This document shows positions 1 to 64,000 of a stretch of 64,000 bases of DNA, piece by piece (within the stretch, counting starts at the first letter, position 1; each line of letters begins with the position of its first letter). A program made the position numbers and the translations under genes. This DNA comes from Desulfocapsa sp. (lineage in GTDB: Bacteria; Desulfobacterota; Desulfobulbia; Desulfobulbales; Desulfocapsaceae): contig JAQYVF010000001.1 in assembly GCA_030145625.1 (NCBI GenBank), forward strand, positions 62,001 through 126,000, read 5' to 3'. The notes under the pieces are model-generated. The model saw only the letters and a program-made list of their open reading frames with translations. It had not been told where the DNA came from and ran no database searches.

Positions 1-767
1 TTAACAAAACTATAATAGGTGTCGCTGTAGCCTTCAGTATGGGAAAAGGCAAATTCAAGCGTGGAGTCCTGGTAGTGAATGGGATCGTAGATATTTTGGC
101 CGCCAAGTTCCTTTTCCAAGAGATCAAGGAGGCCGTTGGAGGAATGGAAACAGGTCTTGTCCAGGTAGATCTTCAGGCCTGCGTTAAGGTATGCATACCG
201 CCAAAGTCGTTTTTCTACATATTCCCGATCAAATGTAAAATTGGGAAAGAGTTCGGCATCAGGAAGAAACTCAATGAGAGTGCCATCCGGTTCATCGCTT
301 TTCCCCTGATCTTGTCCCGTTATGATACCATTGTTAAACGTGGCGGAGGCAAACTTACCTTCGCGGTAAGCAGTTACCTGAAAAAAATCAGACATGGCAT
401 TAACTGCCTTGGTTCCCACTCCATTGAGACCAACGGAAAACTGAAAAACGTCAGTGGAGTATTTCGCTCCGGTGTTAATCCGAGAGACGCAATCCACAAC
501 TTTACCAAGGGGGATCCCTCGCCCGAAATCTCGAACCTGGACACGCCCTTCCTCAGATATCGAGACATCCACTTTTTTGCCGGCTCCCATGATAAATTCA
601 TCCACGGCATTATCGATAACTTCCTTAAGAAGAATATATATTCCATCATCGGGATGTGTGCCTGAACCGAGACGACCGATATACATACCAGGTCGTTTCC
701 TGATATGCTCAAGGGAACTGAGGGTCTTCACCTTACTTTCGTCGTAAATATGTTGTGTTGATGCCAT
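1..767 (-). CDS. parE: DNA topoisomerase IV / gyrase subunit B (N-terminal part, cut by window edge)
   Basis: ATPase subunit of a type IIA topoisomerase, which couples ATP hydrolysis to DNA strand passage. The leftward frame opens at the ATG at 765-767 and runs off the left edge with no stop, so about 255 N-terminal residues are seen. Visible GHKL ATPase features are RKRPGMYIG at residues 23-31, the Glu/Asn-containing EVIDNAVDE at 49-57, DFGRGIP at 80-86 and the Gly-rich GLNGVGTKA at 113-121. The N-terminal wording, with GSGTHPDDGIYILLKE, is closer to the ParE-like branch of Bacteroidetes, spirochaetes and deltaproteobacteria than to canonical GyrB. The GyrB/ParE choice cannot be settled without the C-terminal part and the partner A subunit. 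No strong Shine-Dalgarno is seen before the ATG. Confidence 0.85.
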   Translation of the reverse strand, partial: MASTQHIYDESKVKTLSSLEHIRKRPGMYIGRLGSGTHPDDGIYILLKEVIDNAVDEFIMGAGKKVDVSISEEGRVQVRDFGRGIPLGKVVDCVSRINTGAKYSTDVFQFSVGLNGVGTKAVNAMSDFFQVTAYREGKFASATFNNGIITGQDQGKSDEPDGTLIEFLPDAELFPNFTFDREYVEKRLWRYAYLNAGLKIYLDKTCFHSSNGLLDLLEKELGGQNIYDPIHYQDSTLEFAFSHTEGYSDTYYSFV

Positions 768-920
768 TAGTTAACAAGTTACATGAGGTTGCTATGAATT
801 GTTGAGTAGATGAGATATTGCAATAGTATTGTATTTTACTATATTTGGCAAGAGCAGGACAAAAGAGGCTAAAACATAAGGATATCATTAAATTGTGAAC
901 AGTAGATAAAAAGGAATTCC

Positions 921-1736
921 ATGCTTACTCAGACCCTGCTCAGCATAGCTGGTTCAGATCCTTCCGGTGGGGCCGGAATCCAGGCTGACCTAAAGACTAT
1001 GACATCATTAGGGGTGTACGGAGCAGCAGCAATCACCTGCATAACAGTCCAGAATTCCCATGGTGTCCAGGAAATACACCCCCTGCCGCCAGCCTTAGTT
1101 CGTGATCAGGTTAAAGCCGTTGTTGAAGACCACCAGGTAACCCACATCAAGATCGGGATGACAGGGACAATAGAAATCATGGAAGCAGTGGGAAAGCTTT
1201 TGGAATCCTTTCCAGGAGAGGTGATATATGATCCGGTTCTTGCCTCTACTACTGGAGAATTGCTTCTGCCCCAAAAAGGGCTCCCTACCCTGAAGAAACA
1301 TCTCCTGAGTCGAGTTACGATTCTGACTCCCAATATCAGAGAACTGGAGCAGTTGACCGACACCACAATCAGCTCCATCAAAGAGGGTCTCACCAGCGCA
1401 AAAATTATCCTGGCTGCTTTTCCCAATCTGCGGGCAGTGGTGGTGAAAGGTGGGCATCTTCAATCAGGCAACGATACAATTCTGGATTTTCTGGTCCAGC
1501 ACAGTGGAACAGTCCATGAATCAAAGAGAAAACGGCAAAAAAGTAGTAACCTGCATGGCACAGGCTGCACCTACGCCTCAGCTCTTGCGTCCTATCTCTG
1601 TCTTGGTCAAGACATTGTTTCAGCCTTTCAAAGGGCAGGAGACTATATGGACAGAATTATACAGGCCGGAATCCGGGACTCTATGGTCAAGAGTGGTAAC
1701 AATGGCCCCCTCTCCCACCACCGTATCTCAGGCTAA
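921..1736 (+). CDS. thiD: Hydroxymethylpyrimidine/phosphomethylpyrimidine kinase
   Basis: Phosphorylates HMP and then HMP-P to give HMP-PP for thiamine biosynthesis in the cytoplasm. The 271-aa length is normal for ThiD. It shows the ribokinase-fold signature near the N-terminus (SIAGSDPSGGAGIQADLKT, residues about 8-26), a VVKGGH segment around residue 173 and the C-terminal anion-hole motif HGTGCTYASA around residue 213, which carries the catalytic region. The gene stands alone; no other thi gene is adjacent, and I see no TPP riboswitch in the 150 bp upstream. It is convergent with the zinc-ribbon/cutA pair. Confidence 0.93.
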   Translation: MLTQTLLSIAGSDPSGGAGIQADLKTMTSLGVYGAAAITCITVQNSHGVQEIHPLPPALVRDQVKAVVEDHQVTHIKIGMTGTIEIMEAVGKLLESFPGEVIYDPVLASTTGELLLPQKGLPTLKKHLLSRVTILTPNIRELEQLTDTTISSIKEGLTSAKIILAAFPNLRAVVVKGGHLQSGNDTILDFLVQHSGTVHESKRKRQKSSNLHGTGCTYASALASYLCLGQDIVSAFQRAGDYMDRIIQAGIRDSMVKSGNNGPLSHHRISG

Positions 1737-1771
1737 GCCATCCATTGGCGATCGGCTGTTATGGTTGCCAC

Positions 1772-1978
1772 TTAAGTCATACGGATGCGTTCACAATCTG
1801 GGCATACCCAGGTGGGTCCGTTAGAAATTCCCCATAGATTTTCCTTAAAGCATTCTTCGCAGATCATAAAACCGCAAGGGCAACTGAGACAGTAAGGCAA
1901 TTCTTTTTTACAGCAATGACAGATATATTTACCCAGCTTTCTGAGCCGATATGATCCTTTTTCCTTTTTCTCAGTCAT
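1772..1978 (-). CDS. Small cysteine-rich zinc-ribbon protein, translationally coupled to cutA
   Basis: Protein of unknown function, 68 aa if translation starts at the ATG at 1976-1978. That ATG overlaps the cutA stop in an ATGA arrangement, the usual sign of coupling. An in-frame ATG at 2002 would add eight residues inside cutA. The sequence is dominated by cysteines: CHCC, then CLSCPCG, CEEC and a final CPDC, enough to bind at least two metal ions. There is no signal peptide or membrane segment. The pairing with CutA, a protein linked to divalent metal tolerance, suggests a metal-related role, but this is inference from position only. Confidence 0.75.
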   Translation of the reverse strand: MTEKKEKGSYRLRKLGKYICHCCKKELPYCLSCPCGFMICEECFKENLWGISNGPTWVCPDCERIRMT

Positions 1979-2295
1979 TTTCGCAGTTCCTCCAGTAGCC
2001 ATTGTTCGTAATCATTACTGACTGCTGAAACAGGAGTCGCCAAAATTTCCGGTACATCGTAGGAATGGTTTAGGCGAATCTCTTTTTCCAACTTTTCCCA
2101 CAGTGAAACGCTGCTTTTCATTACCAGGCGATACTCTTCGTCCTGCTCAATTTCTCCCTGCCACCAATAAAGGCTCTGCACGGGGCCACTGAGTTGAGCG
2201 CAGGCTATAAGACGTTTTGACAGTAGAATTTTACTCAGGCTCAAGGCCTCATCTTTATTTGCAAAGGTGGTGGTAACGACTATGGTATCGGGCAT
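1975..2295 (-). CDS. cutA: Divalent-cation tolerance protein CutA1
   Basis: Small trimeric PII-like protein; in E. coli its loss affects copper and other metal tolerance, though its biochemical activity is unclear. The 106-aa length matches the family. Family features are the VVTTTFANKDEA opening strand and helix, LIACAQL around residues 29-35 with the conserved Cys, the SLYWWQGEI strand and HSYDVPEILATPV near residue 80. It is the first gene of a two-gene leftward unit with the zinc-ribbon ORF overlapping its stop codon. Confidence 0.92.
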   Translation of the reverse strand: MPDTIVVTTTFANKDEALSLSKILLSKRLIACAQLSGPVQSLYWWQGEIEQDEEYRLVMKSSVSLWEKLEKEIRLNHSYDVPEILATPVSAVSNDYEQWLLEELRK

Positions 2296-2409
2296 GGACT
2301 TTCCTGAACTCTTAACAGAGCATGATGGAACAAGATCTTGTTCCTTTTTTGTTTTTATATTAATGATAACATAACTTCTTAAAAGTAATACAACGTTTAA
2401 GGAAAATCC

Positions 2410-3201
2410 ATGCTTTTCACCATAGATGTCGGCAACTCACATACCGTTACAGGTCTTTTTGAAGGTGAGAAACTCATTGGTCAGTGGCGTCTGAAGTCGG
2501 ATCGGGAACGAACCGATGACGAATTGGCAATCCGTTACCATGCCCTTTTTTCCATGGTAGGGATCGACAAGGAACAGATTCATGGAATCATCCTGGCAAG
2601 TGTTGTCCCATCCCTTGAGGCCGCCTGGATCTCCTGCTGTGAAAAGTATTTTTCCAACCATCTTGAAAACCCTCTCTTTGTGGTTTCTGCTGACACTATT
2701 TCAGATGCGATCACCATCTCCACTGACTATCCGGAAGAGGTGGGTGCGGACAGATTGGTTAATGGTATAGCAGCCTGGGAACGTTTCAAACAGAATCTGA
2801 TTATTATCGACTTTGGTACAGCCATCACCTTTGACTGTGTTTCCGCCAAATGCGAATATCTTGGAGGACCCATCTTGCCTGGTATTGCCATATCGCTGGA
2901 TGCCCTTTCCAACCGGGCCGCCAAACTACCCCGTATTGACGTCTCAACACCTCCTAAAAGAGTTATTGGCCGTAACACTATCGATGCCATGAAGAGTGGA
3001 GTCCTTTACGGTTACGGCGCACTGGTCGATGGACTCATTGAACAAATTCGTAAAGAACTCTGCCCACAGGGCGAACCTCTAAAAGTGCTGGCCACCGGGG
3101 GCATGGCTCATCTGATTGCCCCCTATTCCAAGGCAATAGAAGAGATCGACCCCACCTTGACCCTGAGCGGTCTCCATTTACTTTATCAGAGAACATACTG
3201 A
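2410..3201 (+). CDS. coaX: Type III pantothenate kinase
   Basis: Catalyses ATP-dependent phosphorylation of pantothenate, the first committed step of CoA synthesis. The type III (CoaX) family needs a monovalent cation and belongs to the ASKHA fold. The 263-aa protein has the N-terminal phosphate loop DVGNSHT at residues 6-12, EEVGADRLVNG around residue 112 and IIDFGTAITFD around residue 132, followed by GGPILPGI. All are typical and intact. The stop codon (3199-3201) lies one base before the ATG at 3203 of the LD-carboxypeptidase region, so the two genes are probably co-transcribed. Confidence 0.94.
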   Translation: MLFTIDVGNSHTVTGLFEGEKLIGQWRLKSDRERTDDELAIRYHALFSMVGIDKEQIHGIILASVVPSLEAAWISCCEKYFSNHLENPLFVVSADTISDAITISTDYPEEVGADRLVNGIAAWERFKQNLIIIDFGTAITFDCVSAKCEYLGGPILPGIAISLDALSNRAAKLPRIDVSTPPKRVIGRNTIDAMKSGVLYGYGALVDGLIEQIRKELCPQGEPLKVLATGGMAHLIAPYSKAIEEIDPTLTLSGLHLLYQRTY

Positions 3202-3209
3202 TATGACTG

Positions 3210-3221
3210 CCCCCCCCCCCC
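3210..3221. repeat. 12-nt poly-C homopolymer at the start of the LD-carboxypeptidase gene
   Basis: A run of twelve C residues begins seven bases after the start of the ATG at 3203. With 12 C the frame from this ATG runs out of register with the enzyme and meets a stop within about 80 bp. With 10 or 13 C the ATG would join the enzyme frame. It is either a slippage-prone switch or a miscounted homopolymer. Confidence 0.9.
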
Positions 3222-3225
3222 TGTC

Positions 3226-4122
3226 TTGCAGCCGGGAGATACTATCGGTATTTTTGCTCCGGGTGGTCAAATTCGTGACTTAGCTCCCCTTGAACAGGGA
3301 GTCTCCATTCTTCAGGAAATGGGTTTTGATGTCAGAATTCCTCGTCAACTCTGGCCAGGAACCGGGTATCTTGCAGATACTGACCGCAACCGAGCCCTTG
3401 AATTCCACAGAATGTGGACGGATCCAGAAATTTCGGCCCTCTTAGCTTTGCGGGGGGGGTTCGGCTGTCTGCGCCTGCTTCCTCTTCTTGACAGAAACGA
3501 ACTTCGGCAGCATCAAAAAATGCTCATCGGATTTTCTGACATTACAATACTTCACCAAGCCCTCTTTCAAACAACAAAGATGGTCAGTTTTCACGGACCC
3601 ATGCTCACCACCCTCTCTTCCTCCAGTCGGAAAAGTGTAGAACGGCTGTATGCCTGTCTCATAGGGAAATGGAAAGTTCCTGTTTCCGGGCCAAAGATAG
3701 AGGTCTTACGTGGAGGTGACCCTGCCAGGGGAACACTTGTCGGAGGTAACCTGAGCAGTCTCATGAGTCTGCTAGCCACCCCTTTTGAACAGGACTGGTC
3801 CAATGCCATTCTTTTTTTGGAAGATGTGGGGGAACCCCTCTATCGAATCGATCGAATGCTCACTCAGCTTGCCCATTGCGGGAAGCTGAACCAGGTCAGT
3901 GGAATTGTTCTGGGAGATTTTTCCCTGGTGCGTGATCAGGATCGTCTGGAAAGTCTTCGCTTCCAAGAACAGATCTGGATACGAGTCCTTGAGTTGACTG
4001 AAGCAACAGGGATTCCGGTATGGGGGGATTTTCCCGTAGGCCATGGCCCGGACAACCTTGCCCTGCCACACGGAGCCGAAACTGTCATGGAAAGTCGCCA
4101 AGCAATACTTTCATTTCAGTAA
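3226..4122 (+). CDS. LD-carboxypeptidase (peptidase family S66)
   Basis: Serine peptidase of the LdcA/MccF family. LdcA removes the terminal D-Ala from tetrapeptide murein fragments in the cytoplasm during cell-wall recycling. The 298-aa frame carries the expected Ser-Glu-His set: Ser104 in IGFSDIT, Glu199 in FLEDVGEP and His273 in VGHGPDN. The opening LQPGDTIGIFAPGG is where family members normally have about 5-10 residues already. The only in-frame start is TTG at 3226. The well-placed ATG at 3203, one base after the coaX stop, is out of frame because of the 12-C tract. Either TTG is used, the tract varies in length, or the sequence has a homopolymer error. MccF-type detoxification is an alternative function. 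Confidence 0.85.
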   Translation: MQPGDTIGIFAPGGQIRDLAPLEQGVSILQEMGFDVRIPRQLWPGTGYLADTDRNRALEFHRMWTDPEISALLALRGGFGCLRLLPLLDRNELRQHQKMLIGFSDITILHQALFQTTKMVSFHGPMLTTLSSSSRKSVERLYACLIGKWKVPVSGPKIEVLRGGDPARGTLVGGNLSSLMSLLATPFEQDWSNAILFLEDVGEPLYRIDRMLTQLAHCGKLNQVSGIVLGDFSLVRDQDRLESLRFQEQIWIRVLELTEATGIPVWGDFPVGHGPDNLALPHGAETVMESRQAILSFQ

Positions 4123-4154
4123 GAACGGTCAGCTGTTCCAGGCCAGGCGATATA

Positions 4155-4748
4155 TCAGGATTGTAATATCCAATCCACAGCTTCCGAGAGGTCCTCGGCC
4201 TTATAATCTGGCTGTATTTCTTGGTGTGGTCCGATGTACAACTCATCTCCCCTTCCATAACCTGTCCTGACCAGGATGGATCGAGCCCCGCAGTTCACAG
4301 CAGTTTTTATATCCGACCATCTGTCACCGACCACAAAAGATTGTTCTGGAGCCAGGTTCATCTCTTTTGCTGCCTGTAGGATAAGACCAGGTTGAGGTTT
4401 TCTGCAGGAACAGGCCTCTCGGAATTTCTTTTTCTTGGCCTCAGGATGATGGGGACAGTAGTAAATCCCATCCACATGTGCTCCTTTTTCAGCAAGCAGT
4501 CTGGCCATCTTTTCGTGGACCTCAACCAGCAACTCTTCAGGGAAATAACCACGGGCAAGTCCTGACTGATTACTGACAACAATCACAGGAATCTTAGCGT
4601 CATTGAGCCTTTTTATAGCCTCCGCTGCTCCCGGAAGGAGTTGAAAGCGACAAGTATGGTTGATGTAGCCCATTTGTTCATTGATTGTTCCGTCCCGATC
4701 AAGGAAAACTGCGGGTCGTGGAGCATTGTCCTGTTCTTGGTCTGTCAT
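4155..4748 (-). CDS. gmhB: D-glycero-beta-D-manno-heptose 1,7-bisphosphate 7-phosphatase
   Basis: HAD-family phosphatase that makes heptose 1-phosphate on the way to ADP-heptose for the LPS inner core. In the 197 residues the nucleophile and acid/base Asp17 and Asp19 lie in FLDRDGT. The second HAD motif is VVSNQSG. The zinc-binding Cys/His cluster CPHHPEA...CSC that distinguishes GmhB from other HADs is intact, and VVGDRWSD supplies the Mg-binding Asp. It follows waaF by 6 bp in the same leftward operon, consistent with LPS heptose supply and transfer. Histidinol-phosphatase activity is the main alternative for this subfamily but is less likely here. Confidence 0.93.
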   Translation of the reverse strand: MTDQEQDNAPRPAVFLDRDGTINEQMGYINHTCRFQLLPGAAEAIKRLNDAKIPVIVVSNQSGLARGYFPEELLVEVHEKMARLLAEKGAHVDGIYYCPHHPEAKKKKFREACSCRKPQPGLILQAAKEMNLAPEQSFVVGDRWSDIKTAVNCGARSILVRTGYGRGDELYIGPHQEIQPDYKAEDLSEAVDWILQS

Positions 4749-4754
4749 GGGAGC

Positions 4755-5930
4755 TTAAGAGTTGAGGAGGAGGTTGGATGAAAGCATTCCTGCCAGTTCT
4801 TCATACACATCTGTGGCCTTAATGGATTCTAAACATTTGAGATGCCCCTGTGGGCAATGGGTCTGCAGACATGGGCTGCATTCCATCTCACGACGCAGGA
4901 TAATTGAGTTTTTTGAATAGGGCCCTGTGGTAATATGATTGGTTGAACCAAAAATGGCAATGGTGGGTGTATTAAGACCGGCAGCAACATGCATCAACCC
5001 GGAATCGTTGGAGACAAAGACGTCGCAACTTTTGATGAGGGCCATGGCCTGTTCGAGACTGGTCTTCCCCGTCATGTCAAAGACATGACAAGGGGTACGC
5101 ATGGAGAATTGTCTGATTTCTCTGGCTGCTTCTGTGTCGGCCTCTGTTCCAAAGACCATGACAATACAACCGTTTTCTCCATAGTGATGAGCAATTAGCG
5201 CCGCCAATTGGCCAAATTTTTCAGTGGGCCATCGTTTGGCAGGTCCAAAGGCAGCTCCGGGATTAAAACCAATTACAGGAATAACCTTTCCATCACTGTT
5301 GAATGGCTTTAGTGGCGGCAGACCTGAGGGTGTGTTCTCGCCTTGCTGGTCATGTACAGAAACCGGATTCTGTTTTTTGAGATTATTTACAAATTCCTTT
5401 GCCCAGCTTTCGAGTTCCTCTGAGAGCGGTAATCGCAAATGATCCGGACCAAGGGTGAGGCCAAGACCGGCCAGCATATTTTGATAGTAGTGTACCTGGT
5501 GTTTTTTCCTGATAGCATCGCTGATAGTAACTCCATGAGTTAACAACACTCCCCTGCCGTCACGTTTATAGCCGGCCCGTACAGGAATCCCTGCCATCTT
5601 GGCAAGAAAAGCAGCCTCAAATGCGTTCTGCAAAAGAATAGCAACGTCGAACCCTAGAGGTTTGAGATCCTTTGCCAGATTCAGCGGTCCCTTGATCTTT
5701 CCTTGGTATAGGTGCTTCTTGTCATAGATGAGAACATTATCAACATCAGGGCTGAGGCGAAAAATATCGGCAACCCAGGGAACTGCGAGCATCGTGATCT
5801 CTGCATCCGGAAAATTCTTCCGGATGGTATGCACAGCAGGCGTGGTCATAACCGCATCACCAATCCAGTTGGTGGAACGGATCAGAATCTTTTTTGGATT
5901 CAATTCTGTTAAGGGGAGATGGTCAGACAT
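4755..5930 (-). CDS. waaF: LPS heptosyltransferase II (GT9 family)
   Basis: Transfers the second heptose from ADP-heptose to the LPS inner core at the cytoplasmic face of the inner membrane. The 391-aa protein begins with the GT9 signature ILIRSTNWIGDAVMTTPA (residues about 15-32) and has VIGFNPGAAFGPAKRWP before the nucleotide-sugar fold and SNDSGLMHVAAGLNTPTIAIFG near the C-terminus, all standard for WaaF. A Gln/Glu/Asp/Ser-rich stretch around residues 190-210 makes it slightly longer than E. coli WaaF (about 348 aa). It lies 22 bp after the YcaO-TPR gene and 6 bp before gmhB. Confidence 0.92.
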   Translation of the reverse strand: MSDHLPLTELNPKKILIRSTNWIGDAVMTTPAVHTIRKNFPDAEITMLAVPWVADIFRLSPDVDNVLIYDKKHLYQGKIKGPLNLAKDLKPLGFDVAILLQNAFEAAFLAKMAGIPVRAGYKRDGRGVLLTHGVTISDAIRKKHQVHYYQNMLAGLGLTLGPDHLRLPLSEELESWAKEFVNNLKKQNPVSVHDQQGENTPSGLPPLKPFNSDGKVIPVIGFNPGAAFGPAKRWPTEKFGQLAALIAHHYGENGCIVMVFGTEADTEAAREIRQFSMRTPCHVFDMTGKTSLEQAMALIKSCDVFVSNDSGLMHVAAGLNTPTIAIFGSTNHITTGPYSKNSIILRREMECSPCLQTHCPQGHLKCLESIKATDVYEELAGMLSSNLLLNS

Positions 5931-5952
5931 AAAAAAACCTTCGAGTAATGAG

Positions 5953-7701
5953 TTATTCTTCTACAACCAAGTCAGCAAGTTGCTGCCGGGCAAACTCGAT
6001 ACTCGGGTCAAGAGATAGAGCCAGGGTGAAGAAATGGAGCGCTTCATCATTGTTGCCGAGCCTGCTATGGTTCACACCAAGATTGGCATAATCCATAGCA
6101 GATGCCGGATTCAACTCTACGGCTCGTTCAAAACTTTTAACAGCCTGGGCAAATTCCTCTTTTTTGAAAAAGCAGACCCCCATCATATTATAGATGTCCG
6201 GCCGTTCTTCATCTTCTGTTAATCCTTTTTTTAAGGCAGTAAGGGCATCGTCATAACGTTCAAGGTCTTTCAAACAATTCCCCATATATGAGTAAATATA
6301 GGGGAGATCTTCCTGCTCCGGTGTCAATGTTAATGCTTTCTCGAAGTGTTCCAGGGCGGTAGCGGGATCACCACTCGCATAAAGATTTCGTCCTCGATAG
6401 AAATCAAGATAGTATGTGTCCGAAATCAGTCCCTTGAGCCTGGCCAGTTTTTCCTCTATAAGTTGTGGGTCCTCCACCCGTTCCACCAGAAGCTTTGCTG
6501 CAAACAATCCGACATCCTGAATCATGGAACGTTCTCGAAAATGAGCTCCGGGAATAATCGTATAGATAGCAGGAATCTGCAGTTCAGGATGGGTGACGTC
6601 GATCATGAGAGCCTCCATCCCCTTATCGGCCAGGGCTTTGACACAGTTTCTAACTTCTTCCCGAATATCAGAATCAGCCAGATTGGCCATTTCTGATATT
6701 CCAATGCTTGCCTGAGGTTCGGTAACATGCTGCACCTCATCCATGACACGGGGTTTGGGAAGTCCAGAGGCTACATAGTTGGACCCACTATTAAAATCTC
6801 CGGCAAGCTGGGCTACTTCAGTCACAGCTCGTATTAAGGCCTTCTCAGGGTCAGGCGTTGTTCCGGCAGTATAAACTATTTCACTCTTTTCCGGGAAAGT
6901 GCTGCGATCAACGGCAAGGGCACCAACAGTGCAGATCCCTGTATCAAGACTGAAATCATTGAGATACAAATCAATGTCATTTGCCTTAAAGATATCAAGG
7001 AGATTTTTGGCAACAGGATCTGAGACACTCTCAGGATCGATAGAGGGGGTGTTGATCTGTTTTTGGGTAACCAGTGAGCAGACATGTCGTTCAACAATCT
7101 CGCAAACTCCTTGCAGGGCAGCCTCTTCAATGGTATTTCCGGCTGACGGCCCATTGAATTCATTAATAGCAAAAAACCAGGAAAAAGGAACAAGCACATC
7201 TTCTTCTTTACTGAGGTTAGTGGCCCAGGTCCATTGCATAGGGATCCCCTGCAGAACATCCTCAACAAAAGCAACGTCATGAACAGTATCATGAACCGAT
7301 TGCAGGAGGTATTCGGGTTCAAGTACAGGGTAACCCTTTTCCCGCATCTCCTGGTAGTCTCCTACAAGAAAATTTGCAGGATCATTTTTAAAAGTAAAAA
7401 AAGAAAAACGCTCACCAAGTTCCATGCAGGCAGAAGCCTGAGCCTGGATTTCCGATGCTCCTTTTCCCATCTGTTTCTTGGTTCCGGTCATAGCTCTGGC
7501 ATCTTCACCGCAGACCGAGAAATAAACCGGGATACCCAAACGTCCATTGTCAATCCGTTTGACCTCTTTGAGGATATCAAGTTTCAGATGTGCAAGTTTT
7601 TCTTTGAATATCTTAACCGTATCTTCAGGAAAAATAGCTTTGTCCTGATCAGTTGTAAAAACCTTCCGGCATTCTTGAAGACGAATAGTATTTTTATCCA
7701 T
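5953..7701 (-). CDS. YcaO-domain protein with C-terminal TPR repeats
   Basis: YcaO proteins use ATP to activate backbone amides; characterised members make azolines, amidines or thioamides in peptides. E. coli YcaO is tied to ribosomal protein S12 methylthiolation. The 582-aa protein has a YcaO core over about residues 60-420, with GASEIQAQASACMELGERF near residue 83 and NTIEEAALQGVCEIVERH near residue 195 carrying the Glu residues expected of the ATP/Mg site. Residues about 430-575 form at least four TPR units (YSYMGNCLKDLERYDDAL, IYNMMGVCFFKKEEFAQAV, MDYANLGVNHSRLGNNDEAL). No precursor peptide, E1-like or dehydrogenase gene is nearby. It heads a leftward operon with waaF and gmhB. Substrate unknown. 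Confidence 0.85.
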   Translation of the reverse strand: MDKNTIRLQECRKVFTTDQDKAIFPEDTVKIFKEKLAHLKLDILKEVKRIDNGRLGIPVYFSVCGEDARAMTGTKKQMGKGASEIQAQASACMELGERFSFFTFKNDPANFLVGDYQEMREKGYPVLEPEYLLQSVHDTVHDVAFVEDVLQGIPMQWTWATNLSKEEDVLVPFSWFFAINEFNGPSAGNTIEEAALQGVCEIVERHVCSLVTQKQINTPSIDPESVSDPVAKNLLDIFKANDIDLYLNDFSLDTGICTVGALAVDRSTFPEKSEIVYTAGTTPDPEKALIRAVTEVAQLAGDFNSGSNYVASGLPKPRVMDEVQHVTEPQASIGISEMANLADSDIREEVRNCVKALADKGMEALMIDVTHPELQIPAIYTIIPGAHFRERSMIQDVGLFAAKLLVERVEDPQLIEEKLARLKGLISDTYYLDFYRGRNLYASGDPATALEHFEKALTLTPEQEDLPYIYSYMGNCLKDLERYDDALTALKKGLTEDEERPDIYNMMGVCFFKKEEFAQAVKSFERAVELNPASAMDYANLGVNHSRLGNNDEALHFFTLALSLDPSIEFARQQLADLVVEE

Positions 7702-7883
7702 GTTTCCTTTATTGTTTTACAGTAATCGGATATCAGTCAGGGAAAAGAGTTCCACGTGCCTTGCAGGCAGACAGACAGTTCTTATTAATCAGTCAGAGCA
7801 AAACAGAACACTATACAGAGGATGGCTTTTTTTTGCAAAGGGAGGAATAACAAACCGTAGAAGTATGAGCCGAGAGGAATAAT

Positions 7884-9086
7884 TTATTGAAAACTATCTG
7901 CCCAACCCACTGCATCAAGATAAAAACCTGTGACTTTTCCTTGGTCCAGACCAATAGCAATGGTTGTCTGATCAAAATTGTCCCAGCCCCCTACCTCATA
8001 CTGTTCAATGGCCAGAAGAAAGAGAAACATCCTGCCTTGTCTTTTGGTCAGAGCGTTTTTGACTGATTCCGTCAATGGTAACTGCGCCATAAGATGCTCC
8101 ATACTGTTGTCGAGCATGGCATCAAGAAGAGAAAAAAGTCCAAGCATAAAAAAATCACTACTATTTTCTTCTTTCAGGTCTATGGCGACCTGCTCCAGAA
8201 AGCGGGCGCGAATAATCGAGATTCTAATCAGTTCTGTGGGCTTTGATTCAGAAAGTTTACTGGCAGCAATGAGGGAAACAAATTGCCGGACCCCTCTTTC
8301 CCCAAGAAAAGCAATGGCTTGTCGAATGGATGAAATGGGTTGCAATCTAGAAAAATAAGCGGAATTTAAATATTTCAGAAGCTTAAAAGAAACAGAAACA
8401 TCTTGATTAATCAGGCGTTCCAAAGAGGAAACGCTAAATTCTGCCTTAGATACTTCTGTGATCAACTGGAAATAACTCAACTGAGAAGAGGGTATGTCTT
8501 TATTTTTGAGAACTTCAGGTTTAGAGAAAAAATAGCCCTGAAAATAGGAAAAGCCCATACTTTTTGCCTGCAAAAACTCTTCATAGGTTTCTATTTTTTC
8601 AGCAAGTAGTCGACAGTGATAAGGCTTGGCTATGGCCACGATTTCCTCAATTTCCTGCAAACCGGTGAGCCTGAAATCGATTTTAATAATTTTTGCGAGA
8701 TTAACGAGTGGACGCCAGGCTTCAGTGAAGACAAAATCGTCAAGGGCAAGATCATACCCTTTAGCAACAAGCTCCTCACAGGCAGCTATAACATTGTCAC
8801 CCGGGTTGACATTTTCAAGGACCTCCACCATGATATTCCCAGGTGGAAACATGGTGGGAGTACCTTGAAGAAGGAGCTCCTCGGTAAAATTGATAAAAAC
8901 TACCTTGCCCCCGGAAATCTGTTCAATCCCTACGGTAAAAAATGAAGAGGAGAGGAGGCTGGAGGTGGCGGTGTCTCCGTCGAAATTCGGAAAAGCATTG
9001 TTCATTCCGGTACGAAACAGCAGTTCGTAGGCGTAAATCTTTTTATGACGATTGAAAATCGGTTGCCTGGCGACAAAAACATCCAT
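7884..9086 (-). CDS. EAL and HDOD domain signalling protein
   Basis: Probable regulatory protein of the YuxH/CdgJ type, combining a c-di-GMP phosphodiesterase-like EAL domain (residues about 1-190) with an HDOD output domain (about 200-390). The opening FVARQPIFNRHKKIYAYELLFR is the family signature. ELLF stands where active EAL enzymes have E(A/V)L, and several metal-binding residues appear replaced, so it may sense rather than hydrolyse c-di-GMP. The HDOD half contains VSFKLLKYLNSAYF and FLGERGVRQFVSLI. It follows tsaE by 17 bp and shares a leftward operon with the upstream sensor kinase. Confidence 0.9.
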   Translation of the reverse strand: MDVFVARQPIFNRHKKIYAYELLFRTGMNNAFPNFDGDTATSSLLSSSFFTVGIEQISGGKVVFINFTEELLLQGTPTMFPPGNIMVEVLENVNPGDNVIAACEELVAKGYDLALDDFVFTEAWRPLVNLAKIIKIDFRLTGLQEIEEIVAIAKPYHCRLLAEKIETYEEFLQAKSMGFSYFQGYFFSKPEVLKNKDIPSSQLSYFQLITEVSKAEFSVSSLERLINQDVSVSFKLLKYLNSAYFSRLQPISSIRQAIAFLGERGVRQFVSLIAASKLSESKPTELIRISIIRARFLEQVAIDLKEENSSDFFMLGLFSLLDAMLDNSMEHLMAQLPLTESVKNALTKRQGRMFLFLLAIEQYEVGGWDNFDQTTIAIGLDQGKVTGFYLDAVGWADSFQ

Positions 9087-9103
9087 TTTATTTAGATTAA
9101 AAT

Positions 9104-9595
9104 TTATTCCCTGCTGGCAAGAGCTGCTTCACAGAATTGATAGAGTCGACTTTTCCACGTCCCACTGCCAAAATCGATTCTAACTTTTCTTGAAAGGTCA
9201 TCAGCAATGGTCATTTGAATGAGTAATCGTGTGGCTGGAATAAGTCCAACAGCCCTTTCTGACCATTCTATCACTGTTAGACCTGAAAGATAAAAGAATT
9301 CTTCAAATCCAAGATCTTCCACTTCAGTTTCATCTCCAAGACGATAAAAATCCATATGATAGAGTGGGATTCTTCCCGGATATTCTTGAAGAATTGAAAA
9401 ACTGGGACTGGTTACATAACAGGAATCCGGCACTCCCAGACCCTTGGCGATTTCCTGAGTCAACGCGGTTTTTCCAGCACCAAGGTCGCCGCTCAGGCAA
9501 ATAATATCTCCCGGTTGCGCCTGTGCACCAAGATGACGTCCAAATATTTGGGTCGCTTCAAGATTTTTTAAGACAAAGGCCATGCTTGCCATCAT
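9104..9595 (-). CDS. tsaE: tRNA threonylcarbamoyladenosine biosynthesis ATPase TsaE
   Basis: P-loop ATPase that cycles the TsaD-TsaB complex during t6A modification of ANN-decoding tRNAs. The 163-aa protein has Walker A GDLGAGKT at residues 36-43, the switch-like VTSPSFSILQEY segment, HMDFYRLGD around residue 86 and VIEWSERA near residue 117, all conserved in TsaE. The start at 9595 overlaps the stop of the sensor-kinase gene (9592) by four bases, giving translational coupling. An internal Met four codons on is also possible. Confidence 0.93.
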   Translation of the reverse strand: MMASMAFVLKNLEATQIFGRHLGAQAQPGDIICLSGDLGAGKTALTQEIAKGLGVPDSCYVTSPSFSILQEYPGRIPLYHMDFYRLGDETEVEDLGFEEFFYLSGLTVIEWSERAVGLIPATRLLIQMTIADDLSRKVRIDFGSGTWKSRLYQFCEAALASRE

Positions 9596-11178
9596 TTGTT
9601 CCGATCAACTGGGAGAGTAAAGAGAATAGATGTCCCTTGACCGGGGCTGCTGTTAATTTCCATTTGTCCATTAAGGATTTTTACCCGTTCAGCCATTGCC
9701 TGTAGCCCCATTCCTCTGGTCTTACCGGTATGTGTGGAAACTGCTTCAGCATCAAAACCGTGGCCATTATCATGAACGGTAAGGACCAGAGATTTTCCAA
9801 TGAAGCTTGTGCAAACCTCTATCCTCCCAGCATCAGCGTGTTTTACAATATTGTTGAGGGATTCCTGAAGGAGGCGGTAGAGATGCCTTTGTTCCTCCAC
9901 TGTAAAATAGGCCCCAACAGGTTCCATGTTGATAGCGATATCAATTTCGCTATACTCGAGAAATCCACTGAACAAATTTTCAAAGGCAGCATCCACACCT
10001 AAATCATCCACAACCATTGGCCAGAGTTCACGGGAAAGATGACGAACATTTTCTATCTGCTCATTGACATATTGCCTTACTTCCTGAAGTCCTTTGACAG
10101 TTTTTTCCTTCTGACCTTTTTTATCGGTATACAGATTGTTTTCCAGGGCCCGTAATTGTAATTTGAGGGCGGCAAGAGACTGACCGAACTCGTCATGCAG
10201 TTCCATGGCTATACGCCGGCGTTCATCATCCTGGGCAGTGATCAGCATGGCAGAGAGATCTCCTAAACGCTCTTCGGATAAGCGAAGGCTTCTTTCTGCT
10301 CTCTTCCGTTCAGTAATATCTCGAACAATGGATCCCAGAAGACGCTCTCCTTTTTCAAGATCAATACAGAAAAAATTCATCTCCACATCAAGATAGCTGC
10401 CGTTTTTCTTCAACATCCTCACTTCTCTGGCAGGCGTAGGATTGGAATCGCGAAGAAGCTTGGCGACTTCATCTTTGACAATCCACTGATCTTCAGGATG
10501 CAGAGCTGCGGCAAAGGGAAAGTTCATGAAATCATCAGCACTAATATAGCCCAGAAGACCTTTCGTGGCCGGGTTTGAATAGACACCTCGTCCTTCAGAA
10601 TCAACGAGTATGATCATATCTTGAGAGGCCTGCGTGAATTTTAATAATTTTTCTTCACTCTCTCGAAGAGATGCTTCCAGCTTTTTTCTCCGCTGCACAT
10701 CTGTTTTCAAGGCCTTGTTGACAATGATCAGTTGCTGGTTCATCATCTCGAGATTTTTGTTCTTTTTTGCAAGTTCGTCGGTGAGAGAACTATTTTCTTT
10801 TTTGAGAAGATAGAGATCCCGAGATCGTTCGATTACCAGCGTCAGGTCTCGGGTATCCCAAGGCTTGAGGATATATTGATAGATACGACCACGGTTGATT
10901 GCATCCAACACATAGTCTATCTGATTGTAGGCAGTGAGGATAACTCGAATCGGATCTGGATCTATTTCATAAATTTTGCTCAGCATCTCGGCACCACTGA
11001 GCCCAGGCATACGCTGATCAGAGATGATGAGTCCAATATCATCGTTTTCCAGGAACTTGCGCAGGCCTTCTTCCCCAGATCGAGCGGTAATGATTTCATA
11101 CCTGTCATGAAAAATTACATTGAAATTAAGGAGATTGACCTCTTCATCATCAACAAAAAGAATTTTAAACGGTTTCAT
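9592..11178 (-). CDS. Receiver-PAS-histidine kinase (NarX/LiaS-type HisKA_3)
   Basis: Cytoplasmic hybrid signalling protein, 528 aa with no membrane segment. It has an N-terminal receiver with phospho-acceptor Asp54 in ISDQRMPG, a coiled-coil-like linker (about 125-175), a PAS domain (about 175-290) ending in IVRDITERKRAE, then a HisKA_3 dimerisation domain with His328 in RIAMELHDEFGQ and a HATPase_c domain containing LLQESLNNIVKHA and VHDNGHGFD. HisKA_3 kinases normally pair with NarL-type regulators, but none is adjacent. The order receiver-then-kinase suggests that another kinase controls this one through Asp54. It is first in an operon with tsaE and the EAL-HDOD gene. Confidence 0.92.
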   Translation of the reverse strand: MKPFKILFVDDEEVNLLNFNVIFHDRYEIITARSGEEGLRKFLENDDIGLIISDQRMPGLSGAEMLSKIYEIDPDPIRVILTAYNQIDYVLDAINRGRIYQYILKPWDTRDLTLVIERSRDLYLLKKENSSLTDELAKKNKNLEMMNQQLIIVNKALKTDVQRRKKLEASLRESEEKLLKFTQASQDMIILVDSEGRGVYSNPATKGLLGYISADDFMNFPFAAALHPEDQWIVKDEVAKLLRDSNPTPAREVRMLKKNGSYLDVEMNFFCIDLEKGERLLGSIVRDITERKRAERSLRLSEERLGDLSAMLITAQDDERRRIAMELHDEFGQSLAALKLQLRALENNLYTDKKGQKEKTVKGLQEVRQYVNEQIENVRHLSRELWPMVVDDLGVDAAFENLFSGFLEYSEIDIAINMEPVGAYFTVEEQRHLYRLLQESLNNIVKHADAGRIEVCTSFIGKSLVLTVHDNGHGFDAEAVSTHTGKTRGMGLQAMAERVKILNGQMEINSSPGQGTSILFTLPVDRNK

Positions 11179-11282
11179 TATGTTACTTCACGGCCTACTT
11201 AAGAATTATTATACTAACGCCCCGTTTATCCACATTACCCTGCCCTGGCGATTTTTCAAAGAAGCCCTTTTGCTTAATCATC

Positions 11283-11318
11283 AAAAAAAAACCCGAAACG
11301 ACAATATCGTTCCGGGTT
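11283..11318 (-). terminator. Rho-independent terminator of the cold-shock gene
   Basis: On the minus strand an AACCCGGAACGATA / TCGTTTCGGGTT stem-loop is followed directly by a run of T residues (the A-run at 11283-11291 on the plus strand). It lies about 20 bp after the cold-shock gene stop. Confidence 0.88.
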
Positions 11319-11340
11319 AAAAACTTTATAAAAAAAGGAA

Positions 11341-11553
11341 TCACACTGTTTTGACATTTTCAGCATGTAAGCCTTTTTCAGATTCCGTTATCACAAATTC
11401 AACATCCTGCCCCTCGTCAAGGCTTTTAAATCCGTCCCCTTGAATGGCGCTGTAGTGAACAAAAACATCGGCTTCTCCATTTGGCCTTTCCAAAAAACCG
11501 TATCCCTTGCTTGCATTAAACCATTTTACCTTTCCAATTACATGTTCCGACAT
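11341..11553 (-). CDS. Cold-shock domain protein (CspA family)
   Basis: Single-stranded nucleic-acid-binding OB-fold protein, RNA chaperone type. The 70-aa length is exact for the family. RNP1 is seen as KGYGFLER (about residues 16-23) and RNP2 as VFVHYSAI (about 30-37), preceded by [12 protein letters not shown] strong Shine-Dalgarno, TGGAGGAGA, precedes the ATG by about 6 bases on the minus strand. About 200 bp of non-coding DNA upstream could hold a cold-responsive leader, but I recognise no specific motif. The gene is monocistronic, with its own terminator. Confidence 0.95.
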
Positions 11554-11769
11554 ACTGCTCTCCTCCAGTTAATAACTCCATAGAAAGTCGTAAAAATCTT
11601 CAGTATCACCTGACATAAAAAGCCAGTAATAAAACGCTACCAAAGCAGAATGGACAGAGTCAAGAAAATTTTCTATGTTAGCCAAAATGATAAGAAGAGA
11701 AAAAGATACAATGATTAATTGAAAAACCCAGGAGCCGCATAATCATTACACACTTTTCCTTGGGACCTA

Positions 11770-13623
11770 CTAATTATCTTTCATACTTTCTTTGGACCAC
11801 CAGGTCATGAGTAATTGGAAATAATTATAGTAAAGGGGCAGAACATCTGGTTGTTGAAAAATATTGTGATAGGCCAGGCGGTGAACATTTAAGTACCAAT
11901 TAGGGACGAGGTAATACCCGTACCACAGGATACGATCCAAGGCCTTACAGGCTGCGGTCAACTCCTCCTGAGTTTGTGCGTATATTATTTTACCCACCAT
12001 CTCATCAACGATAGGATCTTTGATTCCTGCAAGATTTTTTGATCCCGGATGGTCAGCAGATTCTGAATGCCAGAAATTTTTCTGTTCATTGCCTGGCGAC
12101 AGGGACTGCCCATAGACATGAACAATCATATCATAATCAAAATTCTGTACCCTGTCCGTGTACAAGGCAGGATCAATGGTTCGATAATCCGCTACCATCC
12201 CAAGTTTTTCTAGGTTGCGAACATATGGTGCCATAACTCTTTCAAAAGAAGCTGATTCCAGTAAAATTTCAAAACGAAAATCTTTGCCTTCTTTATTGCG
12301 TAACACGCCATCCTGAATGGTCCAGCCGGCATTTTGCAGCAACTTTCGAGCTTTGCGTAAATTGCCGCGCAACCCGCCTTTGTCTGTGAAATCAGGAGAA
12401 GACAATGGAGTGGTGAAGACCTCGGGAGGGAGATCTTTACGAAATGGCTCTAAGTAGGACAACTCAAGTCCGGTGGGTAACCCGGTGGCAGCAAGGTAGG
12501 AGTTACTGAAAAAGGAAGTCGTTCGTGTATATTGTTCATAAAACAAGGATTTATTTGTCCACTGGAAATCGAAGGCAAGCCCCATCGCCTGACGCACGCG
12601 TACATCCTGAAAAATCTGGCGACGACTATTCATAAGAAATCCCTGCATTCCGGCATTGTTTTGGTGAGGAAATCTTTTTTTGATTAGCTCACCTGAGTCG
12701 AAACGTTTTCCCACCATGTCCCGAGCCCATTGTTTGGCAATATTAACCATCATAAAATCAAAATCACCAGCCTTGAAGGCTTCCACAGCAACAACCTGAT
12801 CCTTGTAATAGTTAATGCTTATGGTGTCGAAATTATACATTCCCTTTCGTACTGGGTGATTGTGCGCCCAGTACTCGGGGTTTCTTTTATAGGTGATGGA
12901 TTTGCCCTGGTTTACCTGAGACACGACATAGGGTCCAGAGCCAATGGGAGCGACCATGTTTTTGCTCCCTTCTCCTGCAAAAGGATGTTTCTCATAAAAG
13001 GCCTTGGACATCACGGGAATCTGAGCTGCTATCATAGGCAGTTCTCGGTTTGGGGGCGTGGGCTTTTGGTCAGAACCTTTAATTTTTTGTTCTGGACTAC
13101 TAAAAATGAACTGTACACGATGGGCATCTAAGACCTTCGCCTCTTTGATATCCTGATAGTAATAGGGATAAAAAGGGTGAACCTTATCACTTTTAAGTGT
13201 GTTCAGGGAAAAACGAACGTCTTCGGAAGTCACAGCGCTTCCATCAGAAAAACGTGCCTCTTCGTTTATGGTAAAGATCACAGACATGCGGTCATCTGCT
13301 ACTTCGATATCTTTTGCAATTAGTCCATATTCGGCAAACGGTTCATCAAGACTGCCTACGGCCAAAGGTTCAAAGACAAACATATCTATACCAAATGGTG
13401 CTGTACCCTTGAGAGTGAAGGGGTTCATTTTGTCAAAACTGGCAAGCGCATGGAGAGAGAGTTTTCCTCCTTTGACAGCGTCACCTGAAACATAGTCAAA
13501 CTGTTTAAAATCAGTTGAATATTTTAAGCTGCCGTCTATGGAAACGCCGTGGGCGGCCTGCAGACTGGTAACGCTTACAAAAATCAGGAAAAAAGTGGTA
13601 AGAGATGAAATAAAAGGGGCCAT
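11770..13623 (-). CDS. ABC transporter periplasmic solute-binding protein, family 5 (YejA-like)
   Basis: Periplasmic binding protein of the oligopeptide/microcin C type. The 617-aa protein starts with a signal peptide (hydrophobic residues about 5-20, cleavage likely after SLQAA). Family features are AKDIEVADDRMSVIFTINEEARFSDG near residue 105 and SGPYVVSQVNQGKSITYKRNPEYW near residue 225. The length and the DFKQFDYVSGDAVKGG opening match YejA more than OppA. No permease or ATPase genes adjoin, so it is an orphan within this window. It diverges from leuC across 226 bp. Confidence 0.9.
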   Translation of the reverse strand: MAPFISSLTTFFLIFVSVTSLQAAHGVSIDGSLKYSTDFKQFDYVSGDAVKGGKLSLHALASFDKMNPFTLKGTAPFGIDMFVFEPLAVGSLDEPFAEYGLIAKDIEVADDRMSVIFTINEEARFSDGSAVTSEDVRFSLNTLKSDKVHPFYPYYYQDIKEAKVLDAHRVQFIFSSPEQKIKGSDQKPTPPNRELPMIAAQIPVMSKAFYEKHPFAGEGSKNMVAPIGSGPYVVSQVNQGKSITYKRNPEYWAHNHPVRKGMYNFDTISINYYKDQVVAVEAFKAGDFDFMMVNIAKQWARDMVGKRFDSGELIKKRFPHQNNAGMQGFLMNSRRQIFQDVRVRQAMGLAFDFQWTNKSLFYEQYTRTTSFFSNSYLAATGLPTGLELSYLEPFRKDLPPEVFTTPLSSPDFTDKGGLRGNLRKARKLLQNAGWTIQDGVLRNKEGKDFRFEILLESASFERVMAPYVRNLEKLGMVADYRTIDPALYTDRVQNFDYDMIVHVYGQSLSPGNEQKNFWHSESADHPGSKNLAGIKDPIVDEMVGKIIYAQTQEELTAACKALDRILWYGYYLVPNWYLNVHRLAYHNIFQQPDVLPLYYNYFQLLMTWWSKESMKDN

Positions 13624-13849
13624 TCTTCAATTCTCCGATATCGATTCTGGATAGTGCCAAGGTGTTGAGATAAAGCTTCAACTGTGCAGTTTATTATCTA
13701 GTGGCAACAGTAGCATTTTTCAGGTAATATGTCAGATTTTCCTGCTGTCGATTCTGCATCTTAACAATGTTATTCTGCATCAGAAATATGCATCTACCTG
13801 GAAATGTAATATTTCCTCTATTAATAATGGAACTGTATGGAGTACGTTC

Positions 13850-15148
13850 ATGGGAAAGACCATAACAGAGAAAATATTTGACGCCCATCTGAGGGACACC
13901 CCCGCTCCGGGAAACATGGTTCTGGATCTGGACGTGGTGTTATGTCATGAAATCACCACTCCAATCGCCATCATGGACTTAGTGGAAAAAGGAATGGACA
14001 GGGTTTATGATCCAGCCAAAATTAAGGCTGTTATTGATCATGTTACCCCGGCCAAAGACTCGAAAACCGCAGCGCAGGGAAAAATCATGCGCGATTGGGC
14101 CAAACGGCACAACATCAAAGATTTTTTTGATGTTGGTGCAAATGGTGTGTGTCACGCTCTCTTTCCGGAAAAAGGTTTTATACGTCCCGGTTACACAGTG
14201 ATCATGGGAGATTCCCACACCTGCACCCATGGTGCTTTTGGTGCCTTTGCTGCAGGAGTTGGTACCACGGATCTGGAGGTGGGGATCTTAAAGGGGGTCT
14301 GTACCTTTCGTGCTCCTGTTTCCATGAAGGTGGAAATTGACGGTCACTTACAGCAGGGAGTCACTGCCAAGGATGTCATTCTTGCCATAATCAAAAAATT
14401 AACGGTGAACGGTGCCACTGACCGAGTGATTGAATTTGCCGGCCCCGTGGTTGACTCGATGAGTATGGCTGCCCGAATGACCCTCTGTAATATGGCTGTT
14501 GAAGCAGGGGCCACCAGTGGACTATGCTACCCTGACCGGGTGACCGCTGAATATCTCTGGCCTTTTATCAAGGACAATTTCACAACAATCGATGATGCTG
14601 TGAAAGATTTCTCAAAATGGCACTCTGATCCGGACGCTGAATACATAGAAACTCTGCAACTTGATGTCTCCGAGTTGGTCCCCATGGTCACCTATGATTA
14701 TAAGCCCGACCACGTCAAAGACATTATGGACATGGAAGGAACCCCCGTGGATCAAATCTATATTGGTTCTTGCACCAATGGAAGGATAGAGGATCTGCGT
14801 GATGCCGCATCTATTTTAAAAGGACGTGCACTGGCACCAGGTGTGAGAGGAATTGTGACACCGGCAACACCTGCAATTTATTCACAGGCCCTGGATGAAG
14901 GAATCATAAAGATTTTCATGGATGCAGGATTCTGTGTCCTGAACCCAACCTGCGGAGCCTGTCTGGGCATGAGTTCAGGAGTTCTTGCCGATGGAGAGGT
15001 CTGTGCCTCAACAACCAACAGAAATTTCAATGGCCGCATGGGCAAAGGCGGCATGGTTCATCTCATGAGCCCTTTTTCAGCGGCAGCAGCAGCCGTGACG
15101 GGAACCATCACTGACCCAAGACATTTTCTCGCTTCAGAAGAGGTATAA
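13850..15148 (+). CDS. leuC: 3-isopropylmalate dehydratase large subunit (archaeal/LeuC2 type)
   Basis: [4Fe-4S] hydro-lyase that isomerises 2- to 3-isopropylmalate in leucine synthesis together with LeuD. The 432-aa length fits the shorter archaeal-like LeuC class (E. coli LeuC is 466 aa). Cluster ligands are visible in IGSCTNGR (around residue 306) and in PTCGACLGM (around residue 367), and the substrate-loop motif GDSHTCTHGAFG lies near residue 122. A TGGAG Shine-Dalgarno precedes the ATG. leuD starts 3 bp after its stop. Homoaconitase or another aconitase-family hydro-lyase is a possible alternative, because no other leu gene is adjacent. Confidence 0.92.
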   Translation: MGKTITEKIFDAHLRDTPAPGNMVLDLDVVLCHEITTPIAIMDLVEKGMDRVYDPAKIKAVIDHVTPAKDSKTAAQGKIMRDWAKRHNIKDFFDVGANGVCHALFPEKGFIRPGYTVIMGDSHTCTHGAFGAFAAGVGTTDLEVGILKGVCTFRAPVSMKVEIDGHLQQGVTAKDVILAIIKKLTVNGATDRVIEFAGPVVDSMSMAARMTLCNMAVEAGATSGLCYPDRVTAEYLWPFIKDNFTTIDDAVKDFSKWHSDPDAEYIETLQLDVSELVPMVTYDYKPDHVKDIMDMEGTPVDQIYIGSCTNGRIEDLRDAASILKGRALAPGVRGIVTPATPAIYSQALDEGIIKIFMDAGFCVLNPTCGACLGMSSGVLADGEVCASTTNRNFNGRMGKGGMVHLMSPFSAAAAAVTGTITDPRHFLASEEV

Positions 15149-15151
15149 ACT

Positions 15152-15688
15152 ATGAAGACATTCGGAGGCCCTGCTGTCCTGCTGGACAGAAACGACATCA
15201 ACACCGATGAGATTATCCCGGCAAAATATCTCACCGAAATCACGAAAATCGCTCTCAAGCCACATCTGCTTGAAGACTTGCTTTTACACGACAAACCCTT
15301 TGACATCCACTCTCAGGCCATGAAGCAAGCCAAGGTGGTTGTCACCAGAGCCAATTTCGGCTGCGGCTCTTCCCGCGAGCATGCCGTCTGGGCCTTTGAG
15401 GTGAATGATATCAATGTGGTTATAGCCGAGAGTTTTGCCAGGATTTTCCGTCAAAACATGTTTAACTGCGGTATTCTGGCCATGGAACTGCCCAAAAGTG
15501 TTATTGACGCCCTGTTTGCACTTTCCGGCGAACTCTCCATAGAGGTGGATGTGGAACGAGGGGTTATGACAGCGAAATCCAGCGATGTATCGCAGGATAC
15601 TCTGGAATGCTCCTTTATACTCAACGCCTACGACAAGAATCTGGTTAGTGCCGGAGGCTGGCTCGCCTTTGCCGATGCCAATTATTAG
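15152..15688 (+). CDS. leuD: 3-isopropylmalate dehydratase small subunit
   Basis: Swivelling small subunit that completes the active site of LeuC. The 178-aa protein has the LDRNDINTDEIIPAKYLTE opening and the invariant FGCGSSREHA (around residue 70), which binds substrate carboxylates. RIFRQNMFNCGILA follows and is typical. It begins 3 bp after leuC in an evident two-gene operon that ends at the 17-bp inverted repeat downstream. Confidence 0.93.
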   Translation: MKTFGGPAVLLDRNDINTDEIIPAKYLTEITKIALKPHLLEDLLLHDKPFDIHSQAMKQAKVVVTRANFGCGSSREHAVWAFEVNDINVVIAESFARIFRQNMFNCGILAMELPKSVIDALFALSGELSIEVDVERGVMTAKSSDVSQDTLECSFILNAYDKNLVSAGGWLAFADANY

Positions 15689-15731
15689 AAATTGTAAGAT
15701 TTGTTAAAAAACTCTGACCGGGATTATCTTT

Positions 15732-15780
15732 ACAATAACAAGGGCATGATGTCAAAGTTACACCATGCCCTTGTTATTGT
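15732..15780. terminator. Bidirectional terminator-like hairpin between leuD and the dnaJ-like gene
   Basis: A perfect 17-bp inverted repeat (15732-15748 and 15764-15780, core AAGGGCATG / CATGCCCTT) with a 15-base loop sits between two convergent genes. The AT-rich outer part of the stem gives a U-rich 3' side in either direction, although no long separate T-run follows. Confidence 0.7.
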
Positions 15781-15800
15781 CCCCTGGAAGGAGCAGAGTG

Positions 15801-16730
15801 TCACAAACCAACTTCCTGTAGTTTTTCTATGACCTCCTGCTGTTCCTGGCCAAGTTCTTTTGGAATTTCCACTCCAACTTTCACATAAAGATCACCGCGT
15901 CCACTGAGTGGTCCGCCAGGCAGGCCGTGCCCCTTTAATCGCAGCTTGGCATCTCCCTGTATCCCTGCCGGCACATTGACCATAAATTTTTTCCCATCCA
16001 GGGTCTCCACTTCCACCCTGGCACCGAGACAGGCCTGACTAAAAGGAATTTTCTGCTCCAGGATAAGATTGTCACCATCTCTCCCAAAGCGATCATGTGA
16101 GATTATATCAACTTTCAGATAAAGATCTCCGGATGTCCCACCTGGAGGGGCTTGCCCCCCCTTCCCTTTCAGGCGAAGTTTTTTTCCGGCCTCAATTCCC
16201 TTGGGAACCTTGACGCTGACATTTTGCGGACTCCCGTTATGGCGAAGAGCAATGCTCTTCTCCGTACCATGGAGAACATCTTCAAGTGTCACTGAAATTT
16301 GGTAAGTTAGGTCTTGCCCTTTGGCAGGAGAGTGACAGGAACTACACCCTCCTCCAGTGGGGCTCTGATTAAAAAATGACTGCCCACCGCTGGCCCCTCC
16401 TCCCATGTTCATGCGAAAGGGATTTCCACCGCTGCTACGTCCACCAAAACCAAATTGGTTGAGAATGTCATCAAGATTAAAATTTCTGAAAATATCTTCC
16501 TGGGAATATCGCTGATGAAATCCGGTCGATCCATAAGTATCGTACTGTTTTTTCTTCTCTGGATCGGAGAGAACGGCATAGGCTTCACTGATTTCTTTAA
16601 ACTTTTCCTCCGCTGCCTTATCCCCCTGATTTTTATCCGGGTGATACTTTAGAGCAAGTTTACGATAAGCCTTTTTGATTTCCTGAGTTGAAGCGCCTTT
16701 GCTCAGCCCCAATTGTTCGTAATATTCCAT
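15801..16730 (-). CDS. CbpA-type DnaJ-family co-chaperone
   Basis: J-domain protein that stimulates DnaK ATPase and binds client proteins. Starting at MEYYEQLG (ATG at 16730) gives 309 aa. An upstream ATG at 16781 would add 17 unlikely residues. The J domain occupies residues 1-65 with the HPD motif in KYHPDKN. A Gly/Phe/Ser-rich linker follows, then the two C-terminal beta domains ([18 protein letters not shown] onward) and KGHGLPGG near the end. The four-repeat zinc finger of true DnaJ is absent, but a short CSSCHS pair remains in the linker. It is convergent with leuCD. Confidence 0.92.
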
Positions 16731-16917
16731 TGATGTGTAGAATCCCTCTCCCCTTACATTAACTCGATGAGGTCTGATCAAATCCTGTGTGTATGAAAAA
16801 AATCAATTCCATTCCGACAACAGACCTTCTGTAATAATCCAATATGTCATCAACAATATGAATGGAGGTTGATGCAGTCAAGTGGAAGCAAGGAGATGGA
16901 AGAGAATTTTTTAAGAA

Positions 16918-16952
16918 GGCAGAGAGGTTTTTATTGAAAACCTCTCTCTGCC
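16918..16952 (-). terminator. Hairpin downstream of ssb, probable terminator
   Basis: GGCAGAGAGGTTTT and its near-complement AAAACCTCTCTCTGCC form a stem with a six-base loop and one bulge about 100 bp after the ssb stop. On the minus strand it is followed by TTCTTAAAAAATTC, a weak T-stretch. Confidence 0.5.
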
Positions 16953-17050
16953 TGTGAAAAAATTACCAGTGTTCTAAAGATTCAAAACAGGAGACAATAA
17001 GCATGCCATTTCAACCTGTTACAAATCCGTGAAACGATTCGTGATGCCCC

Positions 17051-17485
17051 TTAAAATGGGACGTCGTCACCGGTCTCACCACCACTGAATCCTCCTCCGG
17101 CGGGTGGTTCCGGAATTGGAGGTTGACTATAGCCGCCGCTGTCTCCTCCCGTACTACTCCCCTTCGGACTCAACATCTGCATATCACGTGCAACAATTTC
17201 TGTGGTGTAGCGATCATTACCATTTTGATCCTGCCACTTCCTGGTCTGAATCTTTCCTTCAATATAAACCCTTGAACCTTTGTGGAGATATTCTCCACAG
17301 ATTTCAGCAAGTCTGCGCCAGGCAACCACACGATGCCATTCGGTGGTCTCCTGTTTCTGGCCTTCTTTGTCTGTCCAACGCTCAGTGGTTGCAACAGTAA
17401 AAGTTGCAACGGGAGCACCTGCCTGGGTATAACGAATCTCGGGGTCTCCACCGAGATTACCAATCAACATTGCCTTATTGAGCAT
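17051..17485 (-). CDS. ssb: Single-stranded DNA-binding protein
   Basis: Binds ssDNA during replication and repair and recruits partners through its acidic tip. The 144-aa protein has the OB-fold opening [20 protein letters not shown], the WHRVVAW strand and [13 protein letters not shown], then a Gly/Pro-rich linker and the conserved acidic C-terminal tip DDVPF. An AGGAGG Shine-Dalgarno lies 5-6 bases before the ATG on the minus strand. It stands alone, with a hairpin downstream. Confidence 0.96.
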
Positions 17486-17678
17486 ATTTCCTCCTGCTAA
17501 ACTATGATTTTGAGTCGTGATGTCCTGGCGAATATGAAAATGTACCGTCAGGAAAAAATTGATTTGATAAGATTTTATTTAATACCACAGCCGCCTTCTA
17601 TTTATCCAGAAGAAAATGTGGAATCAAATGTCACAATATTGTGAATAATTCTGTTTTTTCAAGACCTTGTTGGTTTTT

Positions 17679-18851
17679 TTACCTGCCGCATACAGTTTTA
17701 TCCAGCATAGCGGGGATTCCTCCTTTTTCTTCGGGGGGGTAGCCCATGACTTCTTGCCATATCTCATCGCTCTCCATACAAAAATAGATGCAGGTTGAGG
17801 GGGCTGCAGAGCGCTTAAGAAGCGTATAGATATGTTTGTAAAGCTTGACCCGACGAGGACGAAAATAGCGTTTCTTGTTATCAAGTCCCTCTATAAATTC
17901 CTGGTAATAGATTCGTGATCCTGGAAAACGACGGGTGCCAATAGTTTTCAGGGAAGGTAGATATCGAAGAGCCCCTAAGGATATCCAGACGATCTGCTCG
18001 GCAGGAACTACCTGAAATAACTTTTTGATAGTTTCGGCATATCCCTGCTCCCAACCTGGATGATCGATGATTGGATCAAAATGAAAGGCTAGTTTATAAC
18101 CCCACTCTGCACATTGTCGAGCCGCAGCCAGTCGCTCATCCAGAGTTGCGGTGCGGATCTCTTCTTTTTCCATGATCGGAAGACTATTGAGTGACCAGGC
18201 AAGAACTGTCCTCCCGTTATGACGCAATTCTTTCAAATTCTCAATAACCCCACTCTTGGTTTTCAATTCAAGAACTCCCTGCTTTCGGTCTGCCATAAAC
18301 TCGACCAGTTTTGCACTGAGACAGGTGAGTCGATCCAGGGCCATCGAATCGGTAAACTCACCTGTGCCGATACGAAAAAAACGGTCAGGTTCACCGGCAA
18401 ATGCACGTTCAAGTTCATGGAACAGATCGTCCGTATTGACAAAAAAGGTGAGCCACGGTTTGTTGAGGTAGGCCTGAAGAATACAGTAGACACAATCCAT
18501 GGGACAGTTCATCCCTATGTTTAAGACCTGATAATCACAGCAGCGATACTCACGGGTACCTGGGCAGGGTTTGAAAAAATGCCCTCGATTTCTGCACAGC
18601 AGGAGATGGTGCTTGCCTTTTGTTAAATTGTCAGGATATTCACCTGGAATGCCATCGGGATCTTGCCGGTCTTCAATCACTGTATAAGGAAGAGCTGCAC
18701 GCTTTAGGATTTCACGGGTATAATCCAAATCAAGACAGGATTCTTCCACATGGATCTGTCGCACATAGAGCGAAGGGTCTTTCCACGATCTTGCCTGTGA
18801 CACTTTCTCACCATCCTTACTAAAGTGGTTACATATGACCTTTTTTATCAA
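17679..18851 (-). CDS. Spore-photoproduct-lyase-like radical SAM protein
   Basis: Radical SAM enzyme of the SPL family. True SplB repairs 5-thyminyl-5,6-dihydrothymine in germinating spores, while homologues in non-spore-formers have unknown substrates. The 390-aa protein has the cluster motif CPMDCVYC (Cys116, Cys120, Cys123, CxxxCxxC), preceded by a Cys-rich stretch (CPGTREYRCCDYQ) and followed by GTGEFTDSMALD and HFDPIIDHPGWEQGY, typical of the DNA-repair/SPL-like group. Nothing else here suggests sporulation. It stands alone, about 190 bp downstream of ssb in the same orientation. Confidence 0.82.
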   Translation of the reverse strand: MIKKVICNHFSKDGEKVSQARSWKDPSLYVRQIHVEESCLDLDYTREILKRAALPYTVIEDRQDPDGIPGEYPDNLTKGKHHLLLCRNRGHFFKPCPGTREYRCCDYQVLNIGMNCPMDCVYCILQAYLNKPWLTFFVNTDDLFHELERAFAGEPDRFFRIGTGEFTDSMALDRLTCLSAKLVEFMADRKQGVLELKTKSGVIENLKELRHNGRTVLAWSLNSLPIMEKEEIRTATLDERLAAARQCAEWGYKLAFHFDPIIDHPGWEQGYAETIKKLFQVVPAEQIVWISLGALRYLPSLKTIGTRRFPGSRIYYQEFIEGLDNKKRYFRPRRVKLYKHIYTLLKRSAAPSTCIYFCMESDEIWQEVMGYPPEEKGGIPAMLDKTVCGR

Positions 18852-18987
18852 ACACTACGGTACAAAAAACAACAAAATACAAAATATTATTGAAATATCC
18901 CACGATATCTTTGCATATGCCTCGAAGCAGCAAACCAACTTGATGCATAAAAAAACATTGCAAAGCTAAAGGGTATAGATGCTCAAC

Positions 18988-19902
18988 TTAGGTTGACAGC
19001 CGCCTTTTCAGATAAGGAGGGTTGGCGGGGATAATAAAGGGGATCATCGCTGGTCTGTCAAGGAGTGTTTTGCACCACTCTGCGGTTTGCAGATACCACT
19101 CGCCCTCTTCAGCCCGTTTATGCTTAACACAGCCATAACCATAAACGAGACACTTCCTCTGCAACTCCTGCAAAGAGAAAACAATCTGATCCCGGGATAA
19201 ATGGCCCTCACGTAAAAGGTCTAAAATTGCTCTGATTCGCAATGTGTCCATCCCTATCCGATACTGCCAGGAAACCTGATCTTCGCGTCCACCCTCTTTG
19301 ATAGTTAAGGGAGTGTCCACCAGAAGAAAAGGGTAACGGCTACTGGTGCGTAGCCAGAGGTCGTAGTCTTCACAACATCTCATTTCTTTATTGAACAGCC
19401 CGATCTCAGCAAAGAGTGCTCTTTTTACCATAACAGTTGACATGCCAACTGCGCAGAGCTGTAAGCAATGTGTGAAGATATCACCGTCCCCGGGTTGATG
19501 GATTTTTTTCTGGTTAAGATGAACTCCACGACGCAGCCACCGCTCTCTGGTGTGAGAAATCCACATTTCTGGTTTTTTTTCAAGTGCCGCGAACTGAACT
19601 TCGAGTTTCTTTTTTTGCCAGTGGTCATCCGAATCAAGAAAGGCCAGGAGAGAAAAACGAGATTCAAGAATCCCTCTGTTCCTGGCTGCTGCCGGGCCTT
19701 TATTTTCTTGATAAAAATAACGTACTGGAAAGCTGCACTGGGAGGCGAAGCGTGACACACAGGAGGCCGTGTCATCTGTCGATCCATCATCTATGACAAT
19801 AACTTCGCCGCAGGACAAAGTTTGATCTTGTACTGATTTAAGGGCTCGATCAAGAAAAGAAGCCCTATTGTAGCTCGGGATAATTACAGAAATGAAAGTC
19901 AT
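18988..19902 (-). CDS. Family 2 glycosyltransferase
   Basis: GT-A fold glycosyltransferase, 304 aa. It opens with SVIIPSYNRASFLDRALKS, has the nucleotide-sugar Asp pair in VIDDGSTDD and the metal-binding AFLDSDDHW around residue 93, and MRCCEDYDLWLR near residue 178 supplies the ED acceptor/catalytic-base region. There is no transmembrane segment, so it is cytoplasmic or peripheral. Cell-surface polysaccharide or LPS decoration is likely, but the sugar and acceptor cannot be read from the sequence. No other glycan genes adjoin it. Confidence 0.88.
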   Translation of the reverse strand: MTFISVIIPSYNRASFLDRALKSVQDQTLSCGEVIVIDDGSTDDTASCVSRFASQCSFPVRYFYQENKGPAAARNRGILESRFSLLAFLDSDDHWQKKKLEVQFAALEKKPEMWISHTRERWLRRGVHLNQKKIHQPGDGDIFTHCLQLCAVGMSTVMVKRALFAEIGLFNKEMRCCEDYDLWLRTSSRYPFLLVDTPLTIKEGGREDQVSWQYRIGMDTLRIRAILDLLREGHLSRDQIVFSLQELQRKCLVYGYGCVKHKRAEEGEWYLQTAEWCKTLLDRPAMIPFIIPANPPYLKRRLST

Positions 19903-20049
19903 ATTCGATCATGTACAGGGCAAGGAAAAGAAATAATCTGAATTAGAAGAGGATTTTTACACAGCAATACTGTATAATTTCGTGTTTATCAAGATAACTA
20001 CAACTTCATTTACCATCTTCGCGATGGTCACCCAATACAATCCAAGATT

Positions 20050-21585
20050 ATGAGCAGCAAAATACTTATCAATGCCACAAGCTATGAAATACGAATAGCT
20101 TTGGTCGAGAATGGCCAACTGGCTGAATTTCATCTACAACGCCCAACAGAAAAGGGTTTAGTAGGAAATATATACCGAGGCCGTGTGGTGAGAGTGCTTC
20201 CCGGAATGCAGGCAGCATTTATTGATGTCGGCCTGGAACGAACCGGTTTTCTCTACGTAGATGATGTCTATATTTCCAATGCCGATCTTGAAGCTCGGAT
20301 GATGAAAAAAGAGCTACCTCATGGGAAAACCGGAATAAGTTCCAGCAGCATGGCGGATACAGATATAAACCGTCATTCCGGAATGAATATAGAAGATCTT
20401 CTTACAGAGGGGCAGGAAATCACAGTACAGATTGGAAAAGATCCCATCGGTACTAAAGGAGCCAGGCTGACCTGTCATATTACCCTGCCATGCAGGAACC
20501 TGGTCTTTATGCCACTGACCGATCACATCGGTATTTCCAGAAAGATCGAGGCTGAGGAAATTCGACAAACCCTTAAAGAGCGTATTGAAATCCTGCGACC
20601 AACCGGCACAGGATTTATTGTCCGTACCGTTGCCGAACACGCAAGCCTGGAAGAACTTGAGGCGGACATGGAGTTTCTCCTTCTCCTCTGGGATGAGATT
20701 CAGGATATTTCCAACCGTTCCACTGTTCCTGCACTTATCTACGAAGATCTTGACATTACCTTTCGTTCTGTCCGCGATCTCTTCACCTCTGAAGTCAACA
20801 GTCTTATCCTGGATGACGAGAAGACCTATGAAAAACTGTCTCGCTTTGTCCAGACTTTTGCGCCTAAACTGCAGGATAGAATCTCATTTTACCAGGGGCC
20901 GTCACCGCTTTTTGAGGCTCATGGAATTGAAGTTGAAATCTCAAGGGCCATGGGGAAAAAAGTGTGGCTTCGCTCCGGCGGATACATCATCATTGAAACC
21001 ACCGAAGCATTGAGCGTTATCGATGTTAATACCGGGCGCTTTGTCGGTAAAAATGACCTTGAAGAAACCATATTCAAAACCAATATGGAAGCAGTTAAGG
21101 AAATTGCGTATCAGCTCAGATTGCGCAATATCGGCGGCATCATAATTATTGACTTTATTGACATGGAAGATGAGCTGCACAGAGAGGAATTATTCACCTC
21201 TTTTAAAGAAGCCGTGAAAAAAGACAAGAGCAGGGTCAATATCCTCAAGCTTACCGAATTCGGCCTGGTGCAGATGACGCGAAAGCGTAACAGTGAAAAT
21301 CTCAATCAGATGATGTGTGAACCTTGTCATTGTTGTGCCGGGGAAGGAGTCCTCAAGTCTCGACGCACCATCTGCTATGATATATTCAGAAAGATCTCTC
21401 GGAATACCCTGCGCAACAGCGGGACAAACATCACCCTAAAAGTCCACCCTCGGGTAGCAGACATGCTCCTCAACGAAGAGGGGGCCATTACCAACGAACT
21501 TGAAAGGGATACAGGCAAAAGACTCGTCATTGTTCCTGTCAAGAATATCCACATTGAGAAATATGAAATCAGCTGGGAGCGGTAG
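20050..21585 (+). CDS. rng: Ribonuclease G
   Basis: Endoribonuclease of the RNase E/G family acting on 16S rRNA 5' maturation and mRNA decay. The 511-aa length is that of RNase G, without the long RNase E scaffold tail. It has the S1-like domain (GNIYRGRVVRVLPGMQAAFIDVG, about residues 38-60), catalytic Asp residues in SVIDVNTGRF (about residue 325) and IIIIDFIDMED (about 368), and a CHCC motif around residue 428 corresponding to the Zn-link region. An insertion of about 25 polar residues after the S1 core (around 95-120) is slightly unusual. It is followed by the M23 peptidase gene after 74 bp. Confidence 0.94.
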   Translation: MSSKILINATSYEIRIALVENGQLAEFHLQRPTEKGLVGNIYRGRVVRVLPGMQAAFIDVGLERTGFLYVDDVYISNADLEARMMKKELPHGKTGISSSSMADTDINRHSGMNIEDLLTEGQEITVQIGKDPIGTKGARLTCHITLPCRNLVFMPLTDHIGISRKIEAEEIRQTLKERIEILRPTGTGFIVRTVAEHASLEELEADMEFLLLLWDEIQDISNRSTVPALIYEDLDITFRSVRDLFTSEVNSLILDDEKTYEKLSRFVQTFAPKLQDRISFYQGPSPLFEAHGIEVEISRAMGKKVWLRSGGYIIIETTEALSVIDVNTGRFVGKNDLEETIFKTNMEAVKEIAYQLRLRNIGGIIIIDFIDMEDELHREELFTSFKEAVKKDKSRVNILKLTEFGLVQMTRKRNSENLNQMMCEPCHCCAGEGVLKSRRTICYDIFRKISRNTLRNSGTNITLKVHPRVADMLLNEEGAITNELERDTGKRLVIVPVKNIHIEKYEISWER

Positions 21586-21659
21586 TTCTTCATCTTTTTC
21601 CAGCCAATTTGGCCCATTTTTTTTTATCATACTAAAAGTAAGACAAGGATTAAGAGACC

Positions 21660-23036
21660 ATGGTACGTTTGAAGCAGAAGTCGAGAAACAAGTCATTGTC
21701 AACCCGTTTTCTCCTGTTCTTCAGTCTGCTCCTTTTTGCTGCAGCTGCATATGGGTATATCACCTATTTTGAAGGAGAGAAGCCAACAATTCAGGGGAAA
21801 GACCTCCCTTCCTATATAGGTAAGAAAACAACTATCTCACTCTCCGTAAGTGATCAAAAAAGTGGGCTTCAAGATATCAGAATACTGGTCGTTCAGGGGA
21901 ACATTGAGAAAGAGGTTTTCTCCAAAACGTTTTCCCGTAAAGGCAACGGTCCCGTTGCCGGTCCGAACAGTGAAGAGGTTGTTGTGGAGCTTGATCCCAA
22001 AAAACTTGGATTACAGGAAGGTGAAGCAGTCATTAAGGCCCAGGTAAGAGATTTTTCATTGCGCAGCCTGCTTAAGGGAAACCTGAGCGAATTCTCTCAA
22101 ACAATACTTGTCGATACCAAAGCACCTCAAATCAGTATTATCCACAGCGAACGATACATTAAACCGGGAGGTGCCGGCATTGTCATTTACCGCGTAGACG
22201 ACAGTGTAAAACATGGTGTTATGATCAATGGAGATTACCATCCCGGATTTCCTCTCACCGATGGTTCCGACAATAAATACATCTCATATATTGCCCTGCG
22301 CTATTCAGCCAAAACAATCTCTGAATCAGCAATTTTTGCGTTAGACGCTGCAGGAAACCGTACTGTCAAACCATTTGTTCCTGAACTGAAGAACCCGCGC
22401 CAGAAAAAAGATCGTATTAACATTCCTGACAGTTTTCTTTCCAGAAAAATCCCGGAATTTGAAGAACATTACCCCGAAATGAAGGGGGATTTACTGCAAA
22501 AATATCTTTATGCCAATCGTGAAGTACGTAAAATAAATAATCAGAAAATCCATGACCTGTGCATGAATCAAACCCCGAAACGACTCTGGTCAGGAAAATT
22601 TCTTCGGATGGCAGGAAGTGGCAGAGCCGGTTTTGCCGATCACCGCACCTACTATTATGCGAACAAGGCGATAGACAAACAGGTTCATCTCGGTATGGAT
22701 ATCGCCTCCACCAAACATGCTGAAATAAAGGCTGCTGGGACCGGAACAGTGATCCATAGTGATTATCTGGGGATATACGGCAACATGGTCATGCTCGACC
22801 ATGGACAGGGTGTGTACAGTCTCTACTCCCATTTGAGTCAGATCAATGTCTCTCCGGGAGACAGTCTGAACCAAGGAGATATCCTCGGTTACTCCGGTAT
22901 CAGCGGTATGGCTGGTGGAGACCATCTCCATTTCTCAATGCTGATCAATGGTATTTTCGTTACCCCTATAGAATGGTGGGATCCAAACTGGATCACCGTT
23001 ACCATCGAAGAGCCGCTGCTTGATGCAAAATTTTAG
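21660..23036 (+). CDS. M23 family metallopeptidase, membrane-anchored
   Basis: Probable peptidoglycan endopeptidase (LytM-type) or an amidase activator. The 458-aa protein has a basic N-terminus, one membrane anchor (about residues 17-36) and two Ig-like periplasmic stretches, including GLQDIRILVVQG. A C-terminal peptidase_M23 domain follows, with HLGMDIAS (zinc His and Asp, around residue 343), HGQGVYSLYSHL (around residue 382) and DHLHFSM (final zinc His, around residue 422). All expected metal ligands are present, so it should be active. An AAGGA sequence lies ahead of the ATG. Confidence 0.9.
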   Translation: MVRLKQKSRNKSLSTRFLLFFSLLLFAAAAYGYITYFEGEKPTIQGKDLPSYIGKKTTISLSVSDQKSGLQDIRILVVQGNIEKEVFSKTFSRKGNGPVAGPNSEEVVVELDPKKLGLQEGEAVIKAQVRDFSLRSLLKGNLSEFSQTILVDTKAPQISIIHSERYIKPGGAGIVIYRVDDSVKHGVMINGDYHPGFPLTDGSDNKYISYIALRYSAKTISESAIFALDAAGNRTVKPFVPELKNPRQKKDRINIPDSFLSRKIPEFEEHYPEMKGDLLQKYLYANREVRKINNQKIHDLCMNQTPKRLWSGKFLRMAGSGRAGFADHRTYYYANKAIDKQVHLGMDIASTKHAEIKAAGTGTVIHSDYLGIYGNMVMLDHGQGVYSLYSHLSQINVSPGDSLNQGDILGYSGISGMAGGDHLHFSMLINGIFVTPIEWWDPNWITVTIEEPLLDAKF

Positions 23037-23209
23037 TGATATCGGAGACCCTGTAACTGTTTCGCTATCACAAATAGTGAGTCACTGTAGCGTATCTTGT
23101 ATGCGCCGCAGTGACTTGATTTAATACGCACCTCAGTAAGAAGCCTACTTATTTATAGTAAAAGAGATTAGACCAAAAAGAGTAGGAATTCAGGTAGCTG
23201 TATGCTCCC

Positions 23210-23377
23210 TTAATCTTCTACCTCATAATCCGGTTTTCCACAGAGTTTACAGCGTAACATGGGATCATTTTTATCAAAGATATATTCCCAGTCCTTTGCC
23301 CTAATCTCTTCTTCACGTTCACGACCACAGGCAACACAGACCCAGATGTCGCCCTCTTCTGTTTCAAATAAGTGCAT
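23210..23377 (-). CDS. 55-aa zinc-ribbon protein
   Basis: Small ORF with an excellent AGGAGG Shine-Dalgarno five bases before its ATG (23375-23377) on the minus strand, ending at TAA 23210-23212. It starts MHLFETEEGDIWVCVACGRE and carries two CxxC knuckles, CVAC at residues 14-17 and CKLC at 43-46, spaced like a rubredoxin-type or zinc-ribbon site, ending in an acidic tail. No recognised family. The strong start signal and paired cysteines make it likely real. It stands between the M23 gene (convergent) and the LptF-like gene (divergent). Confidence 0.72.
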   Translation of the reverse strand: MHLFETEEGDIWVCVACGREREEEIRAKDWEYIFDKNDPMLRCKLCGKPDYEVED

Positions 23378-23617
23378 GATTTCCTCCTGTTTTGCTGATT
23401 CAATTTGATCGTTGCATACACTATCTCAACTCTTTTAACAAGGATTACAACACCTATGAATTTTCCAGGATTCATACCAGTGGAGAGAAGAAAGACTGTT
23501 TTTCTCCCACCACACCAGTTCTTCCTTGTGGCCTTTTCCTTTTTTCTGTAAATTCGATCACGCAACGCAAACCAATTGCTGACTTAAACCCTTAACCCCT
23601 CCTCCGACCGCTTGGAA

Positions 23618-25114
23618 ATGATGCTCCGAACTATCAAGTTCCCAAAACTGCTTTACAGCTATCTGACTACTGAGATGCTGGCACCCTTTTTTGCCAGTTT
23701 TCTCATCATGAATAGTGTCTTCTTCCTAGTCAAACTTATTCCCTTTTTAAATGTTGTTTTAGAGTTGGAAATTGGATTCAGTGATTTTGTTCGCCTTTTC
23801 CTCTATCTCTTTCCAAATATGTTTCTCTATTCCATGCCCATGGCTGCGATGATGGGAGTTATCATCGGCTTTACGCGGCTGGCTAGTGATACAGAGATCC
23901 TCGCTTTCAAGGCAAGTGGAATCAGCCTGTATCAAATTGTTCCACCGGTTATTCTCGTTTCCGCTTTCATTGCCCTGCTCACCGGATATTTCTCAATCAG
24001 CTTGATCCCCAAGGCTGAAATCTCCATGAAACAGCTCATGTTTCAACTGGCAAAAGAAAAAATTGATAAAGGTATCAAAGAGCATCAATTTACCGAGGCC
24101 CTTGGCGACCTTGTCGTCTTTGTAGACTCTATCAATCCTGATACAGGTGAATGGCAAAATGTCTGGGTCTCAGACATGAGAGGACAGATAAATCCAATTA
24201 TAACCATGGCTCAATCCGGAACTATGAATGCTGAGATTGACAACATGCGTGTGAATATCACCCTGAAAAACGGAAGCCTGCATCGCCCGGATGAACGACG
24301 TTCTCAGATTATCAGTTTTGCCCAATATACCATCAACATCCCACTACAGCCTCCCACGGTTTTGGACGGAGAAGATGTAACGCTTCTTTCCACCGGCTCA
24401 ATGACCCTGCGTCAACTTCAAGAAACTGCCACATCCGTTGGCCGGGATACGCCAAATGGCCGTGAATGTCTGGTGCAGTTTCATAAACGCCTGGTTCTTC
24501 CTGTTGGCTGTTTTATCCTCAGTCTCCTGGGACTCCCTCTGGGATTGCAGGCCGGACCAGGAAGAAAGGGCCGGGGTATCCCCCTGGGTCTTGGTTTTTT
24601 TATTCTCTATTATCTTCTTTTTACTCTGGCTAAAATCTCAGCGGAGGAAAGTTCCTCGTCGGTCCTCCTTGCCATGTGGGTTCCAAACGTTATTTTTCTG
24701 ACTATCACAGCCTATTTTATCAGACAAGCGGCCAATGAACGTACAATCATACCGGAAAAGATAAAAGACTACTGGCTCTTCATATATGACAAACTGGTTT
24801 CTCCTTACCTGCAAAAAGTGAAAACCATACTGATCAAAGAGGTCAAAAAGAAATCATCCGACCAGCTATCGGCGAAGAATTCTCCCACCGTTCAAAATCT
24901 GGCAAGTAATCAATTCAGTTCTAATTATCTTACCGAGGGAACAATACATGGGAATGTTAAAAGTCATGTATATCACATTCCCGGCTGTGATTTCTACTAC
25001 TGTAAACACTGCACAATTGAATTTAAAAACGTGGAGGTGGCCGAACAATCAGGGTTCGAACCCTGTCGTTTCTGTAAACCACTTTTGGCAAAATTCAAAG
25101 ACGCTAAGAAATAA
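23618..25114 (+). CDS. LptF/LptG-family LPS export permease with C-terminal Ada-like zinc domain
   Basis: Inner-membrane component of the Lpt bridge that moves LPS to the outer membrane with LptB2. Tandem ATGs lie at 23618 and 23621, and TTG at 23612 is also open. About 498 aa. Residues about 1-390 are a YjgP/YjgQ permease: three N-terminal TM helices with FPNMFLYSMPMAAMMGVIIG, a periplasmic beta domain (about 130-275) and three C-terminal TM helices with GLPLGLQAGPGRKGRG. The last about 55 residues are unexpected: VYHIPGCDFYYCKHC...GFEPCRFCKPL, which reads like the Ada-type metal-binding domain. The usual second permease gene is not adjacent. Confidence 0.87.
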   Translation: MMLRTIKFPKLLYSYLTTEMLAPFFASFLIMNSVFFLVKLIPFLNVVLELEIGFSDFVRLFLYLFPNMFLYSMPMAAMMGVIIGFTRLASDTEILAFKASGISLYQIVPPVILVSAFIALLTGYFSISLIPKAEISMKQLMFQLAKEKIDKGIKEHQFTEALGDLVVFVDSINPDTGEWQNVWVSDMRGQINPIITMAQSGTMNAEIDNMRVNITLKNGSLHRPDERRSQIISFAQYTINIPLQPPTVLDGEDVTLLSTGSMTLRQLQETATSVGRDTPNGRECLVQFHKRLVLPVGCFILSLLGLPLGLQAGPGRKGRGIPLGLGFFILYYLLFTLAKISAEESSSSVLLAMWVPNVIFLTITAYFIRQAANERTIIPEKIKDYWLFIYDKLVSPYLQKVKTILIKEVKKKSSDQLSAKNSPTVQNLASNQFSSNYLTEGTIHGNVKSHVYHIPGCDFYYCKHCTIEFKNVEVAEQSGFEPCRFCKPLLAKFKDAKK

Positions 25115-25204
25115 TTCCTATTTTTTTGATAGCTTCCGGGACACGTGTGTAGACTGTTTTTCAAGACTGTAAAAGATGTATTTCTTACTGCCCCCTATTC
25201 TTAT

Positions 25205-25831
25205 TCAGACGGGTGACTCTATGGTCGCCTCTTCCAGGGCCTTTTTTAAGGCTGCAATGTGTACATAGCCGGCATAATGGACAGGACTCTTGCCGCTAAC
25301 CGGATCAAAGCCACTGGGATCTGCTGAACAGAAATATTGAACCTGTCGGGGAATTCGGATAAGTACGTCTTCCACAGTACATCCGATATATTCATGCAAC
25401 GCATGCCACGTAGCTCCACAGGGGGCACCTCGCAGAACCTCAATTTCAACAATCCTGTTATCCTTCAAAGCAATCTTGTACTCCGGCAGACCAAATTGAT
25501 CTCCATATGCACCAAGTTTTTTATTTTTCCCAAGTCCACAACACGTGAATGGTGTAAAACCACCACATTTTTTTCCAGCAGAAACCACAGGGATACCCTT
25601 AATTTGACAGAGTGTGATCAGATAGTCGACCAGATCCGGATGTTTCAGATAGTTTAAAACTAAATCTGCTGAGAAATTTTTATTAATGAAATTATCCGGA
25701 TCCTCTACAAAATCAGGTAAAAATGTATCAATTGAATAAATTCTTGCGATAGTGATTCCTTTTCCGAACCCCTGAACACCTTTTATCTTCTGTTCACCGG
25801 ATCCATGTTCCTGAAAAACGATTATTTCCAT
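25205..25831 (-). CDS. DUF166-like Cys-rich protein
   Basis: The 208-aa protein resembles the DUF166 family of methanogens and anaerobic bacteria, whose function is not established; the family name is from memory. Several cysteines sit in motifs that look structural or metal-binding: KKCGGFTPFTCCGLG (about residues 88-102), GAPCGATWHALHEYIGC (about 138-154) and QYFCSADPSG (about 167-176). There is no signal peptide or TM segment. It stands alone with a long non-coding region upstream and is convergent with the LptF-like gene. Confidence 0.65.
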   Translation of the reverse strand: MEIIVFQEHGSGEQKIKGVQGFGKGITIARIYSIDTFLPDFVEDPDNFINKNFSADLVLNYLKHPDLVDYLITLCQIKGIPVVSAGKKCGGFTPFTCCGLGKNKKLGAYGDQFGLPEYKIALKDNRIVEIEVLRGAPCGATWHALHEYIGCTVEDVLIRIPRQVQYFCSADPSGFDPVSGKSPVHYAGYVHIAALKKALEEATIESPV

Positions 25832-26252
25832 CTCTTCTCCCTATGAGTCACTCTAGGCAACTGAGTCAACAAAAAATACGCAAGCTGTTGAATACAATAT
25901 TCTTTTTTCTTGACAGTGAAAAATCATCAATATAAACTAAACTTTATGATAAGTGCCCTGACAGTAAGTGGCAATTTCAAAAGATACTTTTTTTTGCCAT
26001 CAAAGTAAGGAAACTCTTTGCAACATACTGAAAACGATGCTGAAGTGAGCAACAATATAGAATTTTATTTTTTCCTCAGAGTAAACAGTGTGCTACAACA
26101 ATGTAATATAAATGATGAACAGCATCCCACCTTTTTCGTATGGCAACACTACTATTCTATGAAGAAAATTCGAAATCCGTTTTAACGCGTACTCGACAAC
26201 TGTTTTCTCTGACAATACTCTTGTATCATATAGACACCACAACGAGGGCTCA
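25832..26252. other. 421-bp divergent intergenic region
   Basis: Non-coding DNA between the divergent DUF166-like gene and the roadblock-like pair. It is AT-rich and contains a good sigma-70 promoter candidate at 25910-25938. If that promoter serves the rightward genes it leaves a leader of about 300 nt. I see no recognisable riboswitch, small ORF with a ribosome-binding site or strong hairpin in that leader. Confidence 0.5.
25910..25938 (+). promoter_or_regulatory. Sigma-70-type promoter candidate
   Basis: TTGACA at 25910-25915, a 17-bp spacer and TAAACT at 25933-25938. The -35 is a perfect match, and spacing is optimal. It points toward the roadblock-like genes, leaving a leader of about 300 nt before the ATG at 26253. 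Confidence 0.5.
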
Positions 26253-26927
26253 ATGAATTACGAGGCAAAACTTTCCGATATCATCGCCAGTCTTCCTGAA
26301 ATTGAAGGAGGTTTTCTTTTTGCACCTGAAAAGGGGGTTTATGCAAATCAGGCAACAGAAATTAGCAGCAATGATGACCTGTTACAGATTGCACTGAAGT
26401 TTTCCAAGATCTTTTCCATGCTAACCGTTCATTTTAACGATACGGGCAACTTCCGGGTAACATTCAAAGATCTTGTTCTTTTTGGTATGGTTCTTGACCA
26501 AGGACAATGGCTGTTTTTATTTCATCGCCCTTCTCTTTCTCCCAGTATGGTCAACATGACAGTTCAATTGGCCTTGAATATTGTAACGGATGAAACAGAA
26601 CAAAAGGATAGCCAGGAAGTCACTTCTCCCCCGGTAGAATCATCCCCCCCCCCTGTTCCCGATGAAAACACCACCCTGGAGACACTCCTCGCTCCCGAAT
26701 CTGATTTGAGCCGCCCCCTGAATAGTATCAAAGATGAACTCTCCAAATATATTGGTCCGGTGGCAGAATTGATCTTTGAGGAACTCGCAGAAGAATGGGG
26801 GACAAACTTTTCTCCAACCCTTAAAACCCTTCCCGAGCTCATTCGTCTCCTTGAAGAAGAAATTGACAATGACGATGACCGTAAAACATTTAAAAAGGCT
26901 ACGGATGCCTTTTTAGTAGAGGAGTAA
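26253..26927 (+). CDS. Roadblock/LC7-like protein with Pro-rich linker and C-terminal helical domain
   Basis: Unknown protein, 224 aa. Residues about 1-115 have the alternating pattern of a Roadblock/LC7 domain (LSDIIASLPEIEGGFLFAPEKGVYA, then LVLFGMVLDQGQWLFLFH), the fold of MglB-type regulators of small GTPases. Residues about 120-150 are an acidic and proline-rich linker that includes a ten-C tract at 26644-26653. Residues about 160-222 (YIGPVAELIFEELAEEW and following helices) resemble the short IGP-A helical domain that occurs with roadblock and kinase proteins (DUF8082-like, from memory). A second roadblock-like gene follows after 6 bp. No signal peptide. Confidence 0.7.
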   Translation: MNYEAKLSDIIASLPEIEGGFLFAPEKGVYANQATEISSNDDLLQIALKFSKIFSMLTVHFNDTGNFRVTFKDLVLFGMVLDQGQWLFLFHRPSLSPSMVNMTVQLALNIVTDETEQKDSQEVTSPPVESSPPPVPDENTTLETLLAPESDLSRPLNSIKDELSKYIGPVAELIFEELAEEWGTNFSPTLKTLPELIRLLEEEIDNDDDRKTFKKATDAFLVEE

Positions 26928-26933
26928 CAATTA

Positions 26934-27266
26934 ATGGCAACTGCAAAAGATTTTTCCAGGCTAGGTACCATTGAAGGGGTTGCCCAGTTTATTCTGGTTC
27001 GTAATGACGGATATGTGGTGAGTGAAAATTTTGATGACGCCGTTTCTCTTTCTTCAACTATAGTTACCAGTGGAAAATACTGTGACAGTTTTTCAGAGAA
27101 TCTTTCTGGCAGACGTTATATTCATCTCTGTATAGAACGAAGTTCAGGAGGGAATATCCTTGTTTTTTCTCTTGGACGATACTATCTCGGAATTATTAAA
27201 CACCCGGACATCGACCCACAAGTCCTGGCTGACTCGATTCTGGCTTTCCTGAAAGGGCTTTCCTGA
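26934..27266 (+). CDS. Roadblock/LC7-like domain protein
   Basis: Single-domain protein, 110 aa, with a helix-strand pattern typical of Roadblock/LC7: an N-terminal helix, then GVAQFILVRNDGYVVSEN (residues about 15-32), RYIHLCIERSSGGNILVFSLGRYYLGII (about 60-88) and a final helix. It probably dimerises with itself or with the product of the gene 6 bp upstream. MglB-like GTPase-activating partners are the best-known comparison, but no small GTPase gene lies in this window. nnr follows after 29 bp, so the three genes may form one transcript. Confidence 0.7.
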   Translation: MATAKDFSRLGTIEGVAQFILVRNDGYVVSENFDDAVSLSSTIVTSGKYCDSFSENLSGRRYIHLCIERSSGGNILVFSLGRYYLGIIKHPDIDPQVLADSILAFLKGLS

Positions 27267-27295
27267 ATTTTTCTTTTACCAGCGAAATAACAGCT

Positions 27296-28903
27296 ATGAA
27301 ATTGCCAAGCGCTGCAGAAATGCGCAGTCTCGATCAATGCGCCATAAACGAATATAACATTCCCGGAATTGTCCTTATGGAAAATGCAGGACTGGGGACA
27401 GTCCGGATGATGGAAGAAGAATTGGGACCTGCCGCAAACTCTTTTGCCCTGCTTTTCATTGGTCCAGGCAATAACGGTGGAGATGGTCTTGTCATTGGAC
27501 GACATCTGCATCAACGCGGATGTCAGCCGATTTTCTTTTTCCTTGTCAACCCGGACCAACTTAAAGGAGATGCTGCAGCCAATATGGACATTGTCCGCAA
27601 ACTGCGGCTCCCCTTTCATGTGATCGACAGCGAGGCGCGGGTACAGACTCTTCCTGTCCTCTATAAACAGTTTGTCAGCCGTGGTCAGCCCTGTTATGCA
27701 ATTATCGATGCCCTTTTCGGCACCGGCCTTATTCGTTCAGTGAGCAATCAATTTTTAGAAATTATTAATCTCATCAACTATTCTGATCTGGTTCGAGGAA
27801 TTCCTGTGATCGCGGTTGATATCGCATCAGGTATGGATTCTGACAATGGCAAAGTCCACGGGAGCTGTATCCATGCCGATCATACTGCTACCTACGGATG
27901 TCCAAAACCAGGGCATGTTCTCCATCATGGCCCTGAAAGCACCGGTAAACTCCATGTCATTGACATCGGCATTCCTCCGGAAGCATTAAATCGTGCCAGA
28001 ATCACCACAGAACTACTTGATCGAAACACCACGACCTCACTTGTTTCCCCCTTGAGGCGTATCGACAATGTACATAAGGGGAGCCATGGACACCTTGCAG
28101 TCCTGGCTGGTTCCATCGGAAAAACCGGCGCAGCGACACTTGCAGTAAAAGGTGCCTTGCGAACAGGGAGTGGCCTCGTTAGTCTCTTTACCACAAAATC
28201 GATGAATCCCATTTTTGAGACTCTGCTTGTTGAGGCAATGACTGTTCCCCTCCCCTCTTCTACTGATTTTCTTGGAATCAATGATCTTCTTGCCATTGAA
28301 CATGGTTTGAGAGGAAAGAAGGCTGTCATCCTTGGTCCTGGATTAGGTACAGAAGAGGCCACAGCAGATCTTGTCCTCAAGCTGTATCAGACTGTTGAAT
28401 TACCTATGGTGCTCGATGCTGACGCCTTAAATATCCTGGCAAAAAACCGTGACACGTTAGGTGTGGCGGCAGGCCCCAGAATATTTACTCCACATCCCGG
28501 AGAAATAGCAAGGCTGCTTGGTTGTACTATTAATAACGTTCAGGAAAATCGAATGCGTGCCGCCCAGGAAGCATGTAGAATTTACAGCAAAGAAAGAAAC
28601 GATTGCATCATGATACTGAAAGGTGCCGGTACCATCATTACCTCATCAGGCGGCAACACCTCTATCAACACAAGTGGGAATCCAGGAATGGCAACCGGAG
28701 GAATGGGAGATGTCTTAACCGGAATTATCGGAGGCCTTCTCTGCCAGAATGTCGGCTGTGAAGAGGCTGCGGCAGCCGGAGTCTTTCTCCATGGCATGGC
28801 TGGAGATTGTCTCTACGAACAATACGGTTTCGGCTACACCGCAACTGAACTTAGTGACAAGCTACCGGAATGCATACAGAGTCTTCTCCACTCTGTATCA
28901 TAA
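27296..28903 (+). CDS. nnr: Bifunctional NAD(P)H-hydrate epimerase / ADP-dependent NAD(P)H-hydrate dehydratase
   Basis: Repairs damaged NAD(P)HX. The N-terminal epimerase interconverts R and S forms, and the C-terminal kinase-like domain dehydrates S-NAD(P)HX using ADP. The 535-aa length is that of the fused Nnr. The YjeF_N half (about 1-220) contains IVLMENAG, FIGPGNNGGDGLVIGRHL and IDALFGTGL. The dehydratase half (about 230-530) contains HKGSHGHLAVLAGSIGKTGAA, ILGPGLG, LDADALNIL, FTPHPGEIARL and GNPGMATGGMGDVLTGI, all intact. Confidence 0.95.
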   Translation: MKLPSAAEMRSLDQCAINEYNIPGIVLMENAGLGTVRMMEEELGPAANSFALLFIGPGNNGGDGLVIGRHLHQRGCQPIFFFLVNPDQLKGDAAANMDIVRKLRLPFHVIDSEARVQTLPVLYKQFVSRGQPCYAIIDALFGTGLIRSVSNQFLEIINLINYSDLVRGIPVIAVDIASGMDSDNGKVHGSCIHADHTATYGCPKPGHVLHHGPESTGKLHVIDIGIPPEALNRARITTELLDRNTTTSLVSPLRRIDNVHKGSHGHLAVLAGSIGKTGAATLAVKGALRTGSGLVSLFTTKSMNPIFETLLVEAMTVPLPSSTDFLGINDLLAIEHGLRGKKAVILGPGLGTEEATADLVLKLYQTVELPMVLDADALNILAKNRDTLGVAAGPRIFTPHPGEIARLLGCTINNVQENRMRAAQEACRIYSKERNDCIMILKGAGTIITSSGGNTSINTSGNPGMATGGMGDVLTGIIGGLLCQNVGCEEAAAAGVFLHGMAGDCLYEQYGFGYTATELSDKLPECIQSLLHSVS

Positions 28904-28954
28904 TGGAGGGATAGACGTATCGCTCTTCTCTCTGCCTCTTGCTGCGCTATTTCT

Positions 28955-30295
28955 TCAGGTTTTTTTGTTCTTTCTCTGCTTTTTTCCTGTCAGAACATCG
29001 GCCTTTCCAGCCAGGGTCTCTTTTTCTTCAGAGTGAAAAACAGAAATCGACCCAAATTCCCCATCATAACCAGCGTGCCGGATAACCTGTTTTTTTCGTA
29101 CCCTGTTCACTGCCTCGGCCAATAACGGCGAATAGTTATCAGCAAGGTCTTGAATGGAGACATGCAGAAGGACATTGAGTTCCGAGCCAAATAGTTCTAT
29201 GCATTTAACATAATGACGCCCAACAGTTTTACTATTTGGTCCAACACCTGCAATCTCAGAAAGAACTTCAGCCAGTGGGATAAGGCTGTATACATCTGGA
29301 GCCCCCGCAGGAAATACCGGCGTTTTCCGATCCGCCAGCTCAATCACCCTGGATAAAACACCTATGGTCATTGGCTTCCCACATTCCGGACAGATGCCGG
29401 ACATCTCGCTGCTGGTATAGGGATCGCAACAAAACCCACACTTCCGGTGACCGTCATGATGATATTTCCCCTCTTCCGGATAAAATTCTATTGTGCCGGT
29501 AAGACACTGTTTTCCTTCAGAATCACAGGGGCTTTTGATTGCCTTTTTCATGGAGTAATAATCAAATTCAGTTTCAAAGATATTGGCTTCCCGACAAATT
29601 TTGGAAGGAGAATGACAATCGGAATTTGAGATGAGTGTGTAACGATCCAGAGATGAGACCAGACGGTTCATCTCCGGATCAGAGGAAAGCCCTGTTTCTA
29701 AAGCGAAGATATGGTCGCTGAGATCCCGGAAACAATCTTCCAGACGATCAAAACCTGATTTTGAACCAAACAGCGAAAACCACGGTGTCCAGATATGCGC
29801 TGGAACAAGAAAGCCATCTGGAGCCTTTTCAAGAAGGATCTCCAAAAGGTCACGGGAATCCAATCCAAGTATCGGTCGCCCGTCTGATTCAATATTCCCT
29901 ATGCAGGCGAGTGTTTTATTGACACGCTCAGCTGAAGCAAAATCAGGGACGAAAAGAATATTATGTACCTTTCTGACCTTGCCGCTTCTTTTATAAATGG
30001 AGCTGATCTCAGCAGTAAGAACAAAACGTGTTGGAATTGGTTCTGTTGAGACATCAGACTGCAAAAGTGAAGAGAAATCACGTTTAACCGTTTCTTTCAG
30101 ACAAAAAAATCCTCCCTCCACAGGTTGCAGAGCCTCTTGAAGTTGCTGTAACCATAATGGGTGTGTGAAGTCTCCAGTACCTAGAACATGCACGCCCTTG
30201 ATACGCGCCCAGGCCGCAAGGGAGGCAATATGAGAGGCCTTTGATGTGGCCCTGGAATAGAGTGAGTGAATATGCAGGTCAGCTACAAATCGCAT
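28955..30295 (-). CDS. EndoQ-like PHP-domain DNA-repair endonuclease
   Basis: Homologue of endonuclease Q, which cleaves 5' to deaminated bases (uracil, hypoxanthine) and some abasic sites in Thermococcales and a few bacteria. The 446-aa protein has an N-terminal PHP fold starting ADLHIHSLYSRATS (metal His residues at 8 and 10), GTGDFTHP (about 39), LTAEISSIY, GFLVPAHIWTPWFSLFG (about 158) and NSDCHSPSKI (about 222). It also has a zinc knuckle CGFCC...CPECGKPM (about 288-310) and a C-terminal helical region. This order matches the EndoQ architecture. The role is inferred from homology. Convergent with nnr. Confidence 0.82.
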   Translation of the reverse strand: MRFVADLHIHSLYSRATSKASHIASLAAWARIKGVHVLGTGDFTHPLWLQQLQEALQPVEGGFFCLKETVKRDFSSLLQSDVSTEPIPTRFVLTAEISSIYKRSGKVRKVHNILFVPDFASAERVNKTLACIGNIESDGRPILGLDSRDLLEILLEKAPDGFLVPAHIWTPWFSLFGSKSGFDRLEDCFRDLSDHIFALETGLSSDPEMNRLVSSLDRYTLISNSDCHSPSKICREANIFETEFDYYSMKKAIKSPCDSEGKQCLTGTIEFYPEEGKYHHDGHRKCGFCCDPYTSSEMSGICPECGKPMTIGVLSRVIELADRKTPVFPAGAPDVYSLIPLAEVLSEIAGVGPNSKTVGRHYVKCIELFGSELNVLLHVSIQDLADNYSPLLAEAVNRVRKKQVIRHAGYDGEFGSISVFHSEEKETLAGKADVLTGKKQRKNKKT

Positions 30296-30578
30296 TCAAT
30301 ATATGGGTACATATGAAAAAGAAGAAAAACAGAGAAAACGGCATCAAGAAAGTGTCATCGTTAAACCTATCACAATGACTGCAAATCACAACGGAAGTAA
30401 ACCTGAAGGCTATACTTACTCGCAGGAAAAAACAGCAAGACACGAAAAAACCAGCCCTATTGCATAATGACTAGTTGCTGTAAACAAAAAAGAGTAGAGA
30501 GAATGTGGTGGGGGCAACTATATATTACAAATCATCACAATACGTTACGCCATCAATGGAGAAAGAGGTCCAAATGGA

Positions 30579-30971
30579 TTAACTTCTTATAAGTTTCTGC
30601 ACATAGGTGTTCAGAAAATGATAATCCTGTTCATAAATATTAAGGAATTGGACTCCAATAACATAAGAATTGGCTGTTCCATTTCTTTTACACCACATCA
30701 CTTTCCCCATCACCTTAAGCAGATTATTGTGGCCAGTTTGTTCTGAAGAAATGGCGTTATGCAATGGAATACGTAGTCGAAGAAGAGCATCGGGCAGATA
30801 TCTCCTTTCCGCATAGAAAGAAAGCCCACCACCACTGATATCTCTACCCCGGCATGGCAGAAGAGGAAAATCACCACATGAATCTTCCCCGTTCAGGAGG
30901 CAGACTTCGAGAGTTATATCTAAATGGGCACGGGAATGTTCTCGTCTTTCTACTCCACCACCGCTTTTCAT
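30579..30971 (-). CDS. PilZ-domain protein
   Basis: Putative c-di-GMP effector, about 130 aa from the ATG at 30971, which has GGGGAG seven bases upstream. An earlier in-frame ATG at 31004 would give 141 aa. It shows the PilZ signature: RREHSRAHLDITLEV near the N-terminus (RxxxR-type nucleotide-binding motif, with R-E-H-S-R) and DISGGGLSF (the D/NxSxxG motif) around residue 43, followed by the beta-barrel. It is immediately downstream of the CheB-like gene in the same orientation, which links c-di-GMP sensing to that receiver protein. It ends an apparent leftward block. Confidence 0.85.
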   Translation of the reverse strand: MKSGGGVERREHSRAHLDITLEVCLLNGEDSCGDFPLLPCRGRDISGGGLSFYAERRYLPDALLRLRIPLHNAISSEQTGHNNLLKVMGKVMWCKRNGTANSYVIGVQFLNIYEQDYHFLNTYVQKLIRS

Positions 30972-31009
30972 TTCCTGACTCCCCATAAATACTATTATAT
31001 GCAACTATG

Positions 31010-32218
31010 TCAGGCAGTAGTCACATTTTCTTGATGACTTTCATGAATCTCCCGGATCCGATCAACAACTCCGATTTCATCCAGAGTACCTAACAGATTG
31101 TATTTAGCAAAAGGTCCACTGGTCATGGTCTTCTGCAGACAATGGGCTGGATTTAAAACGCAGCAACTTCCTTTATTCTTCAGGATCTCTCCTAGCCCCT
31201 TGCTTCCATCGTCATCAGCACCAGACAAGAGAACGCCTGCTACTCGATTCTTGAAAGTTTTACTAGCAGAAATCATCAAATTATCGATGCTTCCAGTATT
31301 CGCAGACATCGGATTTGCCTCCATTTGCAGAGTATAGTTCCCACTATATGGAGAAAATTCTACATGTTCATTGCCGGTAAAGATGTAGCAACCGCCTCCT
31401 TCCAGAGTTAATCCATCCTGGGCCAGAGAAACTTTGAAATCACTGATGGCATCAAGATATTTCATAAAGGATTCTACGTGTTCCACCTCATCTCGAATTA
31501 CAACAAGTAATGCCCCACCTATTTCTGGATTTAACTCGGGTATAATTTTCAAGAGATTGGCATATCCGCCTTCCCCACATCCTATCACTGTGACAAAGTT
31601 CACCCTTCTGAATCGCTTTTCACCTACCAGGGAGATATCATCACCGCAGTTATTACATTTTACACTAGCACCTGTCTGTATCGGAGTCTGGATAATATGC
31701 CTCGCTCCGCAGTCCTCACAAAAAACGACTTTTAATTTTGTTTTCGTCAAGACACCGGCTTCAGAGCCCTGTTGCATGGGATCAATGGAGTTTACAGTTG
31801 TCTGGGCAGCAGCAAAGATTTTATCAGCAACAAATTGGCCTTGGTCGGCCATATCCATTCCTTTGAAAAATCTATTTTTACTGATAAAATCCACAGCACC
31901 ATATTTTAACGCATCAAAGCAACGGGCCGAGCCCTTTTTACTGAGGCTGGAGAGCATAATTGTGGGTGTGGGAGTGTGAATCATAAGGTGTTGTAAAGTA
32001 GTCATCCCATCCATGGTCGGCATTTCCACGTCCAGCAAGATAACATCAGGGGTAACCTGAAGGATTATACCAAGGGCTTCTATACCATTAGCAGCCTCAC
32101 CCACGATTTTTATATCATTCCTTTCAGATAGGGTCTCGCGCAGAACTTTCCTCAACACCCAGGAATCATCAACAATGAGAAGTTTTACCGGAGAATCAGA
32201 GTAATTATATTGAGTCAT
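31010..32218 (-). CDS. CheB-like receiver protein with inserted zinc ribbon and degenerate methylesterase domain
   Basis: CheB normally demethylates chemoreceptors. Here the receiver (residues about 10-130) is intact, with Asp63 in ILLDVEMPTMDG. Residues 167-191 form a zinc ribbon (CEDC...CNNC) not usual in CheB. The methylesterase-like domain follows, but where active enzymes read IGASTGG this protein has IGCGEGG at 212-218 (Ser replaced by Gly215), and where they have QHM it has IRD at 241-243 (His replaced by Arg242). Only the third triad residue is kept, as Asp337 in DDDGSKG. It is therefore probably not an esterase but a phospho-regulated scaffold. No cheR, cheA or mcp gene is nearby; a PilZ gene follows. 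Confidence 0.85.
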   Translation of the reverse strand: MTQYNYSDSPVKLLIVDDSWVLRKVLRETLSERNDIKIVGEAANGIEALGIILQVTPDVILLDVEMPTMDGMTTLQHLMIHTPTPTIMLSSLSKKGSARCFDALKYGAVDFISKNRFFKGMDMADQGQFVADKIFAAAQTTVNSIDPMQQGSEAGVLTKTKLKVVFCEDCGARHIIQTPIQTGASVKCNNCGDDISLVGEKRFRRVNFVTVIGCGEGGYANLLKIIPELNPEIGGALLVVIRDEVEHVESFMKYLDAISDFKVSLAQDGLTLEGGGCYIFTGNEHVEFSPYSGNYTLQMEANPMSANTGSIDNLMISASKTFKNRVAGVLLSGADDDGSKGLGEILKNKGSCCVLNPAHCLQKTMTSGPFAKYNLLGTLDEIGVVDRIREIHESHQENVTTA

Positions 32219-32388
32219 ATTTTACTGCCTGTAAAAAATCATAAACAAAGTCTTTTAAAAAGAGATTGTATACTGGTACTATTTTTCATTATAGCATTAG
32301 ATAATGAGAAAAAGTCAAGCCTTTCCCTTTTTTATTCTGGTGACATAGGCAAGCCACATCGTCTGGTAACTTACTAGTTAAAAAGGAT

Positions 32389-33030
32389 TTAACGAACAGA
32401 ATAGATTTCATGTTGTTGTATATATTCACAAACTCCTTCAGGAAGATGTTTGTCCACAGAAAAGCCTTTTGCCACCCGTTTACGTATTTCCGAAGAAGAA
32501 ACAGACGGCGGTGTAACCGAGGAACAGTAAATCCATTTTGGGGAAGTTCTACTGTACCATGCATCTTTTTTTTGCTGATAACCAAGCTGCTCAAAAAGCT
32601 TGTATAACTTCTCGTTATCACATCCCTTACGAGAAAAAACAATGAAATGGATTAAACGTAAAAGTTCCGGATATTCTTTCCATGAAAGGATATCAAGAAA
32701 GGTGTCTGCTCCTGTAATAAAGAAAAACTCCACTAAATGGCCAGAGTGATCCAAAAGATAACGGAGTGTGTCTATGGTATAGGAGGGTGTGGGCAGAAGG
32801 TGCTCAAGAGTAGAAAGAGTTAAGGCCGTCCTGTTACTCACAGCAATTTCAATCATTGCAACTCTATCAGAGAAGCTACTGATTACTTCTTTTTTGTGCG
32901 GTGGAACAGCAGCGGGCAGGAGCAGAATCTCATCAAGATTGTAAAGCTTTCCCGCTGCTTCAGCAAGTGCGAGGTGACCATTGTGGATAGGATCAAAGGT
33001 TCCGCCTAAGATGCCTGTTTTACGTATCAA
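32389..33030 (-). CDS. nadD: Nicotinate-nucleotide adenylyltransferase
   Basis: Joins nicotinate mononucleotide and ATP to give deamido-NAD. The 213-aa protein begins with the nucleotidyltransferase signature GILGGTFDPIHNGHLALAE (about residues 6-24) and has LLPAAVPPHKK, FITGADTF and SSSEIRKRVAKG near the C-terminus (the ISSTxxR-type motif). It overlaps the end of proA by four bases, so translation is coupled in the obg-proB-proA-nadD unit. Confidence 0.95.
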   Translation of the reverse strand: MIRKTGILGGTFDPIHNGHLALAEAAGKLYNLDEILLLPAAVPPHKKEVISSFSDRVAMIEIAVSNRTALTLSTLEHLLPTPSYTIDTLRYLLDHSGHLVEFFFITGADTFLDILSWKEYPELLRLIHFIVFSRKGCDNEKLYKLFEQLGYQQKKDAWYSRTSPKWIYCSSVTPPSVSSSEIRKRVAKGFSVDKHLPEGVCEYIQQHEIYSVR

Positions 33031-34295
33031 CTCCTGACCTGTCCCTGTCCGTACACAATAAATTTCCTGGTGGTCAGTTCCTCCAGACCCATAGGGCCAT
33101 AGGCATGCAGTTTGGTTGTACTGATGCCGATCTCAGCCCCAAGGCCCAGTTGCCCACCATCGTTAAAACGGGTTGAGGTATTGATCATTACCGCCGAGGC
33201 ATCGACCTCGGCAAGAAATCTCTGGGCACTGGTATAATTTTCAGTAATTATGTTCTCGGTATGTTGAGAGCCGTATTGCGCTATATAATCCAAGGCTTCA
33301 TCCATATCATCCACTACACGTACACAGAGAATGAGATCAAGAAATTCAGTGCCCCAATCACTGTCCATGGCTGGTGTTATTTGAGGTGCAATGCGCACAG
33401 ACTCTTTACACCCAAGCAGACGCACACCTGCTTTACTGAGACTTTCAACAAGTGACGGCAGGTAAGACGCAGCAATATCTTTGTGGATGAGGAGTCCTTC
33501 AAGGGCATTACATACACCGGGACGCTGGGCCTTTGAATTAAGAATAATCGGTGTTGCCTTTTCCAGATCTGCCTCCCGATCAACATAAATATGACACACT
33601 CCCTTATAGTGTTTCAACACAGGGATACGAGAAGTCTCTGAGACAAAACGAATAAGCCCCTCACCTCCCCTGGGGATAATAAGATCCAGATATTCTTCCT
33701 GGTTGAGCATAATATTGACAGCTTCACGATCAATCATTGGAATAACCTGGATGGCTTCTGCAGAAACGCCCTGACTCTTGAGAGCTTCTTGGAGAACAGA
33801 AGCAAGAGCCCTGTTGGAATGGATGGCTTCGGAACCTCCCCTGAGAAGGATGGCATTTCCAGCTTTAAGACAGAGGGCAGCGGCATCCACTGTTACATTG
33901 GGCCTGGACTCATATATCATTCCAATCACTCCCAGAGGCACACGCATACGTCCAACCAGGAGTCCATTGGGTCTTTTTACCATTTTGGCTACTGCTCCAA
34001 CAGGATCCGGTAAAGCAGCCACTTCTCGCAAACCAGCCATCATAGAAGCTATAACTTTATCAGAAAGCTCGAGGCGGTCAAGCATAGCAGCAGATAAGCC
34101 TTTCTCTTTCCCGGCAGTAAGATCCTTGGCATTTTCTTTCTGGATATATTGTCGTTTAGCATCAATGACATCAGCCATATGAAGAAGAACGTTGTTTTTG
34201 GCTTCAGTGGATAACGTTACCAAAGACCGTGCAGCCTTTTTTGCCTGTTTAGCCATTTGCTGGATATCGTGAGCAATATTTTCTGAGTGACTCAT
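33027..34295 (-). CDS. proA: Gamma-glutamyl phosphate reductase
   Basis: NADPH-dependent reduction of glutamyl 5-phosphate to the semialdehyde in proline synthesis. The 422-aa length is standard. It has RMRVPLGVIGMIYESRPNVTVDA (about residues 115-137), LLRGGSEAIHSN (about 150) and the active-site Cys in RPGVCNALEGLL (about 265). The C-terminal GPMGLEELTTRKFIVYGQGQVR is typical. It lies 144 bp after proB and overlaps nadD by four bases. Confidence 0.96.
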   Translation of the reverse strand: MSHSENIAHDIQQMAKQAKKAARSLVTLSTEAKNNVLLHMADVIDAKRQYIQKENAKDLTAGKEKGLSAAMLDRLELSDKVIASMMAGLREVAALPDPVGAVAKMVKRPNGLLVGRMRVPLGVIGMIYESRPNVTVDAAALCLKAGNAILLRGGSEAIHSNRALASVLQEALKSQGVSAEAIQVIPMIDREAVNIMLNQEEYLDLIIPRGGEGLIRFVSETSRIPVLKHYKGVCHIYVDREADLEKATPIILNSKAQRPGVCNALEGLLIHKDIAASYLPSLVESLSKAGVRLLGCKESVRIAPQITPAMDSDWGTEFLDLILCVRVVDDMDEALDYIAQYGSQHTENIITENYTSAQRFLAEVDASAVMINTSTRFNDGGQLGLGAEIGISTTKLHAYGPMGLEELTTRKFIVYGQGQVRS

Positions 34296-34439
34296 AGCTT
34301 TCCCCTTTTATTCTTTCAGTGCCGCGCAAATAACGATCTGATCTTTTTATAATAAAAAAACACACTACCTTGCCGTAAACAACCCTATGGTCAAGCCCTT
34401 ATCTTTTCCACAAAAGATACTTAAAAGAGTTCATCAGGA

Positions 34440-35618
34440 TCAGAGTAAAACAAGATTGTCGCGATGAATGACTTCGTCGGAATCTTTTGTTCCCAGGAGA
34501 TCGGCAATTTCATGGGAACGATGCTGTTTAATTCTGTCAACATCAATGGAATTATAATTGATTAATCCTGCGGCAATGGATTTGCCATTTTGATCAAGAC
34601 AATGAACAGCATCACCAATGCCGAACGTACCACGTACCTCTACAATACCAGAGGGTAAAAGGCTGCGTCCCTGGTTGGTGATGGCGGAACAGGCACCGCT
34701 ATCAAGGACAAGATATCCTTTAGGTTGAAGAACATGAGCAATCCACTGTTTTCGCCGTGTGATCTTTCCTTGAGCAGGGAGGAAAAAAGTCCCAACCATC
34801 TCTCCACTGAAGAGTTGCTGGAGAATCCCTTTTTCCTTACCAGGTCCTATAAACGAACAGCCGCCTCCCACAGAAACCATTTTTGCTGCCTTAATTTTTG
34901 ACTGCATCCCACCAGTCCCCAGTGCACTTTTGACATTCCCGGCCATGGCTTCTATCTCTTTTGTTACCTCTGACACTGTATACATGGGCCGGGCATCAGG
35001 ATTTGTCTGAGGATTGCCGGTATATAATCCAACCACATCAGTCAGACAGAGAAACATGTCGGCTTCTATGAGATTACTGATCAGGGCTGCCAAGGTATCA
35101 TTATCGCCAAAGCGAAGCTCTTCCACAGCAACAGTATCATTTTCGTTAAGAATGGGGATGGCATCATAACGAAACAGAGCAAGGATGGTATTGCGTACAC
35201 GAAGATAACGATCTCTATCAGCCAGGTCTGCATGGGTAAGTAGCACCTGGGAAACCGTTTGTCCAAAATGGGCAAAGGCTGTTTCATAAGATTGCATTAA
35301 GATCGGCTGACCAATTGCAGCAAGGGCCTGTTTTTCATTGAGACCCAGGTCAACGCCATCAGGAATCACAACTTTACGTTTACCTGCTGCCACCGCTCCG
35401 GAACTGACCAGAATCACTTCCCTTCCTGTTTTTCTAAGAAAACTGAGTTCTTTAGCAATGTTATCCATGATCGAACAGTTGATACCATTTTCATCGGTGA
35501 GTACAGCTGAGCCAACCTTCACCACAACACGTTTAGCATTGTCAAAGTAGGTCTGACGGAAATAAAGACCATCTTCTCTACTGATTTCAATGAGATCCTT
35601 ACCCATAATCTTACTCAC
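34440..35618 (-). CDS. proB: Glutamate 5-kinase with PUA domain
   Basis: First step of proline synthesis, phosphorylating glutamate. The 392-aa protein has an amino-acid kinase domain (VVKVGSAVLTDENG, VSSGAVAAG, LNENDTVAV, FGDNDTLAALIS, GTGGMQSKIKAA) and a C-terminal PUA domain (about residues 295-375). The N-terminus is about 25 residues longer than usual. Its start overlaps the obg stop by four bases. The family is feedback-inhibited by proline. Confidence 0.95.
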   Translation of the reverse strand: MSKIMGKDLIEISREDGLYFRQTYFDNAKRVVVKVGSAVLTDENGINCSIMDNIAKELSFLRKTGREVILVSSGAVAAGKRKVVIPDGVDLGLNEKQALAAIGQPILMQSYETAFAHFGQTVSQVLLTHADLADRDRYLRVRNTILALFRYDAIPILNENDTVAVEELRFGDNDTLAALISNLIEADMFLCLTDVVGLYTGNPQTNPDARPMYTVSEVTKEIEAMAGNVKSALGTGGMQSKIKAAKMVSVGGGCSFIGPGKEKGILQQLFSGEMVGTFFLPAQGKITRRKQWIAHVLQPKGYLVLDSGACSAITNQGRSLLPSGIVEVRGTFGIGDAVHCLDQNGKSIAAGLINYNSIDVDRIKQHRSHEIADLLGTKDSDEVIHRDNLVLL

Positions 35619-36688
35619 TCAATATCTGCGGAATCCTCTGTCGCATCTCTCAAAGAAGTTGTTTCCTCTTTGGTATTGGACTGAACAGCATTTACAGTAT
35701 TGTATGTTTCAAGAATATCTGCTATCCAGAATTTTATTTTATCGATGCCTTCTCCAGTAAGTCCGGCTATCGGCACAGTTTCGAATCCCATATCTGCAAA
35801 TTCACTCTGTAGTTGCTCAACCAGATCAGGGGTGGCTATATCGATCTTATTTAACACCAGCAGCCTTGTCTTACGTAGGAGTTCTTCTTTATAGCTTTGC
35901 AGTTCCTTTTCCACTACAAGAAAATCGTCCATGGCCTGGGCACTTGAAACATCTAGAACATGTAATAGAATTTTTGTTCGTTCTATATGACGAAGGAAGG
36001 TGAAACCCAACCCGATCCCTTCATGCGCCCCTTCAATAAGTCCAGGGATATCCGCGATTATACAAGATTCTTTGTGGGGCAGATGAAGAACACCCAACTG
36101 AGGCTCCAAGGTAGTAAACGGGTAACTGGCCACTTTGGGGTTAGCTGCTGAAAGCTTGGAAAGAAGAGTGGACTTTCCAGCATTGGGCAAACCAACCAGC
36201 CCCACATCGGCAATAAGTTTTAACTCAATACGCAGCCATCGCTCCTCACCTTCAACACCTTTGGTGGCAATGCGTGGTGTCCTGTTGGTGCCTGATGAAA
36301 AGTGACGGTTACCGAGCCCACCCTTTCCGCCCCTGGCAGCTATGAAACGATCACCTTCATTACAAAGATCAGCCAGCACTTCACCGGTTTCGATATCCTT
36401 GATAAGAGAACCAACCGGAACACTCATTAAGCAATCGCTTCCTTTCCGTCCGTGCATGTCTTTTCCCATGCCGGGACTGCCACTTTTTGCCTTAAAATGG
36501 GATCGATAACGAAAATCTATAAGTGAGTGCAGCCTGGAGGCACATTCGATGATGATGCTGCCACCATGCCCCCCATCACCTCCGTTTGGTCCTCCTCTGG
36601 GGACATATTTTTCTCTTCGAAAACTGACACAGCCTTTTCCACCATCTCCTGCCTTTACAAAGAATTTTGCTTCGTCTACAAATGCCAT
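35615..36688 (-). CDS. obg: Obg/CgtA GTPase
   Basis: Essential ribosome-associated GTPase involved in 50S assembly and stress responses. The 357-aa protein has the Gly-rich Obg fold (FVKAGDGGKGCVSFRREK...GGPNGGDGGHGG, about 11-44), then the G domain with G1 GLPNAGKSTLL (about 165), the DIPGLIEGAHEGIGLG switch II segment, and NKID (about 282). The C-terminal tail is short and acidic. Its position after rplU-rpmA is the classic arrangement, but a terminator after rpmA separates them here. A TATAAT-like hexamer lies at 36717-36722 on the minus strand. Confidence 0.95.
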   Translation of the reverse strand: MAFVDEAKFFVKAGDGGKGCVSFRREKYVPRGGPNGGDGGHGGSIIIECASRLHSLIDFRYRSHFKAKSGSPGMGKDMHGRKGSDCLMSVPVGSLIKDIETGEVLADLCNEGDRFIAARGGKGGLGNRHFSSGTNRTPRIATKGVEGEERWLRIELKLIADVGLVGLPNAGKSTLLSKLSAANPKVASYPFTTLEPQLGVLHLPHKESCIIADIPGLIEGAHEGIGLGFTFLRHIERTKILLHVLDVSSAQAMDDFLVVEKELQSYKEELLRKTRLLVLNKIDIATPDLVEQLQSEFADMGFETVPIAGLTGEGIDKIKFWIADILETYNTVNAVQSNTKEETTSLRDATEDSADIE

Positions 36689-36757
36689 AATGTTTACACC
36701 AATCCTTTTCTTGATTATTATATGATCTCAAAGGATTCGGAAGAGGATTGGAAAATG

Positions 36758-36798
36758 AAAAAAAAACTCGACCATCAATACTAGGGATTGAGGTCGAG
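36758..36798 (-). terminator. Terminator after rpmA
   Basis: On the minus strand CTCGACC and GGTCGAG form a stem, extended by TCAAT/ATTGA, around an apical loop, followed directly by nine T residues. It separates rplU-rpmA from obg, so obg is probably served by its own promoter or by read-through. Confidence 0.85.
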
Positions 36799-36872
36799 CA
36801 GATACCTGGTTCGCAATTAACCGCTCTACGCGGTTCCAGGGAAAAGATTGAGAGATTCCTTTCCACCCTTAC

Positions 36873-37130
36873 TTAGGCAGCAGGATAAACACTCACTCTT
36901 TTTTTCTTATGTCCAAAATCTTCGAAGGTCACTACACCGTCAACCTTAGCAAAAAGAGTATAATCTCTGCCGCAGCCAACATTGGTTCCTGGGTGAATCT
37001 TGGTACCGAGTTGTCTTACGATAATTGATCCGGCAGTGACATTCTCGCCGCCATAACGTTTTACGCCTCGTCTCTGTCCTTGACTATCGCGACCATTCCT
37101 TGAGCTACCGCCCGCTTTCTTATGTGCCAT
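36873..37130 (-). CDS. rpmA: Ribosomal protein bL27
   Basis: 50S subunit protein near the peptidyl-transferase centre. The 85-aa protein has the N-terminal [15 protein letters not shown], which reaches the P site, and [23 protein letters not shown]. It has no Firmicutes-type cleavable N-terminal extension. It follows rplU by 74 bp and is ended by a strong terminator. Confidence 0.97.
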
Positions 37131-37204
37131 TTCTTACTCCTTATCACCGAGTTCCATATGGATATCAGTGTATTTCTCAATCATTGTCCGTATGATAAAA
37201 AGGT

Positions 37205-37516
37205 TCAGGCGCTAATCTCTTGAATCTGAAGAGCGGTATAAAATTGACGATGCCCTTTTTTAAGCCTGTAGCCTTTACGCCTTTTCTTTTTAAAGATAAT
37301 AACTTTTTTTGCTTTGCCCTGCTCGGCGATGGTGGCAACAACCTTTGCATTTTCGACAACAGGGCGACCAATCTGGGTCTTCTCCCCATCGACAACCATC
37401 AGCACATCGGTCAGTTCAACAGTATCACCTACGTTGCCTTCAAGTTTCTCAACGCGTAACCGGTCACCATTCGTGACCTGATACTGTTTCCCGCCGGTTC
37501 TTACTATTGCATACAT
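37205..37516 (-). CDS. rplU: Ribosomal protein bL21
   Basis: 50S subunit protein binding 23S rRNA. The 103-aa length and the opening MYAIVRTGGKQYQV are invariant features. KRRKGYRLKKGHRQFYT closes the protein. First gene of the rplU-rpmA unit. About 195 bp of non-coding DNA lies upstream, but I do not recognise an L21 leader structure in it. Confidence 0.97.
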   Translation of the reverse strand: MYAIVRTGGKQYQVTNGDRLRVEKLEGNVGDTVELTDVLMVVDGEKTQIGRPVVENAKVVATIAEQGKAKKVIIFKKKRRKGYRLKKGHRQFYTALQIQEISA

Positions 37517-37712
37517 TCGTGAGTCCTCATTGGATATATTAGAGCAATTAAGTTTGCATTAATGACAAGAGAACCAGAAATAAAACCTTTTCCACGGTAA
37601 AATGTCAACAAATTTCGCTACACACCCCATAAAAAAAGGCAATCCAGCCTGGATCTCATTAGAAGATGAAATCCAGACCAAGATTGCCCAATTTTTTCTT
37701 ACTGAAAAAGAG

Positions 37713-38153
37713 TTACACGCCCAGCCGGGTTCTCTCTTTTTCCTGACGAATTTTACAAGCCTTTATAAAGGCGTTCTCTTTCCCGTGTTTTCTGATGGAA
37801 ACAGATGTCTTCCCCTGTTTGCCAATTGTCGTCACCCAACTCACTTCATAACGATTGAATTTTTCATTGAGCCGTACTCCAACTACCCCTGTACCGGAAT
37901 TGCTGACAGTAACAAGATGCTTGTTGGTGCGTATCTTGCCAAGTTTTTTTTCTGTGGTATCTCTCCAGGAAATCGCAGAAAGGAGGCTGGAATAACGCCC
38001 TCCGCATTTTCTGTCGGAAAAAAATTTAGAGTGCGTCTTCCCCTGGAATCGGACACGTACATACCATCCGTGAGTCCGTTTTGTTTCCTGGTCAATTCGC
38101 GCGATGTCTTTATGCTTTTCCAGCATAAATTTTTGTTTTTTTCGGTTCTCCAT
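37713..38153 (-). CDS. Small AP2-domain-like protein
   Basis: Probable DNA-binding protein, 146 aa from the ATG at 38153, which has AAGGAG eight bases upstream; an ATG at 38222 would give 169 aa but lacks such a signal. Two segments look like AP2/ERF-type beta-sheet units: HGWYVRVRFQGKTHSKFFSD, followed by a helix, and TGVVGVRLNEKFNRYEVSW, followed by SIRKHGKENAFIKACKIRQEKE. Bacterial AP2 domains are mostly found in phage proteins and HNH homing endonucleases. No nuclease domain is visible here. High Lys/Arg content fits nucleic acid binding. It is flanked by rplU and mazG. Confidence 0.65.
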   Translation of the reverse strand: MENRKKQKFMLEKHKDIARIDQETKRTHGWYVRVRFQGKTHSKFFSDRKCGGRYSSLLSAISWRDTTEKKLGKIRTNKHLVTVSNSGTGVVGVRLNEKFNRYEVSWVTTIGKQGKTSVSIRKHGKENAFIKACKIRQEKERTRLGV

Positions 38154-38448
38154 AATACTCTCCTTAGTTTCATAATGCGTTATATTGGTAAAATCTTTGT
38201 TAACGAAGTATATATTTAGCATCAGGACCTGGTCAGAGACTATTTGCCCTTCTTGTGGGAATGGTTTTTGATGCTATATTTATCGGTACTACTTACTGTC
38301 AGGCCATGTCAACAGTTTTTTTTCGCCTGAGGATACTGATAACACTAGATACAGTATTAATTTTGACCTTTCAACCGCCTAACTTAATGAATCTAGTGTT
38401 TTTTACAGAAAAACTATGGTTTTTGCACGAATTACATGAATAATACTT

Positions 38449-38844
38449 ATGAATTCCAACAATAATATTTTCCTTTCCTTTTGTGAGACAATTTCCACAT
38501 TACGCGGCGAAAACGGTTGCCCCTGGGATCAAAAGCAAACTACCAAAAGTCTGAAAAAATATATCCGAGAGGAATGCGATGAACTCTTGGAAGCCATTGA
38601 TGAGAACAACCCAGATCACCTCTGTGAAGAAATTGGCGATGTCCTTTACCTTCTGGTGTTATTGAGTGAGATCAGTTCAGAATCAACTCACTTTACCATA
38701 GATGACGTCATTACAGGAATCCAAAATAAAATGATCAGACGCCACCCCCATGTTTTTGGTGATGTTCGTACAGGAAGCGATGAGGAACTCAAAGAACAAT
38801 GGGAAAAAATCAAATCACTGGAACCTGTCAAAAAAACAAATTGA
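38449..38844 (+). CDS. MazG-type nucleoside triphosphate pyrophosphohydrolase (single domain)
   Basis: Hydrolyses NTPs/dNTPs to NMP and PPi as a house-cleaning enzyme. The 131-aa protein has the MazG core: GENGCPWDQKQTTKSLKKYI near residue 20, the metal-binding EECDELLEAID (ExxE) near residue 40 and EEIGDVLYLLV (ExxD) near residue 60, then RRHPHVFGD. E. coli MazG (263 aa) has two such domains; here there is one. It is upstream of the rpsF operon across 170 bp. Confidence 0.9.
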   Translation: MNSNNNIFLSFCETISTLRGENGCPWDQKQTTKSLKKYIREECDELLEAIDENNPDHLCEEIGDVLYLLVLLSEISSESTHFTIDDVITGIQNKMIRRHPHVFGDVRTGSDEELKEQWEKIKSLEPVKKTN

Positions 38845-38895
38845 CACATTCTGCCCATCAATGTACTTTGAAATGTTTTATTATAGAGATGCGAT

Positions 38896-38924
38896 GACAA
38901 CGCATTCCTGTTCGGCGTTGTGTC
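38896..38924 (+). promoter_or_regulatory. Hairpin in the rpsF leader
   Basis: GACAACGC and GCGTTGTGTC can pair around an 11-base loop about 90 bp ahead of rpsF. Leaders of rpsF operons often carry an S6:S18-binding element for feedback control. The position fits, but I cannot confirm that the conserved core is present. Confidence 0.35.
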
Positions 38925-39014
38925 GGGCAGTACCTCTTCGCTCTTGTTGTAATGCAAACAAGGGCCAAAAAACGGGTTGATACCCACCTATCGTGAGTCC
39001 AAGAGGAGGAACAC

Positions 39015-39461
39015 ATGCGCAGGTACGAAACGATCTTCATCCTTCGTCCAACATTAAGTGAGGATGAGATCAACACAATTATTGAAAACTCCAATACCAT
39101 TATCGGTACTGGTGGTGGTCAAACTATTTCCCTCGACAAATGGGGATTACGCAAACTGGCCTATCTGATCAAAAAGGAATCTCAGGGATATTATGTCTAC
39201 TGCGATTACGCCACTGATCCTGCAAATGTTGCGGAAATGGAACGTAAATTCAGAATCGATGATACCGTTATGAAATATATGACGGTAAAACTCGCTGACG
39301 CCATCACAGAAGAAGAGATAGAAGCTGCCCGCGGAGAACATGAAGCCGCGAAAGCAAGAGCAGAGGCTGCAGAAGCAGCTGCTACTGCGGAAACAGCTGT
39401 AACAGAAAAGAGTGATGACAAGAAAGAAGATTCAGCAAAAACTGATTCGGAAGAGAAGTAA
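39015..39461 (+). CDS. rpsF: Ribosomal protein bS6 with Ala/Glu-rich tail
   Basis: 30S protein that pairs with S18. The core (residues 1-100) starts MRRYETIFILRPTLSEDEI and has RKLAYLIKKESQGYYVYCDY. The total of 148 aa exceeds the roughly 100-135 usual because of a C-terminal extension of about 45 residues made almost only of Ala, Glu, Lys, Asp and Thr, likely disordered. An AGAGGAGGAA Shine-Dalgarno precedes the ATG. First gene of rpsF-rpsR-DUF2232-rplI. Confidence 0.96.
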   Translation: MRRYETIFILRPTLSEDEINTIIENSNTIIGTGGGQTISLDKWGLRKLAYLIKKESQGYYVYCDYATDPANVAEMERKFRIDDTVMKYMTVKLADAITEEEIEAARGEHEAAKARAEAAEAAATAETAVTEKSDDKKEDSAKTDSEEK

Positions 39462-39502
39462 CAAGTCCGATATCATTTTCATAGATAACTCAGGAGATTA
39501 AT

Positions 39503-39745
39503 ATGCGTCCCCAAAAAAAAGTTTTCCAGAGACAAAAGGTTTGTCGTTTCTGTAGTGACCCGGAACAACCAGTAGTTGACTACAAAGATGTTAAAGCTCT
39601 TCGCAATTTTGTAACCGAGAGAGGAAAAATTATTCCCCGTCGTATTTACGGTACTTGTGCAACTCACCAGAGGCAACTTTGCGAAGCCATTAAGCGTGCT
39701 CGACAGATTGCACTGCTCCCGTATTCAGGGACAAACCAGAGGTGA
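39503..39745 (+). CDS. rpsR: Ribosomal protein bS18
   Basis: 30S protein, binds with S6 at the platform. The 80-aa protein contains KVCRFCSDP and [23 protein letters not shown]...[10 protein letters not shown], typical of S18. The CxxC and the later Cys suggest the zinc-binding (C+) form. A GGAGATTAAT Shine-Dalgarno is present. Confidence 0.97.
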
Positions 39746-39770
39746 ACACCTTAACTAAGGTTATCTGCCA

Positions 39771-40739
39771 GTGAGCGTAGATGTTGAAAAACCTGATAAA
39801 GTAAAATTTTATCATCATATTTTACTGGTATCCGGTATTATTCTTCTCCCTGGTTTTCTCGGGGCCATGTTCGGATGGGTACATGGCCTTCTTCCTCTTG
39901 TCGTTTTTTATCTACTTCATCGATATGGTAAAAACGCTGGAGGGAAATACATCCTTTTGGGATGTTTACTTGCTGGGGGCGCATGCCTTGTCTTCCAGCT
40001 AGTCGAGCAGTTACTCTTTTCGCTCACAATGCTCCCGGCTGGTTACATCCTTGCTGATTCCGTAAAAAAAGGAGAGAGTAAATACCTGTCCGGAATTAAA
40101 ACTGCTGCTGCACTTGCTGGATCTTGGATTCTTTTGTCAACAATACTGGCAACTGGCCTTGAACATCATCCATACTCCCTGTTACTGACTTCTATTAATC
40201 AGGGAATGGATGAGGCAGTCACCTACTATAGAGTGAATGGATCCTTACCGGAAGAGACTGTTCATCTTTTGGAAACCACTTTTCAGGAGATGAAAATTCT
40301 GTTACCCAGGGTAATGCCGGCTCTTTTGGTTTGTATTGTCCTTATGATTGTCTGGTTTACCATGGTAGCCGGAAATCAACTGATCTCCAGAAAGACCGGT
40401 GCAGGTCCCTGGACTGAGTATAGGTTCTGGACATTGCCGGATAAACTAATCTGGGCGCTTATACTCTCAGCCATCCTGATTATGCTCCCCATGGAGCCTG
40501 GCAGGACGGTAGGGTTGAACTTGCTCTTGATTACTGGTCTTCTCTACTGTTTTCAAGGCATTGCAATAGTACTATTCTATCTTTATAAATGGAGTGTGCC
40601 TCATTTTTTAAGGGCTATAATCTATGTCGTCCTCTTCTTCCAGTCTTTTGGAGCTATTTTTCTAGCCATCCTGGGAGTGGTTGACATCTGGTTTGACTTA
40701 AGGCGGTTACACAGCGCAGAAAACGAAACTGATATTTAA
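39771..40739 (+). CDS. DUF2232 (YybS-like) integral membrane protein
   Basis: Polytopic membrane protein, 322 aa with GTG start, seven to eight predicted TM helices (clear ones near residues 15-40, 50-65, 68-90, 105-125, 180-200, 220-240, 250-270 and 280-310). It resembles DUF2232/YybS, a family that sits between rpsR and rplI, or near them, in many bacteria, including Bacillus. Function unknown; a transport or S-component-like role has been guessed for the family. It sits 25 bp after rpsR and 68 bp before rplI. Confidence 0.82.
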   Translation: MSVDVEKPDKVKFYHHILLVSGIILLPGFLGAMFGWVHGLLPLVVFYLLHRYGKNAGGKYILLGCLLAGGACLVFQLVEQLLFSLTMLPAGYILADSVKKGESKYLSGIKTAAALAGSWILLSTILATGLEHHPYSLLLTSINQGMDEAVTYYRVNGSLPEETVHLLETTFQEMKILLPRVMPALLVCIVLMIVWFTMVAGNQLISRKTGAGPWTEYRFWTLPDKLIWALILSAILIMLPMEPGRTVGLNLLLITGLLYCFQGIAIVLFYLYKWSVPHFLRAIIYVVLFFQSFGAIFLAILGVVDIWFDLRRLHSAENETDI

Positions 40740-40807
40740 CAAATTAACTTTGCTTCGGATTATCTCCCTGGCAAAGTCGCCATACGAATGAACGTAAGGA
40801 GAGCACA

Positions 40808-41269
40808 ATGGAAGTTATTTTAAAAGAGACTATCGACACCCTTGGCAGGGAAGGCGATATCGTAAATGTAAAACCCGGTTATGGTCGAAATTACCTGCTT
40901 CCTCAGGGTAAAGCAGTACTTGCTAATGAGGGAAATGTTGCCATGTTCGAAACGAACAAGGCTGCCATCCAGGCCCGTATCGAAGGAGAGATGAAGACTG
41001 CCGATGCGCTGTCAAAAAAGCTGGCCGGGACCACCATCACCATTGCCGTGCTTGCCGGTACTGATGAACGACTCTTTGGTTCTGTTACCAACGGTGACAT
41101 CAGTAAGAAATTTGCAGATGTTAATATTGATGTTGATAAGAAACAGATCCTTTTGCAGGATCCCATCAAAACCATTGGAGAACACACGGTAACCGTCAAG
41201 GTTGGATTTCAGAAAAGCGTTGAAATCACTATTCAGGTAGTTCCCTTGACAGAGACAGCTGAGGCCTGA
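40808..41269 (+). CDS. rplI: Ribosomal protein bL9
   Basis: 50S protein binding 23S rRNA, with an elongated two-domain shape. The 153-aa protein starts MEVILKETIDTLGREGDIVNVKPGYGRNYLLPQGKA, the L9 signature, and has LAGTDERLFGSVT, opening the C-terminal domain. An AAGGAGAG Shine-Dalgarno is present. Last gene of the rpsF operon, followed by two hairpins and a T-run. Confidence 0.97.
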   Translation: MEVILKETIDTLGREGDIVNVKPGYGRNYLLPQGKAVLANEGNVAMFETNKAAIQARIEGEMKTADALSKKLAGTTITIAVLAGTDERLFGSVTNGDISKKFADVNIDVDKKQILLQDPIKTIGEHTVTVKVGFQKSVEITIQVVPLTETAEA

Positions 41270-41284
41270 TCATTCATGGACTCA

Positions 41285-41396
41285 GGTCAAGGGATTTTAC
41301 ATATCCCCCCCCTTGACCCATTGCTTAGCTGTCTGTTAACACAGCGGGCTCACAACACACTGTCAGGGATTACTCTGTATAGTGTGTTGTTTTTTT
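41285..41396 (+). terminator. Terminator region after rplI (two hairpins)
   Basis: The first inverted repeat GGTCAAGGG / CCCTTGACC (41285-41293, 41311-41319) has a loop containing part of a nine-C run. The second, ACAACACACT / AGTGTGTTGT (41352-41361, 41381-41390), is followed by seven T residues and is the clear Rho-independent terminator. It separates the ribosomal operon from dnaB. Confidence 0.85.
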
Positions 41397-41449
41397 GAAC
41401 TAGCAGAGTTCCGCTTAATTCATATCTCCTACCCATTGCCCCATTGTTT

Positions 41450-42838
41450 ATGAATTCACCCGCACCGGCCCCCACACATCCGTCTGTCACCGGCGGGAGA
41501 ATTCCACCACAGAATATTGAAGCAGAGCAATCTGTACTTGGTACCATTCTCCTTTCTGACAACTCGCTCTCGGCAGTTCTTGAGACCCTTGAGAGTGATG
41601 ACTTTTATCAAGACCGCCATAAACTCATTTTTGAGGCTATGGTTACGCTCTTTGAAAAAAACGAACCACAAGATATCATCACTGTTGCCAACCAATTAAA
41701 AGACATTAACTCTCTTGAGCAAGCTGGTGATGTGGCCTACCTCGCTACACTGACTTCTATTGTTCCGGTCACTGCAAACCTCTTCTATTATGCCAAAATT
41801 ATACGGCAAAAGGCAGTGCTCAGAAATCTCATCAGCGTTAACACTGAAATTGCCAGCCGTTGTTTTGAAGAACAAGGAGATATTGACGTCCTTGTTGATG
41901 AGGCCGAACAGGCCATCTTTGAAATTGCCCGCTCTAAATCCAATCAAAGTTTTACTCCTCTCAAACGGATTATCCCCGGTGCCTTTGAAGCCGTCGAACA
42001 ACTCTTCAAAAGAAAGGAAATGATCACCGGTGTTCCCACCGGCTTTTCCGAACTTGATAAAATGACTGCCGGCCTACAGCCCTCAGATCTCATCATCCTT
42101 GCAGGAAGACCATCCATGGGTAAGACGGCATTTGCCATGAATATTGCCCAGAACGCCGCTCTTCTCGAAAAAACCGGGGTCGCCATTTTTAGTCTGGAAA
42201 TGTCCAAGGAACAGCTGGCCATGCGTCTTCTAAGCTCTGCAGGCCATATTGACTCCCAACGTATTCGAACAGGGAAACTGCACAATGAAGATTGGCCAAA
42301 ACTCACCCGTGCCGTAGGTATGCTGTCTGAAGCCCCCATGTACCTTGATGACACTGCTGCTATTTCAGTGCTTGAGATGCGGGCAAAGGTGCGCAGACTT
42401 TCTTCACAATATTCTATCGGGCTGATTATTGTCGATTATCTGCAGCTTATGCAAGGACGCAACTCAGAAAACAGGACCCAGGAAATCAGTGAGATTTCAC
42501 GCTCGCTGAAGGCCATGGCCAAGGAACTCAAAGTGCCTGTTATCGCCCTCTCACAGCTCAATCGTGGATTGGAAAGCAGGACCGACAAACGACCCATGAT
42601 GTCTGATCTCAGGGAGTCCGGAGCCATCGAGCAGGACGCAGATGTTATCTGTTTTATTTATCGCGATGAGGTCTACAACAAGGCCGATGACAATCCCAAC
42701 CGGGGTATGGCTGAAATCATTATCGGTAAACAGAGAAATGGACCAACCGGTACTGTCAAATTGACATTCATTAAAGAGTTCACTATGTTTGAAAACCTTA
42801 GCGGTTACGATGAACCGGACGGTTTTCTACCTGAATAG
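41450..42838 (+). CDS. dnaB: Replicative DNA helicase DnaB
   Basis: Hexameric 5'-3' helicase of the replication fork. The 462-aa protein (ATG at 41450; TTG at 41444 is also open) has the N-terminal domain beginning IPPQNIEAEQSVLGTILL, Walker A GRPSMGKTAFA near residue 220, IFSLEMSKEQL, and LIIVDYLQLM (Walker B) and LSQLNRGLESR motifs in the RecA-like domain. No intein is present. The rpsF-rplI-dnaB order is common. Confidence 0.96.
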   Translation: MNSPAPAPTHPSVTGGRIPPQNIEAEQSVLGTILLSDNSLSAVLETLESDDFYQDRHKLIFEAMVTLFEKNEPQDIITVANQLKDINSLEQAGDVAYLATLTSIVPVTANLFYYAKIIRQKAVLRNLISVNTEIASRCFEEQGDIDVLVDEAEQAIFEIARSKSNQSFTPLKRIIPGAFEAVEQLFKRKEMITGVPTGFSELDKMTAGLQPSDLIILAGRPSMGKTAFAMNIAQNAALLEKTGVAIFSLEMSKEQLAMRLLSSAGHIDSQRIRTGKLHNEDWPKLTRAVGMLSEAPMYLDDTAAISVLEMRAKVRRLSSQYSIGLIIVDYLQLMQGRNSENRTQEISEISRSLKAMAKELKVPVIALSQLNRGLESRTDKRPMMSDLRESGAIEQDADVICFIYRDEVYNKADDNPNRGMAEIIIGKQRNGPTGTVKLTFIKEFTMFENLSGYDEPDGFLPE

Positions 42839-42911
42839 TCACACTCGACCTTCATAACCATATCCGAAAAGTTCTTTATCCAAATAAGTTTTATCTTGTG
42901 AGGCCAGATCC

Positions 42912-45410
42912 ATGTCTGCAAATGATCAACAGGAAACAGTATACAATTTTCAATCAATTGAACAAAAATGGCAGGATCGATGGTTAAATGAAGCAACCTA
43001 CAGGGTGAGCACAGACAGTTCCAAAGAAAAATATTATGTCCTGGAGATGTTTCCCTACCCTTCCGGACGCATCCATATGGGCCATGTGCGCAACTACTCC
43101 ATTGGCGATGTAGTGGCCCGTTACAAACGATTTCGCGGCTACAATGTCCTCCACCCCATGGGTTGGGATTCTTTTGGACTGCCTGCTGAAAATGCTGCCA
43201 TCAAAAACAACAGCCACCCTGCCAGATGGACCTATGACAATATCGATTACATGCGTAATCAACTGCGTCAACTTGGCCTCTCTTACGACTGGGAACGTGA
43301 AATTGCTACCTGCAATCCCAAATATTACCGTTGGGAACAACAGATTTTCCTAGAGATGTACCAAAAAGGGCTTGTTTATCAGAAAACCACCACCGTGAAC
43401 TGGTGTGATTCCTGCCAAACTGTCCTGGCAAATGAACAAGTCATTGAAGGCACTTGCTGGCGTTGCGACGAAACCGTAAAGGCCAGGGAGATGAACGGCT
43501 GGTTTTTCAAAATTACCGCCTATGCTGAAGAGCTGTTGACTGATCTTGAAAAACTCAGTGGCTGGCCTGAGAAAGTTGTGACAATGCAACGCAACTGGAT
43601 AGGTAAATCCACCGGCCTGCAATGTGATTTCCCAGTAGACGGCTGCCAAGAAAAACTCTCCATTTTCACCACCCGTCCAGACACCATATTCGGTGTCACT
43701 TTCATGTCCATTGCCTCCGAGCACCCCCTGCTGCAAACTCTGCTCCAGGATAATCCCCGTGCCCAGGAAATCCGTGATTTTGTCCAACGCATTGCAGATG
43801 AAAAACAGCAGCAGGCAAACGAGGACCATACTGAAAAGGAAGGAGTTTTCACCGGCTGCTACTGTGTTAATCCCTTCAATGGTGAGAAAGTTCCCATCTT
43901 CGTGGCAAATTTTGTCCTCATGGGATATGGAACAGGAGCAGTGATGGCCGTACCGGCCCATGATCAACGTGATTTTGAATTTGCCCAAAAGTATAACCTC
44001 CCGATCAAACCTGTTGTCATCCCTGAAGACACTGACTTGAAGACAGAAGAACTGGCAGAGGCATCTGTTTTACCCGGAATCCTCGCTGATTCAGGACAAT
44101 TCACCGGACTTGATTCAAACAAAGCCAAACAGGTTATTATTGACTTTGCTTCCGAGAAGGGATTTGGCTCTCCCCACACAACTTACAGGTTGCGCGACTG
44201 GGGTATTTCCCGTCAGCGATACTGGGGAGCCCCTATTCCCATGGTGACCTGTGACACATGTGGGGTTCAGCCCGTTCCCTTGGATCAGTTACCGGTTACC
44301 CTGCCAGAAGACAGAGAATCCCAGCAGAGTGAATGCGCCCCTCTCCATCAACGGCCCTCTTTTTTCCAGACGAAATGCCCTGCCTGTGGAGGAGAAGCTC
44401 GCAGGGAAACAGATACCATGGATACTTTTGTCGAGTCTTCTTGGTATTTTGCCAGATATGCAAGTCCACGCTTTACTGAGTCGCCCCTTGATAAAGTAGA
44501 AGCCTCACACTGGCTTCCCGTTGATCAGTATATTGGCGGGGTGGAACATGCCATCCTTCACCTGCTCTATTCGAGATTCTTCACCAAAGTCCTTCGTGAT
44601 CTCGGCTATATAGACATTGACGAACCTTTTACCAATCTACTTACCCAGGGGATGGTCATCAAAGATGGCTCAAAGATGTCTAAATCCAAAGGCAATGTTG
44701 TAGATCCCCATGACCTGATTCATGAGTACGGTGCCGACACCACCCGTCTTTTCAGCCTTTTTGCAGCCCCTCCGGAGAAAGATCTGGAATGGAACAGTAA
44801 GGGTGTTGAAGGCTGCTATCGCTTTCTCAACCGTATTTATCGATTTGTTCTAAGTCACAAGGAATCAATTACCGCAGGACAACAAGCAATCCCTTCCCAA
44901 TTAAACAAGACAGAGCGAGCCCTTCATCGTAAGACCCATCAGACCATAAAACGTGTAACCGGAAACATTGAACAAAATTTTCATTTCAACACGGCTATCA
45001 GTGCTGTGATGGAGCTTGTCAACAGCCTCACCGCAATGACCGGTGACAACAACAAGGAAACGGTTGACAATAGTCTCACCAGCGAGGCGGTAAACAGTCT
45101 TCTTCTTCTTCTCTGCCCAATGGTGCCTCATTTTTGTGCAGAGTTGTGGGCAACTCTCCATAACGGGGCATCCATTGATGATGAACAGTGGCCAAAATGG
45201 GATGAAGCTGCTGCCAAAGAAGATGAAATTACGATTGTTATTCAGGTCAATGGTAAGGTGCGTTCAAGACTTCAGGTGTCAGCAGATATCGATAAAGAAA
45301 GGTTGCAAGAATTAGCGCTGGCCGATGAAAATGCTCAAAAGTTCATTGCCGAGAAGGCAATCAAAAAAATCATTGTGATCCAGAAGAAACTTGTCAATAT
45401 TGTTATTTGA
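42912..45410 (+). CDS. leuS: Leucyl-tRNA synthetase
   Basis: Class I aminoacyl-tRNA synthetase. The 832-aa protein has the HIGH-type motif HMGHVRNY (around residue 57), a CxxC zinc pair (CDSC...CWRCDE, around 165), the CP1 editing domain with the TTRPDTIFG motif (around 255), the KMSKS motif KMSKSKGN (around 600) and a C-terminal anticodon-binding region ending in the IQVNGKVRSRL segment. It is complete and typical. lptE follows after 70 bp. Confidence 0.97.
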   Translation: MSANDQQETVYNFQSIEQKWQDRWLNEATYRVSTDSSKEKYYVLEMFPYPSGRIHMGHVRNYSIGDVVARYKRFRGYNVLHPMGWDSFGLPAENAAIKNNSHPARWTYDNIDYMRNQLRQLGLSYDWEREIATCNPKYYRWEQQIFLEMYQKGLVYQKTTTVNWCDSCQTVLANEQVIEGTCWRCDETVKAREMNGWFFKITAYAEELLTDLEKLSGWPEKVVTMQRNWIGKSTGLQCDFPVDGCQEKLSIFTTRPDTIFGVTFMSIASEHPLLQTLLQDNPRAQEIRDFVQRIADEKQQQANEDHTEKEGVFTGCYCVNPFNGEKVPIFVANFVLMGYGTGAVMAVPAHDQRDFEFAQKYNLPIKPVVIPEDTDLKTEELAEASVLPGILADSGQFTGLDSNKAKQVIIDFASEKGFGSPHTTYRLRDWGISRQRYWGAPIPMVTCDTCGVQPVPLDQLPVTLPEDRESQQSECAPLHQRPSFFQTKCPACGGEARRETDTMDTFVESSWYFARYASPRFTESPLDKVEASHWLPVDQYIGGVEHAILHLLYSRFFTKVLRDLGYIDIDEPFTNLLTQGMVIKDGSKMSKSKGNVVDPHDLIHEYGADTTRLFSLFAAPPEKDLEWNSKGVEGCYRFLNRIYRFVLSHKESITAGQQAIPSQLNKTERALHRKTHQTIKRVTGNIEQNFHFNTAISAVMELVNSLTAMTGDNNKETVDNSLTSEAVNSLLLLLCPMVPHFCAELWATLHNGASIDDEQWPKWDEAAAKEDEITIVIQVNGKVRSRLQVSADIDKERLQELALADENAQKFIAEKAIKKIIVIQKKLVNIVI

Positions 45411-45480
45411 GGATACTATCCTTTGGAATCACTTATTTATTTTTTTCAATAATCATCATAAATTATTGCGGAGCAGACAG

Positions 45481-46005
45481 TTGAAAAGAGCAAAACGTTT
45501 TATCCCTTTTGTCCTGGTGATCTTTTTTTCTCTGACCTCTTGTGGTTACCACAATCCCTATGTCTATACAGGCCCTGATCGTGAACTCTATATCACAACC
45601 TGGCAGAATCGAACCAATGATCTTCTCCTTGACGCCAAAATTTATCAGTCACTGGTTCGCTGGTATCAAAAATCCGGACAAATCACTGTCACGAAAAAGA
45701 AAGCCGGGGCCGATCTCATCCTTGCCGGTGAAATCATCTCCATTGATCTGCCCAGTCTTTCATACGGAGTCAACAATGATGCCACCGAGGTCAAGGTGTT
45801 GCTCACCGTTCGTTACATCTTGAAAGAGATTGAAACCGGAGAAGTTCTCATTGAGGTGCCCAAGGAAACTTGGACTGAAGAATATACTGTTGGTGCCAGT
45901 TCCTCTGCAAGCTCTGATAATGAACGAGAAGCCCTTGCCGTCATTATTGATGACCTGTCTGAACGAATCTACCTGAAGACCTTGACCAAGTTATCCAGGC
46001 AATAA
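45481..46005 (+). CDS. lptE: LPS-assembly lipoprotein LptE
   Basis: Outer-membrane lipoprotein that plugs LptD for LPS insertion. Starting from TTG at 45481 gives 174 aa with a signal peptide (LKRAKRFIPFVLVIFFSLTSCG) whose lipobox LTSC puts the lipidated Cys at residue 21. An ATG at 45391 inside leuS would add 30 implausible residues. After the Cys, GYHNPYVYTGPDRELYITTWQNRT matches the LptE/RlpB pattern, with beta-strands and a C-terminal helix. The position after leuS is the usual place for lptE. holA, often next, is absent here. Confidence 0.85.
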   Translation: MKRAKRFIPFVLVIFFSLTSCGYHNPYVYTGPDRELYITTWQNRTNDLLLDAKIYQSLVRWYQKSGQITVTKKKAGADLILAGEIISIDLPSLSYGVNNDATEVKVLLTVRYILKEIETGEVLIEVPKETWTEEYTVGASSSASSDNEREALAVIIDDLSERIYLKTLTKLSRQ

Positions 46006-46016
46006 TTTTCTAAGTT

Positions 46017-46067
46017 AGAGCAACAAAAAAGGCCGTTCCTTTTCGGAACGGCCTTTTTTGTTGCTCT
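46017..46067. terminator. Bidirectional terminator between lptE and transketolase
   Basis: A perfect 23-bp inverted repeat (46017-46039 and 46045-46067) with core GGCCGTTCC / GGAACGGCC, flanked inside the stem by A-run and T-run stretches, serves both convergent genes. Confidence 0.92.
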
Positions 46068-46079
46068 GATATTTTTTCC

Positions 46080-48014
46080 TCAGGCTAACATCTCTTTAAC
46101 CTTTTCAGCAATGGATATACTATCCAGGCCTTGACTGGCATAGAGATCCGCCGGCTTACCTGATCCACCATATTTGTAAACCCCACAGCGCTGAAAGGTA
46201 ACACCCTTCCCTGTCTCAGCAAGTAAGGTTCCGATCATGGCCCCTAGGCCGGTTTCTATGTGGTGATCTTCCACGGTCAAGATCACTCCACAGTTGGCGG
46301 CTTTAAGCACACTCTCTTTATCTATGGGACAAAGGGAAGCCATGTTAAGAACAGCAACTGATCGACCTTCTTTGTGTAGTATTTCCCAAGCTTCCATAAC
46401 CGCCGGTACCACTGCTCCATAGGTGATGATGGTGGCCTCGCTGCCCTCACGAAACCAGTCACCTTTTCCTGCCTGGAACTGGTAATTCTCATCAAAATAT
46501 TCTGTACCATCCTCTTTCAGGATTACAGGAAGTTTTGACCTCCCCATTCCAACAAAGATATTACCAGGCTCAGTTGCCACATATCTGATAATCCGGTCCG
46601 TCTGGTTCGGATCGGCAGGCATAAAGACAGAGGAACGGAAATAGTTGCGAAACAGACCAAGATAGTCAATACACTGATGCGTTGGACCGTCTTCCCCCAC
46701 ATCCAGCCCCACATGGGTAGCCACGACTTTAACGCTGGCATGATTAAAATCATTGAGTCTATTCTGATTGTAAACCTCTGAAACAGCAAAAGACCCAAAG
46801 GTGCTGAAAAATGGTACCAGACCAACACTTGCCATTCCACCGGCCATTGTTGCTGCATGATGCTCCTGGATACCGGTTTCGATATAGGCTGTGGGAGAGT
46901 GCTTATGGAAGCCCTGCATTTTGACAGAGCCTTCAAGATCGCAGGATATCCCAGCAACAACCATATTGTCTTCACGGTTATTGGCTTCGGCCAGACTCTG
47001 GAGGGCATTACCGTATGCAGACCTGTTATCCGTCATGGTTCCAGCCTTATAAAGGATGGGTTTGCCACCACTTACCTGCAAATTAGCAGGTGAAAATTGC
47101 TGGATTGTTTTTGTGCCGACCGGCTGGGTGCGAAGTTCGTTCCATTTATCAAATTCATCTTCTACACCAAGTTCCTGCATTGCATCTGCAAGAAGGTCTC
47201 TCCCAAGTGGCGACCCATGATATTTGGCAAGATTTTCCATAAAGGAAATTCCCTTACCCATGGTTGTGCGAGCAATAATAACCGTGGGCTTTCCACTGGT
47301 CTTAGCATAGGCTTCTGAGAATGCCTGATAGTAGGTATTACAATCATGGCCGTCCTCAAGATATTTAACATCCCATCCATTGGTTGAATAAAGCGATCTT
47401 ATGGATTGAGGCATCACCTCTTCCGTGGAGCCGCAAATCTGCAGATGATTTCTATCAACCACCGCGATCAAATTGTGAAGATCGTACTTATTGGCAAAGC
47501 GTATGGCCTCAACCACCTGTCCCTTTTGTTGCTCGCCGTCACCCATAAAGGTGACAACTTTATTGGGACGATTCTGTATCTTAAGACCTTGAGCAATTCC
47601 AACGGCTGTGGACAGCCCCTGGCCAAGATTACCGGTATCCCATTCTACGCCGGGGACAATCCGTTCAACATGACCTGGAAAACCGGATCCTGTGCGTCGG
47701 AAACCGGTAAGGAAATCTTCTTCAGTGAAATAGCCATATTCAGCAAGCGTCGAGTAAACTCCGGGGGAAATATGTCCTATGCTCATAATCATCCGGTCAC
47801 GCTCCTCCATTGCCGGATCCGCGGGATTGTGACGAATACAGCCATATGTTACGAGAAGCATGTCCAGGGAAGAAAGTGAACCTCCGGGATGTCCGGATCC
47901 GGCCAGGGTCGTTGACAGTAAAATATTCTTGGCACAACGAAGACGCATCTCCTGCAGGATGCGTAATTCCTCACTGGACAATTCGCTGGATTGCATAGTA
48001 AGTTGCAATGTCAT
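46080..48014 (-). CDS. tkt: Transketolase
   Basis: TPP-dependent transfer of two-carbon ketol units in the non-oxidative pentose phosphate pathway. The start at 48014 (MTLQLTMQ) has GGAG seven bases upstream; an upstream ATG at 48044 lacks this. 644 aa. The N-terminal domain has SGHPGGSLSSLDML, the TPP motif GDGEQQKGQ near residue 155 and DRNHLQICG. The middle domain has ETGIQEHHAATMAGGMA with the catalytic Glu, and THVGLDVGEDGPTHQ. It is a single polypeptide, not split, resembling deltaproteobacterial and archaeal-like sequences more than E. coli TktA. Convergent with lptE. Confidence 0.92.
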   Translation of the reverse strand: MTLQLTMQSSELSSEELRILQEMRLRCAKNILLSTTLAGSGHPGGSLSSLDMLLVTYGCIRHNPADPAMEERDRMIMSIGHISPGVYSTLAEYGYFTEEDFLTGFRRTGSGFPGHVERIVPGVEWDTGNLGQGLSTAVGIAQGLKIQNRPNKVVTFMGDGEQQKGQVVEAIRFANKYDLHNLIAVVDRNHLQICGSTEEVMPQSIRSLYSTNGWDVKYLEDGHDCNTYYQAFSEAYAKTSGKPTVIIARTTMGKGISFMENLAKYHGSPLGRDLLADAMQELGVEDEFDKWNELRTQPVGTKTIQQFSPANLQVSGGKPILYKAGTMTDNRSAYGNALQSLAEANNREDNMVVAGISCDLEGSVKMQGFHKHSPTAYIETGIQEHHAATMAGGMASVGLVPFFSTFGSFAVSEVYNQNRLNDFNHASVKVVATHVGLDVGEDGPTHQCIDYLGLFRNYFRSSVFMPADPNQTDRIIRYVATEPGNIFVGMGRSKLPVILKEDGTEYFDENYQFQAGKGDWFREGSEATIITYGAVVPAVMEAWEILHKEGRSVAVLNMASLCPIDKESVLKAANCGVILTVEDHHIETGLGAMIGTLLAETGKGVTFQRCGVYKYGGSGKPADLYASQGLDSISIAEKVKEMLA

Positions 48015-48192
48015 TAAGATCTCCATGATATGAATTAAAAGCAAGAGTCAAACGAGAACACATCCTTGTATGAGCAAGCTTGTTCACATAGCGGGCAGTG
48101 AATTCACCAGTTCGGTCTTACAAACCTGTGGAACTCGTAACCTCTTACAATAGATTGGGTGAATAGAAATATCAGTACCCAATTGAACTGTT

Positions 48193-48226
48193 ACAATTAA
48201 AAAAACAGCTCTGTTTTTTTAATTGT
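48193..48226. repeat. AT-rich inverted repeat in the tkt/dus divergent region
   Basis: ACAATTAAAAAAACAG (48193-48208) and its exact complement (48211-48226) flank only two bases. It sits about 180 bp upstream of tkt and 90 bp upstream of the dus gene, so a terminator is not expected here; it may be an operator or cruciform-forming site. Confidence 0.45.
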
Positions 48227-48311
48227 TTAATAATTTTAAAACGTTATTAGAATAATCATACAGAAACTTGGCATACTACCCCTTTTGAAAAAAAAAATCA
48301 GCTGTAAAAAC

Positions 48312-49253
48312 ATGTTGCAAATAGCAGGACTTTCCCTGAACTCTCCATTTATCTTAGCCCCTTTAGCCGGATATAGCGATCTGCCATTCAGGCTGCTTTG
48401 TCGCGAATATGGTGCCGGACTGGTTGTTTCCGAAATGATAAGTTGCCATGGGCTTATTTACAGGCAGGCTAAGACCTTGAAAATGCTCGCCTCCTCTCCA
48501 GCAGAACAGCCGATATCCTTTCAACTTTTTGGTGCTGATCCTGAAATCATGGGAGAGGCTGCAGCCATCCTGAACGATTTTTCTCCATCGTTTATCGACA
48601 TCAATATGGGATGTCCTGTGAAAAAAGTGACAAAACGTGGGGCAGGATCGGCTCTCATGAAAAACATTCGACTCGCTGAACAAATAATCTTGGCTGTAAT
48701 TGCTAACTCCGAAGTGCCGGTAACTGTCAAGACACGTATAGGCATTGACCAGCAGACGATGACAGCTATTCAATTCACCAGGATGTGCGAAGGGGCCGGG
48801 GTTAGCGCAATAACCATTCATGGTCGAACCTGGTCTCAAGGCTTTTCCGGAAATGCGGATTGGGATTCAATCCGACAAGTCAAAGAAGTAGCAGGTATAC
48901 CGGTCATCGGTAATGGAGACATCGGTAGTTATGACCAGGGGATTGCCCGTATGAAGGAAAGCGGGTGTGACGGGATTATGATTGGACGTGGTGCATTGGG
49001 AAATCCATGGGTGTTTAGCAAAAAAGGCAGACCTCAAGATCTTCCTGAGATCCTTGTTGGAGTCAAGCGCCATATGGAACTCATGGAACAGTACCTTGAA
49101 ACCGAAAGGATGCTCGCCTACATCAAAAATCAGATCGGCCGCTATTTTTGTTACTTTGCCGGAAGTTCCCAAATACGTCAATCTGTGCACGATTGCGAAA
49201 ATTACACGATTTTGAAAGATTTCATTTCATCACTCTCCGGGCATGGGCCATAA
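48312..49253 (+). CDS. tRNA-dihydrouridine synthase (DusB-like)
   Basis: FMN enzyme reducing uridines of tRNA D-loops. From the ATG at 48312 the protein has 313 aa; a TTG at 48285 would add nine Lys-rich residues. It starts with LQIAGLSLNSPFILAPLAGYSDLPFR, the Dus FMN-binding opening, has INMGCPVKKVTKRGAGSALM with the catalytic Cys near residue 99, TVKTRIG, TIHGRTWSQGFSG near residue 165 and GNGDI/GIMIGRGALGNPW FMN-phosphate motifs. The NMGCPVKKV and HGRT pattern fits DusB. Its C-terminal helical domain is short. Confidence 0.92.
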   Translation: MLQIAGLSLNSPFILAPLAGYSDLPFRLLCREYGAGLVVSEMISCHGLIYRQAKTLKMLASSPAEQPISFQLFGADPEIMGEAAAILNDFSPSFIDINMGCPVKKVTKRGAGSALMKNIRLAEQIILAVIANSEVPVTVKTRIGIDQQTMTAIQFTRMCEGAGVSAITIHGRTWSQGFSGNADWDSIRQVKEVAGIPVIGNGDIGSYDQGIARMKESGCDGIMIGRGALGNPWVFSKKGRPQDLPEILVGVKRHMELMEQYLETERMLAYIKNQIGRYFCYFAGSSQIRQSVHDCENYTILKDFISSLSGHGP

Positions 49254-49394
49254 TATCATTATGGCTTATTGTTAACAGCCAAACAGCAAGGGTAATCTTT
49301 TTTCAATAATAGTTATTCTCCTTTTGAGTCGATTTCATTTTTCTGATATATAATAAGAGGAACCCATGTTAATTTTGTGCCGGAGTTTTCAACT

Positions 49395-50366
49395 ATGCGA
49401 ATAGTACATTTTTTTCTCGTCCTCTTTTTCACCCTGTCCAGTTCCTTTTCATGCTTTGCACAAACCCTTTTCGTCAACATAGGTACCGGCGGAATCACCG
49501 GCATTTATTATCCCACAGGTGGGGCTATCACTAAAATCCTGAATCAGTCCAAAGATAATGCTCAAATCAAAGCCATCGTGGAACCGACAAGCGGTGCAGT
49601 TTTCAATATTAATGCCGTACTTGGAGGTCACCTGCTCTTTGGACTGGCTCAAACAGACCGCCAGTACCAGGCTGTAAATGGAGAAGCTGACTGGATTACA
49701 AAAGGTCCTCAGAAGAATCTTCGATCTGTCTTTTCCCTTTACCCTGAAATCGTTACACTCCTTGCCGCAGCCGATTCTGGAATAAATACAATCGCCGATA
49801 TGCGTGGAAAAAGAGTAAACATTGGTGATGTTGGTTCCGGATATCGACAAAATGCCCTGGATGCCCTTTCATCAGCCGGGCTTGTCCCCCATAAAGACCT
49901 TACTGTCTTTGAGTATAAGGTCGCTCAGGCAAATACAATGCTGCAGAATGGTGAAATTGATGCCTATTTTTATACGGTAGGTCATCCTAATAACTCTACT
50001 AATGATGCCACCAGCGGTTCAAGAAAAGTTAATTTCGTTGCAATTCCTATTACCGATACCTTTCTAGCCGACAAACCATACTATCAGAAGACACTCATCC
50101 CGCTTGCTTACTATCCCGCATCAACCAATAAAAAAGACGTGGAGAGCTTTGCAGTCAAAGCAAGCCTGGTAACCTCGGCCAAGGTCTCTGAAGAAATCGT
50201 TTACACTGTCACCAAAGAAATTCTTGAAAATTTTGAAAATTTCAAAAACCACCATTCTGCTTATTCGAACCTTACCATAAAAGAAATGTTAAAAGGTAAC
50301 TCAGCCCCCTTTCATCCCGGTGCGCTAAGATATTATCGAGAAGTCGGCCTTCTGCCCGGAAAATAA
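49395..50366 (+). CDS. TAXI-family TRAP transporter solute-binding protein
   Basis: Periplasmic substrate receptor of the TRAP-associated extracytoplasmic immunogenic (TAXI) type. About 323 aa from the ATG at 49395 (GGAG nine bases upstream). The signal peptide occupies residues 1-21 (ends SCFAQ), then TLFVNIGTGGITGIYYPTGGAI, the TAXI signature. ADMRGKRVNIGDVGSG lies near residue 137. Known TAXI ligands include glutamate/glutamine-like and other carboxylates, but no ligand can be read here. The DctM/DctQ-type permease genes are not adjacent. Confidence 0.9.
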   Translation: MRIVHFFLVLFFTLSSSFSCFAQTLFVNIGTGGITGIYYPTGGAITKILNQSKDNAQIKAIVEPTSGAVFNINAVLGGHLLFGLAQTDRQYQAVNGEADWITKGPQKNLRSVFSLYPEIVTLLAAADSGINTIADMRGKRVNIGDVGSGYRQNALDALSSAGLVPHKDLTVFEYKVAQANTMLQNGEIDAYFYTVGHPNNSTNDATSGSRKVNFVAIPITDTFLADKPYYQKTLIPLAYYPASTNKKDVESFAVKASLVTSAKVSEEIVYTVTKEILENFENFKNHHSAYSNLTIKEMLKGNSAPFHPGALRYYREVGLLPGK

Positions 50367-50687
50367 AACTTATTTGGTTACTCTCTGACCTCTTTGGAAA
50401 ACAGTAAAACGAACAGTACCATCCCGACAAATACCGCTTTTCTGCCGCCCTCCCTGCAATACCTTTAACCGTTTCATTTCTCTCGTGTCATTACAATTCG
50501 CTCATTTAATATTGTTTAATCTGTCATTAACCATACCTGTCCTTCTTCTTATTTTAACTGATTAAAATTCAGATCCATAAAATTAAGACTCGTTTTAACA
50601 TCAAGTTAATGTTAACATATGTCAATATCGTTATTGAAAGAATAAATCCTTACATATTACCGGCAATAAGTAATAAAAGGACACATC
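50367..50687. other. 321-bp AT-rich intergenic region upstream of the PAS/AAA+ regulator
   Basis: No ORF or RNA gene recognised. It contains TGTTAACATATG at 50610-50621, which recurs exactly at 53146-53157 upstream of the Psr-type operon. A reasonable Shine-Dalgarno (AAAGGA) precedes the regulator ATG. Confidence 0.5.
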
Positions 50688-52082
50688 ATGATACAGAAAG
50701 AACAGGTAAAAGAATATTTCTGTGACAATTGGAAAGATGTTGTCGACAGGATGAAAGAAGGACTCATGCTTGTTGATACTCAGGGTAAAATTTTATATAC
50801 GAATAAGGCCCTGGAGGAACTGCTCCTATTCAGTACTGAAGAACTTCTGGGGCAACCCTGTGAAGTTCTTGAGTGCGATACCTGTTTTGGACACAATATG
50901 ATGCGGGATGGTAAACGCTGCACCCTTTTTCGTAAGGGTTTTGTGCATGATCTTCGCTGTTCCTTTAAACAGAAAAATGGGGATCGAGTCCAAGTTCTCA
51001 AAAATGCAACCGTTCTGACCGACAACGAAGGCACCATAGTGGCAGGAGTTGAGACATTGACAGATCTGACTGCTGTGGTCAATAAAGAAAAAGTTATAGA
51101 TGACCTTCGCAAACAACTCAGCTTGGAAAAGGGGTTTCACGGACTGATTGGTAATAGTCTTGTCATGACACAGGTCTATGAACTTATCAAGAGTGCAGCT
51201 CAATCCAATGCACCAATCATCATTTATGGTGAAAGTGGGACAGGAAAAGAATTAGTCGCCAATGCCATCCATCAGTTGAGTACTCGAACTGGTGCCCCTT
51301 TTATCAGGATGAACTGTTCAGCACTCAACGAGAATATGCTGGAAAGTGAAATGTTTGGGCACACTAAAGAAACTGTTACCGGTACAGACCGTTCAAAAAC
51401 AGGACGATTTGAAGCAGCAAACAAAGGCTCTATTTTCCTTGATGAAATAGGTGACCTGCCCCTGATTACACAGACTAAATTGATGCATGTTCTCCAGGGA
51501 CAGGAGTTGGAACGTGCTGGAGACCACCAGCCTATCCCCATAGATGTAAGAGTTATTTCAGCAACCAACAAAAATCTCAAAAATCTGATTACTGAAAACA
51601 AATTCAAAGAGGATCTCTACTATAAAATCGGTGTCCTCCCTATCAATATCCCTCCTCTCAGGCAGCATCCGGAAGATATTCCTCTTCTGGTCGAAACCTT
51701 TATCAATCGCTCACGCCTGAAAACAGAAAAAAATATTACCTCTATATCTAAAGAGGCCTTGGATCTTCTGGTAAGTTATCACTGGCCTGGCAACATTCGT
51801 GAATTAATCAATGTAATCGAATATGCCTTTGTGATCTGTCCTCTAGGAGAGATCACCCTGCAGCATCTCCCTCAACAGTTTCAGATCTCTTCCGGACCTG
51901 TAAATGACATTGGCACCATACAAGCCCAATCGCACTCAGACAGACGCCAACAACTTCTACACGTCCTTAATAAAACCAGTGGCAACAAATCCGAAGCGGC
52001 TAGAATTCTAGGTATTTCCAGGGTAACACTTTGGAAACAATTAAAAAAATACAATATAACCGTGGACAAATCTGCCTATTAA
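50688..52082 (+). CDS. PAS / AAA+ (sigma-54 activator-like) / Fis-HTH transcriptional regulator
   Basis: Bacterial enhancer-binding-protein architecture, 464 aa. A PAS domain (about 15-130) includes a cysteine cluster (Cys58, 63, 66, 78, 91), which could sense redox state or bind a cofactor. The AAA+ domain has Walker A GESGTGKE at 181-188 and Walker B IFLDEIG at 249-255, and a Fis-type HTH closes the protein (NKSEAARILGISRVTLWKQL). Notably, the sigma-54 contact motif GAFTGA is replaced by ETVTGT at residues 228-233, keeping only the Thr-Gly. It may thus act through an altered contact or not need sigma-54. Most likely target: the Psr-type operon 1.5 kb downstream. Confidence 0.9.
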   Translation: MIQKEQVKEYFCDNWKDVVDRMKEGLMLVDTQGKILYTNKALEELLLFSTEELLGQPCEVLECDTCFGHNMMRDGKRCTLFRKGFVHDLRCSFKQKNGDRVQVLKNATVLTDNEGTIVAGVETLTDLTAVVNKEKVIDDLRKQLSLEKGFHGLIGNSLVMTQVYELIKSAAQSNAPIIIYGESGTGKELVANAIHQLSTRTGAPFIRMNCSALNENMLESEMFGHTKETVTGTDRSKTGRFEAANKGSIFLDEIGDLPLITQTKLMHVLQGQELERAGDHQPIPIDVRVISATNKNLKNLITENKFKEDLYYKIGVLPINIPPLRQHPEDIPLLVETFINRSRLKTEKNITSISKEALDLLVSYHWPGNIRELINVIEYAFVICPLGEITLQHLPQQFQISSGPVNDIGTIQAQSHSDRRQQLLHVLNKTSGNKSEAARILGISRVTLWKQLKKYNITVDKSAY

Positions 52083-52100
52083 ACAGCACTGTAACAGGAG

Positions 52101-52739
52101 TTAAAACACCTTCATCAAGCACCCTGCACTATCTGTTTTGACATTCTGTCCAGCTTTCAAATGAAATGTCAGAAAGTTACGAACTGTCTTTTTAGATATT
52201 GTATCAACAGCCTGCATAGCAACAAAACCAGCACCTTTGGTACGAGTTTCTACAGCAACAAGAACAGGTTTTTTGCCTGCTGCCCCACGACCTCGTTTGC
52301 CGGCAAGTTTACCACCGACAAAAACATCATCAAATTCAATCAGTTTTTGAAGGCGATAAATACTGACACGATGGGCCATTGCAGTACGGATCTTTTTCAG
52401 CACACTCCGAGCAGTCAGCCAGGATACCCCAATATGTTTGGACAATCTCAGAGCGGAAATACCTCCTTTGTCAGAAGCGGTCAAGTAAATCGCCCAAAAC
52501 CATTTCACAAGTGGTATTTTCGTAGCATGAAACAGTGTGTCTGCTGTTATCGACACCTGGTGTCGACAATGGGAGCACTGGTAAAGTTTTCTTGTCGTAA
52601 TGAAACCAAATTTCTTAGAGCCACATGCTGGACACTGAAAGCCTTGTGGCCACCGGACATTGGTAAGAGTTTTGACACATGCTTTTTCGGTACCAAATTT
52701 CTTCTGCCATTCCAAGAAAGAAACAACTGGCATTTTCAT
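52101..52739 (-). pseudogene. Truncated IS1595-family transposase
   Basis: Remnant of an IS1595/ISXO2-type insertion element. The 212-aa frame has the N-terminal zinc ribbon (CPACGSKKF...CSHC), the helical DNA-binding region (ALRLSKHIGVSWLTARSVLKKIRTAM) and the first catalytic Asp in LIEFDDVFVGGK, followed by RGRGAAGKKPVLVAVE. The protein stops soon after VKTDS, in the region of the second Asp, whereas full-length members run to about 300 aa. The 3' third is therefore missing, the break lying 19 bp from the end of the regulator gene. I could not identify terminal inverted repeats. Transposition activity is very unlikely. Confidence 0.85.
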
Positions 52740-53609
52740 CGTAAGACCTCCTTGCCCTTAATGGGTTGATCTTACATTCAAATATAATCATTTAGCTGAG
52801 TATTCTATAGAGGCACTTAAAAAAATAACTCTATCGCTAGAGAGTTACCCTCACACGAACAATTATGCTTGCGAGTCAACCAAGTAACACCTCTCCGCCA
52901 CTCATCACATACGCAATTGGGTCTGGTCCAGATACTCAAGCAAACAGAGGCCATGCTGCGTCATCAACATAATTTTCTGCAAAGGATAATAGCTAAATCG
53001 ACCGAAACTATTAAGCCGCTCAAAATATTTTCATCCATATTTTTTTTCATCTCCTGTGCTGATTATTTCTTTTGTCCTATTTGCAAAAAACAGACATTCT
53101 ACTACCCACCAAATCGGATACCACAAAAATTAACACCTTAATGGTTGTTAACATATGCATCTTACACTTACAAGGTTAGTAGTTCCTCTGTTACAATTTT
53201 GAAAACTAAACAACCATATGGAATAATTATAAATTAAAATTTTTTTTATTTCATACCACACCATGTCATAGAAAACATATGCTCTTTAAGTTACAAGTAG
53301 CAATAAAATGCTTTGCCTAATCATCACTGTTATTTTGTTGGAATTATCTGGTCTCTCACGTAATATTTTCAACAAAACTCCTACAAATTTTCTAAAGGCA
53401 TAATGCAAACAGTTCTCAACTGCTTGATTTATCACAGCTAGAACTAAGCAAAACATTGACAACCGGCAATCATTTGGCTATGTTTACTGCGTTTTCTATT
53501 AACAACTGTTTCCCTTAACGGTTGCCAAAATCAGGACAAGATAAAATCAAGTAACGAGTGGAACCTGTTTTCCGCCTCGATACTCCAATATTTTTTCATT
53601 TTTTTCACT
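52740..53609. other. 870-bp intergenic region, probable control region of the Psr-type operon plus IS flank
   Basis: Long AT-rich stretch. The 90-aa rightward frame at 52869-53141 lacks family features and a ribosome-binding site and is probably chance or a degraded IS flank. Present are an ACTCT/AGAGT inverted repeat near 52828-52846, a copy of TGTTAACATATG at 53146-53157 and a -24/-12-like sequence at 53464-53479. No RNA gene recognised. Confidence 0.5.
53464..53479 (+). promoter_or_regulatory. Sigma-54-like -24/-12 promoter candidate
   Basis: CGGCAATCATTTGGCT has GG and GC exactly ten bases apart, as sigma-54 promoters require, with partial agreement elsewhere to TGGCACG-N4-TTGCW. It lies about 130 bp ahead of the torD-like gene. 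It was the only properly spaced GG/GC pair I found between 53160 and 53600. Confidence 0.33.
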
Positions 53610-54200
53610 ATGCCGTCTCCCGACACATCTCAAGACATCGCTACTCTCTATCGATTCCTCGCTCAATGTATGCATTACCCTGATTCTGACTGGATGAATG
53701 AAGATTTTTTAAACGTCTTCTACAATCTGCTCGGAACACTTGGTGGAATTGAGGAAGGTGTTGAGATCCGCAAAAGCATCAACAATGCCGAAGACTACCT
53801 GGAAGACCTGCAGGTAGAATATACCCGTCTCTTTATCAATGGTGTCCCCCATGTAGTTGCCCCTCCCTACGGTTCTGTCTACATGGATAAATCCTTACAG
53901 GGAACCTTTGCCGGCAACACACTGGCCTTTTACCGAGAAAAAGGCTTTGCTATGGATCAGAATGCAGATTTACCTGATCATCTTATTCATGAACTTGAGT
54001 TTCTTTCACTTCTGGCCGAAGAAAATGATTCTGCCGGAGAAAAGGAATTCTTGAAAAAATTATTTCGTCCCTGGTATACGCAGTTCCATGCCAGGGTAAC
54101 GAAAGAAGCTCATCATCCTTATTTCAGGGTGGTTGTAATGTTAATTGATTTCTTCACTAAGGAGGAAGACGAAGATGGCTTTCAACCTAACGAGGCGTAA
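53610..54200 (+). CDS. TorD/DmsD-family redox enzyme maturation chaperone
   Basis: Cytoplasmic chaperone that binds the Tat signal of a molybdoenzyme and assists cofactor insertion. The 196-aa all-helical protein has the family pattern: IATLYRFLAQCMHYPDSDW near the N-terminus, LQVEYTRLFINGVPHVVAPPYGSVYMD (about residues 70-96, the conserved YxxLF and P-P-YxS core) and LPDHLIHELEFLSLLAEE (DHLxxELxFL motif, about 122-139). Its 3' end overlaps the start of the catalytic subunit gene by 26 bp, so expression is coupled, and that subunit is its evident client. Confidence 0.92.
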   Translation: MPSPDTSQDIATLYRFLAQCMHYPDSDWMNEDFLNVFYNLLGTLGGIEEGVEIRKSINNAEDYLEDLQVEYTRLFINGVPHVVAPPYGSVYMDKSLQGTFAGNTLAFYREKGFAMDQNADLPDHLIHELEFLSLLAEENDSAGEKEFLKKLFRPWYTQFHARVTKEAHHPYFRVVVMLIDFFTKEEDEDGFQPNEA

Positions 54201-56415
54201 ATTCCTTCAGACAGCATCCCTGGCAGCAGCCGCGGTTCCGCTGTCCAAGGTCGTTTCCGCAAGCACTGGTGTCACTAAGGCTCCACTTGATGCCAAGGGA
54301 ACCAACGGCGACAAGACCGTGGTTGGCGGAATCTGCGAAATGTGCTTCTGGCGCTGCCAGTTGGTCGGCAAGGTCCGCGATGGTCGCTTGATGAAACTTG
54401 AAGGAAACCCCAAGTCCATTGACAACGGTACTGCAATATGTGCCCGCGGTAATGCTGGTGTCAAGCTGCTCTACGACGTGGATCGTCTAAAATACCCCAT
54501 GAAGAATGTGGGTAAACGTGGCGAACCAAAATGGAAACGTATTTCCTGGAAAGAAGCCCTGGACGAATGCGGATCGAAACTGAAAAGCACCGTTGACAAA
54601 TATGGTGCCCAAGGTATCTGTGTTTTCCCTCATGGTTCTTCTGCCAAATACCCGATGCACTATTTCGAGCGTGCTGTGGGAACCCACAATGTCAGCGAAG
54701 CGTCTTTCTTCCAGTGTCGCGGTATCCGTGATACTGCCTATGTTGCCACTATCGGCAAGGCACCTGGTGAGAAAATTGATATGCCAAACACCAAAGTTCT
54801 CTTTTTCATTGGAGACCATCTTGGTGAGAATGTCCATGTTTCCCATATTAAAGCATATATTCAAGGGCTACAGAACGGCGCAAAACTGATTGTTGCTGAT
54901 CCCCGTTTTTCTGCATCTGCTGCTAAGGCCGATATCTGGGTACAGATCAAACCAGGTACCGATACCGCCTACATCCTGGCCATCATGAACTACCTTGTCA
55001 AAAACAACAAATATGACAAGAAATTCGTTGAAGAGCACACCGATGGTTTTGAGGAGTTTTCTGCTGCCATCTCTGAATGGAGTTTGGAGAAGGCTGCAAA
55101 AGAGTGTGATATTCCTGCTGAGCAGATTAAAGAAGTCGCAGAGATGCTTGCTGCAAATGCTCCAAATGTGGCAATCCACCCTGGTCGTCACGTGTCCTGG
55201 TACGGCAACGACTTCCAACGTCAACGTGCTCTGGCCTGCCTTACCGGTATTTTAGGTGCTTACTATGTCAAGGGTGGCTGGGTCCCTTCCAAGGGACCAA
55301 AGGTTGGTGGAGTCAGTTGGGCCAAAGAAGATCATGGCCACAAGTACAATTTGAATTTTGATCATCACGAAGATGAAAAAGTTCATCCCTTTAATCCTCC
55401 GGGAACCCCCACTGAACTGATTCGCGACTGTGCTATCAGCGGCAAGCCCTATCCGATTAAGAGCTGCGTTGTCTGGGGACAGAATCCAATGCAGACCATT
55501 CCTGGTCAGGAGAAGATGAAAGATCTCTTCCGCGCCATGGATTTTGTCATGTGTGTTGATGTCATGCCAACTGATGTTACTATGTGGGCCGACATCCTAC
55601 TCCCCGAAGCCAGCTATCTTGAGCGTTATGACTATATCAAAAAAGGGACGCAATGGGATCTTTCCAAAGAGCATCAGCAGTATATCTCAGCTCGTATCCC
55701 TTTTATCCCCGCAATGTTTGAGCGGAAAGATCAGATATATATCACCAACGAGATTGCTAAGCGTATGGGACATGAAGCCAAGATCCCTGTTAAGACCATT
55801 GAGGAAATGGTCGATAAAAGCCTGGCAACTGCCAACCTCTCCATTGAGAAACTCAAGGCAGAGGATGGTATTCATATCCAGCCAGGAAAAGATCCTTACG
55901 GCATCCCGGAAGACTTCGAAGTTCTCCTTTACAATGAAGACATTGAGGATGCAGGACATCCTGGAGCACCAACCTACAAACCGGTAGAGCAGCCTCCCAA
56001 GGGTTTTGCCCGACTGCTGTATGGTCGTGCACCGGTACACACCTTCAACAGGAGTCAGAATAACGTATGGCTGAAGAATGCCATGCCTGACAATCCTGTC
56101 TGGCTCAATGATCAGGTTGCCGCTAATCTCGGCCTCATTGACGGTGACGTTGTTGGTTTTGTAAATAGTGAAGGTGTTGAATCCCGCACCACTACCACTG
56201 TCAAGGTAACACCTGGAATCAGAAAAGACTGTGTGTACATGTATCACGGTTACGGTAGTGCCAATCCCCTTTTGACCATCGGTGTTGGCGCTGGTGTTGA
56301 CGATCAGAGCCTTATTACCAAGCTGGCTGTTGACCCTGAAACCGGCTGCAATGGAATGAGAAACAACTTTGTTAAACTGATCAAAGATGGAAAGGTTCTG
56401 GACATTCCAGCCTAA
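54175..56415 (+). CDS. PsrA/PhsA-like molybdopterin oxidoreductase, catalytic subunit
   Basis: DMSO-reductase-family enzyme, 746 aa. AAGGAGG nine bases before the ATG at 54175 fixes the start; an in-frame ATG at 54145 is less likely. It has a twin-arginine signal (RRKFLQ at 7-12, then a hydrophobic Ala-rich stretch), so is exported folded. A [4Fe-4S] site is formed by Cys54, Cys57, Cys61 and Cys89, and Cys181 in FFQCRGIRD is the likely Mo ligand. A molybdopterin-dinucleotide-binding domain closes the protein (ARLLYGRAPVHTFNRSQ onward). Length and motif set fit polysulfide/thiosulfate reductases; tetrathionate or arsenate reductase is less likely. Electron transfer partner is the adjacent ferredoxin subunit. 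Confidence 0.88.
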   Translation: MAFNLTRRKFLQTASLAAAAVPLSKVVSASTGVTKAPLDAKGTNGDKTVVGGICEMCFWRCQLVGKVRDGRLMKLEGNPKSIDNGTAICARGNAGVKLLYDVDRLKYPMKNVGKRGEPKWKRISWKEALDECGSKLKSTVDKYGAQGICVFPHGSSAKYPMHYFERAVGTHNVSEASFFQCRGIRDTAYVATIGKAPGEKIDMPNTKVLFFIGDHLGENVHVSHIKAYIQGLQNGAKLIVADPRFSASAAKADIWVQIKPGTDTAYILAIMNYLVKNNKYDKKFVEEHTDGFEEFSAAISEWSLEKAAKECDIPAEQIKEVAEMLAANAPNVAIHPGRHVSWYGNDFQRQRALACLTGILGAYYVKGGWVPSKGPKVGGVSWAKEDHGHKYNLNFDHHEDEKVHPFNPPGTPTELIRDCAISGKPYPIKSCVVWGQNPMQTIPGQEKMKDLFRAMDFVMCVDVMPTDVTMWADILLPEASYLERYDYIKKGTQWDLSKEHQQYISARIPFIPAMFERKDQIYITNEIAKRMGHEAKIPVKTIEEMVDKSLATANLSIEKLKAEDGIHIQPGKDPYGIPEDFEVLLYNEDIEDAGHPGAPTYKPVEQPPKGFARLLYGRAPVHTFNRSQNNVWLKNAMPDNPVWLNDQVAANLGLIDGDVVGFVNSEGVESRTTTTVKVTPGIRKDCVYMYHGYGSANPLLTIGVGAGVDDQSLITKLAVDPETGCNGMRNNFVKLIKDGKVLDIPA

Positions 56416-56451
56416 TCTCATCTTTAAGCTCTTTTCAGGAGGATATATTCA

Positions 56452-57261
56452 ATGCAATATGGAATGATCATAGATCTGGAACGATGTGTGGGCTGTCATG
56501 CCTGCACCATTGCCTGTCGGGCAGAGTGGGAAGTTCCAGTTCCCTATCAGCGCAACTGGGTCAAGCGTCTTGGCCCAACCATGACTGATGACGGCATGGC
56601 TTCTACCTACTATCCCGGACTTTGCAATCACTGCGACAAACCACCTTGTGTGGACGAGTGCCCTGCCGATACCGTGGAAATGACCTTTACCGATTACAAA
56701 AGCGGAAAGACCAAGACCATGGAAGTTGCGGCAACGTGGAAAGATCCCTTTGACGGAAGCGTCCAGGTGGATAAAGAACGCTGTCTCGGTTGCGGTGCCT
56801 GTGCTGACGCATGCCCTTACGGTGCTCGTTATGTCAATCCCGATCTCGCCGATGACGATAGTGAGGGTAAGGTCGACAAATGCACTTACTGTAAACCACG
56901 TGTCGAGGCAGGACTTATACCTGCTTGTGTTCAGACATGTATCACCGATGCACGTATCTTTGGCGACCTCTCCGATCCTAACTCGGAGGTCTCTAAGTAT
57001 GTGAAAAAAGGTGCTAAAGGCCTGGAAGTCAAAGGCGGTCATCTCGGCCCCAACTCCCGATATTTTGGCAACAAGAAAGATATGGGACTCCTCTTTGCCG
57101 ATTACACCCCGGAAATGGCAGACATGGGCAGCGTTAAACGCCGCGCCATGATGGCCTCCATGGTGAAACCAGCCATGAAAAAAGCAAAAGACATCGGCCT
57201 CCTCGGATTGGCCGGCGCTATGCTTGTTAAAGGTCTCTCCGACAATGAGGACAGCAAGTAA
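56452..57261 (+). CDS. PsrB/PhsB-like four-cluster iron-sulfur subunit
   Basis: Electron-transfer subunit, 269 aa, 36 bp downstream of the catalytic subunit with an AGGAGG ribosome-binding site. Four Cys groups for [4Fe-4S] clusters are visible: CVGCHACTIAC (residues about 12-22), CNHCDKPPCVDEC (about 63-75), CLGCGACADAC (about 109-119) and CTYCKPR...CVQTC (about 144-166). It has no signal peptide and would ride with the Tat-exported partner. An unusual C-terminal extension (about 215-269) ends with a hydrophobic stretch, IGLLGLAGAMLVKGL. The NrfD/PsrC-type membrane subunit expected next is missing; a terminator follows. Confidence 0.9.
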   Translation: MQYGMIIDLERCVGCHACTIACRAEWEVPVPYQRNWVKRLGPTMTDDGMASTYYPGLCNHCDKPPCVDECPADTVEMTFTDYKSGKTKTMEVAATWKDPFDGSVQVDKERCLGCGACADACPYGARYVNPDLADDDSEGKVDKCTYCKPRVEAGLIPACVQTCITDARIFGDLSDPNSEVSKYVKKGAKGLEVKGGHLGPNSRYFGNKKDMGLLFADYTPEMADMGSVKRRAMMASMVKPAMKKAKDIGLLGLAGAMLVKGLSDNEDSK

Positions 57262-57282
57262 GTCTTCGTCGTAAAAAACCAT

Positions 57283-57322
57283 AAAAAAGGCCCGTTGTCT
57301 TCACGACAACGGGCCTTTTTTA
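57283..57322. terminator. Bidirectional terminator between the Psr-type operon and arnT
   Basis: GGCCCGTTGTC (57289-57299) pairs with GACAACGGGCC (57305-57315), preceded by an A-run and followed by TTTTTT, so it can end both convergent transcription units. Confidence 0.93.
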
Positions 57323-57405
57323 TTCATTGGTCATCATACTCCGGCAACTCTCTTCTCTCCACAACTTTCCCAAACTCTATCGCAACAATCTATTCTTCTG
57401 CTCAA

Positions 57406-59115
57406 TCACGGAAAGAATTCAGCAAAGACGAAATTACCATCACTTTCCATTCGATCAGGTTCCGGAATGGCGTTCAATTTTCTGTATATCTCGTAGATAA
57501 ATTCAGGGACCACAAGAACCACTGTCCTTTTCTTTGCGTTCCATTGTTGAACAAAGAGAGAAAATTCATTGAGTTGTGCCGGAGGTACGGCAGCATGATC
57601 CATGACCACACGGTCCTTAGCATCGCTATAGGATGTACCATAGCGTACCTCACCTGGTGCAACAAAAATATAGACATCATCTCGCTGAAAATACCAGCAT
57701 ACTTCACGCAGTGGATCATCATGGGACACAAGAATAGTTTTCTCATCGACCCTATCATGAACTATTGAGAGAAAATCCCCAGGTGCTTTGGAACGAAGAA
57801 GTTCCTGAGGCAGAAGAAAATTGCTCATCAAAAAAAGAAGGCAAGGAGCAAAGACAAAAAAGTAAATCCTCTTTCCCTCTTTGTTTTTCCAGGCGCATGC
57901 CATCAATAGAGTACTCAAGAATAATGTTACAGCGAGCATATAGAGCTTCTTCTGTTCATCAAGAGCGTAAAGAACTGTATCTTCTGCTAACAAGGGAAAA
58001 AGAAAAAGGCCAGCAAGACCGAAAAGAAAGAGAAGAGCTAATAGGAAAGCCGCCACGGACCACAATTTGTTAATTTTTGTAAAATCAGTGACAATTCTTT
58101 TTCCTAAGAGTATGGCTAACGGTGCAAAACAAGGAAGGATATAGGTGGCTAACTTTCCACTTGAAAGGGAAAAAAAGAGAATGGGAAACAGCAACCAGAG
58201 CCAGAGGAACCAGGACTCTGCTTTTTCTGTTCCTGTTCTCTTTCCATTGATGAAAATAGCAGGTAACAAAAAAGTCCAGGGAAAGGATCCAACAAGAAGT
58301 ACAGGTAAATAAAACCAGAATGGTTGTGGATGTTGTCCTGCCGCAGCCCCGGTAAAACGCTGGATATGTTCCACCCAGAAGAAATAATGCCAGAAATCAG
58401 GTTCTGCCCTATGAACCAGAAGTGCCCAAGGTGCAATGACCAGCAATGCCGATCCGATAGGGATCCATGGGAGCTGCAAAAAAAGATCTTTGAATCGTTT
58501 CTGCAGGAGCATATAGGGAATAGCAACAATAACAGGGATGGCTAAGGCAAGAAATCCCTTGGTGAGAAAGGCACAGGCGCAAAAGCCCCCAAAGAAAAAC
58601 AAATAGCTACGTTGTGCAGCCTTAGAATGCGCCTCAGTGTAAAGGAAAAAGAAATAGAGTCCTCCTGTCAGGAAAAAGGTGAGGATGGCGTCAAGGAGCG
58701 CCACTGTACCCATGATATAGACCTGGGTAAAACTCAGATAAATAACAGCAGCCAGCCCTCCTGTTAGCGCACCTCCCGTCCTCCTGGCAAAGCAGAAAAC
58801 AAAAAAAGCGGTAAGTCCGGAAAGGAGTGCAGTTGGAAAGCGAACTGCAAACTCCGTTTCACCAAAAGTTTTGAGAGATAAGGCATTCAGCCAATGTCCC
58901 ATAATCGGTTTTTCAAAATACCGTAGGCCGTCAAGACGAGGGACAACCCAGTCACCTGTTGCCACAATCTCCCGGGCAATTTCGCCGTAGCGGGTTTCAT
59001 CAGGCATAAAGAGTGGTTTGCTGCCAAGGGGAAGGATATAAAGGACGCCGAAGAGTAACAATGCAAGAAGAGGCATCCCCTTTACAAATAGTGATTTTTC
59101 TTGAGATGGTATCAT
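57406..59115 (-). CDS. arnT: 4-amino-4-deoxy-L-arabinose (L-Ara4N) lipid A transferase
   Basis: GT83 integral membrane transferase that moves L-Ara4N from undecaprenyl phosphate to lipid A at the periplasmic face, giving polymyxin resistance. The 569-aa protein has about 12 TM helices in the N-terminal two-thirds and a periplasmic C-terminal domain. The first periplasmic loop carries MPDETRYGEIAREI (the catalytic DE motif, about residues 37-50) and LRYFEKPIMGHWL. Last gene of the arn operon. No arnE/arnF flippase follows it; the convergent Psr-type operon is next. Confidence 0.92.
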   Translation of the reverse strand: MIPSQEKSLFVKGMPLLALLLFGVLYILPLGSKPLFMPDETRYGEIAREIVATGDWVVPRLDGLRYFEKPIMGHWLNALSLKTFGETEFAVRFPTALLSGLTAFFVFCFARRTGGALTGGLAAVIYLSFTQVYIMGTVALLDAILTFFLTGGLYFFFLYTEAHSKAAQRSYLFFFGGFCACAFLTKGFLALAIPVIVAIPYMLLQKRFKDLFLQLPWIPIGSALLVIAPWALLVHRAEPDFWHYFFWVEHIQRFTGAAAGQHPQPFWFYLPVLLVGSFPWTFLLPAIFINGKRTGTEKAESWFLWLWLLFPILFFSLSSGKLATYILPCFAPLAILLGKRIVTDFTKINKLWSVAAFLLALLFLFGLAGLFLFPLLAEDTVLYALDEQKKLYMLAVTLFLSTLLMACAWKNKEGKRIYFFVFAPCLLFLMSNFLLPQELLRSKAPGDFLSIVHDRVDEKTILVSHDDPLREVCWYFQRDDVYIFVAPGEVRYGTSYSDAKDRVVMDHAAVPPAQLNEFSLFVQQWNAKKRTVVLVVPEFIYEIYRKLNAIPEPDRMESDGNFVFAEFFP

Positions 59116-59208
59116 GAGTTGTAACAGTTATTGAAGTTCTATCCAGTTGCCAGCGTCACTATGCTTCAGGAAGTTGAGTAATACCAATATGCTGAAGAAA
59201 TTCTACTC

Positions 59209-60096
59209 TTATTCCTGGGTTGATATCCAACCGTCTCTCCCTGGAATTTCAGTTGAGACAATCTTCCCGGTAGGCAGAGATTCAGTTCCCTCATTGATGA
59301 ATTCCCCAAGAGGACAAAAACTGTACCCCTCTTTCCGGGCTCTCAGCAAAAAGCGCTGAAAGAGTGAACTGCAGATAATCCCTTCAACTTCAGCATGGAT
59401 AGTAAGGATATTGAGGTGTTCTGATTGGACAAATGACAACAGTCGTTCATTATAGTTTTCATTTGTCACTCCCTGACTGCCTATGAGTTCGTCATAAGTC
59501 GGCAAGGTGGCGGGTATCTGTGGAGTGTTAAGGGGGGTGTCGTTTATTTTCGGTACGAAAACAGAATGTCCTCGACAGTCAGAACTATAGGAAAATCCAA
59601 ATTTTTCCCTGGCCTGCAGAACATGGTCTGTACAACGCCAGGCAGGTGCTGCGGAAGCAACTGGGAGCGTTCCAGTGAGTTGCTGTAATGTGTCAACGGC
59701 TTTCTGCAGATGGGTTTCCACCTGCTCAGTGGACCAGTTTTCAACGCCGGCCTGCCAGCCATGGTGATCCCAGGCATGAACCCCGATTTCATGACCATCT
59801 GCTGCTGCCAACATGATGGCTGGGGCTCCGCGTTTTGCAATAGATGGCCCTCTCCAAAAAGTTCCCTTCAAGAGAATGTCCCAACCATAAAGACTTGCAG
59901 CTTTGGTGCGCAGCATCTTGATCAGAAAAGAGGGCCGTAACAAGCGCCATAAGTGCCTACCCATATTATCAGGACCGACACTGAAGAAAAAAGAGGCCTT
60001 TATATCATGTTCTGCCAACAATCGACAAAGCTCAGGAACACCCAGTCGCGTTCCACGCAGGGTATCAACATCAATTCGCAAACCAATTTTCTGCAT
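59209..60096 (-). CDS. arnD: 4-deoxy-4-formamido-L-arabinose-phosphoundecaprenol deformylase
   Basis: Polysaccharide-deacetylase-fold enzyme that removes the formyl group from the lipid-linked sugar before flipping. The 295-aa protein starts with RIDVDTLRGTRLGVPELCRLL, where the Asp of the DVDT motif belongs to the metal/catalytic set. It has ASFFFSVGPDNMG (about 35), EIGVHAWDHHGWQ with the metal-binding His residues (about 118-130) and ILTIHAEVEG (about 235) with the second His. Located between arnA and arnT as in Enterobacteria. Confidence 0.92.
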   Translation of the reverse strand: MQKIGLRIDVDTLRGTRLGVPELCRLLAEHDIKASFFFSVGPDNMGRHLWRLLRPSFLIKMLRTKAASLYGWDILLKGTFWRGPSIAKRGAPAIMLAAADGHEIGVHAWDHHGWQAGVENWSTEQVETHLQKAVDTLQQLTGTLPVASAAPAWRCTDHVLQAREKFGFSYSSDCRGHSVFVPKINDTPLNTPQIPATLPTYDELIGSQGVTNENYNERLLSFVQSEHLNILTIHAEVEGIICSSLFQRFLLRARKEGYSFCPLGEFINEGTESLPTGKIVSTEIPGRDGWISTQE

Positions 60097-60117
60097 CAGC
60101 TACCTGTACAACAGCAA

Positions 60118-62130
60118 TCAGAAATCATCTTTGTGACTGATCTCAAATTCTCCGGTATCAACCGCCTGTTTCAGAAAGAAATCCAGGGTCTCTTCAACAG
60201 ATTGTTCCAGGGAAACAGAGGGTTTCCATCCCAGTAGCTTTTCGGCCTTTTTAATAGAAGGTTTTCTGAAATTGACATCTTCATACCCCTTCCCGTAAAA
60301 TGTACGACTCTCAACTTCCCTCATTCCGGCAAAGGGAGGGAATTTGTCAGCAAGTGGATGTTTCTGGAATTTATCAACCAGAATTTCTGCTAAAGAACGA
60401 ATAGATGCCTCATTATAGGGGTTACCAATATTAAAAATTCCAGAGTCACAGACATTATCTTTATTTTCGATGATACGATAGAGACATTCTATACCATCTT
60501 TAACATCTGTAAAACAGCGCTTCTGATAGCCTCCATCTACCAACTGGATGGGTGTTCCTTCTGCCAGGTTGAGAATAAGCTGAGTAATGGCGCGGGAAGA
60601 ACCTATACGGGCAGAAGCCAGACTATCCAACCGTGAACCGACCCAGTTAAAGGGTCGAAACAATGTGAAATCGAGGCCTTTAGTAGAACCATAGGCCCAG
60701 ATCACGCGATCCATCAGCTGCTTTGAACAGGAATAAATCCATCGTTGTTTACGAATAGGGCCAAGGACCAATTGTGAATTGTCTTCATCAAAATTAGTAT
60801 CCTGGCACATCCCATAAACCTCTGAGGTCGAAGGAAAAAGTACCCGTTTCCCATATTTGGCACAGTAACGAACAATGCGGAGGTTTTCCTCAAAATCGAG
60901 CTCAAAAACCCGTAGGGGATTTTTTGTGTATTCTGCAGGGGTGGCAATGGCAACCAATGGTAAAATAATGTCGCATTTGCGGACATGGTATTCAATCCAT
61001 TCTCTCTGGATGGAGATATCGCCCTCGAAAAAATGAAAATTAGGATGGTCCAGTAAGTGTTTGATATAGCTGGAACCAAGATCCATACCATGAACATCGT
61101 ACCGACCGGTATCAAGAAGATATTCAGAGAGATGGCTACCAATAAAGCCATCGGCACCTAGGATAAGAACAGATTTCTTACGTCGAGCAGCGAGCTTCTT
61201 TTTCACATCGGGTCCAAGCCGCATGCCTTTGACAAGCGACATGGCAGACACCAGGTGTCTGCCGCTGAGCATCAATCCGTTATCTCCTGCCTGTCCGGAT
61301 TTGATCTCCACGGCTCCTTCACCACAGGCAATAATAAAAGGGGTATCTGATATGACCATACCCGGTTTTGCTGCCTGATTATCACTCAATGTCTCAACCT
61401 GCCAGAACACTGCCTTTCTTGTACCTAGAAAACTAAAAGCACCTGGGTAAGGTTTTGTCACCGCTCGAACAAGATTTCGGATCTCTTCAGCACTTTTTGT
61501 CCAGTCGATTTCTCCATCAGAGGGTTTTCGTCCACCAAAATAGGTGGCAAGAGAGTGATCCTGCGGGATGCGAACTGCACTGCCGTCTACAATCCCTGGC
61601 AACACCGTCTGCAACAGGCTGCCACTTACATCAGCAATCTTCCGATGTAAGGTAAGGGCAGTATCGTCCCGGCTGATAGCGACTGATTCCTGTCCGATAA
61701 TATCACCGTCATCCGGCTGCGGAGTCATGTAATGGAGGGTCACCCCACTCTCTTCTTCACCATGCACCAGTGCCCAGTTGACAGGACAACGTCCACGATA
61801 AACCGGTAACAGGGAACCATGAAGATTCAGGCACCCCTGTGCAGGTATTTCCAGTACCTCTCTGCCCACCATATTTCGATAATAAAAGGAAAAAATGATA
61901 TCCGGCTGCATGGCTTTGATCTTTTCCACCCAAAGGGGGTGATTGATATTTTCAGGTGCGAAAACAGGAAGATCATAAAAAGCTGCACGTTCAGCAACTG
62001 AATCGAACCAGGTATTTTCATTGGGATCATCAGGATGAGTAAAAACTGCCTGGATTTCAAAACCGGCTTCTATTAACTTATCAATGCCGATACAACCTAT
62101 GGAATGGTAGGCGAGAACTATAGCTTTCAT
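60118..62130 (-). CDS. arnA: Bifunctional UDP-L-Ara4N formyltransferase / UDP-GlcA C4'' decarboxylase
   Basis: Two-domain cytoplasmic enzyme, 670 aa. The N-terminal formyltransferase (about 1-300) has [17 protein letters not shown] with the Asn/His catalytic pair near residue 102 and PDDGDIIGQ with the Asp near residue 140. The C-terminal SDR decarboxylase (about 315-660) has [12 protein letters not shown] (Rossmann GxxGxxG), [18 protein letters not shown] (YxxxK) and [14 protein letters not shown]. Full length and motif-complete. It follows arnC and precedes arnD in the leftward operon. Confidence 0.95.
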
Positions 62131-62155
62131 AATATTTTAATAAAAAGTGTATACA

Positions 62156-63160
62156 TCAGTGAGAAGATTCAGCGTTTCGCATGGCCTTTTTTTTTTCTGG
62201 CAGCGAACCGACGATATCCTGGATAAAATATCTGGGCCGTGCCCTGACATCATGATAAATTCGACCAATATATTCCCCAAGTAGGCCCATGGCAATAAAC
62301 TGAGCACCAATAAAGAAATAAACCAGAGCAAAGAGGGTGAAAACCCCGCCCACAGCCCATTCGGACCCATAAATGAGCCTGAGAATCAGAAGCAGTATAC
62401 CAAAGCCAAAGCCGGTTGCGGATATGATGCCACCGACAATGGAGAGCAGGCGCAGGGGGTAGGTAGTCATGGTGGTGACCAGGTCAAACATCAAAGAAAT
62501 CAGCTTACCAAAGCTGTATTTTGATTCCCCGAGAGTTCTCGCAGCATGCTCCACCTCTACCTCAGTGGTTGTTCTGGCAAAACTATTGGCAAGCACGGGA
62601 ATAAAGGTAGAACGTTCCTGGCACATAAGCATTGCTTCAACAATATGGCGTTTATAAACTCGCAACATACAGCCATAATCATGCATCATCACCCCGGTTG
62701 CCTTCTGCACAGCCCTGTTCACGAGTGATGAGGAAAATTTACGAAAAAACGAATCATTACGATTAGCTCGGACAGTACCGACCACATCATACTCTTCTCC
62801 CATGGCGACCAGACGTGGTATCTCTTCGGGAGGATTCTGTAAATCGGCATCCAGTGTGACGATGATTTCTCCACGGACCTTGGAAAAGCCGGCCATAATC
62901 GCATTATGTTGGCCATAATTACGATTGAGAAAAACTCCAACAACCTCACCCTCATTTTCTATTGCTGCTTCTTTGATGAGAGTGGCCGAGGTATCAGAGG
63001 AACCGTCATCCACAAAAAGGATCTCAAAGGATTTTCCGGTTTGACGACAGGCGGCAAGGGTACGGGCAATAAGTTTTCCCAGACAGGCTTCTTCGTTGTA
63101 CACGGGTATAACAACGGAAATGATAGGCTGTTCTTCTTTTTTAACATCCATCTCGTTCAT
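62156..63160 (-). CDS. arnC: Undecaprenyl-phosphate 4-deoxy-4-formamido-L-arabinose transferase
   Basis: GT2 family membrane enzyme that links the formylated sugar to undecaprenyl phosphate. The 334-aa protein has the GT-A domain ([42 protein letters not shown] with the metal-binding DAD motif near residue 105) and two C-terminal TM helices (about 240-265 and 275-300). [11 protein letters not shown] is typical of ArnC. It lies 4 bp after arnB. Confidence 0.94.
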
Positions 63161-63164
63161 AATT

Positions 63165-64000
63165 TCATCTCAAGGAATCCTTCACGGCCGATACAACATC
63201 TGCCACATCTTCTTCCTGCATATCCGGGAACAGTGGAAGAGAACAGATCCTCTCAGAATTCCACTCAGTATTGGGCAACATTCCCTCCTTCATCGCCAAC
63301 TGTTCACGGTAAAATTTCTGCAGATGAACAGCTCGGAAATGGAGCCCGGTCCCAATATTTTTTTCTTTCAGCACATTCATGAAATGGTCTCGTCCAATAT
63401 CTTTGTTTGTTGCAAGTATGCGAATAATGAAAAGATGCCAGGCATGGTGATGAGGATAAGTGGGAATGTTCAAAGGCTGAATTCCTTCCACATCCTGCAG
63501 CAGTTCAAGATAACGGGAGGCAAGAAGTCGCCGTTTTTGATTGAATTGTTCTATACGTTCAAGTTGTTTTACACCCAATACTGCAAGGATATCAGGAAGA
63601 TTGTACTTATACCCCGGTTCCATAACCTGAGCCTGGGGCGAACGCCCCTGAGCTGAGCGGTCATAGGCATCCACTCCTAGACCGTGAAATTTCAAACTGC
63701 GTATACGATCCAGGAGTTGATCATCATCTGAACAAACCATCCCCCCTTCACCGCTGGTGATATTTTTGATGGGGTGAAAAGAGAAAATCACTGTACCTGT
63801 CTGGCCGATCTTCTGTCCTCTGTATACAGTGCCTATAGCATGGGCCGCATCTTCGATGAGAGCAATACCATGTTCGGAGGCCAGCTTTCTCAATGGATCA
63901 AGATCGACAGGAGCACCAGCATAATGCACAGGAATAATGGCTTTTGTCCTAGAGCTGATCTTTTGCTTGACGTCCCCTGCCCCAACCATAAGGGTATCTT
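63165..64000 (-). CDS. arnB: UDP-4-amino-4-deoxy-L-arabinose aminotransferase (5' end beyond the window)
   Basis: PLP-dependent aminotransferase of the DegT/DnrJ/EryC1 family. About 278 C-terminal residues are present out of the usual 380 or so; the frame is open to the right edge (KDTL before MVGAGDV), so the internal ATG at 63989 is not the start. It has [23 protein letters not shown], the PLP lysine in [15 protein letters not shown] (about 75 residues into the visible part) and [13 protein letters not shown]. The arnB-arnC-arnA-arnD-arnT order matches the enterobacterial operon. Confidence 0.93.

Follow-up and report, generated by a model that had tools for sequence, protein, structure and literature searches.

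A 12-C homopolymer out of frame at the start of a peptidase S66 gene in Desulfocapsa sp., and how it may have arisen

The start region of the S66 gene

In this study, the start region of a peptidase S66 gene was investigated in a 64 kb stretch of DNA (hereafter the window), which lies within contig C114 of a Desulfocapsa sp. draft genome of 4.98 Mb and 229 contigs, with a listed completeness of 100% and contamination of 1.26%. The source is a Desulfocapsa-type bacterium (Desulfobulbales, Desulfocapsaceae): G009, placed in the same genus, has a second replicon of 36,751 bases, and the first 15 kb of it match the Desulfocapsa sulfexigens DSM 10523 plasmid NC_020305.1 at 100%. A cable-bacterium (Electrothrix) origin was dropped on this account. 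The features of the region are as follows.

2410 to 3201, + strand: coaX (type III pantothenate kinase; Pfam Pan_kinase, 5.2e-67), the upstream gene in a probable operon, with its stop TGA at 3199-3201
3203 to 3205, + strand: ATG, the inherited S66 start codon, one base past the coaX stop; the starts of relatives lie 7-12 codons before the core
3203 to 3225, + strand: leader of the S66 gene, 23 nt here; its counterparts in the three closest relatives measure 27 nt
3210 to 3221, + strand: 12-C homopolymer, out of frame as assembled
3203 to 3283, + strand: short ORF that the ATG opens out of frame in the assembly, 26 codons followed by TAG at 3281-3283
3226 to 4122, + strand: peptidase S66 ORF from TTG 3226, 298 aa plus stop; the TTG is the only in-frame start before the core
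3452 to 3459, + strand: 8-G run within the S66 gene, in frame (LRGGFGC)

Read along the + strand, the coaX TGA (3199-3201) is followed by a single T, ATG ACT G (3203-3209), the 12 C, TGTC and TTG 3226. The original prediction held that the frame opened by ATG 3203 is broken by the tract, and a script confirmed this, as 12 C at 3210-3221 lead to TAG 3281-3283 after 26 codons. The same script reproduced the prediction that 10 or 13 C would join the ATG to PVLQPGDTIGIF, and TTG 3226 is indeed the sole in-frame alternative, with no earlier start codon in the S66 frame. The gene therefore harbors a simple repeat in its 5' coding part that sets the frame by its length, which is one of the features by which contingency loci are recognized. 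Of five promoter-like and four terminator-like matches, none extends over the stretch from ATG to TTG (3203-3226).

Both S66 domains were recognized above cut-off in the ORF from TTG 3226 (PF02016, 118.4 bits; PF17676, 118.1 bits), and this ORF is the sole match of its kind found in its own genome. It aligns over nearly its whole length with solved S66 LD-carboxypeptidases (e.g., 1zl0 = PA5198, and 6uuk), which display the same two domains and align from residue 7 or earlier of the TTG-started ORF, a likeness that compares the proteins and not the gene starts. The motifs IGFSDI, FLEDVGEPLYR and GHGPDN align with the solved chains and form a predicted catalytic Ser/Glu/His region, since we take GFSD, ED and GHG to play the catalytic Ser, Glu and His roles in S66. 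The score against the muramoyltetrapeptide carboxypeptidase equivalog NF008424 was 151.3 bits, below its cut-off of 378, and by its sequence the protein is placed in the same family, outside that curated subgroup. Pairwise dN/dS values of the S66 core were 0.11, 0.07 and 0.11 against the genomes G002, G012 and G007, respectively, and three more distant comparisons gave no ratio because of saturated synonymous sites. These values show purifying selection on the S66 coding part, and long-standing gene loss is disfavoured because the core is intact and constrained.

The inherited start, and poly-C tracts elsewhere

A match to the S66 gene was found in 52 of the 56 genomes searched, own genome included, and the start region was read in the own genome and in 29 relatives, 15 of which belong to the same genus. 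All 29 relatives carry a coaX homologue upstream of the S66 gene and, 7-12 codons ahead of the conserved core, a start codon (28 ATG, 1 GTG), in agreement with the earlier proposal of ATG 3203 as an operonic start. Their leaders vary in length and contain one to five Pro each. In the three closest relatives (82-86% identical), the ATG stands exactly 27 nt before the Leu codon that corresponds to TTG 3226, as against 23 nt here, and the closest leader, that of G002, reads MTISPPPPS in C-rich codons with T interruptions. None of the 29 relatives has the C tract, and the stretches displayed hold no C run longer than 7. Retention of a tract in related genomes, which would support a contingency locus, was thus observed in none of the 29. 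Two outcomes of such a comparison had been named as speaking against the switching idea; the missing tract was found, whereas a likely start at the TTG-equivalent position was seen in none of the relatives read. Because of these 29 starts and the missing tract, ATG 3203 is the inherited start and the tract a private change, apparently an expansion within a tolerant leader.

Three further same-genus genomes (G003, G015 and G017) gave no S66 match. In another genome of the genus, G011, a short T run marks a mid-gene split of the S66 gene (L140, contig C230:18900-20200), which may be a draft error or a real loss.

To place the tract in its genomic setting, poly-C runs were counted and compared with dinucleotide-preserving shuffles of the 64 kb window. 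A 12-C run appeared in one of 100 shuffles, which scales to an expectation in the order of 0.8 for 4.98 Mb against the one found, a very rough figure from a single shuffle event. Overlapping 10-C matches numbered 18 in the genome, against about 13 scaled from the window shuffles (mean 0.17 per window), and tracts of exactly 9, 10, 11 and 12 numbered 22, 11, 2 and 1, respectively, tailing off smoothly to the 12 C as the longest such run in the genome. The 12-C tract is rare for the window, yet within the genome it is part of an ordinary upper tail. Dinucleotide composition predicts roughly the frequency of poly-C seen across the genome, and a genome-wide excess found no clear support in either the shuffles or the counts. 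Two of the three genome tracts of at least 11 are situated in the first seven codons of conserved genes, both out of frame, and chance explains this placement less well. The 19 other same-genus genomes hold from 3 to 111 overlapping 9-C matches each, and a run of 11 or more occurs in 14 of the 20 genomes, own included; some of these runs coincide with the very start of a contig and resemble artefacts. Contigs C127 and C135 of G016 begin with C runs of 24 and 65 from their first base, which are probably sequencing artefacts and inflate the poly-C counts of that genome.

The second of these start-proximal tracts belongs to a zinc-ribbon-like gene (L016 1501-1511, contig C181:3838-3848), whose first seven codons hold 11 C, out of frame. 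Its ORF is small, all its Pfam and NCBIfam matches are below cut-off, and it was matched in 16 of the 19 genomes searched, own included. In each of its 15 relatives the start lies exactly 27 nt before an A/S/V-N-R motif (13 ATG, 2 TTG), as against 28 nt here, where the frame has no start codon until near its end. The 11-C tract was absent from all 15. Pro is found in the leaders of both the S66 and the zinc-ribbon-like genes in most relatives, and such Pro-containing leaders offer C-rich seeds.

Comparatively, nine tracts of 9-10 are located inside open frames of at least 200 codons (L001, L002, L012, L097, L102, L105, L106, L107 and L113), in a list drawn from the 36 tracts of at least 9 and biased towards open frames, as the open frame was the way of finding them. 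L006 and L015 were left out by eye, their open frames exceeding 200 codons with likely gene starts 3' of the tract, and L112 was also left out. Family matches were obtained for seven of the nine ORFs; the matched domain spans the tract in L105, L106 and L113, and domains occur on both sides of it in L002 and, weakly, in L097. L012 is a run of 10 C at 26644-26653 of the window, in frame within a 254-codon open frame that has a Pro-rich stretch and no family match. Where tracts had no evident gene, ten of the 16 open stretches were checked for concealed broken genes, which yielded one match, below its cut-off.

Other tracts deserve separate mention. In L112 (about 1493-1510, contig C176:3113-3123), nine G stand between an out-of-frame ATG and a multihaem cytochrome open frame; this candidate for a third start-proximal case was withdrawn, as its nearest homologue (G007) starts at the TTG-equivalent position. 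In the own genome (G000), a TTG just past the G-run provides the alternative start, and the run may serve as a ribosome-binding site. In G007, an isochorismatase-like ORF (L079, contig C82, 1501-1511), seemingly broken mid-gene at 11 G, was not counted, its upstream part having stops, and may be a decayed gene. In L015 (near 1501-1510, contig C174:2256-2265), ten C and, immediately after them, ten A lie shortly 5' of the ATG of an ORF that by eye is lipoprotein-like, a possible expression-tuning tract. In G018 (L074 1501-1511, contig C86), eleven G lie directly 5' of an ATG, in the ribosome-binding position; the ORF presumably encodes a guanylate kinase.

Concerning assembly quality, a greedy ORF map accounts for 92% of the window, with no other obviously split gene upon inspection. 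Homopolymers of 7-8 inside the genes of the window leave continuous frames, including the 8-G run of the S66 gene, and general homopolymer miscalling across the assembly is therefore unlikely. A 10-A run at 48288, 5' of the probable ATG of a Dus gene, and a 10-T run at 62187, close to where a glycosyltransferase-like ORF ends, say little about miscalling.

Possible origins of the out-of-frame tract

We tentatively favour, with a confidence that falls just short of even, the explanation that the S66 leader holds a slippage-prone tract that is a by-product of its sequence, with the assembled length as one of a mixture. A private poly-C run would have grown inside a Pro-rich, length-variable leader as Pro codons lost their third-base interruptions where change was tolerated. 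Slippage of DNA polymerase would then keep the tract length unstable, so that cells with an in-frame tract would make the S66 enzyme from ATG 3203 and cells with other lengths would make a short peptide only, until the next slip. The assembled 12 C would represent one member of this mixture, and its instability would have come about without selection for switching. The private tract, the variable leaders, the intact core and the near-shuffle tract counts are consistent with this explanation, as is the zinc-ribbon-like gene with the same anatomy and a Pro-containing leader. Homologues of MutS and MutL are present (an open MutS-domain ORF and an open MutL-domain ORF), so loss of mismatch repair is unsupported as the cause of the tract and a high slippage rate is not to be assumed; these homologues should indeed lower slippage, which counts against a mixture. 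Moreover, the tract length is known from one assembly of the species, and a constant, miscounted length would look identical. The broken S66 gene of G011, too, could reflect draft errors or a dispensable gene.

That miscounted length, an option already raised in the original prediction, is itself an alternative, though on balance a rather unlikely one. It holds that the true tract has one constant in-frame length, that the assembly is wrong at runs of at least 11, and that the gene is ordinary and always on. The two longest in-gene tracts of the genome are both out of frame, as against the nine tracts of 9-10 in open frames, and the S66 gene is constrained. Biological homopolymer indels and sequencing errors are described as at present indistinguishable (PMC5320596). 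However, the window homopolymers of 7-8 are in frame, the ORF map looks clean, and the comparison with in-frame tracts is weakened by the bias of that list, so that errors would have to be confined to runs of 11 or more, as they could be. Less probable still is a real and constant 12 C, with a leaderless protein made from TTG 3226, low-level ribosomal shifting on the Pro codons, or loss of the gene. A start at TTG 3226 keeps both S66 domains whole, the solved homologues aligning from its first seven residues, and the S66 match is missing in three same-genus genomes and split in one. In E. coli, CCC-C beside a start codon is reported to shift at up to 1%, and tRNA-Pro(UGG) is able to shift two bases on CCC-CG (PMC4519876). 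Either TTG 3226 or a low level of shifting on the Pro codons may rescue the gene, but no relative read starts at the TTG-equivalent position, the C-run just 5' of the TTG makes a Shine-Dalgarno-like sequence there impossible, the S66 core is without decay, and the frame is not restorable by any +1 shift alone. Programmed ribosomal frameshifting at the S66 start was considered and set aside for want of positive evidence.

Selected phase variation, in which the tract would be a contingency locus turning the peptidase on or off and yielding cells that differ in peptidoglycan recycling, appears improbable. The anatomy is classic, with a tract in the first codons that is in frame at one of three lengths, and a second gene of the genome, the zinc-ribbon-like one, shares it. 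Homopolymer variation in Campylobacter peptidoglycan carboxypeptidase changes cell shape (PMC5133587), and poly-A/T tracts are generally located at the 5' ends of prokaryotic genes (PMC2831843). On the other hand, the latter paper describes poly-C/G tracts as generally under-represented, the S66 tract is shared by none of the 29 relatives read and the zinc-ribbon-like tract by none of 15, there is no clear genome-wide poly-C excess, and MutS and MutL homologues are present. In our view, the S66 tract is not to be classed as a phase-variable locus, and it may work like one. We likewise give only a slender chance to the broader proposal that start-proximal poly-C contingency loci, few in number but including at least the S66 and zinc-ribbon-like genes, slip between on and off in this Desulfocapsa species and give mixed populations differing in peptidoglycan recycling.

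Known systems and significance

Pgp1 and Pgp2 of Campylobacter are, we assume, not S66 enzymes and belong to a different enzyme family, and neisserial phase-variable loci are largely surface-related. The earlier remark that switching a murein-recycling peptidase would be unusual was too strong, as pgp1 and pgp2 of Campylobacter jejuni and C. coli provide a published precedent (PMC5133587). There, homopolymer changes in pgp1 (an 8-A tract at position 1,180) and pgp2 alter cell shape, with length variants and phenotypes recorded among clones and across 29 of 859 genomes. The likeness lies in a tract length that breaks the frame of a peptidoglycan carboxypeptidase gene, with potential phase variation of an envelope enzyme, whereas the Campylobacter tracts are poly-A or short, are late in pgp1 and have observed variants, and the present tract is poly-C at the gene start and comes from a single assembly.

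Gene switching by start-proximal homopolymers is already known (PMC2831843 and PMC5320596). Listeria monocytogenes inlA, in the former, resembles the S66 gene in that a one-base change in a first-codon tract truncates the product to a few residues; its tract is poly-A with switching measured by a reporter, whereas the poly-C tract here is known from sequence alone. Neisserial translational phase variation, in the latter, resembles it in that the 5' coding part holds poly-G/C and only one length in three keeps the frame, but the neisserial loci are many and their length variation is demonstrated, while here there are two candidate genes, neither of them a known surface gene. In the open-access literature searched, phase variation combined with LD-carboxypeptidase returned seven papers, each concerning Campylobacter by title or abstract; nothing was found on phase variation in Desulfocapsa, and cable bacteria combined with homopolymer gave three matches, off topic by title and abstract.

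If the lengths do not vary, the finding is a warning that gene calling in such draft genomes can cut an intact gene short, or overlook it, where a long C-run occurs; in the present case the S66 call would lack the leader, and the zinc-ribbon-like gene, with no start codon in its frame until near the end, could go entirely unnoticed. If the lengths truly vary, a free-living bacterium would have a start-proximal poly-C tract at work on one of its housekeeping envelope genes, and, should the contingency loci prove true, phase variation would extend to a sulfur bacterium, beyond the host-associated species best known for such tracts.

Follow-up and report, generated by a model that had tools for sequence, protein, structure and literature searches.

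The window, that is, the whole 64,000-nucleotide stretch of Desulfocapsa sp. DNA analysed here, carries a gene with an ATG start codon for a CheB homologue, hereafter DCheB, in which a receiver, a putative zinc ribbon and a degenerate CheB methylesterase domain follow one another (Table 1). Pfam places the receiver at residues 14–115 (Response_reg, E 2.5e-20) and the methylesterase domain at residues 211–366 (CheB_methylest, E 1.8e-27), and the NCBIfam CheB models score below their cut-offs (NF001965, 207 bits against 293; NF009206, 174 against 342). No cognate kinase gene was seen adjacent to DCheB, and a promoter and terminator scan stayed near chance level.

Table 1. Features of the DCheB locus (positions in the window)
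Feature	Position	Strand	Basis
DCheB CDS, 402 aa; receiver, putative zinc ribbon, degenerate CheB domain	31010..32218	-	ORF, Pfam, alignment
Receiver domain, residues 10-118; D17, D18, D63, S90 and K114 all there	31865..32191	-	Pfam Response_reg
Putative zinc ribbon, residues 162-196; C167/C170/C188/C191	31631..31735	-	Cys conservation, model, weak Pfam
Degenerate CheB methylesterase domain, residues 207-402	31013..31600	-	Pfam, alignment, fold match
Codon 215, Gly at catalytic Ser position	31574..31576	-	Alignment
PilZ-domain gene, 5 bp downstream of DCheB; listed with a TTG start, true start uncertain	30579..31004	-	Pfam
nadD-like gene, upstream of DCheB, conserved neighbour family-wide	32389..33030	-	Synteny; name by sequence recognition
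proA-proB-obgE-rpmA-rplU block, upstream of nadD	33027..37516	-	Synteny; names by sequence recognition

Catalytic residues, ribbon and predicted fold

In alignments with Salmonella CheB (1a2o) and with the CheBs of the family, the signature IGASTGG reads IGCGEGG in the window protein, which puts Gly215 in the place of the catalytic Ser, and the QHM segment reads IRD, with Arg242 in the place of the His. The third catalytic residue (Asp337) and the receiver Asp63 are present. These readings, including the intact receiver, had been made in the first-pass annotation, and both Pfam and the alignment agree with them. DCheB lacks the complete triad of active CheB (S164/H190/D286 in Salmonella numbering) and has its catalytic-domain fold and an N-terminal receiver with the D-D-D-S/T-K set; a receiver with a conserved phospho-acceptor Asp is joined to an output domain, as in response regulators.

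Between the two domains lies the segment FCEDCG-x16-CNNCG. It shares the CxxC-x(n)-CxxC pattern with MJ0042-type ribbons (Zn_ribbon_4/5), and Zn_ribbon_4 gives weak scores for two relatives, L063 and L171. Unlike those ribbons, the window segment stays below the cut-off of every Pfam zinc-ribbon profile, Zn_ribbon_4 and MJ0042 included; the best similar matches are DUF5817 (14.8 bits, cut-off 31), zf-C2HC_3 (12.6, cut-off 24) and Zn_ribbon_RPAB4 (11.5, cut-off 24). The four-Cys ribbon recognized earlier nevertheless stands, since its Cys are invariant among the orthologues. In a structure model, four short strands (162–166, 173–177, 185–187 and 194–196) form at the ribbon, and together with the invariant Cys they predict two CxxC knuckles on short beta hairpins, the arrangement of structural zinc ribbons.

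The model, proposed in the first-pass annotation, was built with AlphaFold on the window protein together with 38 related sequences and reaches a pLDDT of 86.8 and a pTM of 0.79. VIA-align ranks full-length CheB structures first: 6ymz aligns over 335 residues at Z 37.5 and rmsd 2.9, and 1a2o reaches Z 36.7. The structure 3sft, a CheB domain on its own, aligns over 188 residues (Z 27.0, rmsd 2.0). By prediction, the CheB fold of DCheB is intact and, because the match extends to full-length CheB, the packing of the receiver on the CheB domain is predicted as well.

Conservation and distribution in Desulfocapsaceae

With a cut-off of E <= 1e-30, a profile of ribbon plus CheB domain detected DCheB in 74 of the 93 genomes of the family, in 45 of the 54 good ones and in 16 of 18 genera; named loci among the matches belong to Desulfocapsa, Desulforhopalus, Desulfopila and Desulfosediminicola. 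Three of the 77 profile matches are not separate DCheB genes (two chemosensory-cluster relatives and one second fragment), and all three sit in genomes that also have a DCheB match. Many of the 19 genomes without a match are incomplete. The architecture of a receiver, a CxxC-CxxC ribbon and a degenerate CheB domain, for which a search had been suggested, thus recurs family-wide with Gly in the place of Ser, which argues against a chance arrangement in the window. In other families of the order, matches stayed at the level of ordinary CheB, with one outlier in a Desulfobulbaceae bin. This protein (L038, 9818-11026) is likely a distant DCheB: it has the receiver-ribbon-CheB layout outside the obgE-nadD block, a degenerate receiver in both its start and its residues, and Gly/Ser/Glu at the triad positions.

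For residue conservation we used 66 distinct DCheB proteins of Desulfocapsaceae, gathered by the ribbon motif FCE[DE]CG...CxxCG (three fetched loci failed this filter); counts for the CheB domain refer to 65 proteins, as a truncated one from G031 lacks this part. The four ribbon Cys are invariant in all 66, partly by construction because the motif served to collect the set, and they are also invariant in an independent alignment of 23 BLAST-type orthologues. The phospho-acceptor D63 is kept in 65 of 66 proteins, and D17, D18, D63, S90 and K114 each in 64–65. At the catalytic Ser position, every one of the 65 proteins has Gly, while the His is kept in 30 and was lost only in some lineages, and the third Asp is kept in 55. 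The joint loss of Ser and His expected from the window protein is therefore general for Ser and not for His.

Other signatures of active CheB are gone from DCheB as well, namely the T after Ser, the Q and M around His, P, IAPG and GMP; the CheB comparison set was picked for having the triad, and its 100% at the triad positions is by construction. Several residues are fixed instead (C277 in 64/65, C360 in 65/65, Y254 in 65/65, N221 in 63/65, and also Y278). The lost substrate-side signatures and the newly fixed N221, Y254, C277 and Y278 are, at the level of sequence, as expected of a new binding surface. Two of the fixed residues, Cys277 and Cys360, might also be taken for a relocated nucleophile of a working enzyme. 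We consider this very improbable and rejected it: C360 corresponds to a Cys in 59% of ordinary CheBs, C277 coexists with Ser in relatives and so did not replace it, and fewer than half of the orthologues keep the His, while the Asp is missing from some.

Against its two nearest relatives (G002 and G007), DCheB has a dN/dS of 0.03–0.04 in the receiver and 0.07–0.08 in the CheB domain, with dS of 1.1–1.6; farther pairs were mostly saturated and were left out. At such values the CheB domain is not decaying: judged from its residues, it is dead as a serine esterase yet under purifying selection. A decaying pseudogene, which the lost catalytic residues could suggest, has virtually no claim on our belief, given the occurrence in 74 genomes, the synteny and a dN/dS of about 0.06–0.08 against the two nearest relatives; conservation and dN/dS refute it.

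Two orthologues depart from the common pattern. That of G030 (L167) has lost D63 together with its acidic pair, and the phosphorylation switch is therefore not essential in every lineage. In the one-contig genome G031, the DCheB orthologue (L168, G031:C1, 6471-7109) ends after the ribbon and is followed by a UDG-like ORF. Since only receiver and ribbon are kept there, the CheB domain is dispensable in this lineage, and part of the output may reside in the ribbon. One may go further and regard the ribbon as the true output, binding nucleic acid or another conserved partner, with the CheB fold as a passive regulatory body. The invariance of the Cys and of FCE[DE]CG, the highest in the protein (66/66 in a set collected by this motif), would fit such a role, as would the G031 protein. 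We think it unlikely, because purifying selection on the CheB domain is strong elsewhere, the ribbon loops are variable and Pfam finds no DNA-binding domain in the window DCheB.

Gene neighbourhood and chemosensory gene content

The genes from proA to nadD, and also proB, obgE, rpmA and rplU, lie upstream of DCheB in almost every locus whose flank is long enough. Elsewhere in the window, two genes syntenic in the genus (26253-26927 and 26934-27266, forward strand) encode proteins of 224 and 110 aa with no Pfam family, the second roadblock/MglB-like by eye; they precede a gene at 27296 that is nnrD-like by sequence recognition.

Downstream, the PilZ gene of the window (PF07238, E 2.1e-13) follows on the same strand as DCheB, as had been noticed at the start, and its RREHSR (RxxxR) and DISGGG (DxSxxG) motifs predict a c-di-GMP receptor. 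Its adjacency to DCheB did not prove to be general. PilZ adjoins DCheB only in most members of the window genus (g1) and in the syntenic loci of g5; within g1 it is absent from L115, L121, L123 and L126 and reduced to a remnant in L113. Its position is occupied in other genera by a uracil-DNA glycosylase gene (PF03167 in L129, homologues elsewhere). The PilZ link is clade-specific, since it is confined to two related genera, and an exclusive pairing of DCheB with PilZ was rejected on account of the glycosylase gene. The connection to c-di-GMP signalling raised in the first-pass annotation is thus possible in g1 and g5 and is not general in the family.

A stronger form of this connection would have phosphorylated DCheB control the adjoining PilZ protein, as a c-di-GMP output pair. 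The close, co-directional spacing and the intact motifs in the window, the adjacency in most g1 and syntenic g5 loci, and the GGDEF proteins found in all seven of the receptor-less genomes described below agree with it. In addition, a chemosensory-cluster protein of the same family (L171:989-2752, reverse strand, 588 aa) fuses an N-terminal zinc ribbon, a receiver, a degenerate CheB domain with Gly/Glu/Ser at the triad and a C-terminal PilZ domain, and so parallels the DCheB and PilZ pair of the window. This fusion belongs to another CheB-like clade in the tree and was rejected as a direct relative of DCheB. Considering also the glycosylase gene in other genera and the g1 loci with no PilZ gene or only a remnant, we regard such a pair as rather unlikely.

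Profile searches of the contig that holds the window (C114) found no CheW, MCP or CheR domain and no second CheB domain, in agreement with the initial remark that chemotaxis genes are absent nearby. Elsewhere in the window genome there are chemosensory clusters, in which MCPs, CheW and two further CheB-domain proteins are encoded. Seven genomes with DCheB (G028, G029, G030, G381, G382, G384 and G401) gave no CheW and no MCPsignal match; they are 90–97% complete with at most 5% contamination, and control genomes in the same scans gave the expected results. DCheB is the sole CheB-domain protein in G029 and G030, and likewise in G001 and G016, which have no CheR. Active CheB works on MCPs together with CheR, CheA and CheW. 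The seven genomes keep DCheB although they have neither MCP nor CheW, and the reason for it there cannot be receptor demethylation, with or without catalysis.

These data also bear on whether DCheB still serves in chemosensory arrays, where, as a decoy or a regulator, it could compete with the true CheB for receptors or for phosphoryl groups from CheA. Its sister group lies in chemosensory clusters, and the window genome has both MCP/CheW clusters and other CheB-domain proteins. We nevertheless hold a role in arrays to be improbable: besides the seven receptor-less genomes, co-occurrence of DCheB and CheW is not significant among the 54 good genomes (38/7/6/3, Fisher p 0.34), and the family loci examined place DCheB in the obgE-nadD block, away from chemosensory genes.

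Origin and a phosphorylation-gated binding role

In a quick IQ-TREE phylogeny of receiver plus CheB domain, drawn with a midpoint root and with two long rows (L028 and L038) of uncertain placement, DCheB is a single clade of 33 rows (SH-aLRT 100). It joins (SH-aLRT 99) chemosensory-cluster CheB-like proteins, namely f56 L132–L134, L136, L170_592, L171_484, L063 and L036; the L063 locus lies beside CheW, a CheA and two more CheB-like genes. The state of the triad differs among these relatives. It is complete in L133, L134 and L136, and also in L075, which is outside the tree; Ser occurs without His in L132 and L036, His without Ser in L063 and L170_592, and neither in L171_484. Three relatives (L036, L063 and L075) have the ribbon at the N-terminus, and L075 consists of ribbon and CheB with no receiver. 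Because relatives with an N-terminal ribbon keep the triad partly or fully, its loss looks stepwise within a chemosensory CheB-like family, of which DCheB would be the offshoot that moved out of the chemosensory setting. That homologues of this kind might retain Ser and His had been raised as a refutation; the orthologues never have Ser, while these distant relatives keep some or all of the triad.

Several Desulfobacterota clusters or short stretches (L170, L171, L063, L172–L174, L139, L145 and L153, also L141 and L143) encode two to three CheB-like proteins from separate clades, nearly all with an incomplete Ser/His/Asp set; CheA, MCP or CheW neighbours are Pfam-confirmed for L063, L170 and L171 only, and the contig of L170 has no CheR match. 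The clusters of L170 and L171 also encode ParA/MinD-like ATPases with an N-terminal Zn_ribbon_4 (L170:8735-9658, forward; L171:5987-6943, reverse), adjoining genes for an NMT1-type substrate-binding protein and an ABC transporter.

DCheB shares the phospho-switch residues, the CheB fold and the domain arrangement with the CheB methylesterase/glutaminase (PF01339 plus PF00072; 1a2o, 6ymz). Unlike CheB, it has Gly for Ser in all members, has lost the His in about half and has no substrate-side motifs; it carries a linker ribbon, sits outside chemosensory clusters and is kept without MCP or CheW. The degenerate CheB-like proteins of Desulfobacterota clusters (L063, L036, L075, L132–L138, L170 and L171) are nearest to it in the tree and have signatures in common with it, such as the CY of the GxCY motif; in some, a ribbon stands at the N-terminus. 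They differ in having CheA/CheW or MCP genes alongside where checked, in an N-terminal ribbon or a DUF4388 domain instead of the linker ribbon, and in the several members that keep Ser, some with the full Ser, His and Asp. Two papers on pseudo-receivers and pseudoenzymes in signalling describe proteins that keep a signalling fold after losing catalytic residues (PMC12632262, PMC10211241); compared with a pseudo-receiver, DCheB is reversed, with an intact receiver and a dead output enzyme. Searches of the open-licence literature turned up no report of a zinc-ribbon CheB, and no title or abstract describing a degenerate or conserved pseudoenzyme CheB family. A survey of Geobacter chemotaxis gives cheB numbers in passages where the words "degenerate" and "zinc" are absent (PMC2577667), and the Desulfocapsa sulfexigens genome paper, in the part consulted, reports two CheB genes with no comment on their residues (PMC3739170).

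Taken together, a phosphorylation-controlled binding or scaffold role is the best reading of DCheB because the Ser is lost, the receiver and fold are kept, the gene is under purifying selection and it is present in genomes without chemoreceptors. DCheB is probably a pseudo-methylesterase response regulator in which phosphorylation-gated binding has taken the place of catalysis. The conversion of a chemotaxis enzyme into such a protein, as first suggested for the window gene, is supported on these points, and the loss of His and the PilZ neighbour are not general parts of it.

Under this binding role, a CheB-like ancestor in a chemosensory cluster would have lost its nucleophile (Ser to Gly), and a zinc ribbon, either gained or retained, would separate its receiver from the CheB domain; the gene would already have stood alone in the obgE-proBA-nadD block in the ancestor of Desulfocapsaceae. 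A histidine kinase, which would not be CheA in species without chemosensory proteins, may phosphorylate Asp63 and alter the packing of receiver and CheB fold, as in CheB. Ribbon and CheB fold would together form a binding surface that this change may expose or hide, and the outcome would be the capture or release of a partner protein in place of methyl ester cleavage; a candidate for this partner, or for a co-regulated effector, is the PilZ protein encoded in the same direction in g1 and g5. From zinc binding and phosphorylation by an orphan kinase to the conformational switch and the existence and identity of the partner, these steps are what we infer. On a wider scale, the CheB fold could serve as a general phosphorylation-gated binding output in Desulfobacterota clusters, with up to three old paralogue lines of broken triad, from which the DCheB line left, acquired its ribbon and came to act in a receptor-independent pathway beside core genes, with a PilZ link to c-di-GMP in two genera; we hold this to be nearly as plausible as its opposite.

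A conserved, selected and dead CheB in chemoreceptor-less genomes would mean that this fold is reusable as a non-enzymatic output of response regulators, and the relatives at each state of the triad (complete, Ser only, His only, neither) make the conversion directly testable. CheB is counted as a defining chemotaxis enzyme, and annotation tends to label such genes as methylesterases. The CheB counts used for inferring chemotaxis in sediment bacteria would need correction.
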